This document shows, in pieces, positions 1 to 64,000 of a stretch of 64,000 nucleotides of DNA. The translations under genes and the position numbers were made by a program. A model generated the notes under the pieces. It was not told the DNA's origin and searched no databases. It was given only the letters and a program-made list of their open reading frames with translations. The stretch spans positions 1 through 64,000 of the forward strand of contig CATKXW010000006.1 in NCBI GenBank assembly GCA_949840905.1. Reading direction: 5' to 3'. The first letter of the stretch is position 1. Every line of letters begins with the position of its first letter. This stretch comes from an uncultured Eggerthellaceae bacterium (GTDB lineage Bacteria > Actinomycetota > Coriobacteriia > Coriobacteriales > Eggerthellaceae).

Positions 1-50
1 GCCGAAAGTACTACGACGTCAGGTCGTGGGAGGATAGGGCGTTCCGCTCA
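1..50 (+). rRNA. 5S rRNA, 3' end only
   Basis: The first 50 bases align by eye with the last third of bacterial 5S rRNA. They start at the GCCGA preceding helix IV, form an ACGAC/GTCGT hairpin (13-17 with 23-27), continue with the conserved GGGAGGATAGGG stretch, and end in GTTCCGCTC, which would be the 3' strand of the terminal stem. The 5' two thirds lie before the window, so an rRNA operon on the plus strand probably ends here. The exact 3' end is uncertain by a few bases. Confidence 0.78.
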
Positions 51-76
51 TAGAGGATGCTTTGCGTTATGGGGAA

Positions 77-157
77 GGACCTCCAGGAGGACAAGGAAAC
101 CCTCTGGGAGGACTCGTAAACCCTCTGGGAGGACTAGGAGAACCCTCTAGGTGGACC
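77..157. repeat. Four-copy ~21-nt tandem repeat
   Basis: The unit AACCCTCTGGGAGGACT occurs exactly at 98-114 and 119-135, with degenerate copies at 77-93 and 141-157. The spacing is 21, 21 and 22 bases. Each copy is itself partly self-complementary (CCTC with GAGG). Because the period is a multiple of three, an open frame across it gives a repeating peptide, but there is no sign that it is translated. Confidence 0.75.
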
Positions 158-545
158 GCTCTGGTCGCTCTTCCCCTCTTCGCTCGCGAGCGGGAGATAG
201 AGGGGCGAGGAGAGAGAGGAGGGGAGGGCGCTCTTCGGTCGAGGAGGCTCCTTGCCTCCATGGCATCTCTGCTCTCGTCTAGGGAGCGCATCGCTTCCGC
301 TCGATCATCCCGTGGCCGTTGCTGGGCGGGGCTAAGGGTATCAGAACGCACACGTGCGCATCTCGTTCGACTTTGACTTTCTGGCTCTTTCATATCGCTA
401 TACTTGGAGCTTGTCGTGATCTCAGGATCGGACATTTATCATGAGCTATACGACAACGATCATCTTGATGGGGGCTGATTCGGACCACTGCTTGGCCTAG
501 GCATGATACTTGCATGAAAAGGACACCTTCAGGCGCTCTTTTCGC

Positions 546-580
546 GTTACCGTTCCTTAAGAACCTTACGGAACGGTAAC
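546..580. repeat. Perfect 11-bp inverted repeat
   Basis: GTTACCGTTCC (546-556) is exactly complementary to GGAACGGTAAC (570-580) across a 13-base spacer. No T-run follows, so it does not look like a standard terminator. It lies about 175 bases upstream of the YtxH-like gene and could be an operator, a leader hairpin or a processing site. Confidence 0.6.
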
Positions 581-754
581 CGAAAGATGCAGGGTGGTAA
601 CGATGCGTGGGGGTGAAGCGGTTAACTGCTATGATGGGTTCCATCTTACGGGAGGGTCTGAAGGTAGGGCCGCGGGCATTCCGCCGGTTTCGGCTTTCGC
701 TCTCCGTTAACTCGGCTAAGATGTAGGTAGGACCGGATACGATAGGAGGGGCTC

Positions 755-1270
755 ATGTCTCGAATCGGATATTTTCTTCTTGGTGGTGCCTTGGGCGCTG
801 TGGGCGCGCTGCTGCTGACTCCGCGCACCGGCGAGCAGACACGCGATCTAGTGGCCGACAAGGCTTCGGCTGCTCTCGATGAGGCGCAGAACATGGGCGA
901 GCATGCGGCGGAAGGTGCCCAGAGCTTCTACAAGCAGGCCGCAGCCAAGGGCCAAGAAGTGCTGAGCAACGTGAGCGCTGGTGCTCAGGAACTGGCGAGC
1001 AACGTGACCGCTAAAGGCCAGGAGCTGGTGCACAACCTTCAGCATGCGGCTAGCAACGCGGGCGAGGTCGCCAACGAGAAGGGCGGCGAGCTGCGCGACA
1101 AGATCGATGCGGCTCGTCAGCGCATCGCGGCACAGGTGACGAAGAACGCTGAGGAGACGGCCCAGGCCGTGCATGGCACCATCGATGCGGCTGCCTCTGC
1201 GGCTGAAGAGGGTGCCGATAAGGCTAAGGACGCTGTGGATGAAGCGGCCGAGGCCGTGAAGGCTCACTAG
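755..1270 (+). CDS. YtxH-like membrane-anchored helical protein
   Basis: A 171-residue protein with a glycine-rich hydrophobic segment at residues 5-22 followed by TPRTGEQTRD. This is the signature of the YtxH / gas-vesicle-like family, whose usual motif is GxxxGA...LLxPxSGxxTR. The remainder (about 30-171) is an Ala/Glu/Lys-rich amphipathic helix with loose repeats around KGQEL. Known members are small membrane-anchored proteins linked to envelope stress, with no established biochemical activity. The ATG at 755 follows AGGAGGG at 744-750. A strong hairpin lies downstream, and the next two genes also look envelope-related. The family call is good; the function is unknown. Confidence 0.75.
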   Translation: MSRIGYFLLGGALGAVGALLLTPRTGEQTRDLVADKASAALDEAQNMGEHAAEGAQSFYKQAAAKGQEVLSNVSAGAQELASNVTAKGQELVHNLQHAASNAGEVANEKGGELRDKIDAARQRIAAQVTKNAEETAQAVHGTIDAAASAAEEGADKAKDAVDEAAEAVKAH

Positions 1271-1357
1271 CTCGCTGCTGTGCGCTTCATCTATAATTGC
1301 CAAACCACAGGAGCCTTATGAAAAGGTTAAGGTGTGTGCGGCCTCTCTGTTGTATGC

Positions 1358-1387
1358 ATGCGCCCACTCCATGAGGAGCGGGCGCAT
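1358..1387 (+). terminator. Stem-loop terminator after the YtxH-like gene
   Basis: ATGCGCCC-A-CTCC, an ATGA loop, then GGAG-C-GGGCGCAT: a 12-bp stem with one internal A/C mismatch, followed by GTTCGTTCC. The T-run is poor, but the position between two genes fits a terminator. Confidence 0.55.
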
Positions 1388-1400
1388 GTTCGTTCCTGAC

Positions 1401-1414
1401 TATAATGGTGACCT
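1401..1414 (+). promoter_or_regulatory. -10 box immediately before the start codon (probable leaderless start)
   Basis: A perfect TATAAT (1401-1406) ends eight bases before the ATG at 1415. Transcription would then begin within about two bases of the start codon, and no Shine-Dalgarno lies between. No convincing -35 box is visible because the upstream hairpin occupies that space. Confidence 0.5.
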
Positions 1415-2284
1415 ATGACCGAGAATATCTCTGAGAAGACCTCCTCTGCGCTCACTACGAAGAAGCTCATCGGCTCGAAAGTATGGATGGAGCATCCGAC
1501 CAAGAGCAACGCCGATGCCGCCAAGAAGATGGGTCGTGTGCGCTCGTGCGTGTTCCATCCGAGCGAGCCGCGGTGCGTGGGTTTTCTCGTGAAGCGGCCC
1601 GATGTGGCTCTCATGTTCCACCGGCGCGATCTGTTCGTCGCCATCGACGGTTTCGAGCTGATCGACGGCGTACCGCTGGTGAGCGATCGCGCAGATGCCA
1701 CCGATAAGGGAGCTTGCAAGCGCTTCGGCGTATGCTTGGACGATTGCGTGCTGTGGGTCGGCTTGCCAGCGCTTTGCGAAGACGGCACCGTTTTGGGCCT
1801 TGTGCAGTCGGTGACGTTCGCGGAGGGCACCGGTGAGGTGTTGAGCATCGAGCTGAGCCAGGGGGGCACGGCCAACGTCTTGCTGGGCAAGCGTGCGATA
1901 CCGGCTGAGCTCATCCGTGGGTTCAAGCGCGGGATCGGCACGCGATTGACCATGCGGGGCGCTAGCGAGTCGGTCGAGGGCGACGATGCCCCTCCTGAGA
2001 TGCTCGGTGCCATCCTCGTGAGCGATCAGGTGAAGGCTTTGGAGTCGAGCCAGGGCGTGGCCGAGAAGGCCGGTGCCGCTACGGCCATAGCCGCTCATAA
2101 GGCGAAGCGGACCGTGGCGAGAATGAAGCCGATGGTGAAGAACGCGGCAGATGCGGCGGCTACTGCTGCGGGCGATACCATCAATAAGGGTGCCTATGTC
2201 ACCGGTCGGCAGCTGAAACGTGCGAGCGGTATGTTCTCGGCGTTCAAAGAAGAGTTCGATAGAGCACGGCATGGAGACGAATGA
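1415..2284 (+). CDS. PRC-barrel-like domain protein
   Basis: A 289-residue soluble protein. Residues about 15-100 and 110-180 look like two beta-rich PRC-barrel-type units (KLIGSKVW near the start; LLGKRAIPAELIRGF near 165), each suited to binding an RNA, protein or membrane partner. Residues 210-275 are an Ala/Lys-rich helical tail. PRC-barrel proteins act in RNA processing and envelope complexes, and nothing here fixes the role. The gene overlaps the next one by an ATGA-type junction, so the two are probably translationally coupled. Its start has a near-consensus -10 box but no ribosome binding site. Confidence 0.5.
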   Translation: MTENISEKTSSALTTKKLIGSKVWMEHPTKSNADAAKKMGRVRSCVFHPSEPRCVGFLVKRPDVALMFHRRDLFVAIDGFELIDGVPLVSDRADATDKGACKRFGVCLDDCVLWVGLPALCEDGTVLGLVQSVTFAEGTGEVLSIELSQGGTANVLLGKRAIPAELIRGFKRGIGTRLTMRGASESVEGDDAPPEMLGAILVSDQVKALESSQGVAEKAGAATAIAAHKAKRTVARMKPMVKNAADAAATAAGDTINKGAYVTGRQLKRASGMFSAFKEEFDRARHGDE

Positions 2285-3063
2285 TCATGGATCGAAAGAG
2301 AGAGAGCGGCAGTGAGCGGCTTGAGGAGTTGAAGGAGAAGGCCCAGGAGCCTACCGAAGTGGCCGGTCATACGATGCCGGCTTCCAATATCTTCAAGTTC
2401 GCAGGTCTCATCGCGTTCTTCGTGCTGATGCTGATCGCTGTGGTCCTGCTGTGGCCGTTCATGCACGAGATCTTCGAACCGGGCGGCGTGGAGCGCGTGA
2501 CGACGGACGTGCGGGAGGCAGGGCCAGCTGGCTTCCTCATCCTGCTGGGCATCCAGTTCATCCAGATCGTGGTAGCTTTCATTCCTGGCGAGGTGGTGCA
2601 GGTGGCGGCCGGCCTCATATACGGGCCATGGATCGGCGCGGCCATCATCTTGCTGGGCTGCATCATATCGAGCACCATCATCTTCTTGCTGGTCCATCGG
2701 CTGGGGGCGCCGTTCGTGCAGGCGATGGTACCAGAGAAGTATATGGGCAAGATCAAGGCGTTCGAGGAGTCGCCGAAGCTGAACATCATCGTGTTCGTGC
2801 TGTTCTTGATCCCGGGGCTGCCGAAGGATGTGTTCACCTACCTGGTGCCGCTCACCCATATCAAGCTGCACACCTTCGTGATCCTCTCGAATCTCGGGCG
2901 CATCCCTGGCATCGTCATCTCGACCTACGCTGCCGCTGGATTGGCTACGGGCGATTATGCTCAGAGCGTCATCATGTTCGCTGCTTTGGCAGCCATCGCT
3001 GTGGTGGCGTTGGTCATCTATAACATCATGAGCAAGCGCTTCGAGGCGAATCGTGACTCTTGA
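2281..3063 (+). CDS. VTT-domain (DedA/TVP38-like) membrane protein
   Basis: A 260-residue integral membrane protein with a charged N-terminal arm (1-32), a first membrane segment at about 37-60 and a VTT/SNARE-associated core. The core contains the re-entrant motif FIPGEVVQVAAGLIYGPW (about 100-117), a helix near 122-140 and the second conserved loop FLIPGLPKDVFTYLVPL (about 180-196). These match TVP38/TMEM64-type DedA superfamily proteins, thought to act as lipid scramblases or flippases. It starts inside the preceding stop (ATGA); the ATG at 2287 is an alternative. No downstream terminator is obvious before the convergent kinase gene. Confidence 0.85.
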   Translation: MIMDRKRESGSERLEELKEKAQEPTEVAGHTMPASNIFKFAGLIAFFVLMLIAVVLLWPFMHEIFEPGGVERVTTDVREAGPAGFLILLGIQFIQIVVAFIPGEVVQVAAGLIYGPWIGAAIILLGCIISSTIIFLLVHRLGAPFVQAMVPEKYMGKIKAFEESPKLNIIVFVLFLIPGLPKDVFTYLVPLTHIKLHTFVILSNLGRIPGIVISTYAAAGLATGDYAQSVIMFAALAAIAVVALVIYNIMSKRFEANRDS

Positions 3064-3100
3064 GTCGCAGGCTGAAGGTCGCGAGCATGGTCGCGAGGGT

Positions 3101-3619
3101 TCAGTCGGTCAGCTTTCCCTCAAGGGCAGCGACCACTTTACGGGCCGCTTCGGTGATGGCGAGCCCATCGACGTTCACGGTCACTTCCGCATAGCGCTCA
3201 TAAAGAGGAAGACGTTCGTCGTAGAGCGCTTCCAGGCTCGCGATGCTGGTGTCGCGCATGACCACGCCTCGGTCGGAGAAATCCGCCAAACGCACTTTCA
3301 GCTCGTCGAGGCTCGTTTCTAGATACACGATAGGGCCAAGGGTGGCCAGATGCGCCATGGCCTCATCGGAATAGACCGCCGAGCCGCCAGTGGAGAGCAC
3401 CGTGCGCTCGCAGCGGATGTTGGAGAGCACCTGGTTCTCCACCTCGATGAATCCGTCGGGACCCAGCGAGTCGATGAGACGCTGCAGCGTCTTGTCGTTC
3501 TGCTGTTGGATGAGCAGGTCAGCGTCGATGAAGTCATAGTTCATCATCTTCGCCAGCACTACGCCCAGCGTCGATTTGCCGGCACCGGGCATCCCGATCA
3601 GGATGATGTTGTCTTTCAT
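3101..3619 (-). CDS. Shikimate-kinase-fold small-molecule kinase (substrate uncertain)
   Basis: A 172-residue P-loop kinase of the shikimate kinase family: Walker A GMPGAGKST (9-17), IDADLLIQ (31-38), STGGSAVY (76-83). Several residues that bind shikimate in AroK are changed. The FRxxE arginine is replaced in GFIEVEN (56-62), the GGG loop reads GGS, and the RPLL lid motif is absent (RGVVMR is found). It may belong to a divergent subfamily acting on another hydroxyl compound. The start at 3619 has AAGGAG at good spacing; the in-frame ATG at 3637 lacks one. It follows ddl closely on the same strand. Confidence 0.7.
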   Translation of the reverse strand: MKDNIILIGMPGAGKSTLGVVLAKMMNYDFIDADLLIQQQNDKTLQRLIDSLGPDGFIEVENQVLSNIRCERTVLSTGGSAVYSDEAMAHLATLGPIVYLETSLDELKVRLADFSDRGVVMRDTSIASLEALYDERLPLYERYAEVTVNVDGLAITEAARKVVAALEGKLTD

Positions 3620-3654
3620 GGGCAGCTCCTTCTTCATCCTGCGCTCTTGGTGGC

Positions 3655-4665
3655 CTAGAAGGCCACCCCGCGCTCGTAAGCCTTGTTGACCAGCTTGTCG
3701 AGCACCATGGAGAGGGGCATGTCAGCTGCTTCGCAGGCTAGCGGGAACAGTGAGTGATCGGTCATGCCGGGGGAGACGTCCACTTCGAAGCAGCGGGCAG
3801 CGCCGCCGTCCCAGATCATGTCCACGCGACCGAAGTCGCGCACGCCGTAGGCGCGATACACCTCCAGCGCCGCGCGCTCCACTTCGCTGCGAATGGCTTG
3901 GGCCTCCGCAGCATCGGAGGATAGCGAATCGAGGCGCACAGGGCAGAAGAAGTCGACCAGCTCGGCGTCCATGCGGGCCTCAGCGTCGAAGAAGCGGCCC
4001 TGTTGCGCCACTATCTCGACCGGAGGCAGCGTATAGGCGTCCCAGCCGGTGCCCAGGATAGACACTGACAGCTCCACGCCCTCTACCCATTGCTCGATGT
4101 TCACGGCATCGTCGTAGCTGAGCGCGTCGAGCACCGCTTCCCCGAGGTCGTCTTGAGAATCGACGCGGTGGATGCCGATGGCGCTGCCGCCATGAGCCGG
4201 CTTCACGCATACGGGATAGCCGCCTATCACGCGGTCGGCCACCATGTCGAGGGCCGTGGCGGCGCCCATGTCCTTGAATGCGTCACGGGTTATGTAGACG
4301 CCCTGGGGCCAGCTGGCCACGGCTTCTTCCTGGGTGATATCGCGGTACTTCTCCAGCGAGGAGTGCAGCGAGTCCTTGTTCCAGGCGCGATAGCATACAT
4401 GAGCCGGCGAGCCCACGAAAGGGATGCCGAGGAACTCGAGCAGGCTTTGGATGGTACCGTCTTCCCCGCGCTTGCCGTGCAGGGCGTTGTACACCACGTC
4501 AGGCCGCTCGCTGCGCAAGGTGGGCACCAGGTCGGCCGTGGTGTCGAGGGGCACCACGCGGTGTCCGGCCTCTTCCAGGGCATCGCACACGTTCTTGCCG
4601 CTCTCTAGCGACACCACGCGCTCGAAGGACTTACCGCCCATGAGCACTGCGACTTTCAAGCTCAT
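3655..4665 (-). CDS. ddl: D-alanine--D-alanine ligase
   Basis: A 336-residue ATP-grasp enzyme that joins two D-alanines for peptidoglycan precursors in the cytoplasm. Visible motifs: GGKSFERVVSLESG near the N-terminus, ALHGKRGEDGTIQ (about 63-75), VKPAHGGSAIGI (about 155-166), EGVELSV, and near the end EVDVSPGMTDHSLFP. In most Ddl proteins the last motif is ExNxxPGMT, so here a metal-binding Asn is replaced by Asp. Length is typical. Alanine racemase, which supplies D-alanine, lies at 21584. The shikimate-kinase-like gene follows 35 bases downstream. Confidence 0.88.
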   Translation of the reverse strand: MSLKVAVLMGGKSFERVVSLESGKNVCDALEEAGHRVVPLDTTADLVPTLRSERPDVVYNALHGKRGEDGTIQSLLEFLGIPFVGSPAHVCYRAWNKDSLHSSLEKYRDITQEEAVASWPQGVYITRDAFKDMGAATALDMVADRVIGGYPVCVKPAHGGSAIGIHRVDSQDDLGEAVLDALSYDDAVNIEQWVEGVELSVSILGTGWDAYTLPPVEIVAQQGRFFDAEARMDAELVDFFCPVRLDSLSSDAAEAQAIRSEVERAALEVYRAYGVRDFGRVDMIWDGGAARCFEVDVSPGMTDHSLFPLACEAADMPLSMVLDKLVNKAYERGVAF

Positions 4666-4718
4666 CTATGCATCCTCTCGTCCAGTTCCTGAATCTTATC
4701 GAAGCATCGATCGTGCGA

Positions 4719-6032
4719 TCATCCCAGCGAGGCCGCAGCGTCATTCGGTCCGTCCGTTGCGATAGAACGGGCGGGACGTATCGCGCCGGCGTCGATGAAA
4801 GCGCGATAGAGCTCTAACCGCTCTTCGACGACGGTCGCCAAGCGGCGGATGGCCTCCTCGATGTTCTCCGGCGTCTCGAAGCTGAAGTTGATGCGCATGC
4901 TGTTCTTGCCCGTCTCTCCATCGGCGAAGAAGGAGTTGCCGGGCACGTAGGTGACGCCGGCTTCGAGGGCGGCGCCCAGCATGGAGTCGGTATCGACGTA
5001 TTCGGGCAGCGTGACCCACACGAACAGGCCGCCTTCCGGCCGGGTCCAGGTGGCCTCGGGCGGGAAGTATTCGTCGAGGGCGCTCAGCATGGCATCGCGA
5101 CGGGCGCGGTACACCTTGATGAACTTCTGCAGCGTGCGCTGCCAGGGAGTGTCGGTGAAATAGTGGGCCATCACCAGCTGGTCGAGGGAGCTGCCGCACA
5201 GGTCGCTGCCCTGCTTCACCAGATTGACGCGGGAGATGACGTCCTTTTGGGCCACGATCCAGCCGATGCGCAGGCCGGGGGCGAATATCTTGGAGATGGT
5301 GCCCAGGTAGATGACGTTCGGATCGAGCGCTTTCAGGGGGATCATGTGCCCTCCGTCGTAACGCAAACGACCGTAGGGATCGTCTTCCACCACGATGAAA
5401 TCGTACTCGTGGGAGAGCTCTATCAGGCGCTTGCGCCGCTCGGGCACCATGGTCACGCCGCCAGGGTTCTGAAAGTTCGGGATGGTGTAGAGGAACTTCA
5501 GCTGCGGGTTGTGTCTCCCGATGCGTTCGAGCTCAGCCTCCAGCAGGTCCATGCGCATGCCCTCGTCGTCGAAGGGGATGCACCGGATATCCGGCTCGTA
5601 GGCCGAGAACGCCTGGATGGCCGTGAGGTAGGTGGGGCCTTCCATGAGCACGATATCGCCGGGGTCGAGGAACACCTTGCCGATGAGGTCGAGGGCCTGC
5701 TGAGCACCGGAGGTAGGCATCACCTCGTCGGGCTTGCAGCGCACGCCGATGTCGCGCATGAGGTCGCAGATGACCCGGCGCGTCTCGATGCGGCCGTTGG
5801 TGGCACCGTATTGCAGGGCTATCTCGCGCTCGTTCTCGATGGCGGCGCGGGTGGCCTTGCGCAGGGCCGCTTGGGGCAGCAGCGAAACATCGGGCATGCC
5901 GCCGGAGAGCGAGATCACATCGGCGCTGGTAGCGGCCGAGAACAGATCGCGCACCTTCGAGGAACGCAGTCGTTGCACGCGGTGGGCCGTCTTGTGAGCG
6001 ACGGTATCGAATTCCATATGAGCTGAGGTCAT
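4719..6032 (-). CDS. PLP-dependent aminotransferase, class I/II (LysN/MocR-type)
   Basis: A 437-residue fold-type I aminotransferase. It has ISLSGGMPD near 40, the substrate-site LQYGATNGR (about 73-81), TSGAQQALD (cofactor phosphate region), TIPNFQNPGG (about 183-192), EDDPYGRLRYDG, and the PLP-lysine motif GTISKIFAPGLRIGW (about 239-253). These are typical of 2-aminoadipate/aromatic/branched-chain aminotransferases lacking the GntR DNA-binding half. Substrate specificity cannot be read from the sequence. It starts 7 bases after the preceding gene's stop, so it is probably part of the same transcript. Confidence 0.85.
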   Translation of the reverse strand: MTSAHMEFDTVAHKTAHRVQRLRSSKVRDLFSAATSADVISLSGGMPDVSLLPQAALRKATRAAIENEREIALQYGATNGRIETRRVICDLMRDIGVRCKPDEVMPTSGAQQALDLIGKVFLDPGDIVLMEGPTYLTAIQAFSAYEPDIRCIPFDDEGMRMDLLEAELERIGRHNPQLKFLYTIPNFQNPGGVTMVPERRKRLIELSHEYDFIVVEDDPYGRLRYDGGHMIPLKALDPNVIYLGTISKIFAPGLRIGWIVAQKDVISRVNLVKQGSDLCGSSLDQLVMAHYFTDTPWQRTLQKFIKVYRARRDAMLSALDEYFPPEATWTRPEGGLFVWVTLPEYVDTDSMLGAALEAGVTYVPGNSFFADGETGKNSMRINFSFETPENIEEAIRRLATVVEERLELYRAFIDAGAIRPARSIATDGPNDAAASLG

Positions 6033-6039
6033 CGCTGGC

Positions 6040-6564
6040 TCATCTTTCTGGATCGTTGTTGCTCGGTCCGGACAGGCAATCGCGCAGCAGCGCGGTCGCG
6101 GTGCGGAGCGCTCGGAGGGCGAGCAGGTCGTCGTGGAAGCTCACTTCCACGCGGGCCAGCCCCACCGCTTCGTCCAGCCAGACGGTGGTGCCCACGAAGG
6201 GCACGGCATCGCTGGGATGCGGGCCGTCGGCATCGGTCGCGGAGCACGCCTCTTCGGCGGTCAAGCGCACCTGTTCGTCTATTATGGCATGTTCCAAGGC
6301 ATGGGGGACCGAAGTATGGGCCATCACACAGCCGAACGTGCTGCCTTCGTCGTTGATGCACGTATGGTGGGGCAATGTCGGTCGCGCGGATGCGAGGCGG
6401 CGGGCTATGGCGGGGGTGGTGTAGCGAGCGCAGTCCGGAGCGATGCGCACGAGCAGCGAGAGACGGTCGGCGCGCACGGCGATGCGCTCGATGGTAAGAC
6501 CGGCCGGGGCTGTGGCAGCCAACTCGCGCTCGTCGAGCTTCGGGTCGCAGGTCATGCAGGTCAT
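6040..6564 (-). CDS. Uncharacterised 174-residue protein
   Basis: I do not recognise a firm family. The N-terminus has CMTC (3-6). The middle contains NDEGSTFGCVMAHTSVPHALEHAIIDEQVR, quoted here only in outline: a small hydrophobic turn followed by an ALEHAII helix. The C-terminal half has VPFVGTTVWLDE, then RVEVSFHDDLLALRALRTA. This pattern loosely resembles the non-catalytic N-terminal region of cyanophycin-synthetase-like proteins (an ALEH helix followed by a beta strand and an ALRALxxA helix). The gene overlaps the preceding one by ATGA and precedes the aminotransferase by 7 bases. Confidence 0.5.
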   Translation of the reverse strand: MTCMTCDPKLDERELAATAPAGLTIERIAVRADRLSLLVRIAPDCARYTTPAIARRLASARPTLPHHTCINDEGSTFGCVMAHTSVPHALEHAIIDEQVRLTAEEACSATDADGPHPSDAVPFVGTTVWLDEAVGLARVEVSFHDDLLALRALRTATALLRDCLSGPSNNDPER

Positions 6565-7538
6565 GAGGGAGCGTTCGCGTCGCTCGCGTCGTCGGCTGGC
6601 AGGTCGTTGATGTTGTCGAATATGGAGTCTGCCTCGTCAGGGCCGCCGATCGTAGAAGGTGCGCCCTCTTGTTCGTTCAGCCACTGTTCGGCCGACCAAA
6701 CGGGCTGGGAGCCCTCTCCGCCAGACGACGAGTCGCTGCCGGTGCTCCCGGAAGGGGAGGCGCTGCTGCTGGCATCGCTGGGCGCGCCGTTCAGGGCGAG
6801 GACATCGAGGTCGCTCAGGGGCTCGCGGGTGAGGAACGTGAGGTTGCGGCGAATGCCGCCCGTCAGGTCGTTGCGCTCGTCGGTCACCTCGTCGAGGAGC
6901 GCTTGAGCAAGCCAACGCACATCGGCGTTCAGCACGGCATCGGCGGTGGTGCGGCCATCGAAGATGACCAGCTCCTGACGGTCGAGAGAGAAGCGGTAAG
7001 AACCGTATCCAGCCATGTTCCCGATGGTGAACTCGATGGTCTTATCCTGGGTGTTCAGCCCATAGCGATAGCTGACCGCATCGGTGAGCACGATGGTGTC
7101 GGCCGTGATCTCGATGGGGGTCTCGCTGCCCGATACGTACCAGGTGCCCTGGAAGTCGGCATGGTCGTCGTGGGCATACCAGCGCAGCCAGACGAAGCCG
7201 CTCACGGCAGCTGCTACCACAGCTAGCAGCAAGAGGAGGAACACGATGCCCACCACCAGGCCCGCGCGGCGCTTCTGTGGCTTCGCCTCGCGCTTTCGGG
7301 AGGTCAGCCGCTCGCGTGCGCTGCGCTTGCCGGCTTTCTTATCGTCGCCATCTGGTCTTGTTCCGTCCTCTGCTGCCTGGGCGGCGCCGATGACGGCGAG
7401 GGGCGGCAGCTCTTCGAGGGCGGCATCCGCAGCGGTCGGTCCAGACGTGTCGGAAGCAGCGGATGGGCGGGCCTCCGCTGGGTCGGGGATGCCAGGAAAG
7501 GGAACGATACGGGGGGAGCCGTTGCCGCGATCAGCCAT
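6561..7538 (-). CDS. Single-pass membrane protein with extracytoplasmic beta domain
   Basis: 325 residues: a low-complexity charged cytoplasmic part (1-92, rich in Ala, Glu, Arg, Lys), one membrane helix (about 93-119, Val/Leu/Ala-rich), then an exported domain (about 130-215) with alternating strands around FQGTWYVSG and YRYGLNTQDKTIEFTIG. This resembles small lipocalin-like domains seen in lipoproteins. A Ser/Gly/Asp-rich tail follows. No catalytic motif is visible. The stop overlaps the next gene's start (ATGA), indicating translational coupling with the 174-residue protein. Confidence 0.6.
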   Translation of the reverse strand: MADRGNGSPRIVPFPGIPDPAEARPSAASDTSGPTAADAALEELPPLAVIGAAQAAEDGTRPDGDDKKAGKRSARERLTSRKREAKPQKRRAGLVVGIVFLLLLLAVVAAAVSGFVWLRWYAHDDHADFQGTWYVSGSETPIEITADTIVLTDAVSYRYGLNTQDKTIEFTIGNMAGYGSYRFSLDRQELVIFDGRTTADAVLNADVRWLAQALLDEVTDERNDLTGGIRRNLTFLTREPLSDLDVLALNGAPSDASSSASPSGSTGSDSSSGGEGSQPVWSAEQWLNEQEGAPSTIGGPDEADSIFDNINDLPADDASDANAPS

Positions 7539-7568
7539 GGGCGCGCGAGAGACCTTCCGTTCCTGGCG

Positions 7569-8870
7569 CTATACGGCGAACTGATCGGGTTCGATCACGG
7601 TGAGGCCGCCCATGTAGGGCACGAGAGCCTCGGGCACGGTGACCGACCCGTCGGCGTTCTGGTAGTTCTCGAGGATGGCCGCCATGGTGCGGCCCACGGC
7701 CAGACCGCTGCCGTTCAGCGTGTAGGCATAGCGGGTGCCCTTGAAGCTGTCCGGGTCACGATACTTGATGTTCGCGCGGCGCGCTTGGAAGTCGGTGCAG
7801 CAAGAGCAGGAGGATATCTCCTTGTAGGCGTCGTAGCTGGGCAGCCACACTTCCACGTCGTAGGTCTTCGCGGCGGAGAAGCCCAGATCGCCGGTGCACA
7901 GGCTGATGACGCGATAGGGCAGCCCCAGCTTCTGCAAGATGTTCTCGGCGTCGTCCACCATGGCCTCCAGGTCGTCGAAGGCCTCCTCGGGCTTCGCGTA
8001 CTTCACCATCTCTACCTTGGAGAACTGATGCACGCGGATGATGCCGCGAGTGTCGCGTCCGGCGCTGCCGGCCTCCTCGCGGAAGCAGGGGGTGAACGCG
8101 CAGTACTTGAGCGGCAGCTTGTCGGCGTCGATGACCTCGCCGGAATGGATGTTGGTGAGCTGCACCTCGGCGGTGGGGATGAGATAGAGGCCCTCGCGGG
8201 TCTTGAACAGATCGTCTTCGAACTTCGGTAGCTGGCCGGTGCCCGTGAGCGTGGTGGAGTTGGCCATGGCCGGACACCACCACTCTTTATAACCGCGAGA
8301 GGTATGCTGGTCGAGCATGAAGTTGATGAGCGCACGCTCCAGACGAGCGCCTGCGCCGCCCAATAGGTAGAAGCGGCTGGCGGCCAGCTTCACGCCGCGT
8401 TCGAAGTCGATGACGTTCAGGTTGGTGCCAAGATCCCAGTGGGGCAGCGGCTCGAAGCCGTCGGCGGCGAAGTCACGGGGGGTGCCCCAGCGGCGCACCT
8501 CGGGGTTCTGCGACTCATCAGCTCCCACCGGCGTGGTCTCGTGCGGCAGGTTCGGCACGCTCAACAGCAGAGCGCGCAGCTCCTCGTCTGCTGCTTCGCG
8601 CTCGGCGGAGATGCGATCGAGCTCTTCGTTTATCTCGCGCACATGCTCTTTGATGGTCTCGGCTTCCTCCTTGCTGCCTTCCGCCATCAGCTTGCCGATG
8701 TTCTTCGATGCGGCGTTGCGCTCGGCCTGCAGCGCTTCTTCGCGAGCGATGGCTACGCGGCGCGTCTCGTCGAGGCGCGTGAACGCGGCAGTGTCCCACG
8801 AGGCGTTACGATTCTTCATGGCCTCCTCGACGAATTCGAGGTTATCGCGCACGAACTTTGCATCCAGCAT
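7569..8870 (-). CDS. serS: Seryl-tRNA synthetase
   Basis: A 433-residue class II synthetase that charges tRNA-Ser. The N-terminal long coiled-coil arm spans about 25-105. The catalytic domain has [10 protein letters not shown] (motif near 240), [22 protein letters not shown] (motif 2, about 274-295), and at the end [18 protein letters not shown] (motif 3, about 390-407). Length is normal. AAGGAGA precedes the ATG, and a TATACT box (plus-strand 8919-8924, minus orientation) lies about 50 bases upstream. No T-box leader was seen. Confidence 0.96.
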
Positions 8871-8918
8871 GGGAGCATCTCCTTCTTGCAGTGCCTATGA
8901 ACAGTGGATAGTGCTACC

Positions 8919-8942
8919 AGTATAGCGTGCAAGGGGTATACT
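8919..8942. promoter_or_regulatory. Back-to-back -10 boxes between serS and the small membrane gene
   Basis: TATACT is present on the minus strand (8919-8924), pointing at serS, and on the plus strand (8937-8942), pointing at the gene at 9037. The two would fire divergently from an 18-base offset. -35 matches are weak on both strands. Confidence 0.4.
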
Positions 8943-9036
8943 TTGAACCGACGAGAAGGGGGATTGTCGGCTAGGGAATGGTGCCGGCTGCGCCCCTTCG
9001 TTGAACCTTCGTTCCATTCGGAAAGCGAGCGCCACC

Positions 9037-9255
9037 GTGGACTTCAACGAGATATACCATTTCCTCTTCGAGACGTTCCCCGGCATGGGAGTGCTCATCG
9101 GCAGCGGCCTTGTGATCAGCGTGATCGTGTGCGTGGTGCTCGAACGGCGCACGCGCAAGATGTTCCGTGATCGCGGATCGGCCGATCACGATGAATGGTC
9201 TCTGTTCGACGACATTGAAGAAGGCGAGCGGGAAGAGGAAGAGAAGGAGGCGTGA
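9037..9255 (+). CDS. Small single-pass membrane protein
   Basis: A 72-residue protein starting at GTG 9037, preceded by a GGAAAGCGAG purine stretch; a TTG at 9001 would extend it by 12 residues. One membrane helix (about 18-35: MGVLIGSGLVISVIVCVV), then a basic ERRTRK stretch and an extremely acidic C-terminus of Glu and Asp. No known family was recognised. Its stop overlaps the start of the pyridoxal-kinase-like gene, so the two are coupled. Confidence 0.55.
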   Translation: MDFNEIYHFLFETFPGMGVLIGSGLVISVIVCVVLERRTRKMFRDRGSADHDEWSLFDDIEEGEREEEEKEA

Positions 9256-10163
9256 TGATCATGATGAGCGCGATGGAAGCGGCGGCGCAAGCGCCTGTGG
9301 TGATGTATCGTCGCGAGGCGGACTACATCCCGCGGGTGGCGGCGGTGCACGATCTGTGCGGCTATGGGAAGTGCTCGCTCGGGGTGGCGATACCGGTGCT
9401 GTCGGCTGCTGGCTGCGATGTGTGCCCGGTGCCCACGGGCCTGTTCTCGTCTCATACGGCCTATCCGGGCTGGTACATGCACGACACCACGGCCATCCTG
9501 GATGATTACCTGAACGCCTGGAAGGGCATCGACGTGGAGATAGATGCCGTGTACTCCGGCTTTCTCGGGGCACCGGAGCAGGTGGACGTCATCCGTTCGC
9601 TATACGAGACGTATCCCGATGCGCTTCGCCTGGTCGATCCGGTGATGGCCGATCATGGCAAGGTGTATCCCACCTATACGCCTGAGCTGTGCGACGCCAT
9701 GGCGTCGCTGGCCGGCGATGCCGACATCCTCACGCCGAACCTGACCGAGGCGGCCATCATATTGGGCGAGCCCATCGGCGAGGAGTGGCGCGGGGCCGAC
9801 ATCACCGATGCGGAGGCCATGGCCATGGTGGACGCACTGGTGGCGCAAGGCGCGAAGCATGTGGTGCTCAAGGGCATCCGCCGCCAAGGCGAGAACGTGG
9901 TGCGCAACTTCGTGGGCGGCGTGGACATGGAGCCGTGCGAGGCGTGCAACGAGTATCTGCCCTATATGCTGCACGGTACGGGCGATGTGTACGCATCGTG
10001 CCTGCTAGCGGCCGTTATGGCGGGCAAGAGCCTGCAAGCGGCCGTGGAGTTCGCGGGCGATTTCGTTCATGACGCGATGATCGTGTCCTCCAAGCAACCC
10101 CATTTCGAGGAGCGTGGCGTGAGCTTCGAGTCGCTGCTCGGGAAAGTGTCGGCGCTGCTCTAG
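9255..10163 (+). CDS. Pyridoxal/pyridoxamine kinase-like (ribokinase fold)
   Basis: About 302 residues of the PdxY/PdxK type, which phosphorylates B6 vitamers to give PLP. Visible: AAVHDLCGYGKCSL near 30 (substrate pocket), PTGLFSSHT (about 61-69), DPVMADHGK (about 127-135), TPNLTEAAIILG, and the anion-hole/catalytic HGTGDVYAS (about 240-248) with the catalytic Asp. AAGGAGG at 9244-9250 could serve ATG 9255, 9261 or 9264. The gene ends in a CTAG whose opposite strand is the stop of the convergent kinase. Confidence 0.85.
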   Translation: MIMMSAMEAAAQAPVVMYRREADYIPRVAAVHDLCGYGKCSLGVAIPVLSAAGCDVCPVPTGLFSSHTAYPGWYMHDTTAILDDYLNAWKGIDVEIDAVYSGFLGAPEQVDVIRSLYETYPDALRLVDPVMADHGKVYPTYTPELCDAMASLAGDADILTPNLTEAAIILGEPIGEEWRGADITDAEAMAMVDALVAQGAKHVVLKGIRRQGENVVRNFVGGVDMEPCEACNEYLPYMLHGTGDVYASCLLAAVMAGKSLQAAVEFAGDFVHDAMIVSSKQPHFEERGVSFESLLGKVSALL

Positions 10164-12649
10164 AGCGAGCGGGCGCGATCGGCGATGCCGAGGGCGGCGA
10201 ACAGGATGCCCACGGCACCGGGCACCAGGGCGCCGGCCATTTGCAGCGGCGTGGCGCTGATGGCTCCGTTGGCGAGATAGGTGCCCACCAGCATGCCTGC
10301 CATCAGGATGATGGCGGCCAGCACTGCACCGATCACGTCGAAGGCGAGAGTGCCACGGATGCACAGCACGGCGTAGGCGACTGCGGCCAGCACCCAGCTT
10401 CCCGCCACGCACCAGGTGAGCGGGCTTGCGAGGCACGCAAGGGCCGTGTTATTGATGTTCGCGCTGCTGATGGAGGCATTGGCTGAGGTGAGGGCGTTGG
10501 CGATGGCCATCCAGTTGGTAAGGTCGCCCGAGCCCAGCGAGGCGAACGCGAAGGCGCTCACAGCAGCGCACAGAGCGGTGGCGCCGGCTTCGATCACCGA
10601 GAGCAGCATCCCTGAGAGCACTGGCGAGGCGCTTCCCATGCCCACTGAGCCGAAGAGCGGTTGGGCGAGCAGGGTGAGGGCCGTCTCGAGGCTATAGCGG
10701 CCTATCATCCACCACCAGGCGCCGAAGGCCACGGCGAGCGCCGTAGCGACGAGGAACGCCCCGTTGAAGCACAGCATGATGACGAACAGGACGTAGGCTG
10801 CCAGTATGCCGATGCTGGGCAAGAAGGCGGAAAGGGCGGCGACGCCCAGCAACAGTACCCAGAACACAGGCACCATCCCGCTGGCGAGGCCATAGACGGC
10901 GCTGGGATCGAAGCGGATGTTCACCAGCGCAACGGCGGTCATGAGGGCTGCGCCCAACATGATGGACCCGCGCATGATGAGGTTGCCGCCGCCATCGCCG
11001 ATGCGGTCGAGCAGAGGTGGCTTGGCGGGATTCAGATCACGGGAGGCAACGGGTTGGCTGCGGGAGCTGCTTCGGTCGCGGCTGTCGCGAGAGGGACGGT
11101 CATGGTCGCTCTCATGCCTGTCGCGGGACGTGCGCAGCTCGCGCACGGCAGGAGCGCTCGATGCTCTCGGACGCTGGGAGTCGCGTTCGGTGCGCTCGCG
11201 TAGGGCGGCCAGGCGATCGCCCAGATTGACGTGGGCCTTTGCGGTGCCCGCGCCATAGGCGTCCCGGGCGTATTCTCCGGCATCGTCATCGCTCTTCTCG
11301 GTGGCGGCTTCGAGGGGCGCACCTTGCACGGTGGCGGCCAAGATGCGCGTGCCCTCCCTGACATTGCCCAGGTAGGGTGCCAGGGCTTCTGCGAACTCGG
11401 CCACGGTATCGTAGCGCTCGTCCACATCGCCATGGAGGGCGGCGAACATGATGTCGTCCACCCGCCTATCGAGGGATTCCCAGCATAGCGACGGCAGCAC
11501 GAGCTCGGCATCCTCGATGGCGGTCTCGGCGGTCTTCAAGCTGTCGGCGAAGAAGGGGTTCACGCCGCTGAGCATCTCGTAGGTGAGGCTGGCGAGCGCC
11601 CATTCGTCGGTGCGGCCGTCCAGCTTCTGCTGGCGCATCTGCTCCAGCGGCATGTAGCCGATGGTTCCGCCGCCGGCCGTGCCGTGGCCCGATGCATCCA
11701 CTAGGGTGGACAGGCCGAAGTCGGTCACCTTCACGATGCCCTTGCTGTTGATCACCACGTTCTCGGGCTTTATGTCGAGATGCAGCACATGGGCCGCATG
11801 GGCCACTTCGAGGGCGTGGGCCACAGAGGTGAAGATGGCAGCGATGATGTCGAGGTCGATGTCGTCTTTCAGCTCGTTCATGAGCTGGGCGAGGGTCTTG
11901 CCCTCGATGTATTCCATGATGATGTAGACCGTGGTGCCGTGCAGCTCGCAGTCGTATACCGTGACGATATTCGCGTCGTTGAGCTGGGCGATGGTGCGGG
12001 CTTCCTTCAGCCCGGGAATGTGGGCGAAAGGGTCGGCCGCGGCGCTGTCGGCACTGGAGGGCGCGCTGGCCACGGTGGCGAGCACTGTGGTGAGCGAGCT
12101 TTCGGATGGGCCGCCGGCGTTGAGGAACGAGGCGTTGGCGGTGTCCGGATCATGGGTGGGCGCGCCGGCGGTCTGGCCGAGCGGCACCGTGAGGTGCTCG
12201 TTGGCGCCCCCGCCATGAGCGCTGCGCACCTCGGCGGCGTTGAGCCGCGTGCGGCGACGGGCGCGATGCTCGTCGAGGGCGTCGAGGAATGCCGGCTCTT
12301 GGGGGTAGGAGGGACCGGTGGGCACCGGATGGGTGCCGTCGGAGGCCCATTCCCCGAACGAGAGCTTCTCGCCCGGCATAGCGAGGATGCCCGCCTCGTG
12401 CATGATGCGCTTGGCGCTCATGCGGTTCACAGCATCGATGCGCGCCTGCTCTTGAGCCCGCATGGCCTCGGTGGCCTCTTGGGCGATGCGCTGGGCATGT
12501 TCGACGTCGGCGGCGGACAGCTCGATGCGCTTGATGGCCACATCGCGTTTGAGATGGGTGTCGTAAGCGCGGAACACCGTGGCATAGCCGCCCGCACCAG
12601 CAGTGCCGACGATGCGGTAACGGTCGAGTATGAGCGTGCCTTGGACCAC
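10160..12649 (-). CDS. Membrane Ser/Thr protein kinase with large N-lobe insertion
   Basis: An 829-residue Hanks-type kinase. The glycine loop GTAGAGGYATVF (15-26) and VAIKRI with catalytic Lys40 are followed by about 160 extra residues (roughly 50-212, Ala/Ser/Gly-rich). Helix C (EARTIAQLNDANIVTVYD, Glu216) only appears after that. The catalytic loop reads HLDIKPENV (290-298), with Leu instead of Arg of HRD; DFG is at 310-312. Then come a TIGYMPLEQ activation segment, a charged Arg/Ser/Asp linker (about 440-545) and a multi-pass membrane region (about 558-825). It probably senses an envelope signal. No PASTA repeats are present. Convergent with the kinase at 9255, sharing a 4-bp CTAG. Confidence 0.88.
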   Translation of the reverse strand: MVQGTLILDRYRIVGTAGAGGYATVFRAYDTHLKRDVAIKRIELSAADVEHAQRIAQEATEAMRAQEQARIDAVNRMSAKRIMHEAGILAMPGEKLSFGEWASDGTHPVPTGPSYPQEPAFLDALDEHRARRRTRLNAAEVRSAHGGGANEHLTVPLGQTAGAPTHDPDTANASFLNAGGPSESSLTTVLATVASAPSSADSAAADPFAHIPGLKEARTIAQLNDANIVTVYDCELHGTTVYIIMEYIEGKTLAQLMNELKDDIDLDIIAAIFTSVAHALEVAHAAHVLHLDIKPENVVINSKGIVKVTDFGLSTLVDASGHGTAGGGTIGYMPLEQMRQQKLDGRTDEWALASLTYEMLSGVNPFFADSLKTAETAIEDAELVLPSLCWESLDRRVDDIMFAALHGDVDERYDTVAEFAEALAPYLGNVREGTRILAATVQGAPLEAATEKSDDDAGEYARDAYGAGTAKAHVNLGDRLAALRERTERDSQRPRASSAPAVRELRTSRDRHESDHDRPSRDSRDRSSSRSQPVASRDLNPAKPPLLDRIGDGGGNLIMRGSIMLGAALMTAVALVNIRFDPSAVYGLASGMVPVFWVLLLGVAALSAFLPSIGILAAYVLFVIMLCFNGAFLVATALAVAFGAWWWMIGRYSLETALTLLAQPLFGSVGMGSASPVLSGMLLSVIEAGATALCAAVSAFAFASLGSGDLTNWMAIANALTSANASISSANINNTALACLASPLTWCVAGSWVLAAVAYAVLCIRGTLAFDVIGAVLAAIILMAGMLVGTYLANGAISATPLQMAGALVPGAVGILFAALGIADRARSL

Positions 12650-12852
12650 GGTCTGCGCGATGCCCCTTCTGGTTCGTTCACGGTGCGTTTCAGGGTATTT
12701 TGGTCGTACCTGTCTATGCTAGCACAAACCGGTGGCCGCCTCTCGCTCTGAAGCCTCGAAGAGCGGGAGGCTCCCACTGCGTTGGGAGCATCGAGGGGGC
12801 TCATGACGAGCCCAGGGGGCGATGGCTTGTGGGGCGGTGCGCGAACAGGGAC

Positions 12853-12868
12853 ATTCCGAATTCGGAAT
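12853..12868. promoter_or_regulatory. Perfect 16-bp palindrome, candidate operator O1
   Basis: ATTCCGAATTCGGAAT is its own reverse complement over all 16 bases. It lies about 85 bases before the HTH-HipA start codon, in AT-rich promoter DNA, where an autoregulatory DNA-binding protein would act. Confidence 0.65.
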
Positions 12869-12897
12869 ATTTATTTATCGAATACTGCTGGAAAAAC

Positions 12898-12913
12898 ATT
12901 CTGCAATCGGTAT
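12898..12913. promoter_or_regulatory. Degenerate second copy of the palindrome, candidate operator O2
   Basis: ATTCTGCAATCGGTAT matches O1 at 12 of 16 positions and begins exactly 45 bases after it. It overlaps the likely -10 region. Two related sites in one promoter support a repressor-binding role. Confidence 0.45.
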
Positions 12914-12953
12914 ATTTAGGGAATGCTCCGTGGGGGAAGAAGGCGAGGCGATC

Positions 12954-14324
12954 ATGCTCACGACGAAAGAAGCGGCCGAACGGTTGGGGGTGAGCACGCG
13001 GCGCGTGACCGAGCTGGTTCGTGGCGGCGACCTGAAAGGCGAGCGATTCGGGCGGTCATGGATGGTAGACGAAGCGGCGGTAGAGCAGCGTCTTTCGCGA
13101 CAGCCGCGCCCTGGCCGTCCGTTGATGGGGGAGCGAGATGAGCGCAATCTCTCTCGTCATACTCTGATGAACCGCGAACATCCCGTCATCGACTTCACCT
13201 ACGATCGTCGCACGCGGGAGGTGGGCGAGCTGAAAGCACGCGAGGGGCTGGCCTGGCGTCCCTTGGGTATCGGGCGTTTGGATAAAGAGCCGAACCGCTA
13301 TGACCTTGCAGCATGGATTCGAGCTCGCAGCATCCCTGACATACGGCCCCATCTGTCCGAGGAGCTGCAAAGGCTCGGGCTGGGATCGGCGCCCGAGCTC
13401 ATGTTCTCCTCGCTCGGCCTGAGCTTGTCCGACCAGTATTGGTTCAAGCCCTTGGGCACCGACATCTCCTGGCGCGATGTGAACTTCTTCGAGAACGAGT
13501 ACGCTCACGGCGTACGGGGGATAGGGTGTCTCGCTTCGGCGGCTAGCGGGGGAAGGACGCCCGACGCCTCTACCGATGGCATGCTCGCGAAGAGTTGGGT
13601 CCGTGAGGGCGGCGCAGACTGGCTGCTGAAGGGGGGCACGGGCAATGAGAACCGTGAGCCGTACAACGAGCTTCTCGCAACGAAGCTGCTCACACGCCTG
13701 TTGCCGAAGGAGAGCTTCGTCGAATATCAACTGGCCGAACGCCACGGCCTGACATGTTCTGCCTGCAAGACCATGGTGGATGCCCACACCGAGCTCATCT
13801 CGGCCCAAGATGTGCTGTGCGGTTTTGGGGCAACGGAGGGGCGTAGCATCCATCAAGGATATATCAGGGCGCTCGAAGAGCTCGCTGTGAAGGATGCGCG
13901 GGGGAGCATCGACCGCATGATCGTGATCGATCACCTGATGGCGAACTTCGATCGGCACGAGCGCAACTTCGGTCTGATCCGCGATGCGGAGAGCCTCGAC
14001 CATTATCGGGTGGCACCGCTGTTCGATCATGGCAGCGGCTTCTGTGCTCGCGCCACCACTAAAGAATTGCAGCGCGGGCCTTATCGTTGGGTCAGCCATC
14101 CTTTCGAGGAATATCCCTCTCAGCAGCTCGCGCTGGTGAGCGACCTGTCATGGTTCGACCCTTCTTTGCTGGACGGCTTCGCAGACGAGATAGCGCAGGT
14201 GCTCGGCGAGAATCCAGCGCTCGACGAAGAGCTCATCGAGGCAGTACAGCGCCAGACTGCTCGCCAGCTGAGAACGGTCACCGACCTTGCTGCCGAGCGC
14301 GGCTTCCTCGTAGCCGGCTGGTAA
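12954..14324 (+). CDS. Excisionase-type HTH fused to HipA-like kinase
   Basis: A 457-residue protein from ATG 12954; longer in-frame starts lack a ribosome site and would run through the palindromes. Residues 1-48 form a MerR/excisionase-type winged HTH (TTKEAAERLGVSTRRV; GRSWMVDEAAV). After a linker, residues about 150-430 resemble the HipA kinase: DWLLKGG (221-227), catalytic loop NFDRHERNFGLI (330-341, Asp332 and Asn337), and metal-binding APLFDHGSG (353-361) in place of DFG. HipA kinases phosphorylate proteins such as glutamyl-tRNA synthetase in toxin-antitoxin systems. No separate HipB is adjacent; the fused HTH may take that role. The gene is flanked by AT-richer, gene-poor DNA, a sign of transfer. 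Confidence 0.78.
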   Translation: MLTTKEAAERLGVSTRRVTELVRGGDLKGERFGRSWMVDEAAVEQRLSRQPRPGRPLMGERDERNLSRHTLMNREHPVIDFTYDRRTREVGELKAREGLAWRPLGIGRLDKEPNRYDLAAWIRARSIPDIRPHLSEELQRLGLGSAPELMFSSLGLSLSDQYWFKPLGTDISWRDVNFFENEYAHGVRGIGCLASAASGGRTPDASTDGMLAKSWVREGGADWLLKGGTGNENREPYNELLATKLLTRLLPKESFVEYQLAERHGLTCSACKTMVDAHTELISAQDVLCGFGATEGRSIHQGYIRALEELAVKDARGSIDRMIVIDHLMANFDRHERNFGLIRDAESLDHYRVAPLFDHGSGFCARATTKELQRGPYRWVSHPFEEYPSQQLALVSDLSWFDPSLLDGFADEIAQVLGENPALDEELIEAVQRQTARQLRTVTDLAAERGFLVAGW

Positions 14325-14830
14325 GGGGTCTTCAGGAGAAGGCGCTCTTTTGGCGCGGCTAGGGCGGCATGCTCGCGACGTTAGGCGGCTTGTCGCTGCT
14401 ACGATGGTCAACCCCGGATCAAGCTTGTAGCTTGCGGGGTAGACGGCTCCGTTCTTAGGGAGGGCTCGTTGCTTTCTGAGCTTATCAGTCGATTCGATGA
14501 TCGCTAGCACGATCGGGCAAAACGCAAAGAGCCCTGTATAGGTGACCAGCTTCGACCTCCATTTGATGCGGGGTAGCCCGCAACCTGATGTTCAGGGGAT
14601 GGTCTAGCGCTCATGTTCTACTAGCGTGTTTAGAATACGAACATTCATCCATAGCGGGCCGATCGCCATCCGAAGGCATTTTCGGGCGCTTGTCCTGGCG
14701 ATCGACCCTGAGCATATCGTAAGCTGCCGTTTACAGTTGCTGGGCGCAGAATCTTCATAATCGGAAACGACAGCCTTTTACGCTGGGGCGTTTTCTTCGT
14801 ACCATCCGGTTTTAAGTGAGGCGATCGGAA

Positions 14831-15001
14831 TTATTCTTTGAAGTCGTTTTCGGGGCGTGATATATTCCGGGTTGCCAAACTGTGGAGTACCCGGTGGGGG
14901 ACTTCGCAAAACTGAATATCCATCACGTTGCGTAATTCGTCCGAATATGACGCGAGGAAGGCATCTGCCTCCGGTAGCGTCGTATTCGTGAAGGAATTCA
15001 T
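14831..15001 (-). CDS. Possible 56-residue small protein
   Basis: An ATG at 15001 (minus strand) opens a 56-codon frame ending in TAA at 14831, beginning MNSFTNTTLPEADAF and with a balanced amino-acid mix. No good Shine-Dalgarno is present: the upstream sequence is the GATACTCC-side repeat arm. No family was recognised. It could be chance, a remnant, or an element-encoded peptide. Confidence 0.2.
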   Translation of the reverse strand: MNSFTNTTLPEADAFLASYSDELRNVMDIQFCEVPHRVLHSLATRNISRPENDFKE

Positions 15002-15028
15002 GTTTTGCGATACTCCACAGTTTGGCGA
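14874..15028. repeat. 16-bp inverted repeats bracketing ~123 bp
   Basis: GCCAAACTGTGGAGTA (14874-14889) is exactly complementary to TACTCCACAGTTTGGC (15013-15028). A further inner block, TCGCAAAAC on the left and GTTTTGCGA on the right, continues the symmetry; the left side carries about 14 extra bases (CCCGGTGGGGGACT) between the blocks. The pair lies 107 bases before the surface-protein start codon. Confidence 0.75.
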
Positions 15029-15135
15029 CTGTGGCGGATGCCCTCCTCACGTCGTCGCTAACTGATGAGCGTTCTAACAGCAGGGTCTCCTCCGCAGTGT
15101 GAAATCGACGCACTAGCCGGAAGGAGCGGGTCGCC

Positions 15136-18100
15136 ATGCGAGCCTCTGTTGCCTCTCGCAGCACCAAGCTGCTGTCAATCTTCTTCGCTGCCACATTGGT
15201 GTTCGGACTCGTGCCCGTTGCGGCTTTCGCCGAGACGGGCGATGCTGCTGCTGGGACGATTCCGGATGATGTTGCTGGAAGCGTTTCCGCCGAAGATTTC
15301 ACCAGCGAAGCTCTTCAGAACGAATCTGAAGACGATGCTGTGGCGTCATCCGATGGAGAAGGTCCGTCTGAAGGCGGTGCGGGAAGCGATGATGTTGAGG
15401 ATCCTGTCTCGGCTACTCCTGCTGGTGGCATCATCAACGAGGAGCTGCCGCTCGATGCGGTGGTCGCGCAAACGGAGTCCACGAAGAGCTTCTTCCTTGC
15501 TAGGGCCTTGGAGTCTACCCGTACAGTGCCCATGGTGAGCGCGAAGCTGCCCATCGATGACGGTTCCGAAGAGGAAGGCGTGGGGGCTGGGGAAGGCGCA
15601 GAGGAAGGGACTCCTAAAAGGGAGGTCTCTACTAGCTCTACCGTAATGGGCGCTTTCGAGCGGGATGGTATGACCTTCGCGATCGAGGCTGACGGCGAAA
15701 GCGTGGCGCTCATGGCGGTCGATTATGCGAAGCTCCCCAAGGAGTTCGTGGAGAAGCAAGTGATCGCTATTCCTGAGACGGTGTCGCCCGATGCCGTCGA
15801 TTCCTACAGCGTGACGCGCATCGCGAACGGGGCATTATCCTCCCTCAAGAAGAAGAATGCGAACCCTGATCATGCGGGGGCTCGTGCGCTGTTCTCCGAC
15901 GAAGAGCTACTTTCTGAAGCCGGGATAGACCCGGCGGAGGTCGAAGCATTCCTGACCGATGAAAGCGCCGCTGGCACGGCACGCGGAAGCGAGGATGCTG
16001 ACGCATCCTCTGATGTGCAGGCCCAAGTTGAAGGATGTGCCTCCGGAGAAGAGGTGGCCGCGAAGTCTTCTGAAGGCGACGGATCATCTGATCCTGTTGA
16101 CGGAACCGAACCGTCTGTTTCTGTCGAGGGCGATGAGTCTGTCGATCCTGCTGAGGTCGATAAGACCTCCTCTGGCGAGGTGCGCACCATCGTTTCCATG
16201 GATGGCGATGTTGCGAAGCTCGATGACGGCTCCACCTATGTGTTCAAGAATCCTCTCGCAGGATGCACGGGCATCCTTGCTGCGAACATACCTTCATCCG
16301 TCTCTTCCATCGAAGATGAAGCCTTCGCAGGGTTCGAGACCCTGCAATATATCGTCGTCTCGGACGACAATCCTGAATACGCTTCTTACGATGGTGCTCT
16401 CTACAGCGCCGATCTTGCCACTTTACGGCTCATTCCCGAGGGCCGAGTGGGCGCTGTCCGGGTCGCACCTAATGTGACCGATGTCGATCCCGAGGTGTTC
16501 TCGCATTGCCCCTTAGTGGATTGCATCGTTGCTGACCCGGATGGCGCAGTACACGAAATAGCCCATAAAAGAATATTGAGCGATAATTGTGAACTCTCCT
16601 CGATCTTTTCTCCCTTGGAACATCTTGCTGATACCGCTCTGATATCGTCTTATCGGTTGAAATCGAACACTCATATCCCCCCTGAGGGCGGCGCATCGCT
16701 CCTTTTCGACCCTGCTGCTGACCATCCGGATGCCCGGCAAACCTTTGCCGTTACGTATTACAGCGGCTACATAATCGGTTCATGGAGGGTTGGTTGCGGC
16801 AGCACCATTGCAGGTGTTAAGGATTGGACAAGTAAGTCAGGAACTGGTTCGAAGCGTGAGTTCCTGGGGTCCCCTGGCTTCTGGCGGTGCGTAGACGGCT
16901 ACATAGAATGGTTTCCTCAGGCCTCCTCGGTCACTGACTGTGTTGGGGTGCGTTGGTACATACTAGATACGGACATCGCTGCAGCCAAGAAGGTCTGGTA
17001 TTACGGACTCTCAAAGGACAAAATCGATATTCCGGTCCCTTCAAACTGGACGCGATCTCCGGGTCTAACGTTTTATGTACAGTGCAAGGAAGAGCTTTCT
17101 TTCGACATTACCTGGAACTCAAACGGGGGGAGCGCGGTCTCCGACTGGTCGGTGCCACAGGGGCAGTCACTAGCCAATAACACCACCGGCAACACCTCCC
17201 TTCCTAAACCTACGCGCACCGGGTGGGTGTTCGACGGGTGGTACAAGTCGAACTCGAGCTTCACCTCTGCCAACAAGCTCTCCTCCACGCTCTCTTCCAC
17301 GACCCCTACAGCTGACACCACTTACTACGCCCGCTGGAAGATATCGTGGACGTGGCGAGCATACGGGACCACCTCCGGCGCGACGCAGATCGTGAAGTAT
17401 TCGCCGGGCGACTACTCGACCTCCACCGCTTACAGCGCGGTATCCGCTACGGCACCGTCGAGCTGCTCCAACAAGCCTGTGGGCTGGGAGCTCTCTACTT
17501 GGTCGCGGAGCTCTACGAACAACTCCGGCGCCATATCCCCTGGTTCCACCGTCGCCCCTTACAGCACCGCAGGTTCTTTCACGTACTACGCTCGATGGAA
17601 GGCGCAGATCAAGAGGAACCTCAACACGGGCAACGGTGCTTCTGTGGATGTGAGCAACCTGACCACGATCTACGCGAGCGGCTCTGCGCCCACCGCGACC
17701 TACAAGCCAAGCGACGTCTCGCGCACGGGCTACACCTTCGATGGCTGGAACGTCGATTACGAGAGCGCATCGATCGCCGATGACAACTCCAAGTACAAGA
17801 ACGTCACCGTCACCTTCAAAGGGGCCGCCACGATCGTCGCGCAGTGGACGCCGGAGAAGCGCAACGTGACCTGGAATGCCACAGGTGGTACCGACCGCAC
17901 CACTTCCGCTGACTACGACACTCAGCATACGGCTCCTACTCAAGGAACGGGCTCGACGCAGACGAGCCTCTCCGGTTGGACGCTCGAGGGCTGGTACACC
18001 GACGCCGCCTGCACCACAGGGCGCATAGCTCCAGGCGGCAAGACGGCGGCGGTCACGGCCAACACCACCTACTACGCGAAATGGACCCGCACGATAACCT

Positions 18101-19620
18101 TCAAGGCCCAAGGGGGCTCGGGAGGCGACAAGACCGCCACCGCCACGAGAACGGGTTCGGACAAGACCGGCACCTTCACCACCCCTGCCGCTCCCACAAG
18201 ATCCAACTGGACGTTCAAGGGATGGACCGCTTCTGCCACCGGCACCTCCTACACCGCGGCCAACAAGTCCACCACCTCGGCCACCGCCACCTGGTACGCC
18301 CGCTGGGAGATGAGCGTGACCCTGAACGCGAACGGCGGCGCCCTCGCCAGCGGGGTGACATCTCCCATCAAGGTGCTGAACTCGGGCACCTCGCCCTTCG
18401 ATAACCATGTGCAGCTCTCAGCCGGCATCCCTGTGCGCACAGGCTACGCCTTCGATGGCTGGCGTGCTGGGAGCGCGAGCGGAGCTCGCGTCGACGCGAA
18501 CGGAACCGTCCCGGCGGGCACGATAGGGGGCGACCAGACGCTCTACGCCGCATGGAGGATCAACACCTACCATCTTTCCTGGGACGTCCCCCACGGCAGC
18601 CATGCCAACCGCACTTCCGACTTCACGGTGGAGGACTGCCCGATAGCGATGGGCGCTGCGATCCCCGATGCGGGATACGCCTTCCAAGGTTGGTCGGGCA
18701 CGGGGATAGCAGCAGGCTCGAATTCCTTCACGGTGACGAGCTCGATGCTCGAAGGCAAAGGTGATGGCGAGACGCTCGCCTATGCTGCCTCCATCACAGC
18801 GAACCCCTACACGGTGCGTCTGCATGCTAACGACGGCACCGATGCGGTGGCCTCTCATGATGTTGCCTATGACGCTGCCGTCTCGTCCGTATCCATTCCG
18901 AAGCGCTACGGTTACGCTTTCGCAGGGTACTGGACCAAGGACGCCGACGGAACCAAAGAAGAGCTCTATTTCGACGAGGACGGCTCCTACGTACGGGATT
19001 CCGGTGTCTGGAAGGGCCTATCCGATGTCGATCTGTACGCCTGCTGGACGCTCATGGCCAACCTGGAAGTGCCCATCAACGCTCCCGGAACCGTCGGTCT
19101 CGCGGTCGATAGGGCGACCGTGGTAGGGGAGGACGCGGCAGGGGTCCTCACGGGCGAGAGCGTGAGCGGTGCCCTCCGCTCGGCGGTGCCTCAGGAGGTG
19201 CCCGTGGCGTCGATCGAGCTGGAGGCCTTGCAAGGCGCTGATGGCTCGACCGTCGTGTCGCGCATTCTCGGTGCAGGCAATCCCGAGAGGTGCGGGGTGG
19301 AAGTATCGCTCGGGAGCTCGAACAAGGCTTTGCTGCGCCTGGCTGGAGAGACCTCCTCGATGCTATGGGTTCCTGCGGCCGGATCCGCTCCGAGGATACC
19401 CGCTGCCGTATCGGCTCCGGAGAACGCGAGCGGAGAGGGCATCGTCACCGATGACCTGGGCAACGCAGGGCACATGGGAGAGCTTCCCTTGAGCTACGCC
19501 ATGAGGCTGTTCCCTGGCTTCGACGTCTATAGGATGCCCGAAGAGGATACGACCAGCGAGCCTGCCGCCCGCATCGTGTTCACGGTCGATCTGACAGGGC
19601 TCTCGCGAGAGGAGTTCTGA
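15136..19620 (+). CDS. Large secreted surface protein with LRR-like and InlB B-type repeats
   Basis: 1494 residues. An N-terminal signal peptide (1-32, ending VAAFAE) is followed by a long acidic Ser/Glu/Asp-rich stretch (about 33-350). Next comes a BspA/LRR_5-like segment (about 350-470: IPSSVSSIEDEAFAGFETL, NPEYASYDGALYS), a region of unlike composition (about 470-655), and at least seven Listeria-Bacteroides (InlB B-type) repeats (about 658-1308). The repeats are recognised by GYxFDGW...YYARW endings at YYARWK, YYARWK, VAQWTP, YYAKWT, WYARWE, YAAWRI and YACWTL. Such proteins act in adhesion. No LPxTG motif or membrane anchor is present at the C-terminus (ends SREEF). A strong terminator follows. 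Confidence 0.85.
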   Translation: MRASVASRSTKLLSIFFAATLVFGLVPVAAFAETGDAAAGTIPDDVAGSVSAEDFTSEALQNESEDDAVASSDGEGPSEGGAGSDDVEDPVSATPAGGIINEELPLDAVVAQTESTKSFFLARALESTRTVPMVSAKLPIDDGSEEEGVGAGEGAEEGTPKREVSTSSTVMGAFERDGMTFAIEADGESVALMAVDYAKLPKEFVEKQVIAIPETVSPDAVDSYSVTRIANGALSSLKKKNANPDHAGARALFSDEELLSEAGIDPAEVEAFLTDESAAGTARGSEDADASSDVQAQVEGCASGEEVAAKSSEGDGSSDPVDGTEPSVSVEGDESVDPAEVDKTSSGEVRTIVSMDGDVAKLDDGSTYVFKNPLAGCTGILAANIPSSVSSIEDEAFAGFETLQYIVVSDDNPEYASYDGALYSADLATLRLIPEGRVGAVRVAPNVTDVDPEVFSHCPLVDCIVADPDGAVHEIAHKRILSDNCELSSIFSPLEHLADTALISSYRLKSNTHIPPEGGASLLFDPAADHPDARQTFAVTYYSGYIIGSWRVGCGSTIAGVKDWTSKSGTGSKREFLGSPGFWRCVDGYIEWFPQASSVTDCVGVRWYILDTDIAAAKKVWYYGLSKDKIDIPVPSNWTRSPGLTFYVQCKEELSFDITWNSNGGSAVSDWSVPQGQSLANNTTGNTSLPKPTRTGWVFDGWYKSNSSFTSANKLSSTLSSTTPTADTTYYARWKISWTWRAYGTTSGATQIVKYSPGDYSTSTAYSAVSATAPSSCSNKPVGWELSTWSRSSTNNSGAISPGSTVAPYSTAGSFTYYARWKAQIKRNLNTGNGASVDVSNLTTIYASGSAPTATYKPSDVSRTGYTFDGWNVDYESASIADDNSKYKNVTVTFKGAATIVAQWTPEKRNVTWNATGGTDRTTSADYDTQHTAPTQGTGSTQTSLSGWTLEGWYTDAACTTGRIAPGGKTAAVTANTTYYAKWTRTITFKAQGGSGGDKTATATRTGSDKTGTFTTPAAPTRSNWTFKGWTASATGTSYTAANKSTTSATATWYARWEMSVTLNANGGALASGVTSPIKVLNSGTSPFDNHVQLSAGIPVRTGYAFDGWRAGSASGARVDANGTVPAGTIGGDQTLYAAWRINTYHLSWDVPHGSHANRTSDFTVEDCPIAMGAAIPDAGYAFQGWSGTGIAAGSNSFTVTSSMLEGKGDGETLAYAASITANPYTVRLHANDGTDAVASHDVAYDAAVSSVSIPKRYGYAFAGYWTKDADGTKEELYFDEDGSYVRDSGVWKGLSDVDLYACWTLMANLEVPINAPGTVGLAVDRATVVGEDAAGVLTGESVSGALRSAVPQEVPVASIELEALQGADGSTVVSRILGAGNPERCGVEVSLGSSNKALLRLAGETSSMLWVPAAGSAPRIPAAVSAPENASGEGIVTDDLGNAGHMGELPLSYAMRLFPGFDVYRMPEEDTTSEPAARIVFTVDLTGLSREEF

Positions 19621-19630
19621 GCGCTGACAG

Positions 19631-19666
19631 AAGAGCACAGGAAGGAACAGCTTCCTGTGCTCTTTT
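19631..19666 (+). terminator. Rho-independent terminator after the surface protein
   Basis: AAGAGCACAGGAAG, a GAACAG loop, then CTTCCTGTGCTCTT and TT: a perfect 14-bp stem just 10 bases past the stop codon. Confidence 0.85.
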
Positions 19667-19747
19667 CGTAGCAGCGGACGCAGCGAGGCGAGCGCGGCAG
19701 AGGGTTCCCCGCTGTATGGAGGAGGCGCGAGAGAGTGCAAGGCTCAA

Positions 19748-19781
19748 GAACAAAAGTACCGTAGTATGCTAACATATGTTC
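19748..19781. promoter_or_regulatory. Two SOS-box-like sites before the Y-family polymerase
   Basis: GAAC-aaaa-GTAC (19748-19759) and TAAC-atat-GTTC (19770-19781) each differ by one base from GAAC-N4-GTTC, the LexA core known in Gram-positive bacteria. They flank a TATGCT -10 candidate (19765-19770), and the second site ends directly before the ATG at 19783. Position and the function of the downstream gene support SOS control. Confidence 0.5.
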
Positions 19782-19782
19782 C

Positions 19783-21051
19783 ATGAAATCAGGGGAGCGC
19801 ACATATTGTTGCATCGACTTGAAGAGCTTCTATGCCAGTGTGGAATGCGCTGATAGAGGACTCGATCCCTATGAGACCGACCTGGTGGTGGCCGATCCGG
19901 CCCGCGGGGAGAAGACCATCTGTCTGGCGGTGTCACCGGCGCTGAAGGCGAAGGGGGTGCCCGGCCGCTGCCGGGTGTTCCAGATCCCGAAGCACCTCTC
20001 CTATATAAAGGCTCGGCCGCGCATGCGGCGCTATATGGAAGCGTCTGCTCAGATAGTGCGCATCTATCTGGAATACGTGAGCGCCGAAGACATGCACGTG
20101 TATTCCATCGACGAGTGCTTCATCGACCTGACGCCCTATCTCGGACTCTATGGCAAAACGGCTAAAGAGCTGGTGAACATGCTGCGCGAGGAGGTGCTGC
20201 GCCGCACCGGCATCACGGCCACGGCTGGCATCGGTCCCAATCTGTTCTTGGCGAAAGTAGCCCTCGACATAACGGCCAAGCACGTGGACGACAACATCGG
20301 CTTCCTCGACGAAGAGCTGTTCTGCGAGCAGATATGGGACCATCGGCCCATCACCGACGTGTGGCAGATCGGCCCTGGCATCGCCCGGCGGTTAGAGGCG
20401 CACGGCATTCGCGACCTGCGCGGCGTGGCCCATGCCAGCATCGACATGCTCTATCGCGAGTTCGGCGTGAACGCCGAATACCTCATCGACCATGCTTGGG
20501 GCCTCGAGCCGTGCACCATCGCCGACATCCATGCTTACGAGCCGAAAGGGAGCTCGCTCGGCAACGGGCAGGTGCTGCCATGCGATTACTCCTTCGAAGA
20601 AGGGCGCATGATATTGCGGGAGATGGTGGATGAGACGGTGCTCGACCTGGTGGGGAAGGGATTGACGACGGACCATGTGAGCCTGTACGTGGGTTACCGC
20701 AAAGACGAGGGCCTCGCGGGCCACCGAAGCGCGAGCCGCAAGCTGTCCTCCCACACCAGCTCGTTTCGCAAGCTGTGGACCATCATGGAAGAGCTCTACA
20801 ACGAGACGGTGGATGCGAGCCGTGCCATTCGCCGCGTCAACATGGCGTTCGGCGGCCTCATGCCTGAAGAGCACACCACGCGCGAGCTGTTCGCCGATAC
20901 CGCCGCCGAAGAGGCGGAGCACGACCGTCAGGAAGCCATCTTGGCCATCAAGAAGAAGTTCGGCACCGATGCTGTGATGAAGGGGACGTCGCTGAAGGAG
21001 AAGGCGCGCGGCTATGAGCGCGCCCATCAGGTAGGGGGCCATCATGAGTGA
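19783..21051 (+). CDS. Y-family DNA polymerase (UvrX/UmuC-like)
   Basis: A 422-residue translesion polymerase. Catalytic motifs: CIDLKSFYASVE (10-21, first acidic residue) and YSIDECFIDL (about 107-116, second acidic pair). Then IGPGIARRLEAHGI (about 197-210) in the HhH/thumb, and a C-terminal little-finger region. The spacing and the small downstream partner resemble the UvrX/YqjW group of Gram-positive bacteria rather than DinB Pol IV. Bypass synthesis on damaged DNA is inferred. The coding region overlaps the next gene by 8 bases. SOS-like boxes precede it. Confidence 0.88.
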   Translation: MKSGERTYCCIDLKSFYASVECADRGLDPYETDLVVADPARGEKTICLAVSPALKAKGVPGRCRVFQIPKHLSYIKARPRMRRYMEASAQIVRIYLEYVSAEDMHVYSIDECFIDLTPYLGLYGKTAKELVNMLREEVLRRTGITATAGIGPNLFLAKVALDITAKHVDDNIGFLDEELFCEQIWDHRPITDVWQIGPGIARRLEAHGIRDLRGVAHASIDMLYREFGVNAEYLIDHAWGLEPCTIADIHAYEPKGSSLGNGQVLPCDYSFEEGRMILREMVDETVLDLVGKGLTTDHVSLYVGYRKDEGLAGHRSASRKLSSHTSSFRKLWTIMEELYNETVDASRAIRRVNMAFGGLMPEEHTTRELFADTAAEEAEHDRQEAILAIKKKFGTDAVMKGTSLKEKARGYERAHQVGGHHE

Positions 21052-21283
21052 GCCGAACGAGCGTGATGCGGTCTATGCTGCGCTGCGGGCGGCAGCCGCG
21101 AAGAGCGAGCATCCCGAGCGCTACATCCTCGGAAAGCCCCACCCTGATCGTGCCAAGCAGTTCAAGCCCTTCGCTGCCCTGCGCGGCTACACAGACATCA
21201 TCGCAGAGGAAGTGGAAGCCTTGGGCAGAGACGACGCTATCGGATCGCGGTCGGAGGTGCCTGAGCCGATGGACTGGGAGTGA
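21044..21283 (+). CDS. YolD-like small protein, partner of the Y-family polymerase
   Basis: 79 residues with the signature DRAKQFKPFAALRGY (about 36-50), typical of the small YolD-like proteins that travel with UvrX/UmuC-type polymerases in Gram-positive bacteria. It overlaps the polymerase end by 8 bases, so the two are co-translated. Its molecular role is not established; an accessory function for the polymerase is inferred from the constant pairing. Confidence 0.7.
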   Translation: MSEPNERDAVYAALRAAAAKSEHPERYILGKPHPDRAKQFKPFAALRGYTDIIAEEVEALGRDDAIGSRSEVPEPMDWE

Positions 21284-21338
21284 TGTCGCAGGATCACAGT
21301 GCAGACATTCGTTTTCAGGGGAAGAAGATAAGAGAAAG

Positions 21339-21425
21339 TGGTGCGGGTGAAAGGACTTGAACCTTCATGGGCCGAAGCCCATACGGACCTGAACCGTACG
21401 CGTCTGCCAATTCCGCCACACCCGC
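21339..21425 (-). tRNA. tRNA-Leu (anticodon CAG)
   Basis: On the minus strand the 87-base gene begins GCGGGTG (pairs with CACCCGC near the 3' end) and has a D-arm, an anticodon stem ACGG/CCGT with loop containing CAG, and a long variable arm with a TGGGCTTCGGCCCA hairpin typical of type II tRNAs. The T-loop is GGTTCAAGTCC and CCA is encoded. CAG reads the CUG codon, abundant in this GC-rich genome. Confidence 0.95.
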
Positions 21426-21481
21426 ACACCAGAGGTGTCGCGCCGCGCTTCCCTTGAGGGGACGTCGAGCGCAACTCGTTA

Positions 21482-21510
21482 ATCATACCCGAGGCAGGGA
21501 AAGCGTGCAA
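21482..21510 (-). promoter_or_regulatory. Promoter of tRNA-Leu
   Basis: In minus orientation: TTGCAC (plus 21505-21510), a 17-base spacer, then TATGAT (plus 21482-21487). Spacing is ideal and it points at the tRNA about 55 bases downstream. Confidence 0.7.
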
Positions 21511-21520
21511 GGGTGAGTTT

Positions 21521-21529
21521 TGCTATACT
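21521..21529 (+). promoter_or_regulatory. Extended -10 promoter for alr
   Basis: TGCTATACT gives an extended -10 (TGn plus TATACT at 21524-21529). Transcription would begin near 21536, after the upstream-most ATG at 21533. This argues for the later start codon of alr at 21584. Confidence 0.5.
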
Positions 21530-21583
21530 CGAATGCAAGAAACGACGAGGCACGGTCTAGGTAAGGACGCAGGGCTCACGAAC

Positions 21584-23062
21584 ATGGAAGATCTCCCTAA
21601 TGGTTTCACTGGCTTCTCTCGCCGCGACCCCAATTTCGAGTCGGCGAGCGAGGCTTTGCGCAAGGCTGAGATAGCCCGTCAGTCCATAGACTTCTCCGAT
21701 CGCGACCGGGAGCATCGTATCGCCCAAGAGGCATCCCGAGCGGCGCGCAGCGGTTGGCAGGCGAACCTCGATGGACTGCCTCGTCTCGACCAGATGGGCA
21801 GCTTGTGGGGCGGCGGCCCGAGCGTGGGCGGTGCGCAGGATGTGAGCCGCTTCGTCAATTCCGTGGAATACAACGGCATCCTCGACAGGCGCTTCGATCT
21901 GGAGAAGATCACGGCTATCCCTGAGAAGGACCGCCGCTGGGCGTGGATAGAGATCGACCGCAGCGCTATCCAGAACAACATGGCCGAGGCGCGTCGCGCC
22001 TGTACCCCTGGTACGAAGATCATGGCCGTGGTGAAAGCGGACGGCTACGGTCACGGTGCCGTGCCAGTGGCGAAGACCGCCGTGAACTCCGGAGCGGAAT
22101 ATTTGGGAGTGGCCACGGTGGATGAGGGCATCGAGCTGCGCGAGGCGCTCATCAACGCACCCATCTTGGTGCTGAACGAGCCGCCGGCGACGGCCATCCC
22201 GTTGTTGTTGGCCTACAAGCTGATGCCGAGCGTCTACACGCCGGAGTTCGCTGTGCGCTACGCCGAAGCGGCCGACATGGTTGATCAGCGGGCACCTTAT
22301 CACCTGGCGGTGAACACGGGCATGAACCGCATCGGCGTGCGTCATGAGGAGGCGCTCGGGTTCATGAAGCAGATCGGCTTCCATCGCGCTCTTGACCTGA
22401 AGGGCGTGTTCACCCATTTCGCCACGGCCGATTCCCCTGAGGTGTTCGATTTCGACATACAGTTGCGGCGCTTCACCGAGGTGATCGATGACCTGCGCGC
22501 TGCGGGGGTGAACCCTGGGCTCGTCCATGCGGCGAACTCGGCGGCGCTGTTCCGCTATCCAGAGGCCCATTTCGACATGGTGCGCTTGGGCATCGCTCTT
22601 TACGGCTATCATCCGTGCCCCGAGACGCGTCGGATGGCGAATCTGAAGCCCGCCATGAGCGTGCACGCGCGCGTGACCGATGCGAAGACGGTGCCTATGA
22701 GCGAGGGCGTCAGCTACGGGCTGAACTATCGCAGCCCCGGTTCGGTGAAGATATGCACGGTGCCTTTGGGCTATGCCGATGGCCTGTGCCGCGGGCTCTC
22801 CGGTCGCATCGACTTCCTCGTCGATGGCGTGGCCTTTCGACAGGTGGGCGATATCTGCATGGATCAATGCATGTTCGAGGTGGACCTGCGCACCTACAAC
22901 AACCGCCGCGGCGTGAACCCGCAGATCGGCGATGAGGTGATGATCGTGGGCGAGCAGAACGGCATCGCGGTGACCATCGACGAGCTGGCCGATCTGATGG
23001 GGACCATCCCCTACGAGATAACCCTCGGCTTCTCCCAGCGTCTGCCGCGGCTCTATAAATAG
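21584..23062 (+). CDS. alr: Alanine racemase with N-terminal extension
   Basis: A 492-residue PLP enzyme converting L- to D-alanine for the cell wall. The family core begins only near residue 119 (WAWIEIDRSAIQNN); PLP-binding MAVVKADGYGHG carries the Schiff-base lysine at about 151. Later blocks include HAANSAALFRYPEAHFDMVRLG and GYADG, with a standard C-terminal barrel. Typical Alr is about 370 residues, so 115-120 residues are extra: charged, helical, with a Gly/Pro-rich patch and no signal peptide. The ATG at 21533 is in frame but precedes the predicted transcript start. UDG follows after 15 bases. Confidence 0.9.
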   Translation: MEDLPNGFTGFSRRDPNFESASEALRKAEIARQSIDFSDRDREHRIAQEASRAARSGWQANLDGLPRLDQMGSLWGGGPSVGGAQDVSRFVNSVEYNGILDRRFDLEKITAIPEKDRRWAWIEIDRSAIQNNMAEARRACTPGTKIMAVVKADGYGHGAVPVAKTAVNSGAEYLGVATVDEGIELREALINAPILVLNEPPATAIPLLLAYKLMPSVYTPEFAVRYAEAADMVDQRAPYHLAVNTGMNRIGVRHEEALGFMKQIGFHRALDLKGVFTHFATADSPEVFDFDIQLRRFTEVIDDLRAAGVNPGLVHAANSAALFRYPEAHFDMVRLGIALYGYHPCPETRRMANLKPAMSVHARVTDAKTVPMSEGVSYGLNYRSPGSVKICTVPLGYADGLCRGLSGRIDFLVDGVAFRQVGDICMDQCMFEVDLRTYNNRRGVNPQIGDEVMIVGEQNGIAVTIDELADLMGTIPYEITLGFSQRLPRLYK

Positions 23063-23077
23063 GAAGGCGGCCTCAGA

Positions 23078-23710
23078 ATGCCGGAGAAGAAGCAGCCCAT
23101 CCCCCTCGATAGCATTCGCGCCCAGGTGGAACGGTGTCATCGCTGTCCGTTGGCCGAAGGGCGCACGCACACCGTGTTCGGCACTGGCGACCCTCATGCG
23201 CGGGTGCTGATCGTGGGCGAGGCGCCGGGTAAGAACGAGGACCTGCAAGGGGAGCCGTTCGTGGGCGCGGCCGGCAAGTATCTGAGCGAGCTTCTGGCCA
23301 TCGCGGGGCTGACCCGCGAGGAGGTGTTCATCGCCAACGTGCTGAAATGCCGCCCGCCCTCTAACCGCGACCCTCGTCCGGAAGAGATCGAGGCGTGCAC
23401 GCCCTATCTGCGAGAGCAGACGCGCAGCATCGACCCGGAATACATCGTCACGCTGGGAAACTTCTCCACTAAGTTCATCCTGAAGACGGAGGTGGGCATC
23501 ACGCGCCTTCATGGGCAGCTGCATCGGGCCGGGCGCTTCAAGGTGTTTCCCATCTTCCATCCGGCAGCGGCGCTCTACGACGGCAAGAAGCGCGAGGCTC
23601 TGGAGAACGACTTCGTTACCTTGGGCGAGTTGCTGGCTCGGCCCGATGCGCGCGGAGAAGGGTCGACGGTTGCTTGCGGTGGCGCCTCTGTCGCGCCTGA
23701 AGAGCGCTGA
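23078..23710 (+). CDS. Family 4 uracil-DNA glycosylase
   Basis: 210 residues; removes uracil from DNA to start base-excision repair. Motif A GEAPGKNEDLQGEPFVG (about 48-64) and motif B HPAAALYDGKKR (about 163-174) are present. Four cysteines for a [4Fe-4S] cluster are visible in RCHRCPL (20 and 23), LKCRPP and EACTPY, as in the type 4 (Udg4) group. The last 25 residues are low-complexity. Spacing to alr is 15 bases and to folC 13 bases, suggesting one operon. Confidence 0.9.
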   Translation: MPEKKQPIPLDSIRAQVERCHRCPLAEGRTHTVFGTGDPHARVLIVGEAPGKNEDLQGEPFVGAAGKYLSELLAIAGLTREEVFIANVLKCRPPSNRDPRPEEIEACTPYLREQTRSIDPEYIVTLGNFSTKFILKTEVGITRLHGQLHRAGRFKVFPIFHPAAALYDGKKREALENDFVTLGELLARPDARGEGSTVACGGASVAPEER

Positions 23711-23723
23711 GGGCGTCGTTTCA

Positions 23724-25085
23724 GTGGCAGAGCGCACGTCATTCGGGGCCTGCGACGGGGCGGGTGCATTCGATGCGGTGGCCTACATCAACGCGCCCTC
23801 ATGGCAGGCATCGCGACTGGGGCTGCATCGCATGGAGGAGCTGTTAGAGCGGCTCGGGCGTCCCCAGGATAGCCTGAGGTTCGTTCACGTGGCCGGCACC
23901 AACGGCAAAGGCTCCACCTGCGCCTACATCGCTTCGGTGCTGCAGGCTGCGGGGCTTTCCACCGGCTTGTTCACCAGTCCTTTCATCGAGACCTTCGAAG
24001 AGCGCATTCGCGTGGATGGGGCGGTCATCAGCGCTGCGGAGCTGAAGCGAGCGACGTTGCGGGTGCGCGATGCGGCTGAAGCCATGGCCGCCGAGCCAGA
24101 AGGGGAGCACCCGACGGAGTTCGAGCTCATGTTCGCGGTGGCCTTGGTGCATTTCCGCGCTGCTGGTTGCGCGGTGGCCGTGGTGGAGGTGGGTCTGGGC
24201 GGTCGTCTCGATGCCACGAACGTCATAGAGGCACCGGTCGTGTGCGCTATCACCCGCATCGGATACGATCATACGGCTCTGCTCGGCGACAGCATCGCTG
24301 CCATCGCCGGGGAGAAGGCGGGCATCATCAAGCCGGGCGCTGCGGTGGTCACCTGCGAGCAGGTGCCCGAGGCGGCATCGGTCATCGCTCGCGTTTGCGA
24401 AGAGCGAGGATGCTCGTTGCGGGTGGTGCGCAGCGACGAGGTGACGGTGGGGGCGATCGATTGGGAAGCCGTGCCCCCGCGCCGCTCCTTCGCTTTCGAC
24501 GGCATCTGCCACGAGACCGCGCTGCTCGCTTCCTATCAGCCTGAGAACGCGGCGGTGGCGTTGGGCGTGTGCGCGGCGCTGCGTCGAGCCGGTTGGCCCG
24601 TCGATCGACGGAGCGAGCAGGAAGGCATCGCATCCGCTCGCTGGCCTGCACGGTTCGAGGTGCTGGGCGTCTCCCCGCTGCTCATCGTGGACGGTGCTCA
24701 CAACCTCGATGGGGCCCGTGCGCTGGTAGCTTCGCTCGCGGAAGTGCAAGCTGGCAGGGCGCAGAGCGGTGGTGGGGTCATCATGGTGATGAGCGTGCTC
24801 GCCGACAAGGACTACGAAGCCATGGTGGCGACCCTCGCGGCTCGGGCCCAGGCGTTCTTCACGTTCACAGCGCCGAGCCCTCGTGCATTGAGCGCCGAGG
24901 AGCTGGCTGTCTGTGCTCGCACGGTGGCTCCGAGCGTAGAGGCACATTCGTGTTCGAGCGCTTCGGCGGCTCTGGAGGGCGCTCTCGCTCGCGCTGATGT
25001 CGACGATATCGTGGTCGCTTGCGGCAGTCTCTATTCGGTAGCGGATGTCAAAAAGGCAGCTCAGAAGCTGGGAGGGATCGGCTGA
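23724..25085 (+). CDS. folC: Folylpolyglutamate / dihydrofolate synthase
   Basis: A 453-residue Mur-ligase-fold enzyme that adds glutamate to (dihydro)folate. Visible: HVAGTNGKGSTCAYIASVL (about 55-73, P-loop), TSPFIETFEERI, VEVGLGGRLDATNV (about 157-170), ITRIGYDH, GEKAGIIKPGA and, C-terminally, VDGAHNLDGARAL. The GTG at 23724 is preceded by GAGGG at about 10 bases. The longer upstream frame overlaps UDG and is Arg/Ser-rich, hence rejected. A bidirectional hairpin follows. Confidence 0.9.
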   Translation: MAERTSFGACDGAGAFDAVAYINAPSWQASRLGLHRMEELLERLGRPQDSLRFVHVAGTNGKGSTCAYIASVLQAAGLSTGLFTSPFIETFEERIRVDGAVISAAELKRATLRVRDAAEAMAAEPEGEHPTEFELMFAVALVHFRAAGCAVAVVEVGLGGRLDATNVIEAPVVCAITRIGYDHTALLGDSIAAIAGEKAGIIKPGAAVVTCEQVPEAASVIARVCEERGCSLRVVRSDEVTVGAIDWEAVPPRRSFAFDGICHETALLASYQPENAAVALGVCAALRRAGWPVDRRSEQEGIASARWPARFEVLGVSPLLIVDGAHNLDGARALVASLAEVQAGRAQSGGGVIMVMSVLADKDYEAMVATLAARAQAFFTFTAPSPRALSAEELAVCARTVAPSVEAHSCSSASAALEGALARADVDDIVVACGSLYSVADVKKAAQKLGGIG

Positions 25086-25156
25086 TCGAAGGGGTCCTGC
25101 CCGCGAAGCGAGCGGGTCGGTCCGATGGCCTTCGTGACAAGGAGAACGTCGTGACA

Positions 25157-25197
25157 AGAAGAACGCCCCTGCGGTCATCGACCACAGGGGCGTTCTT
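25157..25197. terminator. Bidirectional terminator between folC and hpf
   Basis: GAAGAACGCCCCTG (25157-25170) pairs perfectly with CAGGGGCGTTCTTC (25184-25197) across a 13-base loop. It sits between convergent genes and is likely shared. Confidence 0.8.
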
Positions 25198-25231
25198 CGG
25201 TCTTAGGGTCGTAGTGCGATCGGCCGCTGGG

Positions 25232-25813
25232 CTAGTCAGCCTGCTTGAGGAGGCCGTAGCCGCCGTCGTTGCGGCGATAGAGCACGCACACTTTGCTGGT
25301 GTCGCGCTCGGTGAAGGCATAGAAGTCATGGCCGATGAGGTCGATCTCGATGAGGGCCTCGTCCACGGTGAGGGGAGCGAAGTCGATCTCCTTGGTGCGG
25401 ACCACTTCATCATCGGCCAGCTCGCTCATCAGCTTATCGAGGTCGAGCTCGGTCTCCGGATGGGCATCCTCGTGCACGTAGTCGACGATCTTCTCGGTGG
25501 CGCGGGTACGCTTGTCGATGATGCGGGTCTTGTACTTGCGCAGCTGACGAACCACCTTAGCGGCGGCCACGTCGATGGCGGCGTACATGTCCTCTTCGGT
25601 CTCTTCCACGCGGGCCAGATGACCCTTTACCAGCACGGTCACCTCGCAGACAGCAGGGCGCGGATTGGCCGGGTTCTTCTCTTGGCGCAGGACGACCTCG
25701 ACGGAGGTGGGGTCGACGTCCAGCACTTCGATGGCACCGCCGATCTTCTCTTCCGCGTAGTTGCGAAGAGCGTCGGTGACGAGCATTTTGCGTCCAGAAA
25801 CGATGACATCCAT
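25232..25813 (-). CDS. hpf: Long-form ribosome hibernation promoting factor
   Basis: 193 residues: an N-terminal HPF/YfiA domain (1-105; MDVIVSGRKMLVTDALRNY, EDMYAAIDVAAAKVVRQLRKYK) that binds the 30S decoding site, a linker, and the C-terminal dimerisation domain (about 135-190; VVRTKEIDFAPLTVDEAL, HDFYAFTE, VLYRRNDGGYGLL). The two-domain form promotes 100S ribosome dimers in resting cells. The start is preceded by a GCGAGG stretch. It is divergent from nhaA. Confidence 0.93.
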   Translation of the reverse strand: MDVIVSGRKMLVTDALRNYAEEKIGGAIEVLDVDPTSVEVVLRQEKNPANPRPAVCEVTVLVKGHLARVEETEEDMYAAIDVAAAKVVRQLRKYKTRIIDKRTRATEKIVDYVHEDAHPETELDLDKLMSELADDEVVRTKEIDFAPLTVDEALIEIDLIGHDFYAFTERDTSKVCVLYRRNDGGYGLLKQAD

Positions 25814-25995
25814 GATGATTACCTCGCAAGAATAGACCGATAGATACAGTACCTAGGATACCTTAAATAGCACTGCGGAAACGGCGGAATCGCGTGGCGG
25901 CACAGCAACGCTTCCGTAGTGGTTCGGTAACGAAATGGTATCATGCCTCACCATGAACGTGCGCAGGCCCATGGCTTGCGAAAGACTGGAAGATC

Positions 25996-27486
25996 ATGGA
26001 AGCGCCCGCGAGCTCGCGAGGCCGTCGATTCACGGGAGCGATCGCGATGACCCACGAAGAAGAGCCAGGCTATGAGCGTCCGAGCGGCACGAACCCCGAC
26101 CCTCACGACATCCTCATCGACGAGGTGAAGGGGCATCATCGTCGCTTCATGAAGCTCATCCATCTCACGCACTCCTCCACGCGCGCCGCTGGCGTGATGC
26201 TGGGGGCGGCCATCGTGTCCATCATCATCGCCAACACCGGGCTCTACGAGGGCTTCTTGGAGTTCTGGTCCACCCATGTGGCGGTGAGCATAGGCGAGCT
26301 TCATGGCGAGATGTCGTTGCTGCATGTGGTGAACGATCTGCTCATGGCGCTGTTCTTCCTGCTCATCGGCTTGGAGATAAAGTACGAGACCACCGTGGGC
26401 GAGCTCACGAACATCCGCCAGGCCGCGCTGCCCATCATCGCGGCGATGGGCGGCGTGCTCATGCCCATCGTGGTGTATTCGCTCATCAACGCGGGGGATC
26501 CGGCCACCGCGGGCGGTTGGGGCGTTCCAACGGCCACCGACATCGCGTTCGCTCTGGGCATCATGGCGCTTTTGGGCGATCGGGTGCCCACGGGCGTGAA
26601 GGTGTTCCTCTCGACGCTGGCCGTGGCCGACGACATCATCGCCATCCTGGTCATCGCCATCTTCTACGGTGCGGCTCCCTCGATCCCGTGGCTTCTGGCC
26701 GCGGCGGCGGTGCTGGTCGTGCTCATCGTGATGAACCGGATGCACGTGTTCGCGCTGACCCCCTACATGCTGGTGGGCATGGTGCTGTGGTTCTGCGTAT
26801 ACCTGTCGGGGGTGCATGCCACCATCGCTGGCGTGCTGCTGGCCATCGCCATCCCCAGTGGTTCGCGGGTGAAGCTGAGCAACTTCTTGGATTGGTCGCG
26901 GGAGCGGGTGGAAGAGGCTGGCGAGATCTACGATGCCGATGCGCCCGTGGTCACGCAGCCCGAGTACATCACCACGGTGAAGTCCATCTCGCGCATCTCC
27001 CGCCAGGTGCTGCCGCCGGTCACGCGGCTGGAGCACAAGCTTCATCCGTGGGTGTACTTCGCGGTGCTGCCGCTGTTCGCTCTGGCGAACGCTGATGTGA
27101 GCTTCGCTGGAAGCGACATCGGCGCCATGTTGGGCAGCCCAGTGCTCATGGGCGTGTTCTTCGGCCTGGTGCTGGGCAAGCCGCTGGGCATCATGCTCTT
27201 CAGCTTCCTGGCCGTGAAGCTGCGCATAGCCAGCCTGCCGGAGCGCGTGAACTGGATGCACATGCTGGGCGCCGCCATATTGGGAGGCGTTGGCTTCACC
27301 ATGGCCATCTTCGTGGCGAACCTGGCTTATGCCGACCCTTCTCTCATCGCTGACGCGAAGCTGGCCATCCTGACGGCATCGTTGGTGGCGGGCGTGGTGG
27401 GCTTCGTCGTGCTGTACCGCCAAGCCGCCTCCGCACCGGAAGAGAACGACCCGGAGGCCACAGCGAAGGAGCCGATGATCTTCTGA
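25996..27486 (+). CDS. nhaA: Na+/H+ antiporter NhaA
   Basis: 496 residues with about 12 membrane helices. The transport site LAVADDIIAIL (about 205-215) contains the paired aspartates equivalent to E. coli Asp163/Asp164. Also visible are LLIGLEIKYE (helix IV region), GWGVPTATDIAFALG and a conserved PLFALANADV near 350. It exports Na+ in exchange for protons at the inner membrane. ATG 25996 and ATG 26047 are both possible; the N-terminus up to about residue 50 is poorly conserved. Confidence 0.92.
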   Translation: MEAPASSRGRRFTGAIAMTHEEEPGYERPSGTNPDPHDILIDEVKGHHRRFMKLIHLTHSSTRAAGVMLGAAIVSIIIANTGLYEGFLEFWSTHVAVSIGELHGEMSLLHVVNDLLMALFFLLIGLEIKYETTVGELTNIRQAALPIIAAMGGVLMPIVVYSLINAGDPATAGGWGVPTATDIAFALGIMALLGDRVPTGVKVFLSTLAVADDIIAILVIAIFYGAAPSIPWLLAAAAVLVVLIVMNRMHVFALTPYMLVGMVLWFCVYLSGVHATIAGVLLAIAIPSGSRVKLSNFLDWSRERVEEAGEIYDADAPVVTQPEYITTVKSISRISRQVLPPVTRLEHKLHPWVYFAVLPLFALANADVSFAGSDIGAMLGSPVLMGVFFGLVLGKPLGIMLFSFLAVKLRIASLPERVNWMHMLGAAILGGVGFTMAIFVANLAYADPSLIADAKLAILTASLVAGVVGFVVLYRQAASAPEENDPEATAKEPMIF

Positions 27487-27533
27487 GACGCTCGCCCCTT
27501 GATGGTGCGCTGTCTGTCGGCGCCGTTCCGTGG

Positions 27534-27547
27534 CGAACTTGTGTTCG
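27534..27547. promoter_or_regulatory. Consensus SOS-type box upstream of priA
   Basis: CGAAC-TTGT-GTTCG is a perfect 14-bp dyad identical to the Gram-positive LexA consensus CGAAC-N4-GTTCG. It abuts a TTGATG -35 candidate (27548-27553). Confidence 0.6.
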
Positions 27548-27587
27548 TTGATGAGGGTGGAGCGCGGTCGCTTATACTAGAGGCATC
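27548..27587 (+). promoter_or_regulatory. priA promoter, probably leaderless
   Basis: TATACT (27573-27578) ends nine bases before the ATG at 27588, so the transcript should start at or within about 3 bases of the start codon. No Shine-Dalgarno is present. The -35 candidate TTGATG is 19 bases upstream, slightly long. Confidence 0.5.
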
Positions 27588-29939
27588 ATGCTGCTCGCTT
27601 CGGTCATATTGGACATTCCTACCCAGGCGCTCGATGCGCCCTATGCTTATGCGGTCGATGACGGCACGACCGCCCAGGATGTCCACTGGGCAGAGGTGGG
27701 CTGTGCGGTGTTGGTGCCCTTCGGGCGTCGCCGCGCCATCGGGTTCATCGTGGCGCTGGAGGAATGCGAGCCGAGCTCGTTGCCCGAGGGGGTCGATCCG
27801 ACGAAGCTGAAGACCATCGATCGGGTGGTCTCGAAGCCCTACTTCGATGAGGAGGGAGCTGCCTGCGCCCGCTATGTGGCCGAGCGCTACGTAGCGCCTC
27901 TTTCTGCGTGCGTGCGCCTGTTCACGCCGCCTGGCGGCGTGCCGCGGGTGGTGCAGGGCCGCAACGGCGGTTGGCGCTTGGAAGAGCCGGCCACCGCCGA
28001 GGTGGACGACCGCTGGGCGGTGCTAGGGCCTGCGGCCGATAGCTTCGAGCCGCGGAAGAACGCCGTGAAGCAGATCGCCGTTCTGGAGGCGTTGCGCAAG
28101 GGCGATCTGAGAGTGAGCGAGCTTTCCGTGGAGTTCGGATCGGTCTCTTCCACGTTGAAGGCGCTCGAAGAGAAGGGGGCCGTTCGCATCGAGCGGCGCC
28201 GTCGGATGCGCGGGGCGCCTGGCGCGTCCGGCCTGGCTGCCCCGGCGAGCTTCGCTGTCGGGCCGGGCGCGGTGGAGCTGACCGTGGGGCAGCGCGATGC
28301 GTTGGCGGCCATCGCGGCGGCTCGCGAGGCCGGGCGCGGCGACGTGGTGCTGGTGGATGGCGTGACCGGCTCGGGGAAGACGGAGGTGTACCTGCAGGCC
28401 ATCGCCGCTGTGCTGGCCGAAGGGCGCTCGGCCATGGTGCTGGTGCCCGAGATATCCCTCACGCCCCAGACCGTCGCGCGCTTCCGGGGGCGGTTCGGAG
28501 ATGCGGTGGCGGTCATGCACTCGCGCATGAGCACCGGCGAGCGCTACGACCAGTGGGACTTCATCCGCAGCGGTGCCGCTCGAGTGGTGGTGGGCGCCCG
28601 CAGCGCTCTGTTCACGCCGTTGGCGAACGTGGGGCTCATCGTGATAGACGAGGAGCACGAAGGCTCCTACAAGCAGGATAGCGCTCCGCGCTACCATGCG
28701 CGCGACGTGGCCGCTTGGATGATGGCTCGTTCGGGCGGCGTGCTGGTGCTGGGCTCGGCCACCCCTTCGGTGGAGACCCTGCACGCCTGCGCCACTCGCG
28801 AGGGGTGGCATCGCGTGGCGTTGCCCGAGCGGGCTAACGGCCGGCCGTTGCCGCAGGTGCACGTGATCGACATGGCCAAGGAGTTCCACGCAGGTTCGCG
28901 CTCGATGTTCTCGGGCGCTCTGACGCGGGCCTTGGAAGAGGAGCTCGTGGCCGGCCATAAGGCGGTGCTGTTGCTGAACCAGCGCGGCTTCGCGAAGTTC
29001 CTGCTGTGCCGCGATTGCGGCTTCGTGCCTCAGTGCGAGCACTGCGCCACCTCCCTCACCTTCCACGAACAGGGCAATCGTCTGGTGTGCCACCATTGCG
29101 GCCATGATGAGCCTGCGCCGCCCACCTGCCCGGAGTGCGGAAGCCCCTATCTCAAGAAGTTCGGTGCCGGCACCCAGCGGGTGGAAGCGGAGCTGCGCGC
29201 TCTGCTGGATGGCATGGGCTCGCTCGTGCGGGCGCGCGGGGAGGCGGGGCCGGTGCCCATCATCCGTATGGATGCCGATACCACCAAGCGCAAGGGCGCT
29301 CACCAAGAGCTGCTGGAGCGCTTCGCCTCGGAGGAGGCCGCCGTGCTGCTGGGCACCCAGATGATCGCGAAGGGACTCGACTTCGATGATGTGACCCTGG
29401 TGGGGGTCATCAACGCCGATACCCAGCTGCATCTGCCCGACTATCGCGCCGCCGAGCGCACCTTCGCACTGGTGGAGCAGGTGGCGGGCCGTGCGGGCCG
29501 CGCCGAGCTGCCGGGACGGGTGATGGTGCAGACCTACGAGGCTCAGGCGCCCGCCATTCGCGCCGCGGCCGCCTACGATCGCGCCGCCTTCCTGAAAGAG
29601 GAGCTGCCCCAGCGCAAGGCGTTCGGCTATCCTCCCTATGTGCGCATGACGAACATCCTGCTGTGGGGCGCCGATGCCCAGGAGGTGCGCGAAGAGGCCG
29701 AGCGCGTTCATGACCAGCTGAAACAGTTGGTCTTCGAGCTGGCTGGCGATCGCTGGACGTTGTTCCCGGCGGCCCCCTGCGCCCTGAGCAAGCTGCGCAA
29801 CACCTATCGCTACCATATCCTGCTGAAATGCCCGCCCGAAGATGATATGGCGGGGCGTTTGGCCGTGCTGTTCCGCGGCCGGAAGGCGCACCCGTCGGTG
29901 AACGTGGCTGTGGACGTGGATCCCACCGATCTGCTGTAG
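27588..29939 (+). CDS. priA: Primosomal replication restart helicase PriA
   Basis: 783 residues. An N-terminal 3'-DNA-binding and winged region precedes the helicase core: Walker A DGVTGSGKTEVY (about 259-270), VVGARSALFTPL, DEEHEGSYKQD (DEEH box, about 351-361) and GSATPS. A zinc-binding module with eight cysteines spans about 475-520 (CRDCGF, CEHCAT, CHHCG, CPECG). Helicase motifs V/VI lie at about 590-640 (GTQMIAKGLDF; QVAGRAGRAELPG). It reloads the replisome at stalled forks. A consensus SOS-like box lies just upstream. Confidence 0.95.
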   Translation: MLLASVILDIPTQALDAPYAYAVDDGTTAQDVHWAEVGCAVLVPFGRRRAIGFIVALEECEPSSLPEGVDPTKLKTIDRVVSKPYFDEEGAACARYVAERYVAPLSACVRLFTPPGGVPRVVQGRNGGWRLEEPATAEVDDRWAVLGPAADSFEPRKNAVKQIAVLEALRKGDLRVSELSVEFGSVSSTLKALEEKGAVRIERRRRMRGAPGASGLAAPASFAVGPGAVELTVGQRDALAAIAAAREAGRGDVVLVDGVTGSGKTEVYLQAIAAVLAEGRSAMVLVPEISLTPQTVARFRGRFGDAVAVMHSRMSTGERYDQWDFIRSGAARVVVGARSALFTPLANVGLIVIDEEHEGSYKQDSAPRYHARDVAAWMMARSGGVLVLGSATPSVETLHACATREGWHRVALPERANGRPLPQVHVIDMAKEFHAGSRSMFSGALTRALEEELVAGHKAVLLLNQRGFAKFLLCRDCGFVPQCEHCATSLTFHEQGNRLVCHHCGHDEPAPPTCPECGSPYLKKFGAGTQRVEAELRALLDGMGSLVRARGEAGPVPIIRMDADTTKRKGAHQELLERFASEEAAVLLGTQMIAKGLDFDDVTLVGVINADTQLHLPDYRAAERTFALVEQVAGRAGRAELPGRVMVQTYEAQAPAIRAAAAYDRAAFLKEELPQRKAFGYPPYVRMTNILLWGADAQEVREEAERVHDQLKQLVFELAGDRWTLFPAAPCALSKLRNTYRYHILLKCPPEDDMAGRLAVLFRGRKAHPSVNVAVDVDPTDLL

Positions 29940-30048
29940 CCGCTCAGCGCCTCTGCCAGGGGCGGTCTTCACGGAAGAAAATGGCGAGGGACAGCGCGGA
30001 AGAGGAGCTGTTGGGGTATCCTATATCTTCATGCAAAAGGAGACCTCT

Positions 30049-31041
30049 ATGACAGATTCCGAACCTGTGATCATAGCTGTGGACGCGCTGGGCGGCGACG
30101 ACGCACCGGAGGTGGTGCTCGACGGTCTAGCCAGCGCCCTTGCCGCTGATGAGCAGCTGAACGTGGTGCTGTGCGGGCCAGCTGACGTGGTCGAGCCCTT
30201 CGCGGAAGCCCACGAGCGCGCGATCGCGCACCCCACCACCCAGTTCATCGCTATGGACGAGCATCCGGCGGAAGCGGTGCGCGCCAAGAAGGACTCGTCG
30301 TTGGTGGTGGGCTGCCGTCTGGTGAAGGAGGGCGCGGCCCAAGGGTTCTTCTCGGCAGGATCGACGGGTGCATGCTTGGCAGCCGCCACGCTGGTGATGG
30401 GGCGCATCAAGGGCGTGAAGCGTCCGTGTTTGGGTCAGGTGCTGCCTTCCTATGGCAAGCCGACGCTGCTGTTGGACGTGGGGGCCAACGCCGACTGCAA
30501 GCCGGAGTATCTCGTGCAGTTCGCCCAGATGGGCTCTGTGTACGCCGAGCGCATCCTCGGGGTGGACGCTCCGTCGGTGGCGCTGCTGAACATCGGCGAA
30601 GAGGAGACCAAGGGTTCCTCGGCTGCTCTGGCGGCCCACCAGCTTCTGAGCGAGAAGGTACCGCGGTTCGCGGGCAACTGCGAAGGTGGCGATATCATGA
30701 ACGCTGCGTTCGACGTGGTGGTGACCGACGGGTTCACCGGCAACGTGTGCTTGAAGACCATCGAGGGCACGGCGAAGGCCCTGTTCCGCTATGTGAAGGA
30801 TGCTCTCATGGGCAGCACCAAGTCCAAGCTGGGGGCGCTGTTGGTGAAGGATAGCCTCGGTGCGCTCAAGGGCGAGCTGAGCCCCGATGCCTATGGTGGC
30901 GCACCGCTGTTGGGCGTAGCGGGGGCGTGCGTGGTAGGTCACGGGTCGAGCAATGCGCGTGCCATCTGCAACGGCATCCTGTTCACAGCCAAGACCGTGC
31001 GCGCGAAGGTGGATGCGGCCATCGCGGAGGTGGTGGCATGA
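30049..31041 (+). CDS. plsX: Phosphate acyltransferase PlsX
   Basis: 330 residues; makes acyl-phosphate from acyl-ACP for phospholipid synthesis. It begins AVDALGGDDAPEVVLDG near residue 7, with GSTGACLAAATLVMGRIKG (about 104-122), LLDVGANADCKPE (about 142-154) and VTDGFTGNVCLKTIEG (about 224-239), all typical of the family. ATG 30049 follows AAAAGGAG; an ATG at 30031 lacks a site. The stop overlaps the rnc start (ATGA). No acpP gene separates plsX from rnc. Confidence 0.94.
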   Translation: MTDSEPVIIAVDALGGDDAPEVVLDGLASALAADEQLNVVLCGPADVVEPFAEAHERAIAHPTTQFIAMDEHPAEAVRAKKDSSLVVGCRLVKEGAAQGFFSAGSTGACLAAATLVMGRIKGVKRPCLGQVLPSYGKPTLLLDVGANADCKPEYLVQFAQMGSVYAERILGVDAPSVALLNIGEEETKGSSAALAAHQLLSEKVPRFAGNCEGGDIMNAAFDVVVTDGFTGNVCLKTIEGTAKALFRYVKDALMGSTKSKLGALLVKDSLGALKGELSPDAYGGAPLLGVAGACVVGHGSSNARAICNGILFTAKTVRAKVDAAIAEVVA

Positions 31042-31922
31042 GCAACGCCATGAACCTGACCCAAGAGCAGGCCGAGAAGCTGCAGGCGGCCGAGGCGATC
31101 ATCGAGCATCACTTCGGCCGACCGCAGCTCATCCTATCGGCCATCACCCATCCTTCCGCCACCGAGGGCAAATCGGTGAAGTACTCCTATGAGCGGTTGG
31201 AGTTCTTGGGCGACTCGGTGCTGGGCACCATCGTTGCTGGCGAGGCGTTCCACCGCTTCGCCGACCTCGACGAGGGCGGCCTGACGCGCATCAAGGTGGC
31301 CCTGGTGTCGGGTACCAGCCTGTCGGACGTGGCCGCACAGCTGGGCTTCGCTGATGTGATCGTGTTCGGCTCCTCGGAGACGGGCACGGGCAAGCGCGGC
31401 CTGCATTCGGCGCTGGAGAACGTGTACGAGGCCGTGGTGGCGGCTCTCTATCTCGACGCCGGCATGGACGCCGCCCGCACCTTCGTGGAGCGCACCCTCA
31501 TCCCGCGCATGAGCATCGCCATGGCCCATGAGCCGGAGAACCCCAAGAGCGCGCTGCAGGAGAAGCTGCAGGAAGACGGCATCACGCCCACCTACAAGCT
31601 GGTGGAGACTCAAGGGCCCCCGCACGACCGCACCTTCGTCGCTCAGGTCTACGCCGGCGAGAAGGGTCTGGCCCGCGGCATCGGGCGCACGAAGAAGGAG
31701 GCCGAGAGCCAGGCGGCGAAGTCCACCTTGGAGCGTTTGGGAGACTTCTTCGGCGGCTTCATGCCCGATAAGGAGAAGCAGGCCGCGAAGAAGGAGGCCA
31801 AGCGCGAGCGCGAAGAGGCCGCCCGTCGCGTGAAGGAGGAGCGTCGCGCCGAGAACGAGCAGCGGCGCAACGAGAAGAAACAGGAACGTTTGCAAGAGAA
31901 GAAGCGGAAACAGGACGCTTAG
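31038..31922 (+). CDS. rnc: Ribonuclease III with charged C-terminal tail
   Basis: 294 residues; cleaves double-stranded RNA, including rRNA precursors. The RNase III signature ERLEFLGDSVLG (about 52-63) and the second acidic site ENVYEAVVAALYLD (about 129-142) are present. A dsRNA-binding domain follows (about 168-236; PKSALQEKLQE, GRTKKEAESQAAKSTL). The last 50 residues are almost all Lys, Arg, Glu and Ala, longer than in classic RNase III, and may add RNA affinity. The start overlaps the plsX stop, and smc starts directly at the next base after its stop. Confidence 0.94.
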   Translation: MSNAMNLTQEQAEKLQAAEAIIEHHFGRPQLILSAITHPSATEGKSVKYSYERLEFLGDSVLGTIVAGEAFHRFADLDEGGLTRIKVALVSGTSLSDVAAQLGFADVIVFGSSETGTGKRGLHSALENVYEAVVAALYLDAGMDAARTFVERTLIPRMSIAMAHEPENPKSALQEKLQEDGITPTYKLVETQGPPHDRTFVAQVYAGEKGLARGIGRTKKEAESQAAKSTLERLGDFFGGFMPDKEKQAAKKEAKREREEAARRVKEERRAENEQRRNEKKQERLQEKKRKQDA

Positions 31923-34900
31923 ATGTATTTGAAATCGCTGGTGCTGAAGGGCTTCAAGTCCTTCGCCGACCGCAGCGTGCTCACGCTGGAACCGGGCATC
32001 ACGGCCATCGTGGGGCCGAACGGCTCGGGAAAATCGAACATATCCGACGCGGTGCTGTGGGTGCTGGGCGAGCGCAACGCCAAGCATCTGCGCGGCCAGG
32101 CCATGGAAGACGTCATCTTCGCGGGCTCTTCGGCGCGCAAGGCCACCGGCGTGGCTGAAGTGGACCTCGTGCTCGACAACTCCGACGGTACGCTGCCGGT
32201 GGACTACGACGAGGTGGTCATCACCCGGCGCATGTACCGCTCGGGCGAGAGCGAGTACCTGATCAACGGCACGGTGGCCCGGCGCATCGACGTGCTGGAC
32301 ATCCTGCATGATTCGGGGCTGGGCACGGGCACCCATTCCATCATCAGCCAAGGGTCCCTCGATTCCATCCTGCGATCGAAGCCGGAGGATCGCCGTGCGC
32401 TGATCGAGGAAGCGGCTGGTGTGCTGAAGCACAAGCAGCGCAAGGCGAAGAGCGAGCGGAAGCTGGCCTCGATGGACCAGCATCTGGCTCGTGCTCGCGA
32501 TGTGGTGAACGAGGTGGGCCGGCAGCTGGGCCCTTTGGAGCGCAAGGCGAAGAAGGCGCGCACCTATCAAGAGCTGTCGGTGCAGCTGGCAGAAGTGCAG
32601 CTGCAGCTGGCCGTGGACGATCTGCGCAAGCTGCAGGCTCGCTGGGATGAGGTGCAGCAGCGCGAACGGACGCTGACGGCGACGGCCGAGGCCCAGCGCG
32701 CGGCCATCGAGGCTGCCGAGGCGGTCATCGAAGAGCTGCAAGAGCAGATACGCTCGCGTTCGGTGGACGCGGGCGAGCTGACGCGGCAGCATCGAGCCGC
32801 TGCGAGCGCGGTGGAGCATCTGGATTCCACGGTGATGGTGATGCGCGAGCGCAAGCGCGCGGCCACCTCCCGCGCTGCTGAGATAGAGCTGGAGATGGAA
32901 GGCGCACGGGCGAAGGAGGCTTCCGCGGCGGCCGAGCTGGCCCAAGCGGAGCTGACGTTGGCCGAGGTGCAGGCCGAGCATAACGAGGCGCGGCTTGCGG
33001 TGGAGCGGTTGGAGGCGGCTCGCGGGCAAGCCGAGCAGGCTCGTACTGAGAGCGAGAACCGTCTGGTGGCGCTGGGTCGCGAGGTGCGCGAGCTGGAAGC
33101 GCGGCTGGATACGGCGCGCAAGAAGCACGACGAGACGAAGGAAGCCCTGGCCAACGGATTGGCTCATATCCAAGTGGTGGAAGCTCGTTCGACCGAGCTG
33201 GCATCGCAGGTGGAAGCTCTGCGCACCGAGAGCGATGGTGCGCAGGCGCAGGCCGATGAGGCTCAGAGCGCTCTGGTGGCGCTCACCGAAGAGGAGAGCG
33301 GTGCTCGCCGCGCCCTCGATGGCTGCGTGGGCGCTCGCGATGAGGCGCGCCAGGCGCTGGACGAGGCTCGTGCTCGCGTCCATGGCTTGCAAGCGCAGAT
33401 AGATGCGCTAGTGGAAGTGGAGCATGCGAACGCCGTGGCGGCTGGGCCGGCGCGGGCGTGGCTGTCGGAGCATGCCGAGGAGCTGTCCGGTGCGTTAGAG
33501 CCGCTCACCCATGCGGTGCGCGCCCATGAGGGCTACGGTGGCCTGGTAGAGATGCTGCTGGGCGCCGATGTGGCCACGTTGCTGGTGGATGATGCCGCCA
33601 GCGTCGAGGCCGTGGCCCGCGCCCTGCAGGAAGAGGACCAACAAGGCGCTGTGTCGTTGCTGCTGCGCCGAGACGGCAGGGGGAGCGCTGACGATGCGCT
33701 CGCTTCCGCGGCCGCTGCCGTCCCTGGCGTGCGCCTGATCGACGAGGTAGAGTTCCCCGAAGCTGACGGCCGTGCCGTGCGGGCGCTGCTGGGGGACGTG
33801 GTGGTGTGCGAGTCGCTGGAAGCGGCTCTGGCGGCCCATGGCCGCGATACCGCGGGCTTGCGCTTCGTCTCCCGCGATGGTGCCATCGTGTGGCCCGAGG
33901 GCAAGGTGACCGTGGGGTCGGCCGTCGCCGATGAAGAACAGGGCGCCTTGGCGCGCGCTCGCCATCTCGACGAGCTGCGTGACCAGCTCGAACAGGCCCA
34001 GAAGGTCGTGGAGGAGGCCACTGCTTGCGCTGAAGCGCAGGAAGAGGCTCTGCGCAAGGCCCAGGCAGCCAGCTTGGAGCTCAGCCAGCGCTTGGCGAAC
34101 CAGCGCGGTCTTTCCCAGGCGGCCCAGGCCCATGCGGCTTCGGCGGTGCAGAAGCTCGCCGCGGCAGAGACGGAGCTCGGGCGCGTGCAGCAGCAGCGCA
34201 TCGAGGCCGAGGCCACCATCGCCGATGCTCGCCCCACCGTGGCCCGCTACGAGCAGGAGATAGAGGAATGCTCTCGTGGGCTGGAGGCAACCAAAGAGCA
34301 GCAGGTCGCGGTGCAGAAGGAGGCAGCTCCCTTGCGCGAGCAGGTGCAGGCGGCCGTCAACGAGCTATCCCAGGCGAAGGTGCGCATGGCGTCTTTGGCC
34401 GAGCGCGATACCTATACGTCCCGTTTGCGCGATGCGCGCAGCCACGAGCTCGATTCGCTGCATCAGCAGCTGGAGGGCGCTGCCGAGCAGCTTCAGAAGA
34501 AGCGGGTGGGAGCCAAGCGGCTCGAGCCGCTGTTCGCCCTGTTCGACGAGCTCTCTGCGGCCGCTCGCGCGGTAGTGCGCCGTCTTGAGGAAGGCGTGGC
34601 CGATGCTCAGGATTCTTCGAGCGGGCTGCACGCCCAAGAGACCGAGGCTCGCAACCGCGTCCGCGAAGCGCGAACGAGCTTCGATGCCACCAACGAGAAG
34701 CTCAGCGCCGTGCGCGTGGATAAGGGGCGGCTGGAATTGCAGGTAGAGGGTGCCATCGCCACCATCACCGAGGAATGCGACACTCCGCTCGACCATGCGC
34801 TCGAGCTGCCGCCTTTGGAGGACCGGCCCGAGGCGGAGGATGTCTCGTTCAAGCTGACCCGGCGCATCGCGAACCTGGGCACCATCAATCCTGACGCCGC

Positions 34901-35489
34901 TGCCGAATACGATGAGCTGAAGGAGCGCTACGATTATCTGTCCGGCCAGCTGAGCGACTTGGATACCGCCCGTCGCTCCCTTGGCAAGATCGATCGCATC
35001 ATCGACGTTCGCATGAAGGAGGACTTCGCGCGCACCTACGAAGAGGTGAACGAGAACTTCCAAGAGATATTCGCCATGCTGTTCCCGGGCGGCAACGCCC
35101 ATCTTTCACTGGTGGACCCCGAGGATATGGAGAACACCGGCGTGGAGGTGAACGCTCAGCCGGCCGGCAAGCGCATCGCCAAGATGATGCTGATGTCCGG
35201 CGGTGAGAAGTCGCTGACAGCCTTGGCGCTGTTGTTCGCGGTGTACCGCACGCGCTCGACGCCGTTCTACATCCTCGACGAGGTGGAAGCTGCGCTCGAC
35301 GACACGAACCTGCGTCGTCTGATCGCCTATATCAACGAGCTGCGCGACACCACCCAGCTCCTCATGATCACCCACCAGCGCCGTACCATGGAAACGGCCG
35401 ACGTCCTGTTCGGCGTGTCGATGCAGGGCGACGGCGTGACCAAGGTCATCAGCCAAAAACTGGAGAAGGCCCTCCGCTACGCAGAGTAG
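31923..35489 (+). CDS. smc: Chromosome segregation SMC ATPase
   Basis: 1188 residues with the full SMC layout: N-terminal ATPase half with Walker A GPNGSGKSNI (32-41), a first coiled coil (about 165-500), a hinge (about 515-640), a second coiled coil (about 670-1020), and the C-terminal half with signature LMSGGEKSLTALALLFA (about 1088-1104) and Walker B FYILDEVEAALDD. The protein dimerises and, with ScpA/ScpB, organises the chromosome. It is the last gene of plsX-rnc-smc; ftsY, common next in other genomes, is absent here. A UUCG-capped hairpin follows. Confidence 0.96.
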   Translation: MYLKSLVLKGFKSFADRSVLTLEPGITAIVGPNGSGKSNISDAVLWVLGERNAKHLRGQAMEDVIFAGSSARKATGVAEVDLVLDNSDGTLPVDYDEVVITRRMYRSGESEYLINGTVARRIDVLDILHDSGLGTGTHSIISQGSLDSILRSKPEDRRALIEEAAGVLKHKQRKAKSERKLASMDQHLARARDVVNEVGRQLGPLERKAKKARTYQELSVQLAEVQLQLAVDDLRKLQARWDEVQQRERTLTATAEAQRAAIEAAEAVIEELQEQIRSRSVDAGELTRQHRAAASAVEHLDSTVMVMRERKRAATSRAAEIELEMEGARAKEASAAAELAQAELTLAEVQAEHNEARLAVERLEAARGQAEQARTESENRLVALGREVRELEARLDTARKKHDETKEALANGLAHIQVVEARSTELASQVEALRTESDGAQAQADEAQSALVALTEEESGARRALDGCVGARDEARQALDEARARVHGLQAQIDALVEVEHANAVAAGPARAWLSEHAEELSGALEPLTHAVRAHEGYGGLVEMLLGADVATLLVDDAASVEAVARALQEEDQQGAVSLLLRRDGRGSADDALASAAAAVPGVRLIDEVEFPEADGRAVRALLGDVVVCESLEAALAAHGRDTAGLRFVSRDGAIVWPEGKVTVGSAVADEEQGALARARHLDELRDQLEQAQKVVEEATACAEAQEEALRKAQAASLELSQRLANQRGLSQAAQAHAASAVQKLAAAETELGRVQQQRIEAEATIADARPTVARYEQEIEECSRGLEATKEQQVAVQKEAAPLREQVQAAVNELSQAKVRMASLAERDTYTSRLRDARSHELDSLHQQLEGAAEQLQKKRVGAKRLEPLFALFDELSAAARAVVRRLEEGVADAQDSSSGLHAQETEARNRVREARTSFDATNEKLSAVRVDKGRLELQVEGAIATITEECDTPLDHALELPPLEDRPEAEDVSFKLTRRIANLGTINPDAAAEYDELKERYDYLSGQLSDLDTARRSLGKIDRIIDVRMKEDFARTYEEVNENFQEIFAMLFPGGNAHLSLVDPEDMENTGVEVNAQPAGKRIAKMMLMSGGEKSLTALALLFAVYRTRSTPFYILDEVEAALDDTNLRRLIAYINELRDTTQLLMITHQRRTMETADVLFGVSMQGDGVTKVISQKLEKALRYAE

Positions 35490-35517
35490 CCCGCGCCCTT
35501 CCTGTTGATCCGTCAGC

Positions 35518-35545
35518 GCCCCCTCTCTCTTCGGAGAGAGGGGGC
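35518..35545. terminator. Strong 12-bp hairpin with TTCG loop after smc
   Basis: GCCCCCTCTCTC, TTCG, GAGAGAGGGGGC: perfect stem with a stable tetraloop, between the convergent smc and fumarase genes. No T-run on the plus strand, but position and stability suit termination on either strand. Confidence 0.7.
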
Positions 35546-35633
35546 TGTGCCGTTCGGAACGTGTTGGCTTCTGCGGGAACGTAGGCGCTCCCCGTTTCGA
35601 AGCGAAGAGAGAGAGGCTCCTCTCGTCCCTTCT

Positions 35634-36350
35634 TCAGCGTTCGTAGATGCTGGGGGTGTTCGGGTGGGCGTCGAGGGCTACGAAGGCGGGGAAGTCTTTC
35701 AGGGTGAGGCGACGCAGAGCTTCGGTGCCGAGGTCTTCCCAGGCGACCAGCGTGCTCTCGGTGACGGACTTCGCCAGCAGAGCGGCGACGCCGCCGACGG
35801 TGCAGAAATAGACGCTTCCCGTGCGCTCGCAGGCTTCCCGTACAGCTTGGGAGCGCTCGCCTTTGCCGATGCAGGCTACGATGCCGGCTTCCATGAGCGC
35901 GGGAGCGGCGAAGTCCATGCGGCTGGCGGTGGTGGGGCCGACCGAGCCTAAGGGGCGCCCGGCTGCGCTGGGGGTGGGGCCGGCGTAGAAGAGCGTAGCG
36001 CCTTCCAGGTCGAAGGGCAGATGGCCCGTTTCGCGCAGATGTTCGAGGGCGCGCTCGTGACCGGCGTCTCGCATGGTGTACACCGGCCCGTTCAGGCGCA
36101 CCTCGTCGCCGACGTTCAAAGAGGCCAGGGCTTCGCGGCTCAAGGGCAGCGTGAGGGAGATGGGCTCGGTCATCGTGGTCGCTCGCTTTCGTTTCTCCAG
36201 TTTGGGGTGGCAGGCCCACAGCACCTCGTCGCGATAGATGAAGTGGACGTGGCCGAGGCAGAGGGGCGTGCAGGTGGTGCAGCGCACCGCCTCGAAGTCG
36301 AGGGATGCGAACTCCTCATCGGTGAGCTGGCGGATCGCAGCCGGGCTCAT
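35634..36350 (-). CDS. Fe-S fumarate hydratase, beta subunit, with N-terminal extension
   Basis: 238 residues from ATG 36350, which overlaps the alpha-subunit stop (ATGA). Residues from about 60 onward match the class I fumarase/tartrate dehydratase beta family: LPLSREALASLNVGDEVRLNGPVYTMRDAGH, FYAGPTPS, GSVGPTTASRMD (about 139-150), IGKGERS and the final DLGTEALRRLTLKDFPAFV region. The first 59 residues are extra and contain CTTCTPLC and a later Cys (CHP), suggestive of metal binding. An internal ATG at 36173 would give a conventional subunit. With the alpha subunit it interconverts fumarate and malate. Confidence 0.85.
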   Translation of the reverse strand: MSPAAIRQLTDEEFASLDFEAVRCTTCTPLCLGHVHFIYRDEVLWACHPKLEKRKRATTMTEPISLTLPLSREALASLNVGDEVRLNGPVYTMRDAGHERALEHLRETGHLPFDLEGATLFYAGPTPSAAGRPLGSVGPTTASRMDFAAPALMEAGIVACIGKGERSQAVREACERTGSVYFCTVGGVAALLAKSVTESTLVAWEDLGTEALRRLTLKDFPAFVALDAHPNTPSIYER

Positions 36351-37192
36351 AGCAGGTCCACGGTGGCCGAGCGCATGGCGCAGCAGCCGAGATTGATGGC
36401 CACGGGCAGCGCGGCGATATGGCACGGGGCCGTTTCCAGATGCACGGCCACGGCAGTGGGCGCGCCGCCGAGCCCTCCCGGACCTATGGCGAGGTCGTTG
36501 ATGGCATCCAGAAGCTCGCGTTCGAACAGCGCCGCCTCCTCGTTGGCGGCAGGAGAGCCCACTTCGCGCAGCAGCGCATGCTTGGCCATGCCGCCCACCT
36601 TGTCGAAGGTAGCTCCTACGCCGAGCCCTACCACTAGGGGCGGACAGGCGTTGACGCCCTTCTCGCGTACGCAGGCGAGCACCGCGCATCTGACGCCTTC
36701 GCGCCCCGCGCCCGGTGGCAGCATCACCACGCGCGAAGCGTTGTCGGAGCCGCCCCCTTTCAGCAGCACATGCACGCGCGCACCGGGACGCTCGGTGAAG
36801 CGGACCTCGCAGAAGGCGGGGGTGTTGTCCCCGGTGTTGGTGCGATCGAACAGGGCGTCGCGCAGAAGCGACATGCGCAAACGACCCTTCTCGTAGGCTC
36901 GGGCGACCGCAGCGTTCACTTCTGAGAACACGTTGCCGGGAACCGCGACGTCAGGACCCGCTTCCAGGCAGACCCATACCGAGCCGGTGTCTTGGCAGAT
37001 GGGAACCCGGTCGGTCTCGCCGATGGCGGCGTTCTCTAAAATGCTCGCGAGCACGCTCTTCGCGCGCGCGTCAGAGCATCGGGACGCGAACGTTTCCAAC
37101 GCCTGCCGATAGTCGGGCCGCAACGTGACGGCGCATTCCGTGATGGCCGTCCCGACAGCTCGGCTCACCGCAGCGGCATCCACTTGCTCCAT
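36347..37192 (-). CDS. Fe-S fumarate hydratase, alpha subunit
   Basis: 281 residues of the class I (oxygen-sensitive, [4Fe-4S]) fumarase/tartrate dehydratase alpha family. Motifs: PICQDTGSVWV (about 63-73, first cluster Cys), LKGGGSDNASR (about 144-154), GVNACPPLVVGLGVGATFDK (second Cys, about 180-199) and a C-terminal NLGCCAMRSATVDL with a third Cys. AAGGAGGGG precedes the ATG at 37192 by 9 bases. The substrate could be tartrate, but the divergent malic enzyme favours fumarate/malate. Confidence 0.88.
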   Translation of the reverse strand: MEQVDAAAVSRAVGTAITECAVTLRPDYRQALETFASRCSDARAKSVLASILENAAIGETDRVPICQDTGSVWVCLEAGPDVAVPGNVFSEVNAAVARAYEKGRLRMSLLRDALFDRTNTGDNTPAFCEVRFTERPGARVHVLLKGGGSDNASRVVMLPPGAGREGVRCAVLACVREKGVNACPPLVVGLGVGATFDKVGGMAKHALLREVGSPAANEEAALFERELLDAINDLAIGPGGLGGAPTAVAVHLETAPCHIAALPVAINLGCCAMRSATVDLL

Positions 37193-37226
37193 AGGGCAGC
37201 GCCCCTCCTTCGCTTCAAGTGATACG

Positions 37227-37259
37227 TCTATAATGGTCGCATACCTTTCAATGGTACGC
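37227..37259. promoter_or_regulatory. Divergent promoter with symmetric operator-like site
   Basis: TATAAT on the plus strand (37229-37234, toward malic enzyme) overlaps TATAGA on the minus strand (toward fumarase). Immediately downstream, GCATACC-TTTCAAT-GGTACGC (37239-37259) is a 7-7-7 dyad with one mismatched pair, well placed to control both directions. Confidence 0.45.
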
Positions 37260-37311
37260 GATAGCGCGCCATCGAGCACCTAAGTTCACCGTCCTTTCGA
37301 GGAAGAAGACC

Positions 37312-38484
37312 ATGGCAGAAGAGAGAACGCTCACCGAAGAATCGCTGGCGCTGCACGAACAGTGGCAAGGCAAGCTGGACGTCATGCCGAAATGTCCGCT
37401 GCAGACCAGGCACGACCTGGCGCTCGCCTATACGCCTGGGGTGGCGGAGCCGTGCAAGAAGATAGCGGCGGACCCGTCGGCGGTGTATGACTACACCATG
37501 AAGGCGAACACGGTGGCGGTGGTGAGCGATGGTTCGGCCGTGCTGGGTCTGGGCAACATCGGCGCTGCGGCCGCGCTGCCGGTCATGGAGGGCAAAGCAG
37601 CCCTGTTCCGTGCGTTCGGCGGCTTGAACGCGGTGCCGATCTGTCTCGACACCCAAGATACCGACGAGATCGTGCGCGCGTGCATCCAGCTGGCCCCGGT
37701 GTTCGGCGGCATCAACTTGGAGGACATCGCAGCTCCTCGCTGCTTCGAGATAGAGGCGCGCTTGAACGACGCCCTCGACATCCCCGTGTTCCATGACGAT
37801 CAGCATGGCACGGCCATCGTAGTGCTGAGCGGGCTGATCAACGCCCTGCGCTTGGTAGGGAAGAGCGCGGATGCGGTGCGGGTGGTGGTCAACGGCGCGG
37901 GATCTGCCGGCATCGCCATCGCCAAGCTGCTGATCGCCTACGGTTTCGCCGATGTGACCATGTGCGACGTTCGCGGCATCCTTTGCTCGACCTACGAGGG
38001 CATGAACGAGGCCCAGCGCGCCATGCTGGCGGTGACGAATCGCGAGGACCGTTCGGGCACCCTCGCCGATGCCATGGACGGTGCCGACATCGTCATCGGG
38101 GTCTCTGCGCCGGGCGTCATCACCGAGGCGATGGTGGCCTCTATGGCCGATGATGCCATCGTGTTCGCTATGGCGAATCCCACTCCCGAGATATTCCCTG
38201 ATGAGGCGCGTCGCGCCGGAGCCCGCGTGGTGGGCACCGGGCGTTCCGACTTCGCGAACCAGGTGAACAACGTCATCGCGTTCCCGGGCATATTCAAAGG
38301 CGCTCTGCGCGCCCGGGCCGAGCGCATCACCGATGAGATGAAGCTGGCCGCTGCGGTGGCCTTGGCCGCGTTGGTGAGCGACGAGGAGCTGGCGGAGGAC
38401 TTCGTGATGGTCGATCCGTTCGACCCGCGCGTGGCCGATGCGGTGGCCGAGGCCGTGGAGCGCTGCGCTCGCGAGGGCCGCTAG
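37312..38484 (+). CDS. Malic enzyme (malate to pyruvate)
   Basis: 390 residues of the short bacterial malic enzyme type. It contains LAYTPGVAEPCKKIA (about 39-53; catalytic Tyr), VVSDGSAVLGLGNIGAAAALPVMEGKA in outline (about 70-95; Lys of the active site), FHDDQHGTAIVVLSGL (about 160-175; metal-binding Asps), the NAD(P)-binding NGAGSAGIAIAKLL (about 191-204) and MANPTPEIFP. GAGGAAG precedes the ATG. It heads a same-strand run through tmk, holB, ricT and pncB. Together with the divergent fumarase it forms fumarate-malate-pyruvate. Confidence 0.92.
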   Translation: MAEERTLTEESLALHEQWQGKLDVMPKCPLQTRHDLALAYTPGVAEPCKKIAADPSAVYDYTMKANTVAVVSDGSAVLGLGNIGAAAALPVMEGKAALFRAFGGLNAVPICLDTQDTDEIVRACIQLAPVFGGINLEDIAAPRCFEIEARLNDALDIPVFHDDQHGTAIVVLSGLINALRLVGKSADAVRVVVNGAGSAGIAIAKLLIAYGFADVTMCDVRGILCSTYEGMNEAQRAMLAVTNREDRSGTLADAMDGADIVIGVSAPGVITEAMVASMADDAIVFAMANPTPEIFPDEARRAGARVVGTGRSDFANQVNNVIAFPGIFKGALRARAERITDEMKLAAAVALAALVSDEELAEDFVMVDPFDPRVADAVAEAVERCAREGR

Positions 38485-38487
38485 GGC

Positions 38488-39189
38488 GTGGAGGCTTTCG
38501 CCGACATGGAGCAAAGGAACGCCCGCGAGGGTGCGGGATCGACCGGCACGTTCATCACGTTCGAGGGCGGGGACGGGGTCGGCAAGTCGACCCATATCGG
38601 TCTTCTGGCCGAAGCTCTGGAGCGTCATGGCTATGAGGTGGTGTCGGTGCGGGAGCCCGGCGGTACTGCCATCGGCGAGGCATTGCGGGCGCTCGTGTTG
38701 GACCCTGCGAACGATTCGATGGCCCCCGCCACCGAGCTTCTCGTTTACGAGGCGGCTCGGGCGCAGATAGCAGCCGAGGTCATCGCCCCGGCGCTCGCGC
38801 GCGGGGCTGTGGTGCTGTGCGATCGCTTCTTCGATTCCACGGTGGCCTACCAGGCCTTCGCCCGGGGGCTCGACCGCGGCTTCGTGGAAGCGGCCAATCG
38901 CTTCGCTGCAGACGGTCTGGTTCCCGACCGCACCCTGTTGCTGGTATGCGGCGAGGCGTCCGTCGGGCTCGATCGGGCTCAGGGCCATGCGGCTCCTGAC
39001 CGCCTCGAACAGGAGGGCGTGGCCTTCCATCAGCGGGTGGCTGAGGGTTTCGCTGCTATCGCTCAGGAAGATCCGGCCCGGGTGCGCGTCATCGATTCTC
39101 GTGGCGACAGGGCCGCCACTGCCCGTGCTATCGCGGCAGCCCTGGCCGACCTGTTCCCGTGGATGGCAGAAGAGGTCGCCTGTGGCTGA
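38488..39189 (+). CDS. tmk: Thymidylate kinase
   Basis: 233 residues; phosphorylates dTMP to dTDP. P-loop FEGGDGVGKSTH (about 24-35), REPGGTAIGEALR (about 56-68), and VVLCDRFFDSTVAYQ (about 107-121; usually DRYxxS or DRHxxS, here DRF). The C-terminal half is ordinary. The GTG at 38488 is 3 bases past the malic enzyme stop; the ATG at 38506 is also possible. The 3' end overlaps holB by 8 bases. Confidence 0.92.
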   Translation: MEAFADMEQRNAREGAGSTGTFITFEGGDGVGKSTHIGLLAEALERHGYEVVSVREPGGTAIGEALRALVLDPANDSMAPATELLVYEAARAQIAAEVIAPALARGAVVLCDRFFDSTVAYQAFARGLDRGFVEAANRFAADGLVPDRTLLLVCGEASVGLDRAQGHAAPDRLEQEGVAFHQRVAEGFAAIAQEDPARVRVIDSRGDRAATARAIAAALADLFPWMAEEVACG

Positions 39190-40351
39190 TGCGTTCGAGA
39201 ACATCCTCGGCCAGCCCCAGGTGCGTGATTTCCTGCGGGCTTCCGTGAGGTCGGAGCATGTGACCCATGCCTATCTGTTCACCGGGCCCACCGGATCGAA
39301 CAAGACCCTGGCCGCCTATGCTCTCGCTCAGGCCGTGCTGTGCCCGAAAGGGCCGCAGGGCCCGCGCGGCGGCGCTTGTGGCGCTTGCGGCGATTGCGGG
39401 CGCATCATGCGGCGCAAACATCCTGACGTGCATTACTACGAGCCGGGCGGCGCTAACACCTATCTGATCGAGCAGATCCGCGAGATCGTGAACGATGCTT
39501 CGCTGGCGCCCATCCAGGCGCAGAAGAAGGTGTACATCATCGACCGCGCCGACCTGTTGGGCACCGCTTCTGCTAATGCGTTTCTGAAGACGCTGGAAGA
39601 GCCGCCTGACAATGTGCTCATCATCTTGCTCGGGCGTACGCGCGAAGCGATGCTTCCTACCATAGTGTCGCGCTGTCAGGTGGTGCCGTTTCGGCATATT
39701 CCCGTGAGCGAGGCGGCCGGCATCGTGTCACAGAACACGGGAGCCTCCTTCGACCTGGCGCGCATCGCCATCGAAGCGTGCGGCGGCTCCATCACTCGTG
39801 GCATCGAGTTCCTGAAGGCTCACGGCAACGAGAGGCTGGCGTTTCGCAGCGAGGTGCTGGAGGTGATGGCTTCGTTGCCGGCGGCCGATGCGTGGGATAT
39901 CATCGGCTATGTGCGACGGCTGCTCGAACTGTCCCAGGCCCCGGCTGACGAGCTGCGGGCCTTGCAGGAGTCGGAGATAGCCGAGAACTCCGACTTCCTC
40001 GCGCGCTCGGCCTTGCGCCAGGTGGAGGCGCGCAACAAGCGACGCCTGACGGCCAAGACCCGCGAGGGGCTCATGCAGACCACCGCCATCATGGCGTCGT
40101 GGCTGCGCGATGTGATGGTCGCATGCGCTGGCACGGCGGAGCTGATCGTGAACACCGACCGCCGCGAGGCCATCCTGGCCGTGGCAGCCCGCACCGACGC
40201 AGCACGGCTCGCCCGTGGCTTGCGGGCGGTGGAGCGGTGCGATCGCGCTATCGCCTATAATGTTTCCCCAGAAACGTGTCTCGACACGTTGCTCTTCGAA
40301 GTGAAAGAGGTCTTACATGGTTCGGGTAGCACCGATCAGCGTTGCCCATGA
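39182..40351 (+). CDS. holB: DNA polymerase III delta' (clamp-loader) subunit
   Basis: 389 residues. N-terminal ENILGQPQVRDFLR and the P-loop-like GPTGSNKTLAAYALA (about 35-49; the usual GxGK is SNK, as in non-hydrolysing delta' proteins). A four-Cys zinc module spans about 55-75 (ACGACGDCGR plus an upstream Cys), then KVYIIDRADLLGTASANAFLKTLEEPP (Walker B region, about 118-144) and a SRC-type VSRCQVVPF. Part of the clamp loader at the replication fork. GTG start at 39182 inside the tmk end; the last 35 bases overlap ricT. Confidence 0.9.
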   Translation: MADAFENILGQPQVRDFLRASVRSEHVTHAYLFTGPTGSNKTLAAYALAQAVLCPKGPQGPRGGACGACGDCGRIMRRKHPDVHYYEPGGANTYLIEQIREIVNDASLAPIQAQKKVYIIDRADLLGTASANAFLKTLEEPPDNVLIILLGRTREAMLPTIVSRCQVVPFRHIPVSEAAGIVSQNTGASFDLARIAIEACGGSITRGIEFLKAHGNERLAFRSEVLEVMASLPAADAWDIIGYVRRLLELSQAPADELRALQESEIAENSDFLARSALRQVEARNKRRLTAKTREGLMQTTAIMASWLRDVMVACAGTAELIVNTDRREAILAVAARTDAARLARGLRAVERCDRAIAYNVSPETCLDTLLFEVKEVLHGSGSTDQRCP

Positions 40352-41933
40352 TCCCCGCGCTCTGTGGTTCGACCCGGGCGATCTTGAGATAGAGCCTAAT
40401 GCGCGAGTAGTGGTGGAGACGGCCCGCGGCGTCGAGTTCGGCCGCATGGTGGGTCCTTGTTTGGAAGTGGAAGAATCCGAGGTCAAGGCGCTGAAGAGCC
40501 CGCTGAAGCCGGTGCTTCGCGTGGCCGATGACGCCGATATCGCCCAGGCGGCCGAGATGGAAGAGCGCGGGCGGGAAGCCCTGCCGCTGTTCAAGGAGAT
40601 GGCCGCCGAGCTTCATGACGATATGCATCCCATCTCGGTGGAGTTCTTGCTCGATGGGGACAAGGCCGTGTTCTACTTCGAGGCGGAGGAGCGCGTGGAC
40701 TTCCGCGAGCTGGTACGCCGCTTGGCCGCTCATTTCCATGTGCGCATCGACATGCGCCAAGTGGGCGTGCGCGATGAGGCTCGCATGGTGGGCGGTCTGG
40801 GCCATTGTGGCCAAGAGCTGTGCTGCAAGCGCATGGGCGGGGAGTTCTGCCCGGTCTCGATCCGCATGGCAAAAGAGCAGGACCTCTCGCTGAACCCTCA
40901 GAAGATATCCGGTCTGTGCGGCCGTCTCATGTGCTGTTTGCGCTATGAGTACGAGGCCTATAAGGACTTCAAGCAGCGGGCACCGAAGGTGGGGGCGAAG
41001 ATCGCCACGCCGGAGGGCGAAGCGGTAGTGTGCGAGCTGGACGTTCCGCGGGAAGAAGTGGCGTTGAAGCTGGGCGATGAGAAGCCGGTGAAGGTGCCGC
41101 TGTCCGGCTTCGAGGAGCCTAAGGCTGCTGCGGGGAGCGATGGGCCGGCGCGGCCCAAAGCCGTTACCCCTGAGGCCTGGGAGGAAGCGAAGCTGGAAGC
41201 TGAAGGTGAGCTGATAGGCGGTGCGCTCACGTTCCTCACCTCGCAGTTCACCGGCAGCGACAAGGTGGCCAAGGGCTTGCGGGCGCGCCGTATAGACGGC
41301 GAGGATACCGAGAAGGGCGAGCGTCGCTCGTCGGGCCGCCGTCGGTCGCGTTCCGATCGCGGGCGCTCGGGCTCTTCCGGCTCGAAGGCCGCGCCTCCCG
41401 CTGCTGAGGCGCGCAAGCCTCGGCGGCGCCGTTCCACCAAGATCGCTGATGGCGAAGTGGTGGGCACCGAGAAGGTGAAGCAGGAGGACAAGAGTCCTTC
41501 TGAGAAGGGGGCCGGTCCCGGTTCGCGCTCTGGCTCGTCAGGATCGGGGCGTACCCGTCGCCGTCGCTCCTCCGGTTCGCGCTCTCAAGGCGCAGGTCAG
41601 GGGCAACAGAGCGGTGCCAAGCGGGACCGCTCGTCGCAGCAGGGCAAGGGCAGCGGTAACGGCAACGGGCCGCGCCCGGGCCAACGCTCTTCGGGACTTC
41701 GCAATGCCGATGCTCGTGGAGAAGGCGGCAACAAGCGACGCAAGCCTGGCAACCAGAGCGATAAGGGGAGCGCCTCCAAGGGACCGAAGGACCAGAAGGA
41801 TGGCGGCGGCGATACCGGCGGCTCAGGTACTTCGCGTCGACGCAGAAGGCGTCGTAGCCGGTCGGGCGGCGGCTCATCCGGATCCGGCGGCCAGGGTCCC
41901 TCCGCTGCGGGTGCGCCGAAGGGCGATGCCTGA
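40317..41933 (+). CDS. ricT: PSP1/RicT-like protein with long Arg/Ser/Gly-rich tail
   Basis: 538 residues. Residues 1-215 match the PSP1 domain (RicT/YaaT): ETARGVEFGRMVG (34-46), VDFRELVRRLAAHFHVRIDMRQVG (127-150 in outline), and the cysteine cluster LGHCGQELCCKR...EFCPVS...LCGRLMCCLRYE (Cys 164, 169, 170, 178, 201, 206, 207) seen in Fe-S-binding RicT. In B. subtilis RicT helps RNA processing and development with RicA/RicF. Residues about 325-538 are a disordered tail dominated by Arg, Ser, Gly and Lys with SRSG, RRRR and GNGNG runs, absent from ordinary RicT. The position next to holB is typical. Confidence 0.88.
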   Translation: MVRVAPISVAHDPRALWFDPGDLEIEPNARVVVETARGVEFGRMVGPCLEVEESEVKALKSPLKPVLRVADDADIAQAAEMEERGREALPLFKEMAAELHDDMHPISVEFLLDGDKAVFYFEAEERVDFRELVRRLAAHFHVRIDMRQVGVRDEARMVGGLGHCGQELCCKRMGGEFCPVSIRMAKEQDLSLNPQKISGLCGRLMCCLRYEYEAYKDFKQRAPKVGAKIATPEGEAVVCELDVPREEVALKLGDEKPVKVPLSGFEEPKAAAGSDGPARPKAVTPEAWEEAKLEAEGELIGGALTFLTSQFTGSDKVAKGLRARRIDGEDTEKGERRSSGRRRSRSDRGRSGSSGSKAAPPAAEARKPRRRRSTKIADGEVVGTEKVKQEDKSPSEKGAGPGSRSGSSGSGRTRRRRSSGSRSQGAGQGQQSGAKRDRSSQQGKGSGNGNGPRPGQRSSGLRNADARGEGGNKRRKPGNQSDKGSASKGPKDQKDGGGDTGGSGTSRRRRRRRSRSGGGSSGSGGQGPSAAGAPKGDA

Positions 41934-43396
41934 TGAGGGGCGATAGCGCGTTGCTCACCGATCTGTACCAGATCACCATGGCCCAAGGCTACTGGGAGCG
42001 CGAGCGGATGTGCGGCGAGGTCGAGGAAGCCTGTTTCATCATGCACTTCCGCGATCATCCCTTCAAAGGCGGATACGCTATCGCTTGCGGCATGGCGCAG
42101 TTGGCCGAGCTGGTGGAGGACTATCGCTTCACCGAAGAGGATATCGCCTATCTGGCTACGTTGGAGGCTCCCGGAGGCGGTGCGCTGTTCAAACCCGCGT
42201 TCCTCGAGCATCTGGGCGCGCTGCGCCTGCGGGTGGATATCGACTGCGTGGAAGAGGGCACCCCGGTGTTCCCTTACGAGCCCTTGGTGCGCGTCATGGG
42301 TCCTATCATGGAATGTCAGCTGCTGGAAACAGCGCTGCTCAACATCGTGAACTTCCAAACGCTCATAGCCACCAAGGCGGCACGGGTGTGCCAAGCGGCC
42401 GATGGGCGTCCGGTGGCCGAGTTCGGGCTGCGACGCGCTCAAGGTCTGGGCGGGGTGTGGGCTTCCCGCGCTGCGGTGGTGGGCGGATGCGCGTCCACTT
42501 CCAACGTGCTGGCTGGCAAGCTGTTCGACCTGCCGGTGTCGGGCACCCATGCCCATTCCTGGGTGATGGCGTTTCCTGACGAGCTCACGGCGTTTCGGGC
42601 CTATGCCGAGGCGTTTCCGAACAATTGCGTGTTGCTGGTGGACTCCTATGACGTGGAGCAGGGGATGCGCAATGCGGTGACCGTCGGTCTTGAGATGAAG
42701 GCGCGCGGACAGAAGTTGAGCGGCATCCGCATCGATTCGGGAGACCTGGCGTGGTTGGCGAAGATGGCTCGGCGCATGCTGGATGAAGCCGGCCTGACCG
42801 ATACGGGCATCGTGTTGTCGAACGACCTGGATGAGCACACCATCGAGTCGATCCTGGGCGAGGGGGCTCCGGTGGATTCCTGGGGCGTGGGCACGAAGCT
42901 GGCTACCGCCTACGACCAACCGACGCTCGGCGGTGTCTACAAGCTATCTGCCACGCGCTCGGGCAAGGAGGGTTCGTGGACCGATCGCTTGAAGATATCG
43001 GAGACTGCGGCCAAGCTGACCACGCCAGGCATCCTGGACGTGCGACGCTACTATAACGAGGACGGGACCATCGCAGGCGACATGGTGTTCGATCGAGAGA
43101 AGCCTCTCGACGAGCGCGAGATCATCGTGGATCCTCTTGATAGCCTGCGCCAGAAGCATTTGAGCGGCAAGCGCTTCATCACGCTGTTGCAGCCGCTCGC
43201 GCGAGGAGGGCGCGTGGTGCTCGATGCTGCTGGTCGCTCGGCCTTGGAGGCGCGAGCGCGCGCCCAGGAGGGGCTGCTCACCTTGGACGAGAGCCAGAAG
43301 CGCATGCTGAACCCGCACACCTATCCGGTGGGCCTGGAATACTCGCTGCATGAGCGCCGGCGCCAGCTGGTGGCCAGCCTGCGCGACATCGTTTGA
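41933..43396 (+). CDS. pncB: Nicotinate phosphoribosyltransferase
   Basis: 487 residues; makes nicotinate mononucleotide from nicotinate and PRPP for NAD salvage. It opens LLTDLYQITMAQGYW (7-21, the family signature), with AEFGLRRAQG (about 162-171; active-site RR), VSGTHAHSWVMAF (about 202-214; autophosphorylated His region), LLVDSYD and GIRIDSGDLAWLAK (about 262-275), and VGTKL near 320. It starts at TGATG overlapping the ricT stop by one base. Confidence 0.94.
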   Translation: MRGDSALLTDLYQITMAQGYWERERMCGEVEEACFIMHFRDHPFKGGYAIACGMAQLAELVEDYRFTEEDIAYLATLEAPGGGALFKPAFLEHLGALRLRVDIDCVEEGTPVFPYEPLVRVMGPIMECQLLETALLNIVNFQTLIATKAARVCQAADGRPVAEFGLRRAQGLGGVWASRAAVVGGCASTSNVLAGKLFDLPVSGTHAHSWVMAFPDELTAFRAYAEAFPNNCVLLVDSYDVEQGMRNAVTVGLEMKARGQKLSGIRIDSGDLAWLAKMARRMLDEAGLTDTGIVLSNDLDEHTIESILGEGAPVDSWGVGTKLATAYDQPTLGGVYKLSATRSGKEGSWTDRLKISETAAKLTTPGILDVRRYYNEDGTIAGDMVFDREKPLDEREIIVDPLDSLRQKHLSGKRFITLLQPLARGGRVVLDAAGRSALEARARAQEGLLTLDESQKRMLNPHTYPVGLEYSLHERRRQLVASLRDIV

Positions 43397-43413
43397 AAGG
43401 GAAGGGAGCCGTC

Positions 43414-44361
43414 ATGCCCCAATGCCGACTGATCGTGGATTCCTGTTGTGATCTGCCTTATCCCATGGTGGACAAGGAGGGCATCGAGCTGCTGCGCTTC
43501 CCCTATGTGTGCGATGGCGGCACGTTCGAGGACGACCTGTTCCGCACCCGCACGCCGGAGGATTTCTACGGCGCGATGCGCAGCGGTGCCGAGCCCACCA
43601 CCGCTCAGCTCACCATGCCGGTGCTCCAGGAGCTGTTCGAGCGCGTGGCAGCCGACGGCACGCCCACGGTGTATCTCTCCTTCACCAGCGGGCTTTCCGG
43701 TAGCTACGATGCGGCCATGCTCGTGCGCGATCAGGTGCTGGCCGAGCATCCTGACCTTGAGCTGTACGTGGTGGACACCCTGTTGCCCTCGGTGGCCGAA
43801 GGGCTGCTGGTGCAGGAGGCCATCGTGCAATGGGAGAAGGGCTTGACCGCCCGAGAACTGGCGGCGTGGGCCGAAGAGGCACGCTTCTTCGTGGACGAGG
43901 TGTTCATGGTGGAAGACCTCGATACCCTGCGTCGCGGCGGCCGCATCCCCTCTACCGTGGCCGTGGCCGGAGCGGCGCTGGACGTGAAACCGCTGTTGAC
44001 CGTGGATGTGGAGGGCAAGCTGGCCATGACCGGCGTGGCTCGTGGTCGCAAGAAGGGCATCAAGCAGCTGGCGGAGTACTACGCGAAGAACGCAGCCGAT
44101 ACCGAGGGCGCGCAGGTGGTCGTCGTGGCCCACGCCGATTGCCCGAAGGATCTGCAACGGTTGAAGGAAGCGCTGCAGAAGGCGAACGAGAACATCCTGT
44201 TCGTCGAAGCGAACATCGGGCCGGTCATCGGCTCTCATGTGGGCCCGGGCATGGTGGCGGCCGCGTTCTGGGGCACCGACCAGCGCAAGAAGCTGTCCGT
44301 GGCCGAGCGCATCGCCAAGCGCGTGAAAGGCGGTAATACGAATAGAGAAGGCGAGGAATAG
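43414..44361 (+). CDS. DegV-family fatty-acid-binding protein
   Basis: 315 residues. Signature features: IVDSCCDLPYPMV near the N-terminus, FRTRTPEDFYGAMRSGAEPTTAQ (about 42-64 in outline), YLSFTSGLSGSYDAAML (about 86-102), and LDTLRRGGRIPS (about 168-179). DegV/FakB proteins hold a fatty acid for phosphorylation by FakA. The shorter ATG at 43414 follows GGGAAGGGAG; the frame could open 21 bases earlier. It lies 17 bases after pncB and 3 bases before the next gene. Confidence 0.88.
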   Translation: MPQCRLIVDSCCDLPYPMVDKEGIELLRFPYVCDGGTFEDDLFRTRTPEDFYGAMRSGAEPTTAQLTMPVLQELFERVAADGTPTVYLSFTSGLSGSYDAAMLVRDQVLAEHPDLELYVVDTLLPSVAEGLLVQEAIVQWEKGLTARELAAWAEEARFFVDEVFMVEDLDTLRRGGRIPSTVAVAGAALDVKPLLTVDVEGKLAMTGVARGRKKGIKQLAEYYAKNAADTEGAQVVVVAHADCPKDLQRLKEALQKANENILFVEANIGPVIGSHVGPGMVAAAFWGTDQRKKLSVAERIAKRVKGGNTNREGEE

Positions 44362-44364
44362 ACC

Positions 44365-45336
44365 ATGGCGCACGCATACGCGTATCGGGGCAACGAGCGG
44401 TTCATCGCTGCTATGGCAGGGCGGCTGGAAGAAGCTGGATACCAGCGCACCGAGGAGGTGGCGGCCGCCGACATCCTGCTGTCGTTCTGCACGAGCCACA
44501 GCCAGCTCGAAGAGCTCTACTTCGGCGATGCCGGCTTCATCCAGGATGCCCGTCCCGGTAGCGTGCTCATCGACGTCAGCTCGTGCACGCCGAACCTGGC
44601 GCGGGAGATGAACGCGGTGGCCACGGTGAGCGACCTGGTGATGGTGGAAGCGCCGTTCACGTTGCATGACCTGACCGCTGCTGACGGGTTCGCCAAGCAG
44701 AACCTGCTGTGCTTCGTCGCCAGCGAGAGCGAGGGCACTGCGGTGGACGAAGTGGCGCTGCCGTTCTGTGAAGCGCTGTTCGGCGACTGCGAGCGAAGCG
44801 GTGCGCCAGGGAGCGCCCAGCTGTTGCGAGCCGCCCATACCTTGCAGGCTACGTCCCAGATGATCGCCGTCATCGAGGCTGATGCGCTGTGCTCTGCCAT
44901 GCGCCGCTCTGTGAACGGGGCGGGCTTGGAGAAGCTGAGGCTGCAAGCCGATAGCGCCGAGGCGACCCGTGTTCTGCGGGCTGTTCATGAGCAGCGATTC
45001 GAGGGCGCTTATACGGTGGAGATGCTGATGGCAGCGTTATCTTCGGCTATCATGGCCGCCGATGACAGCGAGCTCATCCTTCCTCAGGCTGAGGCGGCGC
45101 TGCATCTGTTGGAGCTGCTGGCCGTCATCGGCGGCAGCGACAAGGCACCGGCGGCTCTGGCTCTCGTCTATGGAGACGAGGAAGCCTGCGCTGTTCAAGG
45201 GCTCGATTGGACCCGTGCCGAGCAGGTCTACAGTGAGGATCGCGACCATGACCATGATGGGTTCGGCGACCACGACGAAGACGACCTTGGCTATGGCGAT
45301 GATGACGGATTCGGCTACGATTACTCTTCCAACTGA
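44365..45336 (+). CDS. Degenerate 3-hydroxyisobutyrate/6PGDH-type dehydrogenase-like protein
   Basis: 323 residues. The middle and helical parts resemble beta-hydroxyacid dehydrogenases: ADILLSFCTSHSQLEEL (about 35-51), GSVLIDVSSCTPNLAREM (about 65-82) and a later helical region. The canonical N-terminal GxGxMG nucleotide loop is missing: the protein begins AYRGNERFIAAMA. Whether it binds NAD(P) is therefore doubtful. The last 32 residues are nearly all Asp, His, Gly and Tyr (DHDHDGFGDHDEDD), a possible metal-binding tail, encoded where the next gene's start overlaps out of frame. Confidence 0.6.
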   Translation: MAHAYAYRGNERFIAAMAGRLEEAGYQRTEEVAAADILLSFCTSHSQLEELYFGDAGFIQDARPGSVLIDVSSCTPNLAREMNAVATVSDLVMVEAPFTLHDLTAADGFAKQNLLCFVASESEGTAVDEVALPFCEALFGDCERSGAPGSAQLLRAAHTLQATSQMIAVIEADALCSAMRRSVNGAGLEKLRLQADSAEATRVLRAVHEQRFEGAYTVEMLMAALSSAIMAADDSELILPQAEAALHLLELLAVIGGSDKAPAALALVYGDEEACAVQGLDWTRAEQVYSEDRDHDHDGFGDHDEDDLGYGDDDGFGYDYSSN

Positions 45337-46261
45337 GGGCTGCCGCCTCTGCCCTCGCCTCTGCGGGGCGCGCCGAGAGGCGGGAGAGCGCGGCCTGTGC
45401 GGGGCAGGCGCACAGGTGCGCGTGGCACGGGCAGCTCTACACTTCTGGGAAGAGCCTCCCATCTCAGGGGGAGCGGGCAGCGGCACGATCTTCTTCGCCC
45501 ATTGCCCGCTCGGCTGTATCTATTGTCAGAACCGCGCTATCTCTCACGAAGAGGTGGGGGAGGTGGCATCGGTACAGCGTCTGGTTGCTCTGATGCTCGA
45601 TCTGCAAGCGCGAGGTGCGCTCAACATCAATTGCGTCACGCCCACCCACTATGCTCCCACCATCCGCGAAGCGGTGGCCTGTGCGCGGGAGGACGGCCTG
45701 GATCTGCCCATCATATGGAACACGAGCGGGTATGAGACCGTGGAGGCGGTCCGCGCGAATCGCGGCACCGTCGATGTCTATCTGACCGACTTCAAGTACG
45801 CTGATGCTTCTCTGGGCGAGCGATATTCGCGCGTAAGGGATTATCCGCAGCGGGCGCTCGCTGCGTTGGAGGCCATGGTGGAAGCGGTGGGCGCTCCCTG
45901 CTTCGATGAATATCGAGGGGAAGGGCGCATGGTGGGCGGCGTGGTAGTGCGTCATCTGCTGTTGCCGGGTCATCTGGATGATTCCAAGCGCGTGGTCGCG
46001 CTGCTGCACGAGCGCTTCGGCGAGAACATCCGTTTTTCACTGATGAACCAGTACACGCCCGTTTTGGCGACGGCCGCTGCTGCTGGCGATGAGGATGCGG
46101 CGCGCATCCTCGGTCTGTTCCCTCACCTGGGCGAGACCGTTCCCGAAGCCGACTACGAGGAGCTTCTCGATCATGCGGATAACCTGGGCGTCCAGGATTA
46201 CTTCTGGCAGCAAGGAGGCACGTGCTCGGAGTCGTTCATCCCTGAATTCCCAGTGAGGTGA
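45302..46261 (+). CDS. PflX-like radical SAM protein
   Basis: 319 residues of the pyruvate-formate-lyase-activase-like family (COG1313 type). The radical SAM cluster motif CPLGCIYC lies at about 69-76. Upstream are extra cysteines CRLCPRLC and LCGAG (about 15-35), which could hold a second cluster. Later come NCVTPTHYAPTIREA, WNTSGYE and YLTDFKYAD, and a near-terminal MNQYTPV. The physiological substrate is unknown. The start is uncertain (45299 or 45302; no ribosome site) and lies within the preceding gene, implying coupling. The 3' end overlaps the convergent gene by 64 bases. Confidence 0.82.
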   Translation: MTDSATITLPTEGCRLCPRLCGARREAGERGLCGAGAQVRVARAALHFWEEPPISGGAGSGTIFFAHCPLGCIYCQNRAISHEEVGEVASVQRLVALMLDLQARGALNINCVTPTHYAPTIREAVACAREDGLDLPIIWNTSGYETVEAVRANRGTVDVYLTDFKYADASLGERYSRVRDYPQRALAALEAMVEAVGAPCFDEYRGEGRMVGGVVVRHLLLPGHLDDSKRVVALLHERFGENIRFSLMNQYTPVLATAAAAGDEDAARILGLFPHLGETVPEADYEELLDHADNLGVQDYFWQQGGTCSESFIPEFPVR

Positions 46262-47187
46262 GAGCTGCGAGGCGCAAGGGAAGGAAGGTCTTCCTGCAGC
46301 TCGGTGAGGTTTCGCCAGAAGCGCTTAGGCATGAAGTGCTGGCGCAGCTCGGGGTTGTAGCGCGACTCGACGGCTACCGTGCGGTAGAACCGCTTCCAGG
46401 CTTGTTGCATGGGCGCCTCGTCAGCGGCCCTGTCGGGGAGTCGGAGCTCTGGTGAGCCCGTTTCCTCGGTGGGCACGAGATACCAGCTACGGCCTTCGTA
46501 GACACCGGCGAGATGGTGTTCCTCATCGTAGATGATGAAGGGCTGCACGTTGAAGCGCTCGACGAAGTGGTCCATGACCAAAGGGATGACCGACGACTTC
46601 GGATTGCAGCGGGCATACCACAGGTCCACCTCCGCATCGCGCAGGTGCTCGAAGCGGATGAACTGGCGCATATGCTCGCATTCTTGGTCGATGGAGCGGA
46701 GGATGCGATGCATCGGCTCTACAGCTGGATGAGTGATATCCGATAGCGCGCGCCCGCGCAGCTTCGAGCACGGGCCTTTGCCACCGACTCCCTTGCAGCT
46801 TTTGCGCTTGCGGCATCGCGAGCAATCGCGGCGTTTCTGCTCGTCTAGGGCATAGCGCACGAAGCGATAGGCCGCGGTGCCCGCGTCGTGCCGCTCCGAT
46901 AGGCTAGCTTTCTTCACCGCGTCGAAGGTGCGCCAGCCGCAGCGGGCCTCGATCCCCTTGCGCACGCGCTCGGCATGGTGCAGGTCGGTCTCGATGAAGC
47001 TCACTCGCTGTCCGAGCCGTGGCTGCAGGTGCTGTTCGCACACCACGTCGGTCGGGTCCTCATGGTTCGCGTAGGCAGCGAATATGGCCGATAGCAGACC
47101 TTCGAGGCTGCGATCGTAGCAATAGACTACCTCAGACGTTATGTCATCAGGCGTCACGACCTTGGTACCATGGGCTCTTGTGCTCAT
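46198..47187 (-). CDS. TIGR03915/DUF4130-type DNA-metabolism protein with Cys4 insertion
   Basis: 329 residues; partner of the radical SAM protein encoded upstream, whose end it overlaps by ATGA. N-terminal YDRSLEGLLSAIFAAY (24-39) and C-terminal HMRQFIRFEHL ... DLWYARCNPKSSVIPLVMDHFVERF (172-211 in outline) and GVYEGRSWYLV match the family. Between the two halves (120-142) sits DCSRCRKRKSCKGVGGKGPC, a C-x2-C-x5-C-x8-C arrangement rich in Lys and Arg that I do not expect in the family and that could bind Zn or an Fe-S cluster and contact nucleic acid. The family is predicted to act in DNA repair or modification. Confidence 0.82.
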   Translation of the reverse strand: MSTRAHGTKVVTPDDITSEVVYCYDRSLEGLLSAIFAAYANHEDPTDVVCEQHLQPRLGQRVSFIETDLHHAERVRKGIEARCGWRTFDAVKKASLSERHDAGTAAYRFVRYALDEQKRRDCSRCRKRKSCKGVGGKGPCSKLRGRALSDITHPAVEPMHRILRSIDQECEHMRQFIRFEHLRDAEVDLWYARCNPKSSVIPLVMDHFVERFNVQPFIIYDEEHHLAGVYEGRSWYLVPTEETGSPELRLPDRAADEAPMQQAWKRFYRTVAVESRYNPELRQHFMPKRFWRNLTELQEDLPSLAPRSSHLTGNSGMNDSEHVPPCCQK

Positions 47188-48596
47188 GAGGCGAACAGTG
47201 CTTCCGGTTCAGGCAGCGGGTTCGCAGCGGCTGGGAGAGCGGTCTCGCTGCGGGTCCCGCGCAGCTTCTCTGGGGTCTCGACGGAATCGAAGAGGTTCAG
47301 CTGGCCTGGCAGGGCACGGGCGGCACGGCGACCGTGGCGACCTCCTTGGATGGGCGCTGCCAGCCGCGCGCGCAGCGCTTCGCGAGTGAAGGCGACCCCT
47401 GCGCCCTCATAGCGGCCGTTGCAGGTGATGAAGTAGCGAGCGCGCTTGTAGGCCACGCCTAAAGCGCGCAGCTCCTGTTCGTGCAGCGTCGATTGGCGCC
47501 GTGCTCGCAGGATGAGCTGGGCTCCGCGGATGCCGATGCCCGGCACGCGCACCAACTGCTCCAAAGGAGCGGTGTTCACCTCCACGGGAAAGAGGTCGAG
47601 GTGGTTCAAGGCCCAGTTCGCCTTCGGATCGATGGCGGTATCGAGGAAGGGGGCTCGCTCGTCGATTATCTCGGTGACGTCGTAGCCGTAGAAGCGCAGC
47701 AGCCAGTCGGCTTGGTAGAGGCGGTGCTCGCGGTCGAGCTGCACCGCGTCGGTGCTCGGAAGCCGTGCATCCTCGTTCACGGGCAGATAGGCGCTGAAGA
47801 ACACGCGCTTCATGGCGAATGTGCGGTACAGCGAGGCGGTCAGGTTGAGTATCTGCAGGTCGCTCTCGGGAGAAGCGCCCACGATCATCTGGGTGGACTG
47901 GCCGGCCGGCACATAGGCTCGGGTCTTGCGTACCAGACGCGTGCGTCCCGACATATACAAGGTGTTCTTGCTCATGAGCGCGCGGGTGTCGCCATCCTCG
48001 GCGCGCATGGATTCGATGCGGCGCATGGGCATCAGGATGTCCTCGCGGCTCTTCTGCGGGGCGAGCAGCTGCAGACTGCTGTTCGATGGCAACTCGAGGT
48101 TCACTGACATGCGATCGACCAGATAGCCGATGCGGTCCATCAGCTCGGGGCTGGTGCCTGGTACCACTTTGGCGTGTATGTAGCCGCGGAACCCGAGGTC
48201 TTCTCGGAGGATGCGGAATGTCTCGCACATCAGTTCGCTAGTGAAGTCGGGGTCGCGGACGACGCCCGAGCTGAGGAACAGTCCCTCGATATAATTGCGC
48301 CGATAGAATCCGATGGTGAGCTCGGCCAGCTCGCGAGGCCTGAAGCAGGTGCGCTGCACGTTCTCGTTGCTCGCGCGGTTCACGCAATAAGCACAGTCAT
48401 AGATGCATACGTTGGTCATCAGGACCTTCAACAGCGTGATGCACCGGCCATCGGCCGAGAAGCTGTGGCAGCACCCGGCCATCGTCGCCGACCCGAGCTG
48501 TCCTTTCTTCCCGCTGCGCTGCACGCCGGAGGAGGTGCATGCCACGTCGTACTTCGCTGCGTCGGCTAGCAGTTCGAGCTTTTCCGCGATTTCCAC
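47184..48596 (-). CDS. TIGR03916-type radical SAM protein, predicted DNA repair
   Basis: 470 residues. Radical SAM cluster CIYDCAYC (64-71) after an N-terminal helical region with extra Cys pairs (GCCHSF, 41-46). FLSSGVVRDPD (about 106-116), LELPSNSSLQLLAPQKS and an HhH DNA-binding element LVRVPGIGIRGAQLIL (about 347-362) near the end. The combination of radical SAM chemistry and HhH suggests action on damaged or modified DNA, as predicted for the TIGR03916 group; the reaction is not known. GTG start at 48596 with a perfect AAGGAGG. A promoter with an SOS-like dyad lies upstream. Confidence 0.88.
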   Translation of the reverse strand: MEIAEKLELLADAAKYDVACTSSGVQRSGKKGQLGSATMAGCCHSFSADGRCITLLKVLMTNVCIYDCAYCVNRASNENVQRTCFRPRELAELTIGFYRRNYIEGLFLSSGVVRDPDFTSELMCETFRILREDLGFRGYIHAKVVPGTSPELMDRIGYLVDRMSVNLELPSNSSLQLLAPQKSREDILMPMRRIESMRAEDGDTRALMSKNTLYMSGRTRLVRKTRAYVPAGQSTQMIVGASPESDLQILNLTASLYRTFAMKRVFFSAYLPVNEDARLPSTDAVQLDREHRLYQADWLLRFYGYDVTEIIDERAPFLDTAIDPKANWALNHLDLFPVEVNTAPLEQLVRVPGIGIRGAQLILRARRQSTLHEQELRALGVAYKRARYFITCNGRYEGAGVAFTREALRARLAAPIQGGRHGRRAARALPGQLNLFDSVETPEKLRGTRSETALPAAANPLPEPEALFAS

Positions 48597-48643
48597 AGCA
48601 CGACCTCCTTCGAAACATTCGTACGCGCGAATAGGTGTTTGTA

Positions 48644-48672
48644 ACTTTACGCGAACGAACTTTCGCGGTCAA
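48644..48672 (-). promoter_or_regulatory. Promoter with SOS-like box in the spacer
   Basis: In minus orientation TTGACC (plus 48667-48672), exactly 17 bases, then TAAAGT (plus 48644-48649). The spacer contains CGAAA-GTTC-GTTCG (plus 48652-48665), one base off the CGAAC-N4-GTTCG LexA consensus. A repressor there would block RNA polymerase directly. Confidence 0.65.
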
Positions 48673-48881
48673 GGGCTTTCGTCTGTCTCGAGAACGTGGC
48701 AGCGCTCCGCGTTCGATCTTCCCTCTTCTTCATGGTGCATAGCAGAGAAGATCCTCCTCGCGGCATTGTGCTATCACGAACGTGGTGCTGCATCGCTGTT
48801 GGCAACCTCTATAATGACGTCATCGCGCCGGAGGCGATAGAGAGACCTTCGGCATCTACGAAATAGGGGGTATGTTCGATC

Positions 48882-49286
48882 ATGGGCAAGAAGAAGCTTT
48901 TGGCACTGTTCGCATGCGCGCTCCTCGCCGCTACGATGGTGTTGGCAGGATGCTCGTCGGGGCCGTCGGTGGCTGACGAGGGTGCTGCTGACGTGGCGGG
49001 CACCTATCTGTGCGAGTCGGTCTACATGGATGGTGAAGAGGCATCGGGCTATTCCGACAAGCTGATTCTCGAGGAGAACGGCAAGGGCGTCTGCGTTTAC
49101 GAGGACGAGGAGTTCGACCTTCGGTGGGAGCTCAACGGCACAGCTATCGCCTGGTCTGACGAATCGGGCGACAAGTTCAAGGGGACCGTCGACTTCGAGA
49201 ACGGTACTATATCCGGCGTCTATAGCATCGACTTCGCGGAAGGCGAGCACGGGGAGCTGGATTACGTGTTCAAGAAGGTGCAGTGA
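48882..49286 (+). CDS. Small lipoprotein with lipocalin-like beta domain
   Basis: 134 residues. The signal peptide ends in the lipobox VLAGC (Cys at about 23), so the mature protein is lipid-anchored. After a Ser/Gly linker, residues about 38-134 form a beta-rich domain (VAGTYLCESVYMDG, LILEENGKGVCVYED, FKGTVDFENGTISGVYSID) resembling small lipocalin-like or DUF-type lipoproteins. No enzymatic motif. AGGGGG precedes the ATG. A perfect terminator follows. Confidence 0.75.
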   Translation: MGKKKLLALFACALLAATMVLAGCSSGPSVADEGAADVAGTYLCESVYMDGEEASGYSDKLILEENGKGVCVYEDEEFDLRWELNGTAIAWSDESGDKFKGTVDFENGTISGVYSIDFAEGEHGELDYVFKKVQ

Positions 49287-49311
49287 GCCTTCGGACCCAT
49301 CGAGGCCATGG

Positions 49312-49345
49312 AAAAAGGGCGAGCATCTCGATGCTCGCCCTTTTT
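49312..49345 (+). terminator. Rho-independent terminator after the lipoprotein
   Basis: AAAAAGGGCGAGCAT, CTCG, ATGCTCGCCCTTTTT: a perfect 15-bp stem ending in five Ts. Confidence 0.9.
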
Positions 49346-49449
49346 CGTAGCAGGGCTGATGAAAGATGTTCCGCTGCGTTTCTTTCGTAGCATCCGCCGG
49401 AACAGTGTGCTATCATAACGACCGCTGGTTCTTCGGGACCGGTGAACAA

Positions 49450-49526
49450 CGGGTTGTGGCTCAGTTTGGTAGAGCGCTGCGTTCGGGACGCAGAGGTCGC
49501 AGGTTCAAATCCTGTCAACCCGACCA
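49450..49526 (+). tRNA. tRNA-Pro (anticodon CGG)
   Basis: 77 bases: CGGGTTG acceptor strand pairs with CAACCCG. The D-arm has GCTCAGTTTGGTAGAGC, the anticodon stem CTGCG/CGCAG holds loop TTCGGGA, i.e. anticodon CGG, the T-loop is GGTTCAAATCC, and CCA is encoded. It reads CCG codons. Confidence 0.95.
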
Positions 49527-49534
49527 TGAATCCA

Positions 49535-49573
49535 AGAGGGTCCGTCGCATCGAGCGGCGGACCCTCTTCCTTT
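49535..49573 (+). terminator. Terminator after tRNA-Pro
   Basis: AGAGGGTCCG (49535-49544) pairs with CGGACCCTCT (49558-49567), followed by TCCTTT. Confidence 0.8.
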
Positions 49574-49637
49574 ATAGTGGCGGCTCTATCTTCGACCGGT
49601 GCGCGAAGGGGTGTGCGGGGCTGGAGGATGAGGGAGC

Positions 49638-52600
49638 TCAGAAGGGAGAGACGTACAGGCGCATGCCCTTGGTGTCTCGGACCAGGCCGAGGGATCGGAG
49701 ACGGTCGGCAAAGGACGTGGCCAGGATGGGCTCGCCGTCGATGGTCTCGATGAGGATGCGGGTGCGGGCACCGGCGGTGCCGGCACGGCGTAGGGAGGTA
49801 AGGGTGGCGTTGACGAGGGCTTCGAGGGCTCGCTCGATGGCGTCCTCGCTCGCGGTGAAGCTCAGAAGGGCTTTCAGGCGCGGGGCCGCCCACAGCACCG
49901 GCTCGCCCTGCTCGAACACGACCAGAGCACCGTTGCGGCGGGCGGCGCGCGCCTCAGAGCCTTCGCCGCCGCTCACGCTCGGCCACGGAAGCACCGCGCC
50001 ATAGAGCTGGGCTGGATCGTCGGCGGCTAGCACGAGGGGGCCGCTCCCCTCCTCGGTGGTCGTCATCAGTCGCAGGGCGTCGATCGTGTCCTGGGCCGCG
50101 AATTGCAGGCGCCCGAGCCCTTCCACGAACGTGCCGCGCAGCACCTCGCCGGCGTCTTCGAGGGAGCGCAGCACGGGATAGAGCACGCTCATGCCGCCCT
50201 TCACCCCGTGGGCGGCGGCGATGTCGGGAGTGATGATGCCATAGCGGTCGAACAGGGACTCCACGATGGCCATAGCGCGCAGCGTGTCGTTCTCGCAAGG
50301 GTCGGAGACGATCGACCAATGCCCTGCGAGCGCCCCATGGGCGGCGCTGCGGGAGAGCACTTGGGCCCGAGCGTTGCGGCGAGCATCGGAGAGCTCGCTG
50401 CGATAGCGCCCGCGTCCGCGCCGACTGCTCGCACGGCGCGGTGCCGGCCGGGTCGAAGCGGCGGTGATGCCGTCGCTCACCAGCGTTTCCGGCTCGAAGT
50501 CGACGGTGCGCGCCAGGGCGAACGAATCCACTGCCACATCCCCGCTCCAGAGCAGGTCGAGCAGTTCGCGGGCGATGGCCGCATCGTCGGGGGCATCGCT
50601 GCGCTCCTCGGAGCAGAGCCGCCGCGTGCGCTCGGCGATGGTGGGGAAGGAAAGCCCGCTCTCTTCGGCGAGCGTTCGCAGAAGGATCGTGCGCACGCTG
50701 AGCGTTCCGTCATCCTCGCCCGGCTCGGGCGAGAAGGCGGCCAGGACCTCTGCGTCTTCGAGGGGCACCGGCGCGAACGGAGAATCGGTAGGGAAGAAGG
50801 CGACGCTCTGATGGTCATCGCCATCGCGCCTGCCGCGCCATATCACCTCGCCGCTCTCGAGCAGCTCATCGAGAAGGCGAGGTTCGAAGCCGTTCACGCG
50901 CGCGGGGAACACCACGTCTTCCCAAAGGTTGCGGGGCAGCGAGACGCCTTCGAACAAGGCTATCGTCTCGGCAAGACCGTCGATGCCCTGCAATGGCTCT
51001 GTGGCAGCAGCGGTGATGCCTTGCCGCGCGAACAGAAAGCGCCCGTAGATGTCCGCCCCTACGGGCCGCACCGCTTCACGGGCCTTGGCGAGGGAGCGCA
51101 GCCGCATCGGTCGCAGCACGTCGAGGGCGATCCAGAAAGGACCATCCGCATCGTGGGCCTGCTGTACGGCCTCGGTGAATGCGCCCTGAGCGAGGGTGCC
51201 TCTGGCCCGCAGGCGCGCCGCGCTCTCCGCTATCAACGCCTCGCCCAGGGTGAGCGCGCGGGCGGCTTCGCCGACGGTGAAGGGGCCGTGGGTCCTCCCA
51301 TAGCGCGCGAGCAAGCTGTCGATGAGCACGGCGCTGTCGCTGTTGCCCTCGGTCGCTTCAGGCTCGGTCTGGTTCGCGCCGAACGTGAGCGCGTTCGCCC
51401 AGACGGGCACGGCGCACCCGAGCACCGCGGCCAGGCGGCGACCGTCCTCGACGGCCGCCCAGCGCTCTTCACCGCCGAGGACCACGGGAAAGATGCGACG
51501 GTCGCGGGCCAGCTCGGCCAGTAGCGCGCTGAGCACCGTCGAAGGGTCGGCCACCGCTTCGCTGCCCTCCTCCGTCAAGGCTGTCCGCGCCAGCAGCCCA
51601 TCGAAGCTCAGCGGCCCGAGCCGCCTCAGCATCTCGGCCACAGCCTCCGCGCTCGTGGCCGCGCGATCCGGCGCGAGCCATTGCAGCTCGGCTTCCACGG
51701 CCTCTATCACGGTATCGTCCAGGAGCGTTGTCACATCGCCGCCGCCCACCAGCTCGCCCAGCAACGTGGAGTCCACGGCTAGCAGCGAAGCTTGGCGCTC
51801 GGCGTGAGGAAGGTCGCCCTCGTAGAGGTGCTGGGTCATGTAGCCGAACAGCAGCGGCACGGCGAAGGGGGAGGGCAGCGGCGTATCCGCCTCCGCGATG
51901 CTGATACGGCCATCATCGAGGGCTTCCATGACCTGGCGCAGGCCATCCAGATCATAGACCTCCTGCAAGCACTCGCGGGCCGCCTCGGCCAGCAGCGGAA
52001 AATCGCCCGCTTCCCGGGCCGCTTCGAGCAACTGGCCTCCGCGCAGCCGTTGCTGCCAGAGCGGGGCGCGCTTGCCGGGCATGGTGGGGCTCATGAGCAG
52101 GGCGCGAGCGGCGCATTCGCGGAACCGAGTAGCGAACAGAGCCGTGGTGCCCACCGCGTTGCGCACCACGGCTTCGATCTGGTCAGGATCGAACAGCAGC
52201 AGCGAGGGGTCGGGGAAGACGGGCTCGTGCAAGGGGATGTGCATGACGATGCCGTCATCGGCGGCGGATGCTTGCAGGTCGTAGTCGAGCAGACGCGCTC
52301 CCCGCTCGGCGATGGCGAGGGCCCAGGGCTCGTGGATTCGTCGGCCGAAGGGGGAGTGGAGGATCATCGACCAGCCGCCGGCTTCGTCCGCGCAGCGCTC
52401 CAGCACCAGCGTGCGGTCGGTGGGCACCGCACCGGTGGCACGGCGTTGCTCGGCGAGGAGCAGCGCCAGGTTCGCCATGGCGTTCTCACCCAGCCCGATA
52501 GCGCACAGCCGCTGCCTCATGGTGGCGCTGAAGGCTTGGGCGGCCTCGCGGGGGAGCGCTGGTGTCGCAGGGCCCTCGTCTGCGGAATCGAGGCTGGGGG

Positions 52601-54728
52601 CCAACGCCTCGGAAGCCTCGCGGAGGAACGCCCCTTTGCGTGCGCCGGCATCCAAGGGACGGCCCGGGCCCTCACCATGCCAGAACGGCAGGCGAGCGGT
52701 GCGGCCCGGCGCGGGCTCGACCAACACGCGATCATCGGCTATCTCGGCGATGCGCCAGGAACTGGTGCCCAAGATGATGACGTCGCCCACTCGCGATTCG
52801 GCCACCATCTCCTCGTCCAGCTCTCCCACGCGCTTGCGCCCCGACCGCTTCCCAGAGGGGCTAGCGCCCCTCGTCATGCCAGGCACCGGCGCGCTGTGGT
52901 CATCGCCACGGGCGAGCATGACCGGGAACAGCCCGCGATCGGGAATGGTGCCGGCGCCCGTGACGGCGAGGCGCTGGGTGCGCGCGAGCGGCTTGAGCAG
53001 CCCTGCTTCGACATCTATCGAGATGCGCGGCGCGAAATCGGCCACGCCTCCGTGGGCGTAGCGTCCGGCTAGCATCCACAGCACGGCGTCGAAGGCGGAA
53101 CGGGGCAGCTCCTCGTAGCAAGCGGAGCGGCGCACGGTGGCATACCACTCATCCATGGCCAACCCCTCCGGCGCCATGGCCACGGCTGCGGTGGTCTGCT
53201 GGGCTAGCACGTCGAGGGCGTTGCGCACCGGCTCGGTGCGCTCTATGCGCCTTTGCCGCATGCCCTCGGCGATGACGGCGCAGTCGATCACCTCAGTGCG
53301 CACGCGAGGGAACATGATGCCTTGAGAGCGGCCCTTCACCTGATGGTTCGCGCGCCCGATGCGCTGAAGGCCGCTCGCCACGGACAGCGGGGGCGCTACC
53401 TGTAGCACCAGGTCGACCTCGCCCATGTCGATGCCGAGCTCTAAGCTGGAGGTGGCCACCACGCACGGCAGCGCACCGCGCTTCAGTTCGCTCTCCACTG
53501 CCAGGCGCTTCTCTTTGGAGACGGATCCGTGGTGGGCCTTCGCGATGACCGCATCGGCGGCGATGGGGCTGGCGAGCTCGGAGGTGGAGCCGATCTCTGA
53601 GCGGATGGAGGGGCCGGCTCCTGTGTCGAGAGCGGCGATGGACGCTTCTCGTGCCCCGCAGCGCTTGGCATAGAGCTCGTTGAGGTGCGCAGTGAGGCGC
53701 TCGCAGAGGCCGCGGGAGTTCACGAACACGATGGTGGAGGTGTGGGCGAGCACCTCATCGAGGATGGCGGCTTCTATATAGGGCCAGATGGAAGCCGATC
53801 CTGCGCCGGTGTCGGGCGGCAGGGCGCTGCTCGCGGCGTTCTGCTCTTCGCGGAGGAAGGCGCGCATGGCCCGGTCGCTCTTCCACGCGCTCGAACGGGG
53901 CGAACCGCTGGCAGGTTCGGTGGCAGCTCGCTTCTTGTCTCTCCGGGACAAGGGAGGATCGCTCAGGCGCGGGATGGCGGTCATATCGCTCACGGGCACC
54001 GTCACAGAAAGGTCGAAGGCGGCTGGCTCCTCGTCGCGCACCACGGTGACCTCGCTTCCGGTGCCGCCGAGGAAGCGCGCCACGGCGCTCACAGGCTCCA
54101 CGGTGGCCGAAAGGCCCACCCGCTGGAAAGGAGCGCCCCTCAGGTCGCGCAGCCGTTCGAGGGAGAGGGAGAGGTGGGCGCCTCGCTTGCTGCCCGCCAT
54201 GGCGTGGATCTCGTCGACGATGACGGTCTGCACCGAGGCGAGGATGGAGCGGGCTTGGGAGGTGAGCATGAGGTAGAGCGATTCGGGCGTGGTGATGAGG
54301 ATGTCGGGCGGCGTGCGCTGTAGCTTGCGCCGTGCATCCGGCGCTGTGTCGCCGGTGCGCATGCCGACCGTGATGGGGGTGCTGCCGCCTGCGGCCGCAT
54401 CGGCGATGCCAGCGAGGGGCTGGGCGAGGTTGCGCTCCACGTCGGCACCGAGGGCCTTCAAGGGCGACACGTAGAGCACCCGCACACCGTGCTGCCGGCG
54501 TTCACCAGCCTGCTCGCAGCGGGCGTGCTCGCCTACGAGGCGATCGATGGCGAACAGGAAGGCCGCCAGGGTCTTGCCCGAGCCAGTTGGGGCCACTACC
54601 AGCGTATCGTCGCCGGTAGCGATGGCCTTCCAGGCCTGAGCCTGCACCGCGGTGGGCGCAGAGAAGGCTCCTTCGAACCAGCGGTGCACGCCAGGGGAGA
54701 ACAGGTCGAGTGCTGCATCGTCTCTCAT
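49638..54728 (-). CDS. lhr: Lhr-type large ATP-dependent helicase
   Basis: 1696 residues, in the size range of full-length Lhr (about 1500). Helicase core: TAVQAQAWKAIATGD (Q-motif region), Walker A VVAPTGSGKT (about 44-53), SPLKALGAD, TTPESLYLML, DEIHAM (172-177), SATVEP, and in the second RecA domain SSLELGIDMGEVDLV and RIGRANHQ (about 460-490). Winged-helix and beta-barrel core parts follow, then the long Lhr C-terminal region. Lhr helicases unwind RNA:DNA hybrids and D-loops and are linked to interstrand-crosslink and oxidative repair. Its start lies before the AT-rich molybdate region. Confidence 0.92.
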   Translation of the reverse strand: MRDDAALDLFSPGVHRWFEGAFSAPTAVQAQAWKAIATGDDTLVVAPTGSGKTLAAFLFAIDRLVGEHARCEQAGERRQHGVRVLYVSPLKALGADVERNLAQPLAGIADAAAGGSTPITVGMRTGDTAPDARRKLQRTPPDILITTPESLYLMLTSQARSILASVQTVIVDEIHAMAGSKRGAHLSLSLERLRDLRGAPFQRVGLSATVEPVSAVARFLGGTGSEVTVVRDEEPAAFDLSVTVPVSDMTAIPRLSDPPLSRRDKKRAATEPASGSPRSSAWKSDRAMRAFLREEQNAASSALPPDTGAGSASIWPYIEAAILDEVLAHTSTIVFVNSRGLCERLTAHLNELYAKRCGAREASIAALDTGAGPSIRSEIGSTSELASPIAADAVIAKAHHGSVSKEKRLAVESELKRGALPCVVATSSLELGIDMGEVDLVLQVAPPLSVASGLQRIGRANHQVKGRSQGIMFPRVRTEVIDCAVIAEGMRQRRIERTEPVRNALDVLAQQTTAAVAMAPEGLAMDEWYATVRRSACYEELPRSAFDAVLWMLAGRYAHGGVADFAPRISIDVEAGLLKPLARTQRLAVTGAGTIPDRGLFPVMLARGDDHSAPVPGMTRGASPSGKRSGRKRVGELDEEMVAESRVGDVIILGTSSWRIAEIADDRVLVEPAPGRTARLPFWHGEGPGRPLDAGARKGAFLREASEALAPSLDSADEGPATPALPREAAQAFSATMRQRLCAIGLGENAMANLALLLAEQRRATGAVPTDRTLVLERCADEAGGWSMILHSPFGRRIHEPWALAIAERGARLLDYDLQASAADDGIVMHIPLHEPVFPDPSLLLFDPDQIEAVVRNAVGTTALFATRFRECAARALLMSPTMPGKRAPLWQQRLRGGQLLEAAREAGDFPLLAEAARECLQEVYDLDGLRQVMEALDDGRISIAEADTPLPSPFAVPLLFGYMTQHLYEGDLPHAERQASLLAVDSTLLGELVGGGDVTTLLDDTVIEAVEAELQWLAPDRAATSAEAVAEMLRRLGPLSFDGLLARTALTEEGSEAVADPSTVLSALLAELARDRRIFPVVLGGEERWAAVEDGRRLAAVLGCAVPVWANALTFGANQTEPEATEGNSDSAVLIDSLLARYGRTHGPFTVGEAARALTLGEALIAESAARLRARGTLAQGAFTEAVQQAHDADGPFWIALDVLRPMRLRSLAKAREAVRPVGADIYGRFLFARQGITAAATEPLQGIDGLAETIALFEGVSLPRNLWEDVVFPARVNGFEPRLLDELLESGEVIWRGRRDGDDHQSVAFFPTDSPFAPVPLEDAEVLAAFSPEPGEDDGTLSVRTILLRTLAEESGLSFPTIAERTRRLCSEERSDAPDDAAIARELLDLLWSGDVAVDSFALARTVDFEPETLVSDGITAASTRPAPRRASSRRGRGRYRSELSDARRNARAQVLSRSAAHGALAGHWSIVSDPCENDTLRAMAIVESLFDRYGIITPDIAAAHGVKGGMSVLYPVLRSLEDAGEVLRGTFVEGLGRLQFAAQDTIDALRLMTTTEEGSGPLVLAADDPAQLYGAVLPWPSVSGGEGSEARAARRNGALVVFEQGEPVLWAAPRLKALLSFTASEDAIERALEALVNATLTSLRRAGTAGARTRILIETIDGEPILATSFADRLRSLGLVRDTKGMRLYVSPF

Positions 54729-54856
54729 GGACCCCCCCCTGTTCCGCTGACGGGCTCTCTCGGACGCTTTTCGCGCGAGAGAGATGGTTTCTTCTCATTA
54801 TATAGAGAGGTAGCGGAGGGGAGGATGCGGGATGCGAAGACCGTCCTCTTTTCAGC

Positions 54857-54909
54857 ATTATTCTCAATGAGAAATAAATCCTTCTTGCATATATTCTCGT
54901 TTGGGAATA
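54857..54909. promoter_or_regulatory. Two dyad sites in the AT-rich modA upstream region
   Basis: TTCTCA-A-TGAGAA (54861-54873) is a perfect 6-1-6 dyad within ATTATTCTCAATGAGAAATAA. A related TATTC...GAATA dyad lies at 54892-54909. Both share the TATTCTC half-site in DNA much richer in A+T than the surroundings. They are plausible operators for a molybdate-responsive or other metal regulator of modABC, and might also touch lhr. Confidence 0.45.
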
Positions 54910-55014
54910 ATATGAGGACCATCCACGTTGCTCGGGGGCGGATCGGTCGTAAGGCCGAAGGGGGCCTGCGCTCGAGCGTTTCTACAGAAGGATCGAGATG
55001 AGGAGGAACCATCC

Positions 55015-55902
55015 ATGAAGGAGTCTGCCCGCCGCATGCTCGCGCTCGCGCTCACGGGTGCGCTCGCAAGCTCATTCGCGCTGTTCGGTTGCACGGCGAA
55101 CACGACGTCGACCACGAGCGCCTCGAGCTCGTCGGGCGCTGCTGCCCAGCCTGTCGAGCTGCAGCTGTTCGCAGCCAACTCGCTCTCCAAGGCCATGGAC
55201 GAGGCCCAGGCGCTCTACACGAGCCAGAATCCGTCTGTCACCTTCGCCGATACTCAATACAAAGGATCTGGCGAGCTGAACGAGATGCTGGCTGCCGGCA
55301 GCTACGCTGACGCCCTCATCACCGCCTCGGGGGCCACTATGGACACCGCAGTGGAGAAGGGCTATGTCAACGAAGCCACTCGTCAGAACATGTTCAGCAA
55401 CGAGCTCGTGATCGTGGCTAAGGAAGACGCTCCGTATCAGGATGTCACGCTGGCTGATATCGCGACCGGCGAGCATACCCTGTGCGTCGGAGACGATTCC
55501 GTGCCCGCCGGCACCTACGCCGCTCAGGCGCTCTCCACAGTGGGCCTTTACGAGCCGCCTGCCGACCAGGCTGGCAAGACCGGTGCTGACATCTCCGGCA
55601 AGGGGGGCACCTACGTCGGCATCACGCCCGTCTTGCAGACTTCCGTGGGCAACGTATGCAAGCAGGCCGAGAACGGTGATGTGGACTTCGCCATCGTCTA
55701 TTCCTCTGACGTCTACCGCTTCGGTGGCGTGAAGATCGTCGGCATCATCCCGAACGACGCTCACAAGCCCATCGTCTACCCGGGCGCTATCTGCACCGAG
55801 TCCGGCAATTACAGCGCGGCCGAGGATTTCCTCCAGTGGTGCCTCACTGACCCCGACGCTCAGGCCATCTGGCAGAAGTGGGGCTTCACGCTGGCTGAAT
55901 AG
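55015..55902 (+). CDS. modA: Molybdate ABC transporter substrate-binding lipoprotein
   Basis: 295 residues. The signal ends in lipobox ALFGC (Cys about 23), then a Thr/Ser linker and a periplasmic-binding-type fold: LQLFAANSLSKAMDEAQ (about 45-61, oxyanion site), YKGSGELNEML, ADALITAS, NELVIVAKE and VTDFA-like DVDFAIVYSSDVYRFGG. This is the ModA arrangement; tungstate cannot be excluded. GAGGAGG precedes the ATG at 55015. It is followed by a 176-base gap with stem-loops, then modB, modC, moaA and moaC. Confidence 0.9.
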   Translation: MKESARRMLALALTGALASSFALFGCTANTTSTTSASSSSGAAAQPVELQLFAANSLSKAMDEAQALYTSQNPSVTFADTQYKGSGELNEMLAAGSYADALITASGATMDTAVEKGYVNEATRQNMFSNELVIVAKEDAPYQDVTLADIATGEHTLCVGDDSVPAGTYAAQALSTVGLYEPPADQAGKTGADISGKGGTYVGITPVLQTSVGNVCKQAENGDVDFAIVYSSDVYRFGGVKIVGIIPNDAHKPIVYPGAICTESGNYSAAEDFLQWCLTDPDAQAIWQKWGFTLAE

Positions 55903-55908
55903 CGATCA

Positions 55909-56039
55909 GAGCGCGAACGGTCGAACGGATCGCTCTTCATGGATGCGCATCCTGAGCCGCGTCCGTGACCGAAGAGCGCGCAACATCACATCGCATCCGC
56001 CATCGAGAGAGCGAGCATGGAAGGCTCGCTCTCTCGATG
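55909..56039 (+). other. Stem-loops between modA and modB
   Basis: A weaker AGAGCG...CGCTCT stem (about 55909-55937) is followed by CATCGAGAGAGCGAGC, a 7-base loop, and GCTCGCTCTCTCGATG (56001-56039): a perfect 16-bp stem without a T-run. Such intergenic hairpins between a binding protein and its permease commonly lower downstream expression by partial termination or by stabilising the upstream mRNA. Confidence 0.7.
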
Positions 56040-56078
56040 CGTCGTAGTGGGGATCGAAGAAGGGGAAGGGGGAGAAGC

Positions 56079-57641
56079 GTGCTCAAGATCAGGGGCGCGG
56101 CCACATCGTTGCTCATCCTGCTGATGGTGGTCGCCTGTCTGGTGCCGACGCTCGCTTGGGCTAGCGAGGAGGAGAGCCTTGGCAGCGTGGAGGAGCCGGC
56201 GGCGCCCATAGCGGCGTTGAGCGCGACCGACGCCGCGAGCGTCGAGCGCGGCCAGCAGATGTTCGGGAACGTGAGCGTTTCCGCTGAAGGGGATGCGGCC
56301 CTTATCGAAGGCTGTCGCTTTGGCGTGAGCGATTTCGTGCGCGCTCAATCGGGCTCCGATCGTGCGGTCGATGGCGTCTATCGCGGGTACAACTACTACG
56401 TCGGCACCGAACCTGAGAACGTGGCGGTCGTCTCCACCGGTGATCATGCCGTGGTCTATCTGCCAGCTTCCGTAGCCGCCTCGTTCGGCATCGACCTCGC
56501 ATCCGTCGATGATCGAGCCATGCTCAAGGACTACCTGGTCGCGCTCGACAGCGCGAACGCCCGCGGATCCTCCCGTCTCGAAACGGTCCCCTCTTGGCAC
56601 TTCACCGACCAGGCCGTCTACGAGCTGGACGGCGTCGCTTTCCGCTTCGACGAGCAGCTCACCGAAGGCCGCTACTATCTGTGCGTCATCGGGGTCGACG
56701 GCGGTGATGTCACCGCGCAGTCCCACCCAAGCCACATCACCCTCGAACATGCCGACTTCGCTCGCATCGTCGAGCCCGACCAAGTGGTCATCGCCCAGGA
56801 AGCGACCGGACTCGCTTGGTTGGGAGAGTTCCTCTCCGCCATCGACTACAGTCCGCTCTGGGTCACCTTGCGCACCACCGGCATCGCCATCCTCATCATC
56901 TTCGTCCTGGGCCTTGCGGCTGCTTACTTCACCTTGCGCATCTCACCGCGGGCTCAAGACATCTTCGACTCCATCTTCACCATCCCCATGGTGCTACCGC
57001 CCACCGTGTGCGGCTTTCTGCTGCTGCTGGCGTTCGGGCGCTCCACGGCGCTGGGGCAGTGGTTCATCGACGTCGGGTTCCCGCTGGTGTTCAGCTGGCA
57101 GGCCACGGTCATCGCGGCGGTCATCGTGGCGTTCCCGCTCATGTACCGATCAGCCCGCGGTGCCTTCGAGAACCTCGATCCGAACATGCTCGACGCGGCT
57201 CGTACGCTCGGCTGGTCGAACCCGCGCATCTTCTTCAAGCTGATGCTGCCGCTGTCGTGGTCGTCCATCGCTGCGGGTACCGTGCTGTCGTTCGCCCGCG
57301 CTCTCGGCGAGTTCGGTGCCACGCTGTTCTTGGCGGGCAACTACGCGGGCATCACGCGCACCATCCCCATCGCCATCTACTTCGAGTGGATGAACGGCAA
57401 CACCGACGTGGCCATATTCTGGACCATCGTCATCATGATCTTCAGCTTCATCGTCATCCTGTTCATCAACTTGTGGAGCCGCCGCACCACGAAGTATCGC
57501 CGTCGCGAGCGCGGCGAGGATGCAGGGAAGAGGGGGCAGGCGAAGAGGGGGCCGCACGTGCTCGGAGGGGGAGGCGAAGAGGAGCTGGAGCGTGGCGTGG
57601 CTGCCTACGAAGCGCAGCGAATGGAAGGGGGCGCACGATGA
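56079..57641 (+). CDS. modB: ModB-like molybdate permease with N-terminal extracytoplasmic domain
   Basis: 520 residues. A first hydrophobic signal/anchor (about 5-27, ending LAWAS) and then about 225 exported residues (30-257) precede the standard ModB permease (about 258-470, about five helices), which contains the EAA-like loop ARTLGWSNPRIFFKLMLPLSW and FARALGEFGATLFLAG. Ordinary ModB is about 220-230 residues, so the extracytoplasmic part is an addition; it contains DGVYRGYNYYVGTEPENV and YYLCVIGVDGGDVTAQSHPS in outline, possibly a beta-fold. The tail (about 480-520) is basic and Gly-rich. GTG 56079 follows GGGGGAG. modC starts by ATGA overlap. Confidence 0.85.
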   Translation: MLKIRGAATSLLILLMVVACLVPTLAWASEEESLGSVEEPAAPIAALSATDAASVERGQQMFGNVSVSAEGDAALIEGCRFGVSDFVRAQSGSDRAVDGVYRGYNYYVGTEPENVAVVSTGDHAVVYLPASVAASFGIDLASVDDRAMLKDYLVALDSANARGSSRLETVPSWHFTDQAVYELDGVAFRFDEQLTEGRYYLCVIGVDGGDVTAQSHPSHITLEHADFARIVEPDQVVIAQEATGLAWLGEFLSAIDYSPLWVTLRTTGIAILIIFVLGLAAAYFTLRISPRAQDIFDSIFTIPMVLPPTVCGFLLLLAFGRSTALGQWFIDVGFPLVFSWQATVIAAVIVAFPLMYRSARGAFENLDPNMLDAARTLGWSNPRIFFKLMLPLSWSSIAAGTVLSFARALGEFGATLFLAGNYAGITRTIPIAIYFEWMNGNTDVAIFWTIVIMIFSFIVILFINLWSRRTTKYRRRERGEDAGKRGQAKRGPHVLGGGGEEELERGVAAYEAQRMEGGAR

Positions 57642-58750
57642 GCCTTGAAGTGAGCATTCGCAAGGCATTCCCTGGGTTCACCCTCGACGTGGATCTGGAA
57701 GCTGGCAGCGAGACCTTGGGGTTCTTGGGCGCATCGGGTTGCGGCAAGTCGCTCACCTTGCGCTGCATCGCTGGCATCGAGACGCCGGATGAGGGTCGCA
57801 TCGTGGTCAACGATCGCGTGTTCTTCGACTCGGAGGCGAAGGTGAATCTGACGCCTCAAGAGCGCAAGACGGCGCTCCTGTTCCAGAATTACATGCTGTT
57901 CCCGAACCTCACCATCGAGCAGAACGTGGGTGCTGGCATCGACAAGCGGGCCTCCAAGCAGGAGCGGGCGCGCATCGTGAGCGAGGAGCTGCGCCGCTTC
58001 GGTCTGGAGGGCTTCGAGGGTCGCTATCCCGCTCAGCTGTCGGGCGGTCAGCAGCAGCGCGTGGCCTTGGCGCGCATGCTGGCGGCGCGGCCGGACATCC
58101 TCATGCTGGATGAGCCCTTCAGCGCCCTCGACGCGCATCTGAAGAGCGTGCTGGAGCAGAACCTGGTCAGCTTGTTCGATGCATACGAGGGAACCATCCT
58201 CTACGTGAGCCATGACATCGACGAGGCGCTGCGCTTCTGCGACCGCATCGCGGTGGTGGAGGCGGGTCGCATCATGGAGGTGGATACCGGTGATGATCTG
58301 GTGAACCATCCGCGCTCTACCGCTGGGCTGAAGCTGTCCGGCTGCAAGAACGCCACGCCGGCCGTGCGCGAGAGCGACCACGAAGCATGGTTGCCGAAAT
58401 GGGGCATTCGCGTTCGCACGGCCGAGCCGGTGCCTGCCGACATCAAGACGTTCGGGGTGCGCGCTCGTTACATCGAACGGGCCGAAGGGCCGGGTCCGAA
58501 CTGCTTCCGCGCACGCGTCGATCGCGTGAGCGACTCGCGCTTCGAGCGCACGGTGCTGCTCGGGTTCCTCGATCGCGACGACAGCGAGAACCCCCGGGTG
58601 AAGCGCACCGATGATGAGATGAAGTACCTCCATCAGCATCTCTTCTGGCGTGTCTCGCGCGTCGATGTCGATCCGACGACGTTGCCTCGCGAAGGAGACG
58701 AGCTCTGGATCCGCATTCCCGAGGATCGCATATATCTGGTGTGCTGCTAG
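57638..58750 (+). CDS. modC: Molybdate ABC transporter ATP-binding protein
   Basis: 370 residues. Walker A LGASGCGKSLTLR (about 29-41), signature LSGGQQQRVALAR (about 128-140), Walker B ILMLDEPFSALDAHLK, and H-loop YVSHDIDEAL. The C-terminal part after about 235 is a regulatory domain, but shorter and less MOP-like than in classical ModC. It couples ATP hydrolysis to molybdate uptake with ModA/ModB. The start overlaps modB by ATGA. A clear TATAAT for moaA follows at 58770. Confidence 0.93.
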   Translation: MSLEVSIRKAFPGFTLDVDLEAGSETLGFLGASGCGKSLTLRCIAGIETPDEGRIVVNDRVFFDSEAKVNLTPQERKTALLFQNYMLFPNLTIEQNVGAGIDKRASKQERARIVSEELRRFGLEGFEGRYPAQLSGGQQQRVALARMLAARPDILMLDEPFSALDAHLKSVLEQNLVSLFDAYEGTILYVSHDIDEALRFCDRIAVVEAGRIMEVDTGDDLVNHPRSTAGLKLSGCKNATPAVRESDHEAWLPKWGIRVRTAEPVPADIKTFGVRARYIERAEGPGPNCFRARVDRVSDSRFERTVLLGFLDRDDSENPRVKRTDDEMKYLHQHLFWRVSRVDVDPTTLPREGDELWIRIPEDRIYLVCC

Positions 58751-58769
58751 TGTTTTCTCCTCGAACGGA

Positions 58770-58775
58770 TATAAT
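58770..58775 (+). promoter_or_regulatory. -10 box of moaA
   Basis: TATAAT, 20 bases after the modC stop and about 33 bases before moaA's GTG, gives moaA its own promoter. No strong -35 seen. Confidence 0.5.
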
Positions 58776-58808
58776 GGCCACAAGCTACGAGAGAATACGA
58801 GGAAGCCT

Positions 58809-59810
58809 GTGAAAGACGCTCATGGCCGCGTGATCGACTACCTGCGCATCTCGCTCACCGATCGCTGCAACTTCCGCTGTATCTACTGCATGCCCGAAGA
58901 TGGCGTGTGCCAGCTCGCCCATGACCAGATCCTGCGCATCGAAGAGATAGAGCAGCTGGTGGCCGTTGCGGCGAGCATCGGCATCAAGAGCATCCGTCTC
59001 ACCGGCGGCGAGCCGCTGGTGCGCAAGGGCGTGGTCGATCTGGTGCGCTCCATCACCTCCACTCCCGGTATCGAGAACGTCTCCATGACCACCAACGGCG
59101 TGTTGCTGCCCGCTATGGCCGACGAGCTGAAGCAGGCCGGGCTCTCCCGTGTGAACATCTCGCTGGACACCCTCGATCCCGAGCAGTTCCGCGAGATAAC
59201 GCGCGTGGGCAAGCTGGAGGACACCCTCGCCGGCATCGACGCGGCCCTTGCGGCTGGGTTCGACCCGGTGAAGGTGAACGCCGTCACCGTGCGCCGCCTC
59301 GACCAGGACTTCCTCGCCTTCGCGAAGCTGTCGCTGGAGCGTCCCCTGCACGTGCGCTTCATCGAGTACATGCCCGTGGGCACCTCCAGCGGCGCTGACG
59401 GATGCGGCTGGGGCAAAGAGGACGTCATCCCGAGCGAGGAGCTGTTCGCCATCATCAACGAGCGGGCGGTCTCCGAAGGGCTGCCCGAGCTTCAGGCGGC
59501 GGGGAAGAACCAGCCCATCGGTTGGGGACCTGCGCGCTACTTCGAGTTCCCGGGCGCTCAGGGCACCGTCGGGTTCATCTCGCCGCTCTCGCGTCACTTC
59601 TGCAGCGAATGCAACCGCTTGCGCTTGACGGCTGACGGTAAGGTGCGCCCGTGCCTGTTCAGCGACACGGAATACGACGTGCGCGAAGCGTTGCGCACAG
59701 GCGGCGAGACGGCGGTGCGCGAGGTGCTCTACGAGGCCCTCGGTGCCAAGCCCGACGAGCATCACGACAAGGTGGGCACCGAGCGCAACATGTCGCAAAT
59801 AGGCGGCTGA
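58809..59810 (+). CDS. moaA: GTP 3',8-cyclase MoaA
   Basis: 333 residues; radical SAM enzyme that starts molybdenum cofactor synthesis from GTP. N-terminal SLTDRCNFRCIYCMPEDG with CNFRCIYC (about 20-27) binds the SAM cluster; LTGGEPLVRKGVV (about 66-78) and SLDTLDPEQF follow. The second cluster is carried by FCSECNRLRLTADGKVRPCLF near 263-283. The protein ends in Gly-Gly, as functional MoaA requires. The GTG at 58809 follows GAGGAAG. Together with moaC at 60146 it converts GTP to cPMP. Confidence 0.96.
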   Translation: MKDAHGRVIDYLRISLTDRCNFRCIYCMPEDGVCQLAHDQILRIEEIEQLVAVAASIGIKSIRLTGGEPLVRKGVVDLVRSITSTPGIENVSMTTNGVLLPAMADELKQAGLSRVNISLDTLDPEQFREITRVGKLEDTLAGIDAALAAGFDPVKVNAVTVRRLDQDFLAFAKLSLERPLHVRFIEYMPVGTSSGADGCGWGKEDVIPSEELFAIINERAVSEGLPELQAAGKNQPIGWGPARYFEFPGAQGTVGFISPLSRHFCSECNRLRLTADGKVRPCLFSDTEYDVREALRTGGETAVREVLYEALGAKPDEHHDKVGTERNMSQIGG

Positions 59811-59828
59811 GATGCGCTGACGAAGGAG

Positions 59829-59892
59829 TAGAATGGGCTAGCCAGCGAAGTCCGATCGCGGGCGGCGCTTCCTTCATAAGGAGGTGACGCCT
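59829..59892 (+). promoter_or_regulatory. Leader of the micropeptide: -10 box and occluded Shine-Dalgarno
   Basis: TAGAAT (59829-59834) is a possible -10. The Shine-Dalgarno AAGGAGGTGA (59878-59887) is fully complementary to the 16S rRNA tail. TCCTT (59870-59874), a CAT loop and AAGGA (59878-59882) form a hairpin that would hide it. Confidence 0.5.
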
Positions 59893-60006
59893 ATGAGCCT
59901 AGCTCTTGAGATCCTTTATGCCTTCGCTGCATTAGCGACCATCGCGGACCTTGGGGTCTCGCTATGGAAGGAGCATGAGCGACGACGGATGACGAAGGGG
60001 AGATAA
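59893..60006 (+). CDS. 37-residue hydrophobic micropeptide, type I toxin-like
   Basis: Begins MSLALEILYAFAALATIADL, one hydrophobic helix (about 3-24), then a basic tail WKEHERRRMTKGR. The layout (short start, single helix, charged end, unusually strong ribosome site) matches holin-like/Fst-type peptides of type I toxin-antitoxin modules. The Shine-Dalgarno AAGGAGGTGA is one of the strongest possible, but occluded in a short hairpin. A perfect terminator follows at 60008. No antisense RNA can be confirmed, though a TAGAAT on the minus strand near 60100 is possible. It lies between moaA and moaC, unlike either. Confidence 0.5.
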   Translation: MSLALEILYAFAALATIADLGVSLWKEHERRRMTKGR

Positions 60007-60007
60007 C

Positions 60008-60035
60008 GAAAGAGCCGGCAGGCACCGGCTCTTTC
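60008..60035. terminator. Terminator after the micropeptide
   Basis: GAAAGAGCCGG, CAGGCA, CCGGCTCTTTC: perfect 11-bp stem two bases after the stop. Both strands offer short T/A runs, so it may work bidirectionally, as in type I toxin loci with convergent antisense RNA. Confidence 0.8.
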
Positions 60036-60145
60036 AAATCGTAATCACCCGCGCCGCCCGCCACTGTTAAGGACACCGGGCTTTGCTGGTAGCTGTATTC
60101 TACCACATCCGCTATGGAGAAGATATGCGCAAGGGAGACCGTAAG

Positions 60146-60655
60146 ATGACCGAACAGCAACTTACCCACATCGATGAGCAGGGCGATGTTCGCATGGTGG
60201 ACGTGTCGCAGAAGGCTGACACCGAGCGCGTCGCGGTAGCCGAGGGCTTCATCGCCATGCATCCGGAAACGCTCGCGCTCATCACGGAGGGCAAGGCGGC
60301 CAAAGGCGATGTGTTGGCCTGCGCGCGCGTGGCCGGCGTGATGGCGGCGAAGCGCACGAGCGACCTCATCCCCATGTGCCATCCGCTGAACATCACGAAG
60401 GCCAAGGTGGAGTGCGCTCCGGTGCTGCCGGGCGATCGCGCCGATGGGCTGGTGGGCATCCGCGTGACCTGCACCTGCGGTGTGACCGGCAAGACGGGCA
60501 TCGAGATGGAGGCTCTCACCGCGGCCAGCGTGGCGTGTTTGACCGTGTACGACATGTGCAAGGCGGTCGATCGTGGCATGGAGATCATGGACGTGCGCTT
60601 GCTGAAGAAGGACGGCGGCAAGACGGGTCTGTGGCTGAGAGAGGCTCAGGTCTGA
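60146..60655 (+). CDS. moaC: Cyclic pyranopterin monophosphate synthase MoaC
   Basis: 169 residues; second enzyme of molybdenum cofactor synthesis, acting on the product of MoaA. Characteristic blocks: [43 protein letters not shown] (about 53-77 in outline), [15 protein letters not shown] (about 114-128), [13 protein letters not shown], and the C-terminal [11 protein letters not shown] 60146 follows AAGGGAG; the ATG at 60125 is in frame with a poorer site. Confidence 0.95.
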
Positions 60656-60765
60656 GGACCTTTCTGGGCCGTGTGGCCGCAGCAGGGCCGCAGCTAGGGC
60701 GCTCGCGGCGTTGCGTTGTGCTAACATAGCTGCGTTATACTCGCACTTCATGGAAAGGTTCGCAT

Positions 60766-61569
60766 ATGTCAGGGCATTCTAAGTGGGCGACCACCAAACA
60801 TCGCAAGGCAGCCCAGGACGCAAAGCGCTCGGCGCTGTTCTCGAAGCTGTCCCGTAACATCACCGTTGCGGCGAAGGAAGGTGGCGACCCGAACCCCGAC
60901 AACAACGCGAGCCTGGCCGCTGCCATCGAGAAGGCCAAGGCCAATTCGCTGCCGAAGGACAAGATCAAGGTCGCCATCGACAAGGCGTTCGGCTCCGGCA
61001 AGGATGCTGCCAACTACGAGTCGGTGGTCTATGAGGGCTATGGCCCGGCTGGTGTGGCCGTTTATTGCGAAGCGCTCACCGACAATCGCAATCGCACCGC
61101 GGCTGATGTGCGCAGCGCGTTCAGCCATGCCAACGGAAATCTGGGCACCTCTGGTTCGGTCGCCTATATGTTCGAGCGCAAAGGCCAGGTCGTGGTCGCC
61201 AAGGAAGTAGAGACCGGCGACAAGAAGAACCCGATTGCTCCCAACGGCGCTGCAGCCGATGAGGAAGAGTTCATGTTAGCCGTGGCGGAAGCTGGCGGTG
61301 ATGATTACGAGGACGCTGAGGACGAGTGGGTGGTCTACACCGGCCCCACCGATCTGATGGCTGTGAAGAGCGCTCTGGAGGCGCAGGGCGTGCAGACCAA
61401 GGGTGCCGAGCTGATCATGGAGGCGACCACTCCGACCGCGGTGAGCGTGTCGGACGCCAAAAAGGTCATGCGCCTGATCGATAAGCTGGAGGAGCTCGAG
61501 GACCTTCAGAACGTGTATCACACCATGGACATCACCGACGAGATCGCTGCGGCTCTCGACGAGGAGTAG
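60766..61569 (+). CDS. yebC: YebC/PmpR-family protein
   Basis: 267 residues. N-terminal MSGHSKWATTKHRKAAQDAKR (1-20 region) is the family signature, with ARS-like EGGDPNPDNNASLAAAI, GYGPAGVAVYCEALTDNRNRTAADVR in outline and a C-terminal TLEG-like domain. YebC proteins act as ribosome-associated translation factors for proline-rich or stalled sequences, and some as DNA-binding regulators. The neighbourhood of ruvCAB is conserved. GGAAAGG precedes the ATG; TATACT (60735-60740) is a -10 candidate. Confidence 0.94.
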   Translation: MSGHSKWATTKHRKAAQDAKRSALFSKLSRNITVAAKEGGDPNPDNNASLAAAIEKAKANSLPKDKIKVAIDKAFGSGKDAANYESVVYEGYGPAGVAVYCEALTDNRNRTAADVRSAFSHANGNLGTSGSVAYMFERKGQVVVAKEVETGDKKNPIAPNGAAADEEEFMLAVAEAGGDDYEDAEDEWVVYTGPTDLMAVKSALEAQGVQTKGAELIMEATTPTAVSVSDAKKVMRLIDKLEELEDLQNVYHTMDITDEIAAALDEE

Positions 61570-61649
61570 CGGATCTTTGCGGTGCGCCGAAGGGATGCGC
61601 CGGTACGGCCTTCATCAGTAGGTGAGCTGCAACATATGATCTAAGCTGA

Positions 61650-61677
61650 AAGGGCAACGGTCGTGACCGTTGCCCTT
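61650..61677 (+). terminator. Terminator after yebC
   Basis: AAGGGCAACGGT, CGTG, ACCGTTGCCCTT then ATTT: perfect 12-bp stem. Confidence 0.85.
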
Positions 61678-61699
61678 ATTTCATCGCAGAGGAGGTCTT

Positions 61700-62500
61700 A
61701 TGGGACAGTTCGAAGGCAAGACCGTCATCATCACCGGTGGCGGGTTCGCGGCGCTGAAGGACGGATCGGCAGGTTCCATCGGCTACGGCATCGCTACGGC
61801 GTTCGCCAAGGAGGGCGCTAACCTGGTGGTGACCGGCCGCAACGTCGAGAAGCTCAACGCGGCCAAGGAAAAGCTGGAAGCCGAGCATGGCGTGCGCGTG
61901 CTGCCGGTGCAGGCCGATGTGGCCGCTGGCACCGACAATCAGGCGACCGTGCAGAACGTGATCGACTCGGCCGTGAAGGAGTTCGGCCGCATCGACGTGC
62001 TGGTGAACAATGCCCAGGCCTCCGCCTCCGGCGTCACCCTGGCCGATCACACTACCGACCAGTTCGACCTGGCCATCTACTCCGGGCTCTACGCCACCTT
62101 CTATTACATGCAGGCATGCTATCCGCACCTGAAGGAGACGAAGGGGTCCGTCATCAACTTCGCCTCGGGCGCGGGCCTGTTCGGCAATTACGGACAATGC
62201 GCCTACGCTGCGGCCAAAGAGGGCATCCGCGGCATGAGCCGCGTGGCGGCCACCGAGTGGGGCCCCGACGGCATCAACGTGAACATCGTGTGCCCGCTGG
62301 CGTGGACGGCGGCTCTTGAGAAGTTCCAGGAGCAGTATCCCGATGCGTTCGAGGCGAACGTGCACATGCCTCCCATGGGCCATTACGGTAACGTGGAGAC
62401 CGAGATCGGCCGCGTGGTCGTGCAGCTGGCCAGCCCCGATTTCAAGTTCATGAGCGGCGAGACCGTGACCCTGGAAGGCGGCATGGGGCTCAGGCCTTAG
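61700..62500 (+). CDS. SDR-family oxidoreductase with extended cofactor loop
   Basis: 266 residues. The Rossmann Gly-rich region reads TGGGFAALKDGSAGSIGYGIA (about 12-32 in outline), with about nine residues more than the usual TGxxxGIG. Then VVTGRN, DVAAG, NNAQASASG (about 103-111), catalytic Ser in INFASGAGLFG (about 151-161) and YAAAKEG (Tyr and Lys, about 169-175) followed by a C-terminal dimerisation helix. An NAD(P)-dependent alcohol/ketone oxidoreductase; substrate unknown. It interrupts yebC-ruvCAB. GAGGAGG precedes the ATG at 61700. Confidence 0.85.
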   Translation: MGQFEGKTVIITGGGFAALKDGSAGSIGYGIATAFAKEGANLVVTGRNVEKLNAAKEKLEAEHGVRVLPVQADVAAGTDNQATVQNVIDSAVKEFGRIDVLVNNAQASASGVTLADHTTDQFDLAIYSGLYATFYYMQACYPHLKETKGSVINFASGAGLFGNYGQCAYAAAKEGIRGMSRVAATEWGPDGINVNIVCPLAWTAALEKFQEQYPDAFEANVHMPPMGHYGNVETEIGRVVVQLASPDFKFMSGETVTLEGGMGLRP

Positions 62501-62568
62501 GGCTCCGGCTCGCGGGGTCTCGCGACAGCGGGTCTTGTGGCCTTTGCGCGCGATTTCGTGATGTGATC

Positions 62569-62600
62569 GAAAACGGCGTCCTGCGAAGGGTGCCGTTCTC
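62569..62600 (+). terminator. Probable terminator after the SDR gene
   Basis: GAAAACGGC...GCCGTTCTC arms with one mismatch and inner CCT/AGG pairs, followed by GTATTC. Confidence 0.5.
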
Positions 62601-62616
62601 GTATTCGCCTGCGAGC

Positions 62617-62645
62617 TTGCGAGCGAAGAACAGATGTTCTATCAT
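62617..62645 (+). promoter_or_regulatory. ruvCAB promoter with consensus SOS-type box
   Basis: TTGCGA (62617-62622), exactly 17 bases, TATCAT (62640-62645). The spacer contains AGAAC-AGAT-GTTCT (62627-62640), a perfect dyad with the GAAC-N4-GTTC LexA core, ending at the -10 box. A second ACGAACTTTCG (62654-62664) downstream recurs in the radical SAM gene promoter. Confidence 0.75.
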
Positions 62646-62682
62646 ACGGGGAAACGAACTTTCGACGGGAAGGCTCCTCACG

Positions 62683-63270
62683 GTGGCAACACAGCGCCGC
62701 ATCATACTTGGCATCGACCCGGGACTCGCGAACACGGGCTGGGGCGTGGTGGCCCAAGATGGCTCGCGGCTGAGCTGCGTCGCCTATGGGTGCGTTTCCA
62801 CCACTGCCGAGCGCGACCTCTCTGCACGCTTGTTGAAGATACACGAGCAGATAGGGGCAGTGGTCGATCGGTTCAAGCCCAGCTGCGTCGGCATCGAGAC
62901 GGTATGGTTCGGTCAGAACATCACGGCGGCCTTCGGCACGGGCCAAGCGCGCGGCAGCGCACTGGTCGCCTGTGCCAAGGGCGGCTTGTGCGTGGGGGAG
63001 TTCACGCCACGACAGATCAAGCTCGCGGTGGTGGGCACCGGCACCGCCGAGAAGGAGCAGGTGCAGTACATGGTGCGCCAACTGCTCTCTCTCGATAGGG
63101 CACCGCAGCCCGATCATGCGGCCGACGCGCTGGCGGCGGCCATCTGCTATACCACTCACGAAGGTTATGCCCAGGCTGAAGCGCGCTTCAACGAGCGCGT
63201 GGAAGCAGCGCTGGATCGAGCGGGCGAACGCTCGTCTGGGCGCGAGCGCATCGCGGCAGGTGCGCGATGA
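62683..63270 (+). CDS. ruvC: Holliday junction endonuclease RuvC
   Basis: 195 residues; resolves Holliday junctions. Catalytic acidic residues are visible: Asp in ILGIDPGLANTGWG (about 7-20), Glu in CVGIETVWFGQN (about 66-77), and Asp pair in QPDHAADALAAAICY (about 142-156). GTG 62683 is preceded by GGGAAGG; the 40-residue extension upstream would cross the promoter and lacks RuvC similarity. Overlaps ruvA by ATGA. Confidence 0.95.
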   Translation: MATQRRIILGIDPGLANTGWGVVAQDGSRLSCVAYGCVSTTAERDLSARLLKIHEQIGAVVDRFKPSCVGIETVWFGQNITAAFGTGQARGSALVACAKGGLCVGEFTPRQIKLAVVGTGTAEKEQVQYMVRQLLSLDRAPQPDHAADALAAAICYTTHEGYAQAEARFNERVEAALDRAGERSSGRERIAAGAR

Positions 63271-63875
63271 TCGCGTTCTTGAGAGGAGAGCTGGCCGGCT
63301 CGTCATCCACCATGGCCTACATCGACGTGGACGGAGTGGGCTATGGGGTGCTCATGGCGCAACGTTCGCTCTCGATGCTGCCTGCGGTGGGCGAGAAGGT
63401 GGCGGTGTTCACCCATTTGCAGGTGAGCGATGCGGGCATCGCTCTCTACGGCTTCATCACCGAAGAGGAGCGCACGCTGTTCAACCAGCTCATCACCGTG
63501 AATGGGGTGGGACCGAAGATGGCGCTCGCGGCCCTTTCCACCTACGCCCCGCACGAGCTGGTGCAGGCCATCGCTGCGGAGAACGTGACCGCGGTGGCGA
63601 AGATACCGGGCGTGGGGAAGAAGACGGCATCCCGTATCGTCTTGGAGCTGAAGGGCTCCCAGGCGCTCATGGGCTCGGGGCTCTTCGGTGGGGCCGGCGC
63701 GGCTTCCGAAGCGCTCCCCGCTCTTGATACGGCCATGCAAGGGGCTACAGAGGCTCTGCTCTCCATGGGCTTCACCGAGGCAGAGGCTGCCCTGGCCTTG
63801 AAGGACGCGCCGGAAGGGGCTGCCGAGCCGAAGCTGTTGCAATACGCGCTCAAGCGCCTGGGAACGAAACAGTAG
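63267..63875 (+). CDS. ruvA: Holliday junction branch-migration protein RuvA
   Basis: 202 residues: N-terminal OB fold MIAFLRGELAG (1-11) ... YIDVDGVGYGV (about 18-28), two helix-hairpin-helix units NGVGPKMALAAL (about 79-90) and IPGVGKKTASRIVLEL (about 113-128), and a C-terminal RuvB-binding domain (about 150-202; ATEALLSMGFTEAEA). Binds junctions and recruits RuvB. Confidence 0.95.
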   Translation: MIAFLRGELAGSSSTMAYIDVDGVGYGVLMAQRSLSMLPAVGEKVAVFTHLQVSDAGIALYGFITEEERTLFNQLITVNGVGPKMALAALSTYAPHELVQAIAAENVTAVAKIPGVGKKTASRIVLELKGSQALMGSGLFGGAGAASEALPALDTAMQGATEALLSMGFTEAEAALALKDAPEGAAEPKLLQYALKRLGTKQ

Positions 63876-63881
63876 GAGCCT

Positions 63882-64000
63882 ATGGCGAACAGCATCAAAT
63901 TGGAGGGCCTCGTCTACGAGGCGGCAGCCGACGGTAGCGCGCTCGCGAGCGAGCGGGCCGTCACGCCTCAGCTCGTCGAGGACGATCTCGCCCTCGACCG
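63882..64000 (+). CDS. ruvB: Holliday junction helicase RuvB (5' end, cut by window)
   Basis: Only about 39 residues are present, starting MANSIKLEGLVYEAAADG and ending VEDDLALDR, matching the poorly conserved N-terminal stretch just before the RPKxxxEYIGQ block of RuvB. AGGAG precedes the ATG and the gene order ruvC-ruvA-ruvB is standard. The frame runs off the window. Confidence 0.85.
   Translation, partial: MANSIKLEGLVYEAAADGSALASERAVTPQLVEDDLALD

What the first reader, a model, noticed from the sequence alone, without database searches (positions are those of the whole stretch)
48644..48672. SOS-type operator inside the promoter of a predicted radical SAM DNA-repair pair
A good promoter (TTGACC, 17 bases, TAAAGT, minus strand) has a CGAAA-GTTC-GTTCG dyad in its spacer, one base from the LexA consensus. 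It drives the TIGR03916-type radical SAM/HhH protein and its coupled TIGR03915-type partner (46198-48596). Their DNA role is so far mainly predicted; damage-inducible control would be direct support. The same ACGAACTTTCG string recurs near the ruvC promoter.
Basis: partly seen in the sequence, partly recalled or inferred. Interest (0 to 1): 0.8.

Follow-up and report, generated by a model that had tools for sequence, protein, structure and literature searches.

The report
DNA-damage switch on radical-SAM repair genes
The promoter of two little-understood, probably DNA-repairing genes carries the binding sites of the bacterial DNA-damage repressor LexA, and so do the promoters of the same gene pair in nearly all related species and many other Gram-positive bacteria; this supports a repair role, but such control had already been predicted in other groups.

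Summary
On the minus strand, TTGACC-17-TAAAGT (48672-48644) holds the dyad CGAAAGTTCGTTCG (48652-48665) in its spacer, before a TIGR03916 radical SAM gene and its overlapping TIGR03915/DUF4130 partner. Alone the site is weak: 6.4 bits against a LexA matrix built from 30 related lexA promoters, reached in 11% of shuffled promoters. Two further degenerate boxes follow 24 and 16 bp downstream, in the register seen in relatives; no shuffle of 2000 reached the three-box score. Conservation is decisive. A LexA box above the 99% null stands before this gene in 28 of 30 family/order genomes, usually inside a TTGACA-17-TATAAT spacer, against 24/30 for ruvC (positive control) and 2/30 for priA (negative control). 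In 80 wider loci, mostly Clostridia, 51 have one; in-gene control 0. LexA/SOS control is well supported by sequence, not shown by experiment. It is not new in kind: LexA control of this pair was predicted in Clostridium acetobutylicum and Bacteroidetes, and reported earlier for Verrucomicrobia and Alphaproteobacteria. New here are Coriobacteriia, the conserved multi-box operator, and a partner lacking the uracil-DNA glycosylase domain. The 'ruvC repeat' is probably incidental.

The parts
48667..48672 (-). -35 hexamer TTGACC
   Evidence: aligned with TTGACA/TTGACC in relatives
48652..48665 (-). LexA-type box 1, CGAAAGTTCGTTCG, in the 17-bp spacer
   Evidence: box in the same place in most relatives
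48644..48649 (-). -10 hexamer TAAAGT
48628..48641 (-). Degenerate LexA-type box 2, CAAACACCTATTCG, 24 bp after box 1
   Evidence: relatives have CGAACNNNNATTCG-like box 2 at 23-29 bp
48612..48625 (-). Degenerate LexA-type box 3, CGTACGAATGTTTC, 16 bp after box 2
   Evidence: relatives share the 16-bp step
47184..48596 (-). Radical SAM + helix-hairpin-helix protein, TIGR03916 (GTG start), 470 aa
   Evidence: CxxxCxxC C64/C68/C71 invariant
46198..47187 (-). Partner, TIGR03915/DUF4130, 329 aa, overlaps the first gene by 4 bp, no UDG domain
62627..62640 (+). Comparison site: strong LexA box AGAACAGATGTTCT before ruvC (22.4 bits, best in window)
   Evidence: box conserved before ruvC in 24 of 30 relatives

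Best explanation
The TIGR03916-TIGR03915 pair is a two-gene SOS operon. In undamaged cells LexA binds a tandem operator: box 1 inside the -35/-10 spacer and boxes 2 and 3 over the start of transcription. It thereby keeps RNA polymerase off the promoter. DNA damage makes RecA filaments, LexA cuts itself, and the pair is made: a radical SAM enzyme with a DNA-binding helix-hairpin-helix and its DUF4130 partner, which probably repair or remodel damaged bases together. Shown here: the site, the promoter, the gene identities, and conservation of the operator. Inferred: LexA occupancy, repression, induction, and the repair reaction. In this genome the boxes are weaker than in relatives, so repression is probably looser.
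For: LexA matrix built only from 48 lexA-promoter sites of related genomes, independent of this operon. 28/30 rSAM promoters exceed the 99% shuffle null; ruvC 24/30 and priA 2/30 under the same score. Unbiased dyad count without the own locus: the top dyads are all pieces of the LexA box, up to 19 of 29 promoters, against 4-6 in shuffles. Most relatives place the box in a TTGACA-15..18-TATAAT spacer. Own three-box register 24+16 bp: 0 of 2000 shuffles. 51 of 80 wider loci have a box, in-gene control 0/80. The genome has LexA with perfect boxes at its own gene. In one locus without a box, L067, the gene sits 7 bp behind a Y-family polymerase.
Against: The own box 1 alone is not significant (p 0.11) and boxes 2 and 3 are poor. 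29 of 80 wider loci have no strong LexA box, including Geobacter, Elusimicrobia and the Gemmiger group. No expression or binding data exist for this organism.
Confidence: 0.87

Rival explanations
1. The operon is LexA-controlled in relatives, but in this species the operator has decayed and LexA no longer represses it to a useful degree; the boxes are relics.
For: Own site 6.4 bits against 10-22 bits in most relatives; box 1 has CGAAA and a centre unlike the A/T-rich consensus. The same-genus genome G001 keeps a full CGAACAAGAGTTCG.
Against: All three boxes are still recognisable in register, and the outer CGAA/TTCG arms of box 1 are intact within a perfect 6-bp dyad.
Confidence: 0.1
2. The dyad is the operator of a different repressor, such as an XRE-S24 regulator, and only resembles a LexA box.
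For: In five Gemmiger/Ruthenibacterium/Faecalibacterium-like loci without LexA boxes, an HTH_3-Peptidase_S24 gene lies directly upstream of the pair.
Against: In Coriobacteriia the boxes match the boxes at lexA itself and at ruvC, and the genomes carry LexA.
Confidence: 0.03

Closest known systems
LexA-controlled CAC3343-CAC3344 operon of Clostridium acetobutylicum (PMC3828012)
   Same: Same radical SAM gene followed by a gene of unknown function; LexA control inferred from footprint analysis and expression clustering.
   Different: Another phylum; a single-genome prediction; no multi-box operator described in the passages read.
SOS-controlled COG1573-COG4277 operon of Bacteroidetes, also reported for Verrucomicrobia and Alphaproteobacteria (PMC8565304 and its references)
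   Same: Two-gene operon under SOS control; that COG4277 corresponds to the TIGR03916 radical SAM/HhH family is my own knowledge.
   Different: Their operon is described with a uracil-DNA glycosylase (COG1573) and other operator motifs; here the partner has only DUF4130 (37 of 37 partners scanned) and the motif is Gram-positive CGAACN4GTTCG.
DUF4130 linked to SplB-like radical SAM and UDG (PMC3765255)
   Same: Same partner family, called a predicted mutagenesis-related enzyme in SOS gene neighbourhoods.
   Different: That was neighbourhood evidence, not promoter evidence.

Membership tests
LexA/SOS regulon | Genome encodes LexA | tested here: met
   G000 C2:83237-83425, 86 bits
LexA/SOS regulon | LexA box in the promoter of the operon in this genome | tested here: met
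   Weak singly (p 0.11); significant as three boxes in register
LexA/SOS regulon | Box conserved before the orthologous gene | tested here: met
   28/30 relatives, 51/80 wider loci
LexA/SOS regulon | Purified LexA binds; transcript rises after DNA damage | not testable with these tools
   Needs EMSA and RT-qPCR
TIGR03916 (rSAM_link_UDG) | Model score over the curated cut-off; CxxxCxxC cluster; HhH region | tested here: met
   579.5 against 343.5 bits; C64/C68/C71 invariant; HHH_3 at residues 338-368, 21.9 bits, under its Pfam cut-off
TIGR03915/DUF4130 | Model score over the curated cut-off | tested here: met
   199 against 112 bits
UDG-based base excision operon (COG1573-COG4277) | Partner carries a uracil-DNA glycosylase domain | tested here: not met
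   Only DUF4130 in the partner, here and in 36 relatives; the UDGs of this genome lie elsewhere
Spore photoproduct lyase (SplB) | Fold or sequence match to a known lyase structure | tested here: inconclusive
   No PDB sequence match; the fold search gives generic radical SAM barrels led by HydE

The most novel reading that the evidence does not exclude
The radical SAM-DUF4130 pair without any glycosylase is a core SOS repair enzyme of Gram-positive bacteria, kept under DNA-damage control through changes of repressor (LexA in most, perhaps a neighbouring XRE-S24 repressor in the Gemmiger group). The substrate would then be a damage product, and explanations resting on the UDG domain alone would be incomplete.
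Probability: 0.4. Interest if true: 0.6.

Novelty: new member of a known kind. Interest (0 to 1): 0.42.

Why it matters
The function of this widespread pair is only predicted. Consistent placement under the DNA-damage repressor in distant lineages, with or without the glycosylase domain, is the best available sign that the pair acts on damaged DNA, and it tells the experimenter when to look: after mitomycin C or UV. It also describes LexA boxes in Coriobacteriia, for which my literature searches found no study.

Tried and rejected
ACGAACTTTCG as a second regulatory motif shared with ruvC: its 12-base extension occurs four times genome-wide, once inside a coding region and once before a ferredoxin-like gene, so no common theme; at ruvC it lies 24 bp after the real box and may be a degenerate second box. 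Perfect box before priA (27534): rejected as a conserved SOS site, 2 of 30 relatives, one of them the window's own. Solved-structure relatives by sequence: none useful. DUF4130 fold: best hits are DHH-type phosphatases and RecJ with TM under 0.3, not trusted. Defence-system models: no match. Plasmid copies: none. Geobacter-type and alphaproteobacterial LexA motifs before box-less loci: none found.

Full report
OBSERVATION. On the minus strand, TTGACC-17-TAAAGT (48672-48644) is the only sigma-70-type promoter in 48300-49000 (0.1 expected from shuffles). Its spacer, GCGAAAGTTCGTTCGCG, contains CGAAAGTTCGTTCG, one mismatch from CGAACN4GTTCG. The next gene, 47184-48596, is TIGR03916 (579 bits) and overlaps by 4 bp the TIGR03915/DUF4130 gene 46198-47187.

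CHANCE. One-mismatch sites are frequent in this genome: 147 per strand against 87 for the reversed pattern. A LexA matrix was therefore built from 48 sites in lexA promoters of related Coriobacteriia genomes (30 loci read, a start found in most); the rSAM operon did not enter it. The best own site scores 6.4 bits, reached by 11% of shuffles of that promoter. Taken alone it would not stand.

CONSERVATION. Upstream of the same gene in 30 genomes of the family and order, 28 promoters exceed the 99% shuffle level of 11.3 bits, with typical values of 12-22. The exceptions are the window itself and L021, whose box lies at -247, beyond the 200 bp scanned. Controls with the same matrix: ruvC, an expected SOS gene, 24 of 30 (one of the six failures, L203, is mis-anchored inside the gene); priA, whose promoter in this window holds a perfect-looking site, 2 of 30 including the window's own. 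A count of all spaced tetramer pairs, with no motif given and the own locus left out, puts pieces of the LexA box on top: 19 of 29 promoters, against 4-6 for the best pair in shuffles. In most relatives the box fills the spacer of a TTGACA-15..18-TATAAT promoter, exactly as here.

ARCHITECTURE. Several relatives carry two or three boxes: box 1 in the spacer, box 2 some 23-29 bp on (often ending ATTCG instead of GTTCG), box 3 another 16 bp on. The window has the same layout at 24 and 16 bp: 48652-48665, 48628-48641 and 48612-48625. The summed score was not reached in 2000 shuffles. The spacing range was chosen after looking at all 30 loci, the own one included, so this figure is somewhat optimistic.

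WIDER. A collection scan gave 80 named loci, mostly Clostridia, with Coriobacteriia, Paenibacillus, Enterococcus, Geobacter and others. 51 have a box over the 99% level within 250 bp; stretches inside the gene, 0 of 80. Several rows are near relatives, so the count is not 51 independent events. Among loci without a box, L067 has the pair 7 bp behind a Y-family polymerase, and five Gemmiger/Ruthenibacterium/Faecalibacterium-like loci have an HTH-Peptidase_S24 repressor gene directly upstream. Geobacter and Elusimicrobia loci showed nothing recognisable.

WHAT THE PAIR IS. The radical SAM protein has invariant C64/C68/C71 (the CxxxCxxC cluster) and further invariant C20, C43 and C52, plus a C-terminal HhH. 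Its model gives generic radical SAM barrels (mean pLDDT 79). The partner contains DUF4130 only; 37 of 37 partners scanned have no UDG. In three loci the two proteins are one open frame (L061, L065, L085), which argues that they act together. The reaction is unknown.

MECHANISM. LexA on box 1 would block -35/-10 recognition, and boxes 2 and 3 would extend the block over the start site; RecA-stimulated self-cleavage would release it. Shown: site, promoter, genes, conservation, presence of LexA. Inferred: binding, induction, repair activity.

KNOWN OR NEW. PMC3828012 already proposed LexA control of CAC3343-CAC3344, a radical SAM repair protein plus an unknown protein. PMC8565304 predicts SOS control of COG1573-COG4277 in Bacteroidetes and cites earlier reports in Verrucomicrobia and Alphaproteobacteria. 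PMC3765255 links DUF4130 to SOS neighbourhoods. The control is therefore of a known kind. The additions are Coriobacteriia, a conserved multi-box operator, the breadth in Gram-positives, and the absence of UDG. No paper on LexA in Coriobacteriia or Eggerthella came up, within the limits of an open-licence library.

RUVC REMARK. The string near ruvC is real (62654-62664), but the ruvC operator is AGAACAGATGTTCT at 62627-62640, the best LexA site in the window (22.4 bits). The string falls in a register 24 bp downstream and may be a degenerate second box or nothing.

Noticed in passing
19769-19782: LexA-like box CTAACATATGTTCC (13.6 bits) directly before the ATG at 19783 of a Y-family polymerase (PF00817); another probable SOS gene, or the true start codon is further downstream.
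   Followed up: partly
27534-27547: Perfect CGAACTTGTGTTCG 40 bp before the priA start at 27588, but not conserved in relatives (2 of 30): a caution against single-genome motif calls.
   Followed up: yes
L070 1550-2302, L085 821-1444, L087 1588-2367, L118 1296-1886, L136 1813-2421: In five Gemmiger/Ruthenibacterium/Faecalibacterium-like loci without a LexA box, an XRE-Peptidase_S24 repressor gene lies directly upstream of the radical SAM gene; possibly a substitute damage-sensing repressor.
   Followed up: partly
window 46198-47187, protein residues 121-141; also L062, L063: Cysteine-rich insertion (DCSRCRKRKSCKGVGGKGPC) in the DUF4130 protein of Eggerthellaceae, absent from the Bacillota partners; possible metal or Fe-S site.
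   Followed up: no
L061 2422-4947, L065 2473-4806, L085 1524-3665: Radical SAM and DUF4130 in one open reading frame (713-841 aa).
   Followed up: no
L001: lexA of this genome has two boxes 28 bp apart; relatives show three at about 28-bp steps, a different spacing from the 24+16 bp of the radical SAM operon.
   Followed up: no
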